Origin: Bacteroidales bacterium
Lineage (GTDB): Bacteria; Bacteroidota; Bacteroidia; Bacteroidales; F082
Length of the DNA stretch: 8,058 nucleotides
Reading direction: 5' to 3'
NCBI GenBank assembly: GCA_016281295.1
Contig: JAEEII010000121.1
Span: 1-8,058, forward strand
Made by a program: the position numbers and the translations under genes. Numbering within the stretch: the first letter of the stretch is position 1; every line of letters begins with the position of its first letter. This document shows, piece after piece, positions 1 through 8,058 of this stretch. The notes under the pieces are model-generated. The model saw only the letters and a list, made by a program, of their open reading frames with translations, made no database searches and was not told the DNA's origin.

Positions 1-147
1 ATGCTTGTCTCGTTCTACAATGTAACCCTTCGACTCAAGTTCATCCGCCTCACGAGCATGTCGTTCCATTCTTCTCCTACTCCACCGACCCGTCAATAGA
101 ACTTTTACACCTAAGGAACACGAATGACTTATATCACCTCTATTCAT
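1..147 (-). CDS. 5' end of an unidentified minus-strand gene, cut by the window edge
   Basis: Reading the minus strand from ATG at 147 gives 49 open codons that run off the left edge: it begins MNRGDISHSCSLG and continues through a basic, helix-like stretch containing RRRMERHAREADELE and then KGYIVERDKH. I do not recognise the family. The start is supported by a TAnnTTTG box (170-177) placed about 23 nt upstream, much like the spacing seen before the gene at 1116-1708, and the two leaders share TTTAGAAAYAAATCGCAAAA (read on the plus strand). An ATG at 155 is closed by a stop after three codons. The gene is divergent from the first DUF5618 gene, mirroring the arrangement at 1670/1860. A chance open frame cannot be excluded because only 49 codons are visible. 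Confidence 0.45.
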   Translation of the reverse strand, partial: MNRGDISHSCSLGVKVLLTGRWSRRRMERHAREADELESKGYIVERDKH

Positions 148-169
148 ATAAACATTTAGAAACAAATCG

Positions 170-177
170 CAAAAATA
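170..177 (-). promoter_or_regulatory. -7 box (TATTTTTG) of the left-edge gene
   Basis: The minus strand reads TATTTTTG, an exact match to the Bacteroidota TAnnTTTG element. A TTTG lies about 17 nt upstream (195-198), slightly shorter than the usual 19-21. The same box and flanks recur at 1735-1742. The 148-390 spacer is very AT-rich and appears to hold only this promoter and the divergent one near 311-322. Confidence 0.5.
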
Positions 178-285
178 CGAATAATTAATTACTTCAAAAA
201 CATTATTATATTGAAAATAATTCAATAATATTTAGACCAACTTAAAAATATAAAAGCTTTCGGATTCTCGACTCCCAATCACTAT

Positions 286-322
286 TTTGTAATATGAAAA
301 ATAAATTCTGTATTATTTTTTG
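286..322 (+). promoter_or_regulatory. Possible promoter of DUF5618 gene copy 1
   Basis: TTTG at 286-289 is followed after 21 nt by TATTATTTTTTG, an imperfect version of TAnnTTTG. The leader that follows is shared with copy 2 (both contain ACATTAATAAACTAAAACAC / AACATTAATAAACTAAAACA), so both DUF5618 genes probably use a homologous promoter. Confidence 0.35.
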
Positions 323-390
323 CAATCTTAATACACATAACATTAATAAACTAAAACACATTCATAATAAGAGATTTTATTATTGAACCC

Positions 391-786
391 ATGGTGGATC
401 CCGTGGCCGAAGCCCACCGATATGTTGAAAACGCCCAACAATTGTTAAAAGAGCACGGCCAGCTCGATCACGAAACCCAGCTTTACCGCGACCGCAAATA
501 TGTGCAGATGGCGGGAAACACCCTATGGAACGGGGTACTACTCATTCTGGATGCAGTGTTCCATGTGAGAACCGAAAAACGTTTTCATCCCGATATCAAA
601 GATTACAGGGAGGTAATCGGAAAACATGATCGCAAACTACTCGACTTGGTCAACACTGCATACGAAACATTACACATCATCTTAGGGTATGATGGAAATC
701 GAGAAAGGAACATCTGCAATGTCGGCATCCGTCACGCCAACGAAATCATCAACCGTTGCGAGGTAATGTTGAGAAAGGCGGCGTGA
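391..786 (+). CDS. DUF5618 family protein, copy 1 (probable loss of the original start)
   Basis: A 131-residue protein that I recognise as DUF5618, a mostly helical Bacteroidota family of unknown function. Visible hallmarks are DPVAEAHRYVENAQQLL, then ETQLYRDRKYVQMAGNTLWNG, and the C-terminal ANEIINRCEVMLRK. It has no signal peptide or membrane segment, so it should be cytoplasmic. It is about two-thirds identical to copy 2 at 1860-2279. The first in-frame ATG is at 391, but homology to copy 2 extends eight codons further upstream: ATA AGA GAT TTT at 367-378 matches ATG AAA GAT TTC of copy 2. The ancestral ATG therefore appears to have become ATA. Translation may begin at ATG 391, giving a slightly shortened N-terminus, or weakly at ATA 367. 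The gene is divergent from the left-edge gene and convergent with the nuclease-like gene at 1116-1670. Confidence 0.8.
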   Translation: MVDPVAEAHRYVENAQQLLKEHGQLDHETQLYRDRKYVQMAGNTLWNGVLLILDAVFHVRTEKRFHPDIKDYREVIGKHDRKLLDLVNTAYETLHIILGYDGNRERNICNVGIRHANEIINRCEVMLRKAA

Positions 787-796
787 AACTCACAGA

Positions 797-1003
797 TTTT
801 TTGGAATAAAACACGCCCATACTCAGCGGAAAGAGCAAAAAAAAATACAGATTCCGCTGAGTCTTAATTAATTAAAACATCGAAAAGCACGAAAAGCACG
901 AAAAAAAGGTAAGCCGATAAAAACAGCAGGGTTACGACTTAGGAAGATTGAAGTTGGGTTAAGGAAACAGCAGATGAAGTGCTTTTTTCACCACAATAAG
1001 ATT
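797..1003. other. Approximately 200-bp insertion in module 1 relative to module 2
   Basis: After the DUF5618 stop, module 2 goes almost directly (about 10 nt) into the T-run and promoter at 2289, whereas module 1 carries about 205 extra bases. The extra segment is bounded by the short direct repeat AGATTTTTT (about 794-801 and about 1000-1008). It contains the hairpin repeat at 809-910 and then roughly 90 bp in which I see no gene or clear signal. This accounts for most of the 787-1115 gap between protein genes. The boundaries come from comparing the two modules by eye. Confidence 0.5.
809..910. repeat. Dispersed hairpin repeat, copy A
   Basis: This segment recurs at 3080-3170. It starts AAACACGCCCAT and contains a perfect 11-bp stem, ACTCAGCGGAA (821-831) against TTCCGCTGAGT (852-862), with a 20-nt A-rich loop. 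It is followed by TTAATTAATTAAAACAT and a short 9-bp tandem run of CGAAAAGCA (two full units here, one in copy B). No T-run follows the stem on the plus strand, so it is not an obvious plus-strand terminator. It could be a small non-autonomous element or a conserved intergenic RNA structure. Confidence 0.65.
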
Positions 1004-1019
1004 TTTTTTCGCTTTTTTG

Positions 1020-1049
1020 TTGCATTATTAATAATTTGATGTATCTTTG
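1020..1049 (+). promoter_or_regulatory. Bacteroidota-type promoter for predicted small RNA 1
   Basis: TTG (1020-1022), a 19-nt spacer and TATCTTTG (1042-1049) match the TTG-N19-TAnnTTTG consensus exactly. The block from TTTTTTTTCGCTTTTTTGTTG through TTTGCA and CGTAGGT is nearly identical in module 2 (2289-2348), although the neighbouring sequence has diverged. Confidence 0.7.
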
Positions 1050-1055
1050 CAACGT

Positions 1056-1130
1056 AGGTAGAACTCACAAAGGGTTTGTCCCGCGCCAAATAAAAGAAGG
1101 ATGGCTCCTTTGCGGTCATCCTTCTTTTTT
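1056..1130 (+). ncRNA. Predicted small RNA 1, convergent to the nuclease-like gene
   Basis: A promoter (1020-1049) and a strong terminator (1092-1128) lie about 70 nt apart with no open reading frame of note between them. The predicted transcript begins near CGTAGGT, can form a small ACAAA-GGG-TTTGT hairpin, and ends in the terminator. Its last about 15 nt overlap the 3' end of the minus-strand gene at 1116-1670, so it is a partial antisense partner. No known RNA family is recognised. The transcription start is inferred from the -7 box. Confidence 0.5.
1092..1128. terminator. Bidirectional intrinsic terminator, module 1
   Basis: A 12-bp stem, AAAAGAAGGATG (1092-1103) against CATCCTTCTTTT (1117-1128), closes a 13-nt loop and is followed by a run of T on the plus strand. 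On the minus strand the complementary T-rich arm follows the hairpin, so it should also end the gene at 1116-1670, whose TGA stop (1118-1116) sits inside the structure. Confidence 0.8.
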
Positions 1131-1670
1131 ATCCCACAAACAAAACAATTCACTACTCCAAAGATAATACACATTGGGCAATTCTTTCCAGGTTTCTTTT
1201 TTTAACCTGCTCCCAACCTCTCTTGTAATCGCTTCCTTTATCATTTCATGATGACTTCTGTTTTCAACAACAAAAATCACATTCTCTGCTTTTCTTCCAT
1301 CTAAAAAAAGCTTTCTTATGGAGGCGACCTTTTGATACTCAGATTTTTTAATGTCCCAAGTTTGGCCATCAAAATAAATATCTGGATAACCTCTTGGTTC
1401 AGCACATCCCATCTTGAATTTTAACAAATCACGATACCTCTTCCCAGATATAACGATTTCATCAATTTTGGAAAACACGTTCTCAGGCAATCGATAAACA
1501 TGTTTGCCTAAATCAGCTAATCTCAAACAAGCACAATACTCTGCTTCAATGCCAGAAACACTCATGTTATCTTTGTCTTTCAACACATGCGCCACCACAT
1601 AACCACCAGTACTCCTACAAAACCATTGTTTTTCCCATTCCCTTTGTGACAAAGCTCCATATCTTTCCAA
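1116..1670 (-). CDS. Putative BECR-fold nuclease-like protein, copy 1 (5' frameshift)
   Basis: The open frame from TTG at 1670 encodes 184 residues. The pattern AExxxCLxLADLGKxVxRLPEN, then a RGYPDIYFDGQTWDIKK strand pair and a VIFVVEN strand, resembles the BECR nuclease fold (CdiA C-terminal tRNases, phage MuF-associated toxins); this is a fold-level guess without a confirmed family. It has no signal peptide. Copy 2 (2402-2992) is about half identical. Copy 2 also shows that copy 1 lost a base: the matching N-terminus is read from ATG 1708 (MESAFGNSLIEATWKD) in another frame and should continue as YGALSQREWEKQWF in the present frame, with one nucleotide missing near 1661-1664. So either this is a recently frameshifted gene or it uses the TTG start. 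The catalytic-type D and K of PDIYFDG..WDIKK are still present. Confidence 0.65.
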   Translation of the reverse strand: MERYGALSQREWEKQWFCRSTGGYVVAHVLKDKDNMSVSGIEAEYCACLRLADLGKHVYRLPENVFSKIDEIVISGKRYRDLLKFKMGCAEPRGYPDIYFDGQTWDIKKSEYQKVASIRKLFLDGRKAENVIFVVENRSHHEMIKEAITREVGSRLKKETWKELPNVYYLWSSELFCLWDKKEG

Positions 1671-1708
1671 GTTGCTTCAATCAGAGAATTCCCAAATGCC
1701 GATTCCAT
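1661..1708 (-). pseudogene. Frameshifted 5' end of nuclease-like gene copy 1
   Basis: ATG at 1708 begins MESAFGNSLIEATWKD, which aligns with residues 1-17 of copy 2 (SAIYTNPLIESSWREY). Between the shared TGG and the next shared TGG, copy 2 has 33 nt and copy 1 has 32, so the two parts of copy 1 are out of phase. Reading on from 1708 in its own frame meets a stop roughly 45 codons later. The promoter box at 1735-1742 is well placed for ATG 1708, supporting it as the ancestral start. Confidence 0.65.
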
Positions 1709-1734
1709 TCAAAGTATTGTTTAGAAATAAATCG

Positions 1735-1742
1735 CAAAAATA
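1735..1742 (-). promoter_or_regulatory. -7 box (TATTTTTG) for nuclease-like gene copy 1
   Basis: The minus strand reads TATTTTTG, an exact TAnnTTTG match, 27 nt before the ancestral ATG at 1708. Sequence around it matches the box at 170-177. It is divergent from the promoter at 1790-1797. Confidence 0.5.
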
Positions 1743-1789
1743 CATATTAATATTTTATAATATCCTTTTTATAAACGAATTTTTATTAT

Positions 1790-1797
1790 TATTTTTG
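1790..1797 (+). promoter_or_regulatory. -7 box (TATTTTTG) for DUF5618 gene copy 2
   Basis: An exact TAnnTTTG match 62 nt upstream of the ATG at 1860. The -33 region is weak (a run of T near 1768-1770). The leader between box and gene is AT-rich, contains the 15-bp tandem repeat, and is shared in part with copy 1. Confidence 0.45.
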
Positions 1798-1804
1798 CAG
1801 TATC

Positions 1805-1841
1805 ATTAATACATATAACATTAATACATATAACATTAATA
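1805..1841 (+). repeat. 15-bp tandem repeat in the DUF5618 copy 2 leader
   Basis: The unit ATTAATACATATAAC occurs twice (1805-1819, 1820-1834) and is followed by a partial third unit, ATTAATA. The homologous leader of copy 1 has a single unit, so the leader length differs between the two genes by one repeat. Confidence 0.75.
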
Positions 1842-1859
1842 AACTAAAACACAAGTAAA

Positions 1860-2279
1860 ATGAAAGATTTCATCCTTGAACCCGTAGCGGATCCAGTCAG
1901 TGAAGCCCGCCGCTACGTTAAGAACGCAGAAGACTTATTAAGAAACCATGGTCAGCTCGATTTCGAGACCCAACTCTACCGCGACCGCAAATATGTGCGC
2001 ATGGCGGGAAACACCCTATGGAACGGGGAACTGCTTATCGTGGATGCTATTTTCCATGTCAAAAACGGAACACGATTACATCCAGATGTAAATGATTACA
2101 AAAACAGCATAGGAAAACGCGACAAGAAACTGCTTGCGTTGTTCAATGCCGCATACGAAACGATGCATGTCACCCTAGGATACGATGGAAATCCTGACAA
2201 AGATGTTTGCAAAGCAGGACTTCGCCTCGCCAACGAGATCATCAACCGTTGCGAGGTAATGTTGAGAAAGACGGCATGA
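1860..2279 (+). CDS. DUF5618 family protein, copy 2 (intact)
   Basis: A 139-residue protein of the DUF5618 family, function unknown. It starts MKDFILEPVADPVSEARRYV, has the family core LDFETQLYRDRKYVRMAGNT followed by LWNG, and ends ANEIINRCEVMLRKTA. It is all-helical in appearance, with no signal peptide or membrane segment. The ATG at 1860 is preceded by an A-rich leader (ACAAGTAAA), typical of Bacteroidota genes lacking a strong Shine-Dalgarno sequence. It is the better-preserved paralogue of the gene at 391-786. It is divergent from nuclease-like copy 1 and convergent with nuclease-like copy 2, with only the predicted small RNA between. The stop is 29 nt before the promoter of that RNA. 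A role as partner or antitoxin of the nuclease-like protein is conceivable from context but not shown by the sequence. Confidence 0.9.
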   Translation: MKDFILEPVADPVSEARRYVKNAEDLLRNHGQLDFETQLYRDRKYVRMAGNTLWNGELLIVDAIFHVKNGTRLHPDVNDYKNSIGKRDKKLLALFNAAYETMHVTLGYDGNPDKDVCKAGLRLANEIINRCEVMLRKTA

Positions 2280-2308
2280 AACTTATCAAATTTTTTTTCG
2301 CTTTTTTG

Positions 2309-2338
2309 TTGCATTATTAAAAATTTGATGTATCTTTG
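2309..2338 (+). promoter_or_regulatory. Bacteroidota-type promoter for predicted small RNA 2
   Basis: TTG (2309-2311), a 19-nt spacer and TATCTTTG (2331-2338) match the consensus with the same spacing as in module 1. The conserved block begins right after the DUF5618 stop and ends at GTAGGT. Confidence 0.7.
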
Positions 2339-2344
2339 CAGCGT

Positions 2345-2409
2345 AGGTCGAGCCATTGAAAATGGCTTTTCCTGCCCCAGCCCAGGCAGAGCTACATCTG
2401 CCTATTTTT
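2345..2409 (+). ncRNA. Predicted small RNA 2, convergent to the intact nuclease-like gene
   Basis: A roughly 65-nt transcript is predicted between the promoter at 2309-2338 and the terminator at 2384-2409. It begins near GTAGGTCG, like RNA 1, then forms a perfect 7-bp hairpin AGCCATT-gaa-AATGGCT (2351-2367), where RNA 1 also has a small hairpin, then a C-rich linker and the terminator stem. The sequence differs from RNA 1 while the layout is kept. It overlaps only the last bases of the gene at 2402-2992. Confidence 0.5.
2384..2409. terminator. Bidirectional intrinsic terminator, module 2
   Basis: A 7-bp stem, AGGCAGA (2384-2390) against TCTGCCT (2397-2403), with a 6-nt loop is followed by ATTTTTG on the plus strand. 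The TAG stop of the minus-strand gene (2404-2402) overlaps the stem, as in module 1. The minus strand lacks a clear T-run after it, so termination in that direction is less certain. Confidence 0.65.
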
Positions 2410-2992
2410 GTTTCTTCCAAAAACTGAATAAGCTAAGTTGTTTTAGACAATACAAATTGGGCAGCTCCATCCAACTGCCATCTTTTAGCTTTCTTCCAAA
2501 CTCTCTCTCCATAGCAATTCCTATCGCCTTTATTTCTTCATCACCAGCTCCAACAAAGATAACATTATTCGCTTTCCTTCCATCTTTGATCAGCTGTCTA
2601 ATGGTATCAATATTTTCGGTCTCAGTTTCTTTGAAATCCCAAGTCATCCCGTCAAAGTAAACATCCGGGTATCCTCTCGGCTTAGTTTCACCAACCTTGA
2701 ACTTCAACAACTCACGATAAGGCATGCCGTCAATAACGACCTCATCAATCAAATAAGGAATGTTCTCCGGAAGTCTCAACACACGCTTGCCCATCTCAGC
2801 TAAACTCAAACAACCCTCCACCTCCGCCACGATACCTGAACGCCTCATATCATCAGCCGCTTTTAAGCGATGCGCCACCACAAAACCTCCAGTTTCATCA
2901 AAAAACCATTGCTTTACCCAAGCTCCATTTGTGAGTGCCTCATACTCCCTCCAAGAGGATTCGATCAAAGGATTCGTATATATTGCCGACAT
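2402..2992 (-). CDS. Putative BECR-fold nuclease-like protein, copy 2 (intact)
   Basis: A 196-residue protein from ATG 2992. Order of visible elements: an aromatic N-terminus (residues 9-32, WREYEALTNGAWVKQWFF), a GFVVAHRLK strand, the helix VAEVEGCLSLAEMGKRV then LRLPEN, the core PRGYPDVYFDGMTWDFKETE near residues 107-126, a helix, VIFVGAG, and a C-terminal ELPNLYCLKQLSLF. The layout helix-LA..GK.V..LP then PD..xDG..W(D/E).K recalls CdiA-CT and phage-associated BECR toxins. Residues D and K of that core and the early H of VAH are candidates for the active site. I infer the fold only; it could be another small alpha/beta protein. No transport signal is seen. It is convergent with DUF5618 copy 2, and a weak TATTTG sits upstream near 3019-3026. 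Unlike copy 1, the reading frame is continuous. Confidence 0.75.
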   Translation of the reverse strand: MSAIYTNPLIESSWREYEALTNGAWVKQWFFDETGGFVVAHRLKAADDMRRSGIVAEVEGCLSLAEMGKRVLRLPENIPYLIDEVVIDGMPYRELLKFKVGETKPRGYPDVYFDGMTWDFKETETENIDTIRQLIKDGRKANNVIFVGAGDEEIKAIGIAMEREFGRKLKDGSWMELPNLYCLKQLSLFSFWKKQK

Positions 2993-3079
2993 TAATATAC
3001 ATATTTTGAAATAAAATTCAAATATTCGTATTATCTATTACATCGAACTATTAAGCGATTGAAAAGAATTCAACAATTT

Positions 3080-3170
3080 AAACACGCCCATACTCAGCGG
3101 AAAGAGCCAAAAAAAATGACAGATTCCGCTGAGTATTAATTAATTAAAACATCGAAAAGCACGAAAAAAA
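3080..3170. repeat. Dispersed hairpin repeat, copy B
   Basis: Nearly the same sequence as at 809-910: AAACACGCCCAT, a perfect 12-bp stem from TACTCAGCGGAA (3091-3102) to TTCCGCTGAGTA (3124-3135) with a 21-nt loop, TTAATTAATTAAAACATCG and then one fewer CGAAAAGCA unit. The loop differs by small A-run and point changes while both stem arms are unchanged. Its right end merges into the A-run used by the minus-strand terminator at 3163-3201. The rest of the 2993-3231 spacer is AT-rich with no gene seen. Confidence 0.65.
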
Positions 3171-3201
3171 GACATAGGGCCGCCACCGAGTGACAGCCCT
3201 A
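3163..3201 (-). terminator. Intrinsic terminator of the surface-protein operon
   Basis: On the minus strand, TAGGGCTGTCAC pairs with GTGGCGGCCCTA (two G-T wobbles) around a TCG loop, giving a 12-bp stem, followed by TG and TCTTTTTTT. It lies 31 nt after the stop of the gene at 3232-3894, where an operon terminator is expected. Confidence 0.8.
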
Positions 3202-3231
3202 CGACGCATGACAATTCTGACATGTAAATTA

Positions 3232-3894
3232 TTAGTGGTTTTCCTTGGGATAATAGAACACCTTCGTCTGGTTCGAGTTATTCATGTAAATCAGTCCGCG
3301 ACCTGGCATGAGCGTGGTCAGGGTGCCGTTCCACTGGCCATTCACGAAGGTGCTGTTGCCGCTCTGGCTCTTGATCATGTCGCCTTCTTCAGGAACCAAG
3401 CCTGCCAGAGCATCCACCAGCGGCATCGGGTTCTCCAGCAGGTAGCTGATCCAGTTCCAGCCTGGGGTGAGCTCGATAGGCACCCCAGTTGGGGGAATGA
3501 CGGTGGTAAAACTCATGATATAGGGGTTCCCGAGACTGCCATAGCCTTCCTCCGTGAGAACTGCCTCAGCCACTTCAAGGCCTTCCAGTTCCAGCTCCTG
3601 ACCATGGTCATAGAGCTTGAAGGTAATCACATCACCCGTGTTGCCATACACAGGAAGCTGATAAAGATAGCGGTCGGTGGGCGGGAAATACGCCGCGAAG
3701 GCGCTGCCACGGCATTCGTCAGCGCAAAAGGCGCCAATCTCCAAGGTGGTGGAGGCCTGTTCCTCGCCATCCAGCTGGACGACGACGATCATGGCCATAT
3801 AATCCTCGTAAGGATCCGTGTTGGGAGTCCAATGGTTCTGGGCAAATGCCGTCCCGCACAGCAGGACGAGCAATGATAACATTAGTTTTTTCAT
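3232..3894 (-). CDS. Small secreted protein with one CRG module and one GWNW module
   Basis: A 220-residue exported protein. The signal peptide MKKLMLSLLVLLCGTAFAQ has an AFA-Q signal peptidase I site near residue 19. Residues about 20-130 form a beta-rich module (HWTPNTDPYEDYMAMIVVVQ, then IGAFCADECRG, FPPTDRYLYQLPVYGN, FKLYDH), with two cysteines in CADEC that could pair. Residues about 140-217 form a second module starting TPGWNWISY, with MIKSQSGNSTF and PGRGLIYMN. Both modules recur inside the large protein encoded just upstream (residues about 658-766, and about 1010-1180), so this is a mini-paralogue of its neighbour. It has no T9SS sorting domain, so it would stop in the periplasm or rely on a partner. 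The 15-nt gap to the upstream stop implies co-transcription. The molecular role is unknown; a matrix or surface-accessory protein is plausible. Confidence 0.85.
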   Translation of the reverse strand: MKKLMLSLLVLLCGTAFAQNHWTPNTDPYEDYMAMIVVVQLDGEEQASTTLEIGAFCADECRGSAFAAYFPPTDRYLYQLPVYGNTGDVITFKLYDHGQELELEGLEVAEAVLTEEGYGSLGNPYIMSFTTVIPPTGVPIELTPGWNWISYLLENPMPLVDALAGLVPEEGDMIKSQSGNSTFVNGQWNGTLTTLMPGRGLIYMNNSNQTKVFYYPKENH

Positions 3895-3909
3895 GGGTAT
3901 CGTTTCTTT

Positions 3910-6900
3910 TTATTTGACAATGAGTTTTTCCACCGATAAAGTCTGTTGATCTTTAAGGATTCTTACCGTATAGACCCCCGGCACGAGGTCGCAATCCCAG
4001 GCGGTGTTCACACCGGCAAGTTTCACGGTTTTGAGGGTCACGCCAAGCTGGTTGACAACCTCCATCACCACGCCTTCCTGGACATTCTCCACAAAGACGC
4101 GTTCGCCTCTGCCCACCGGGTTCGGGAACAGCAGCGGACGTGTTGCCGCCAATGCCGTTGACTTGAACCTCACGGGGTAGCGTTCGTGTTGGTTGCCCAG
4201 CACGGCATCCGCTTCGAAGGCAACGCCTTCCTCCGCCTCGTAGGTCAGACCCGTTTCCTCGTCATACAGGCGGAAGGTCACCGCGTCGTTGGCCTCGCCC
4301 AACACGGTGAGGAAGGCCACATCACCATGCAGTGGTTCCACATACATCAGCTTCACGCTGCCGCGGCACATACCACCGACGAAGGCGGCTAATTCATAAC
4401 GCTCACCACTCAGCTCCATGCCGTCGAGCGACACGGTGGCCATGACGCTCATGTTGTCGCGGCAGCCAAGGCCGTGATTCTCGAAATGCGTCTTGTTGGC
4501 AGCTCTCGTTGTATGTCCTGCATCCTTTGACGGAGCCGGGTACACCAGCGACTGGTTGGCGCTGCCTTTCGAGTTGTACTTGTAGCCTTGTCCGGGCTCG
4601 AGGGTCTCCAGCAGGCCATACCATCCCCAGTTGGGGAAGTAGCTCGAGAAGCCCGTGTGTGACTTCACCATGTCGTCCTCGTTGGGTGACAGTGAGGACA
4701 TGGCTTGTTCGAGGCTCATCTCCGTGTCGCAGGGATAGCCGATCCAGTTCCAGCCCGGTTTGATGGTGGCGGGATGCTGGCTGGCTTGCGCTTGCTGGCC
4801 TTGCATGCTCACCTCGCAGGCTTGGCTGGTCTTGATTTCGTACATCTGGCTGTTGTCGATGGCGGTGAGGCCGCCCCACCAGTAGGAGCCGTCGTAGTTC
4901 TCCACCATGAGGCCGGAGCGCGACTTGATGAGGAGACCGTTGCTGCCGAGTGACGCCTCCAGTTGTTCGAGGCCGTTGATGCCGTCTTGTTCGATATAGG
5001 TGGAATACCAGTTCCAGCCATTGCCCAGAGCGGTAGTCTGTACACGGTCGAAGACAGCGGTCAGGTGTCTGGCACCCTCAACGATGAAGGTGTATGCTTC
5101 ATCGGTAGAGACCACTGTGCCTAAATCAATTTCGTCAATCAAAATTGCCCATTGTTCAGTACAGTTAAAGTGGCGAATGGCAACATAACCCGTCTGTCCT
5201 GCGAAAGCACTCAGGTCAACAATGTATTGATACCAATTACCCTGTCTGTTATTCTTCTCACGAGGTACCCGGTATGGTTCAGCATCCTTCGCTGTCATCG
5301 TCCATTCTTTGAGCATGGTGAAATCAGCAGGATTGGTGTTTCCTGAGGTAGAGACAGCAACGCCAAAGTGATCTGCAGCCCATGACGAGCTATGAGCAGA
5401 AGCCCAGAAAGAAATTTGACCACCAAGTTCAATCTGCGGAGAGACAAGATAGTTGTCAGGAGTCAAAGCACCAGAAGAATAGCTTTGTGAAAGCACACCT
5501 TCGCTGGAATTGTGTCCACCATCGCCGGGGTACACCTCACTAATCATCATCCAGTTATAACCATCACCATCGGCATCAATCGTGGTCCAGCCTTGCAAGC
5601 CTGTTTCAAAGTCGAACAGATTTTTCCAGCTATTAAAGGCATAGCCTTCATTTGCTGTGGCGGTGAGGGTAGCGGTGGTTCCCGGGAAATACAATCCGGC
5701 TCCACTTACGGTTCCCGCGTTCAAAGGATAGACTGACGTGGCGATGGTTACAGGAGAGATGAAGTTGATCACCTGCGGATTGGCAAGGGAGCCATAGCCA
5801 CTATCATTGATGGTAAGTTGTGTTTCTGACGACAAGTCAAGTTCTTGCTGTTGCGCATGGTCATAGAGCTTGAAGGTGATGATATCGCCGTTGTTGCCGA
5901 ATACTGGCAGTTGGTAGAGATAGCGTTGTGTCGGCGGGAAGTAGGCAGCCATGGTAGTGCCCCGGCACTCGTCGCCGCAGAAGGCACCCAGCTCAAGGGC
6001 CGTAGAGTTCTGTTCCACGCCGTCGATTTGCACCACGCCAATCACGGCCATGAAGTCCTCGTAGGCAGAGCTCTCAGGAGACCAATGGAGAGGACTGAAG
6101 TTCGCCACAAGCCTTCTGTTCCTTGTCACTTCGAAGAGATAAGTAGGATTCGTGGAGACCACCTCGCCGTTTTCTGTCCAGTTGACGAAGGCATAGCCCG
6201 CCGAGGCCGTCGCCGTGAGCGTGCATTCGGCGCCCGCCTGATAGGCGCCGGCACCGCTCACCGCGCCGCCCTCCGCGGGGCTGGGGCTGGCGTTGATGCC
6301 AAAGGAATAATTCTCCACGGCGCGCACAAGACGCACTGACTGCCCATAATAACGGTAGTCGAAGTTGCTCGCACCGAGGCCTCCATCGCCGAAGTCCACG
6401 TAGTACGCGTTGCTGTAATCGCTGCACGAGGCCGACCAGTAGTAGCCATCGCTGCCCACATTGTAAACCGAAGTCCCATCGCGGTCACCAGCGGCGGGAA
6501 GGAAGACAGCCCCGTGTTGCTCCAGGGTTGCCCACTGGTCAGCGGTGATGGTGTTGTTAGAGAAATAAGCGCTAGAAGAGTTAGTGCTGTTCAGCGAATA
6601 ATATGAAGTCTGCCAGTCGTCAGGAAGCAGGATCACGCCGTTGACACCGTTCACCTTGGCCTTGGCGTAGCGTCTGCCCGAGCTGGTGGAGCGGGTGTTG
6701 AACAGGTAATCCCACTCCTCTCTCGTCAGCGTGTGCCAGCCGCTGTTCTCCTCATTGCCACCATTGCTGATGGCGTTGTAGCCCCAGTCGGCCTGGCCGG
6801 TCTGGTCAAACAGGTTGTAGCCGGAGTTGCCGTATGCGTAATAGGAACTATAAGAAGTACTAGTTGACCATGGCTGGTAGCAGGTGGCACCGTGGTTGTA

Positions 6901-8058
6901 TCCGCTCGTGCCCCAGCCGAAGAGGTCGGTCAAACCGTTGTAGTCTGAGGAAATGTTTTTGTTGTCAGCGCCCACATAGTCCCACTGGTTCTCGGCGAAA
7001 CGCCAGGTGTTTGATGAGGCTTTGTACTGAAGGTTGCCCTGGGAGAAGCACACCATAGCGTTCTCACCCACCGTGAACTGCCCGTGCAGGTTGCCCGTCG
7101 AGACGTTCGGGGCGAAGACGGCCACAAGGTCCCTGTTGCCTCCCACGGTGAACGTATAGGAAGCATCTGCCGACACCACCCTGCCGTTCTGCGTCCAGTA
7201 GGCGAAGGTGTAACCCGCCGAGGCCGTCGCCGTGAGCGTGCATTCGGCGCCCTCTGCGTAGGCGCCGGCACCGCTCACCGCGCCGCCCTCCGACGGGCTG
7301 GGGGTGGCGTGGATGGAATAATTCTCCACAAGGCATACCAAGCGTACAGAATGCCCAAAGCCGTGGTGGCTGATGTTGCTCGCATTGAGGTCTCCGTCGC
7401 CGAAGTACACGTCGTACGCGTAGTCGCTATCGTTGAACGAGGCCGACCAGTAGTAGCCGATGGAACCGACACTGTAGACCGAAGTCCCGCCCCGGTAGCC
7501 CGCGGCGGGAAGGAAGACCGCGCCGTGCTGCTCCAAAGTAACCCATTGGGCGACGGTGATGGTGTTGCTGGTGTAATTGCCACCGTTCGTGTTGTTCAAC
7601 GAATAATAAGAGGTCTGCCAGTCGTCAGGAAGCAGAATCACACCATTAATATTGTTTACATTGGCCTTAGCGTAACGGATGCCCGAGCTAGTGGAACGGG
7701 TGTTGAACAGGTAACCCCACTCCTCTTTCGTCAGCGTACGCCAGCCGCTGTTCTCACTGTTGCCTCCGTTGATGATGGCGTTGTAGCCCCAGTCGGCCTG
7801 GCCGGTCTGGTCAAACAGGTTGTAGCCGGAGTTGCCGTATGCGTAATAGTCGCTGAAGTTGGTGCTAGTACTCCATGGCTGGTAGCAAGTGGCACCGTGG
7901 TTGTAGCCGCTGGTACCCCAGCCGAAGAAGTCAATCCAGCCAGCATAGGTTTGGGAAATGTTGCTGTTGTCACTGCCCACATAATCCCACTGGTTCTCCG
8001 CAAACCTCCAGGTTTGGGTGGAAGCTTGGTACTGCAGATTACCTTGGGAGAAGAACAC
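3910..8058 (-). CDS. Large mosaic T9SS-sorted surface protein with tandem lectin-like domains (N-terminus off window)
   Basis: 1382 visible codons; the frame is open at the right edge, so signal peptide and true start are missing. Order by visible residue: 1-245 FISUMP/DUF1566-type, C-type-lectin-like domain (VFFSQGNLQYQAS, GYYWSAS, GHSVRLV); 246-318 InlB-like B-repeat (GYTFAYW...LVAVF); 336-582 second FISUMP-type domain; 583-655 second B-repeat; 658-766 CRG module (FCGDECRG); 772-815 start of a third B-repeat, split by a cleaved-adhesin/choice-of-anchor-type module at about 816-979 (LFDFETGLQGWTTIDADGDG, SPQIELGG, ILIDEIDLG), then its end (VVSTDEAYTFIVEG); 1010-1085 and 1103-1180 two GWNW modules; 1190-1295 second CRG-like module (GGMCRGS); 1305-1382 T9SS type A sorting domain (LFPNPVGRGERVFVENV ... 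GVYTVRI ... VEKLIVK). Predicted to be exported across the outer membrane and anchored or released at the surface, acting as an adhesin or ligand-binding protein. The ligand is unknown. No catalytic site is recognised. Confidence 0.88.
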   Translation of the reverse strand: MFFSQGNLQYQASTQTWRFAENQWDYVGSDNSNISQTYAGWIDFFGWGTSGYNHGATCYQPWSTSTNFSDYYAYGNSGYNLFDQTGQADWGYNAIINGGNSENSGWRTLTKEEWGYLFNTRSTSSGIRYAKANVNNINGVILLPDDWQTSYYSLNNTNGGNYTSNTITVAQWVTLEQHGAVFLPAAGYRGGTSVYSVGSIGYYWSASFNDSDYAYDVYFGDGDLNASNISHHGFGHSVRLVCLVENYSIHATPSPSEGGAVSGAGAYAEGAECTLTATASAGYTFAYWTQNGRVVSADASYTFTVGGNRDLVAVFAPNVSTGNLHGQFTVGENAMVCFSQGNLQYKASSNTWRFAENQWDYVGADNKNISSDYNGLTDLFGWGTSGYNHGATCYQPWSTSTSYSSYYAYGNSGYNLFDQTGQADWGYNAISNGGNEENSGWHTLTREEWDYLFNTRSTSSGRRYAKAKVNGVNGVILLPDDWQTSYYSLNSTNSSSAYFSNNTITADQWATLEQHGAVFLPAAGDRDGTSVYNVGSDGYYWSASCSDYSNAYYVDFGDGGLGASNFDYRYYGQSVRLVRAVENYSFGINASPSPAEGGAVSGAGAYQAGAECTLTATASAGYAFVNWTENGEVVSTNPTYLFEVTRNRRLVANFSPLHWSPESSAYEDFMAVIGVVQIDGVEQNSTALELGAFCGDECRGTTMAAYFPPTQRYLYQLPVFGNNGDIITFKLYDHAQQQELDLSSETQLTINDSGYGSLANPQVINFISPVTIATSVYPLNAGTVSGAGLYFPGTTATLTATANEGYAFNSWKNLFDFETGLQGWTTIDADGDGYNWMMISEVYPGDGGHNSSEGVLSQSYSSGALTPDNYLVSPQIELGGQISFWASAHSSSWAADHFGVAVSTSGNTNPADFTMLKEWTMTAKDAEPYRVPREKNNRQGNWYQYIVDLSAFAGQTGYVAIRHFNCTEQWAILIDEIDLGTVVSTDEAYTFIVEGARHLTAVFDRVQTTALGNGWNWYSTYIEQDGINGLEQLEASLGSNGLLIKSRSGLMVENYDGSYWWGGLTAIDNSQMYEIKTSQACEVSMQGQQAQASQHPATIKPGWNWIGYPCDTEMSLEQAMSSLSPNEDDMVKSHTGFSSYFPNWGWYGLLETLEPGQGYKYNSKGSANQSLVYPAPSKDAGHTTRAANKTHFENHGLGCRDNMSVMATVSLDGMELSGERYELAAFVGGMCRGSVKLMYVEPLHGDVAFLTVLGEANDAVTFRLYDEETGLTYEAEEGVAFEADAVLGNQHERYPVRFKSTALAATRPLLFPNPVGRGERVFVENVQEGVVMEVVNQLGVTLKTVKLAGVNTAWDCDLVPGVYTVRILKDQQTLSVEKLIVK
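6310..7056 (-). repeat. Tandem unit 2: FISUMP-type lectin-like domain
   Basis: This coding block repeats the block at 7321-8058 with a period of 1005-1017 bp (335-339 codons), varying through small in-frame indels. A 77-bp stretch (6768-6844) is identical to 7773-7849 and encodes YAYGNSGYNLFDQTGQADWG and following residues. The downstream B-repeats (6090-6309 and 7100-7320) also share long DNA matches. Such identity favours unequal recombination or gene conversion. Confidence 0.85.
7321..8058 (-). repeat. Tandem unit 1: FISUMP-type lectin-like domain, continuing past the edge
   Basis: Residues 1-246 of the visible protein. It begins at VFFSQGNLQYQAS, which matches residues 336-348 of unit 2 (VCFSQGNLQYKAS), so the window edge cuts inside the repeat's first strand and further copies may lie beyond it. 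It ends with GYYWSAS and GHSVRLV, the conserved closing motif of this fold. Confidence 0.85.

Follow-up and report, generated by a model that had tools for sequence, protein, structure and literature searches.

The locus and its large protein

The 8,058-nucleotide stretch of Bacteroidales DNA analysed here (the window) contains an open reading frame of 1382 residues on its minus strand (3910..8058), the 5′ end of which is cut by the window edge, encoding two lectin-like domains, Flg_new_2 (InlB-type) repeats, a cleaved-adhesin domain and a T9SS sorting domain. The first lectin-like domain (copy A, 7316..8058, its start also cut by the window edge) includes the direct-repeat families D1, D3 and D5, and the second (copy B, 6310..7110) is present at full length and was modelled by AlphaFold2 with a pLDDT of 93; the two are 77% identical. 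Each contains a 51-codon variable region (VR) of the type found in diversity-generating retroelements (DGRs), VR A at 7348..7500 and VR B at 6337..6489, located 1141 and 804 residues upstream of the stop codon, respectively, within longer stretches (7324..7509 in copy A, 6313..6498 in copy B) that can be aligned to a 186-base template repeat from G100, a genome of the bacterial family to which 43 of the window's 44 matched relatives belong. An Flg_new_2 match (divergent InlB B-repeat, residues 253–318, 7105..7302, the best of three such stretches) lies shortly after VR A, and further domain matches identify a cleaved-adhesin/choice-of-anchor J domain at residues 821–978 (5125..5598) and a T9SS type A sorting domain (TIGR04183) at residues 1310–1382 (3913..4131), all of these on the minus strand. 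The sorting domain implies that the protein would be exported by the type IX system. Both VRs are internal rather than C-terminal, a point that the original prediction did not mention, with InlB-type repeats, the cleaved-adhesin domain and the T9SS tail following downstream. As the original prediction had it, the window contains neither a reverse transcriptase nor a template: none was found among the six open reading frames scanned with Pfam, direct-repeat family D3, to which the VR stretch belongs, has only the two VR copies as members within the 8,058 nucleotides, and no Avd gene was found in the window.

Elsewhere in the window there are two copies of a module in which a DUF5618 gene (PF18498) precedes a convergent gene (391–786 and 1860–2279 on the plus strand, 1116–1670 and 2402–2992 on the minus strand), and repeats D2, D7, D8 and D10, common to both copies, indicate a duplication. 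The gene at 2402–2992 matches CdiA_C weakly, scoring 24.0 bits against a cut-off of 26.6, and it is a guess that these modules represent toxin–antitoxin-like pairs. A 252-base repeat (D4, 72%, 3584–3835 and 5837–6088) links a small protein (3232–3894) to the middle of the large one.

Structure ranking of the predicted copy B fold placed Legionella Lcl first, Mtd sixth and TaqVP thirteenth, with modest Z scores, and a Foldseek search against the PDB returned nothing at E ≤ 0.001. The VR domain of the window probably shares its fold class with DUF1566/Lcl_C or Fib_succ_major (FISUMP) targets, and DUF1566 and Fib_succ_major appear in a published list of DGR target domains (PMC4159848). Such targets, known from DGRs of gut bacteria and phages, have the same VR layout as the window, but in them the VR ends the protein, whereas here two tandem VRs precede the stop by hundreds of residues (804 and 1141). 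Template/VR pairs of similar reading were found in five IMG/VR contigs, and copy B itself had no match at E ≤ 1e-5 in phage and plasmid collections. According to Roux et al. 2021 (PMC8144416), a modular layout with a C-terminal VR is near-universal, and this position is tied to homing signals that are then free to sit between genes, where they probably escape coding constraint; the internal tandem placement in the window departs from ordinary DGR targets. VRs lying within one target reading frame are counted in 31 of 271 multiple-VR DGRs (PMC6642488). A reading frame of Marichromatium purpuratum with three tandem FGE-sulfatase paralogues resembles the window in carrying several VRs, and was called highly unusual and possibly an artefact or pseudogene (PMC3521204); unlike that case, tandem internal cassettes are found here in several MAGs, and the protein bears a T9SS tail. 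No paper joining diversity-generating retroelements and T9SS was found in the library searched, and the phrase ‘internal variable region’ occurred in no paper among the matches listed.

Codon patterns and the templates of relatives

VR A and VR B align over 51 codons without gaps, as originally described, and the reported count of about 20 replaced codons, 19 of them pyrimidine-ended in both copies, proved accurate (20 found, 19/20, the exception being CAT/CAG). The accompanying statement that changes are confined to positions 1 and 2 did not hold, since differences number 13, 14 and 12 at the three codon positions, with five of the 20 replaced codons differing at position 3 as well and eight other codons differing silently. 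The suspicion that the signal may be old is borne out by third positions that have drifted like those of the flanks (12/51 versus 53/178, p = 0.48). Because they vary as often as in the flank, there is no sign of recent co-conversion in the window, and the DGR fingerprint there, as read from the sequence, is present but not fresh.

The bias toward pyrimidine-ended (NNY) codons had been advanced as an argument for a DGR, but most of it follows from the amino acids present, since Tyr, Asp, Asn, His, Phe and Cys need such codons. Synonymous choice was compared after picking variable columns by entropy across 79 domain copies, drawn from the window and from 80 relative loci. Serine was encoded as AGY in 192/339 cases in VR-variable columns and in 368/614 in upstream variable columns (p = 0.34), the other degenerate residues were NNY in 478/755 versus 808/1363 cases (p = 0.07), and the window alone tended in the opposite direction (VR 9/14, upstream 25/28, p = 0.09). 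On entropy-defined columns the NNY signature fails as DGR evidence, synonymous choice not differing from that in the upstream variable columns, and the pyrimidine argument by itself would not carry the DGR claim.

Another way of defining the columns is offered by template repeats in G100 and G142, which come from other species and were derived independently of the window, having been located by translating the neighbourhoods of DGR reverse transcriptases. The G100 template, with the in-frame reading GYCNGTSVNNVGGNGNYWSASYNNSNNAWNVNFNDGNLNTDNANNRYNGQSVRLV, is gaplessly colinear with copies A and B, and 21 bases separate its end from the open frame of a DGR-type reverse transcriptase. It differs from its own VR, found on another contig, at 26 sites, 25 of which are template adenines, and the similarity drops at both repeat ends. 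This VR forms the end of a 693-residue target whose last domain (G100:C43:1769-2563) is homologous to the window domain, with 59% identity to copy B over residues 1–265. Since the homology extends over the full domain, the family in which DGR targets are supported by sequence takes in the domain as a whole and not the VR alone. Template and target lie on separate contigs, so this DGR acts at a distance. G100 differs from the window in having one strongly matched VR, which is C-terminal, and a broken reverse transcriptase frame, whereas the window VRs are internal. The reverse transcriptase gene beside this template (L192:8881-10055, G100:C6) is split into two frames near its 3′ end, by sequencing error or decay.

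Scored against the G100 template, VR A differs at 23/47 adenine sites and 22/106 other sites (Fisher p = 9e-4), and VR B at 23/47 and 21/106 (Fisher p = 4e-4); when only codon positions 1 and 2 are considered, the proportion is 22/46 at adenine sites against 9/56 (copy A) and 8/56 (copy B) at others. Adenines thereby account for 23/45 and 23/44 of the mismatches (51–52%) to this template from another species, compared with the 75% usually seen in own-template pairs (PMC8144416). The template has 18 AAY columns (codon offsets 3, 8, 9, 13, 15, 22, 23, 25, 26, 29, 31, 33, 36, 38, 41, 43, 44 and 47 from the first glycine of the 51 codons), and in these columns both VRs read NNY in 18/18 codons, including 10/10 degenerate residues, so that the pooled 36/36 stands against 73/98 in the window's own upstream variable columns (p = 2.6e-4). 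A full 18/18 was reached by nine of 40 gapless copies (39 of the 79 regex copies, with a VR of fixed length, and one hand-added), the two window copies being among the nine. Comparison of VR A with VR B in the same columns showed 17/36 replacements at positions 1 and 2, versus 47/356 in 178 upstream codons (p = 4e-6), and differences at 2/18 third positions, versus 53/178 in the flank, a deficit that taken alone gives p = 0.11.

The G142 template has the same length, is likewise colinear with the window VRs, and differs from its own VR at 24/54 adenine sites and 4/99 others (24/28 mismatches at A). Against it, VR A differs at 29/54 adenine sites versus 28/99 others and VR B at 31/54 versus 32/99 (p = 0.003 for each), and its 19 AAY columns are NNY in 19/19 codons of either window VR (38/38). 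AAY codons of both templates coincide with the variable codons of the window. A third colinear template, on the viral contig L133, gave only p = 0.07 and 0.29 for an adenine excess in the window. Of the original case for a DGR, the cassettes stand, being colinear with the G100 and G142 templates, and the codon argument is weaker as first given, failing with entropy-chosen columns, which do not differ from upstream, and holding with template-defined ones.

Relatives, reverse transcriptases and fresher copies

The window protein has at least 3494 homologues at E ≤ 0.001 (7997 candidates scored). The 120 examined yielded 193 copies of the motif region, of which 157 are separated from the end of the protein by 60 residues or more, and 62 homologues contain two or more domain copies; the 76 copies that share one length can be divided into columns that do not vary and columns that are hypervariable. 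Of 277 loci in a scan of genome contigs, 80 were retained; they come from 44 MAGs, often with a ruminant host in the title, and 43 of the 44 matched relatives belong to one bacterial family (173 genomes), at least 8 genomes of which match the 3′ part of the gene at 68–75% identity, too distant for any of these to be the window's species. Under a stricter motif, with copies carrying VR indels left out, 20 of 26 copies end 3–5 residues before the stop in the manner of ordinary DGR targets, the window's two being among the remaining six. Tandem copies about 1.0–1.1 kb apart recur in other MAGs (L001, L225, L230). Three near-identical strain pairs differ by 0–2 VR residues, and those of their copies that were scored (L043, L045) fall outside the fresh class. 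In an orthologous set (L028, L037, L048, L055, L059, L067) the VR is largely conserved across genomes, from which it follows that frozen cassettes exist. With L041 added, these loci make up a set with the same domain and a largely conserved VR, in which Gln and Glu occupy columns that are variable elsewhere.

DGR reverse transcriptases have been assigned the motif (I/V/L)GxxxSQ (PMC3521204). A profile built from four DGR-type enzymes matched 33 of the 173 family genomes at E ≤ 1e-25 and five of 43 relatives (G009, G020, G033, G034, G044), and a sixth, G030, was recognised by PF00078 and has an own template pair with 16/16 mismatches at adenine; a DGR-type enzyme was thus recognised in just 6/43 relatives covered by both searches. 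None was found in the assemblies of G001, G002 and G010, all with fresh-looking VRs, for which MAG gaps may be the cause. The PF00078 search of 44 relatives detected reverse transcriptases in 20, and in 19 of the 30 loci examined the motifs are of a kind we take to be retron-like, group-II-like or similar to RT_UG26. Two enzymes, L089 and L085, on which alone the PADLOC UG26 test was run, fall in the PADLOC RT_UG26 class (537 and 523 bits), and a similar motif occurs in eight other reverse transcriptase loci.

In several of the profile-matched genomes the mismatches between template and VR fall wholly or almost wholly on template adenines: 22/22 in G096, 24/24 in G061, 21/21 in G009, and 20/21 and 22/23 in G034. 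The G096 locus consists of the target, a short gene, a presumably Avd-like gene (so named from resemblance), the template and the reverse transcriptase. All own-template VRs inspected (G100, G142, G096, G034) are at protein ends. In G034 a single template serves two C-terminal DGR VRs with a similar lectin-type domain (L120, 3247–5352 and 10686–12248), in proteins that we assume, again from resemblance, to be Ser/Thr-kinase-like. A short gene of 162–210 residues with a motif like GTFYRAYEWSAWLC adjoins the DGR target in three genomes (L142:3636-4121, L120:5469-6035, L199:953-1582), even where the template is on another contig (G100), and possibly encodes an unnamed DGR accessory protein.

Searches for further templates gave mixed returns. 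Self-comparison of loci L001–L081 yielded no template/VR pair, the matches being short (36–69 bases) and weakly biased. A first template pattern matched 7/44 genomes and located two templates, in G034 and G028, and no DGR-type reverse transcriptase motif was found within the 12.6 kb surrounding the template-like reading of G028. A second pattern matched 3/173 genomes, missing G100 because it required Ser/Thr/Cys/Trp-type codons at one column. The G100 template itself had matches in 9/12 genomes of relatives at E ≤ 0.001 (counting G100 and some templates), in at least 17/38 genomes at E ≤ 1e-8, where the matches inspected were VR-like and none template-like, and, at the level of the order, in at least 4/393 genomes at E ≤ 1e-15. 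N-rich template-like stretches of a neighbouring type occur in other genomes of the order (L255, L256 and L257, in G548, G512 and G535).

A fresher counterpart of the window is found in MAG Tb.RUG.288 (G001), in a tandem, lipoprotein-like protein of two domains (L001:8687-10795); one of its VRs lies 368 residues ahead of the stop codon, the other at the C-terminus. In the AAY columns its VRs differ at 18/36 first and second positions and at 1/18 third positions, and over the whole VR third positions differ at 3/51 sites versus 43/175 in the flank (p = 0.003). Adding the genome's two other C-terminal VRs makes six pairs, in each of which AAY third positions differ at 0 or 1/18; the whole-VR third-position deficit has p < 0.05 in four of the six. 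A comparison across two genomes, L003 with L038, gave 29/36 differences at first and second positions in the AAY columns and 0/18 at third positions, the flank differing at 68/179 third positions. Pooling of the three within-protein tandem pairs (window, L001, L225) gave 5/54 AAY third positions versus 132/533 in the flanks (p = 0.01). Third bases that are homogenised next to first and second bases that are scrambled form the pattern left by copying one adenine-rich template again and again; selection alone would let third bases drift. By the same measures the window copies look older than those of Tb.RUG.288.

Interpretation and rival explanations

We consider it probable, at roughly 70%, that the two stretches are DGR VR cassettes in tandem C-type-lectin-like domains of a T9SS-exported, adhesin-like Bacteroidales protein, and past diversification of these VRs by a DGR is likely. 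Judged by sequence, three things are established: the cassette type, the presence of the fingerprint in the window and, in relatives, the occurrence of such templates beside DGR-type reverse transcriptase genes. From these we infer that the genome harbours, or once harboured, a DGR. Acting in trans, this would comprise a reverse transcriptase, Avd and a template repeat like that of G100, which reads GxxNGTSVNNVGxNGNYWSASYNN. The template would be copied with random bases at its adenines and the copy written into the VRs, presumably also at the internal sites seen here, altering positions 1 and 2 of some 18 AAY codons and leaving position 3 and the scaffold codons untouched. The lectin-like domains may then bind varying surface ligands.

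A different history would have the VRs diversified as C-terminal targets elsewhere and then duplicated and recombined into a long protein, where they are now subject to drift and gene conversion with no internal retrohoming. The recognition of DGR-type reverse transcriptases in as few as six of 43 relatives, the frozen orthologous VRs, the flank-like drift of third positions in the window VRs and the C-terminal location of all own-template VRs inspected (G100, G142, G096, G034) are in line with such a course of events, which nonetheless appears rather unlikely, since plain duplication and drift would not give the homogenised third and scrambled first and second bases of the L001 pair in G001, and the AAY columns of the window itself combine 17/36 replacements at positions 1 and 2 with only 2/18 at position 3. 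The same third-base homogenisation, in G001 and between L003 and L038, weighs against diversifying selection on ligand-contact residues coupled to recombination between paralogues, with the NNY appearance produced by favoured Tyr, Asp, Asn, Ser, Gly, His and Phe. This explanation draws on the entropy-column result, in which synonymous choice does not differ from that upstream and runs in the opposite direction in the window alone, and on the amino acid set, which by itself forces a pyrimidine at most of these codons; moreover, selection would tolerate change in the very columns where the template is adenine-rich, and the adenine excess therefore does not count as separate from this explanation. 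It is made improbable by two templates from the same family, with adenines at just these columns, that adjoin DGR-type reverse transcriptase genes, one of which has a full-length homologous domain as its target, and by the NNY codons at all 36 template-defined positions, with degenerate residues NNY in 10/10. That collapsed or chimeric paralogues created a false pattern during assembly is hardly credible: repeats of about 1 kb are indeed error-prone in metagenome assembly, but the 1.0–1.1 kb tandem spacing recurs in L001, L225 and L230, two or more copies are present in 62/120 homologues examined, and both window copies lie in one open frame.

Returning to the reading of the two stretches as DGR cassettes, a tentative extension, which we hold to be possible but doubtful, is that one gut Bacteroidales lineage has long secreted adhesins with arrays of such cassettes built into them, several to a protein and far from the stop codon, and that a single template common to all of them does the rewriting in trans. 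If so, homing signals would lie inside coding sequence, breaking the rule that targets end with the VR, and the products would be multivalent proteins of the cell surface, each binding site changing independently of the others. With templates and columns now known, variation can be scored at the level of single reads. Cassettes placed internally and in tandem in T9SS-tailed proteins would show that DGR targets can overcome the limit of a C-terminal VR, and might account for how a large family of homologues became hypervariable.
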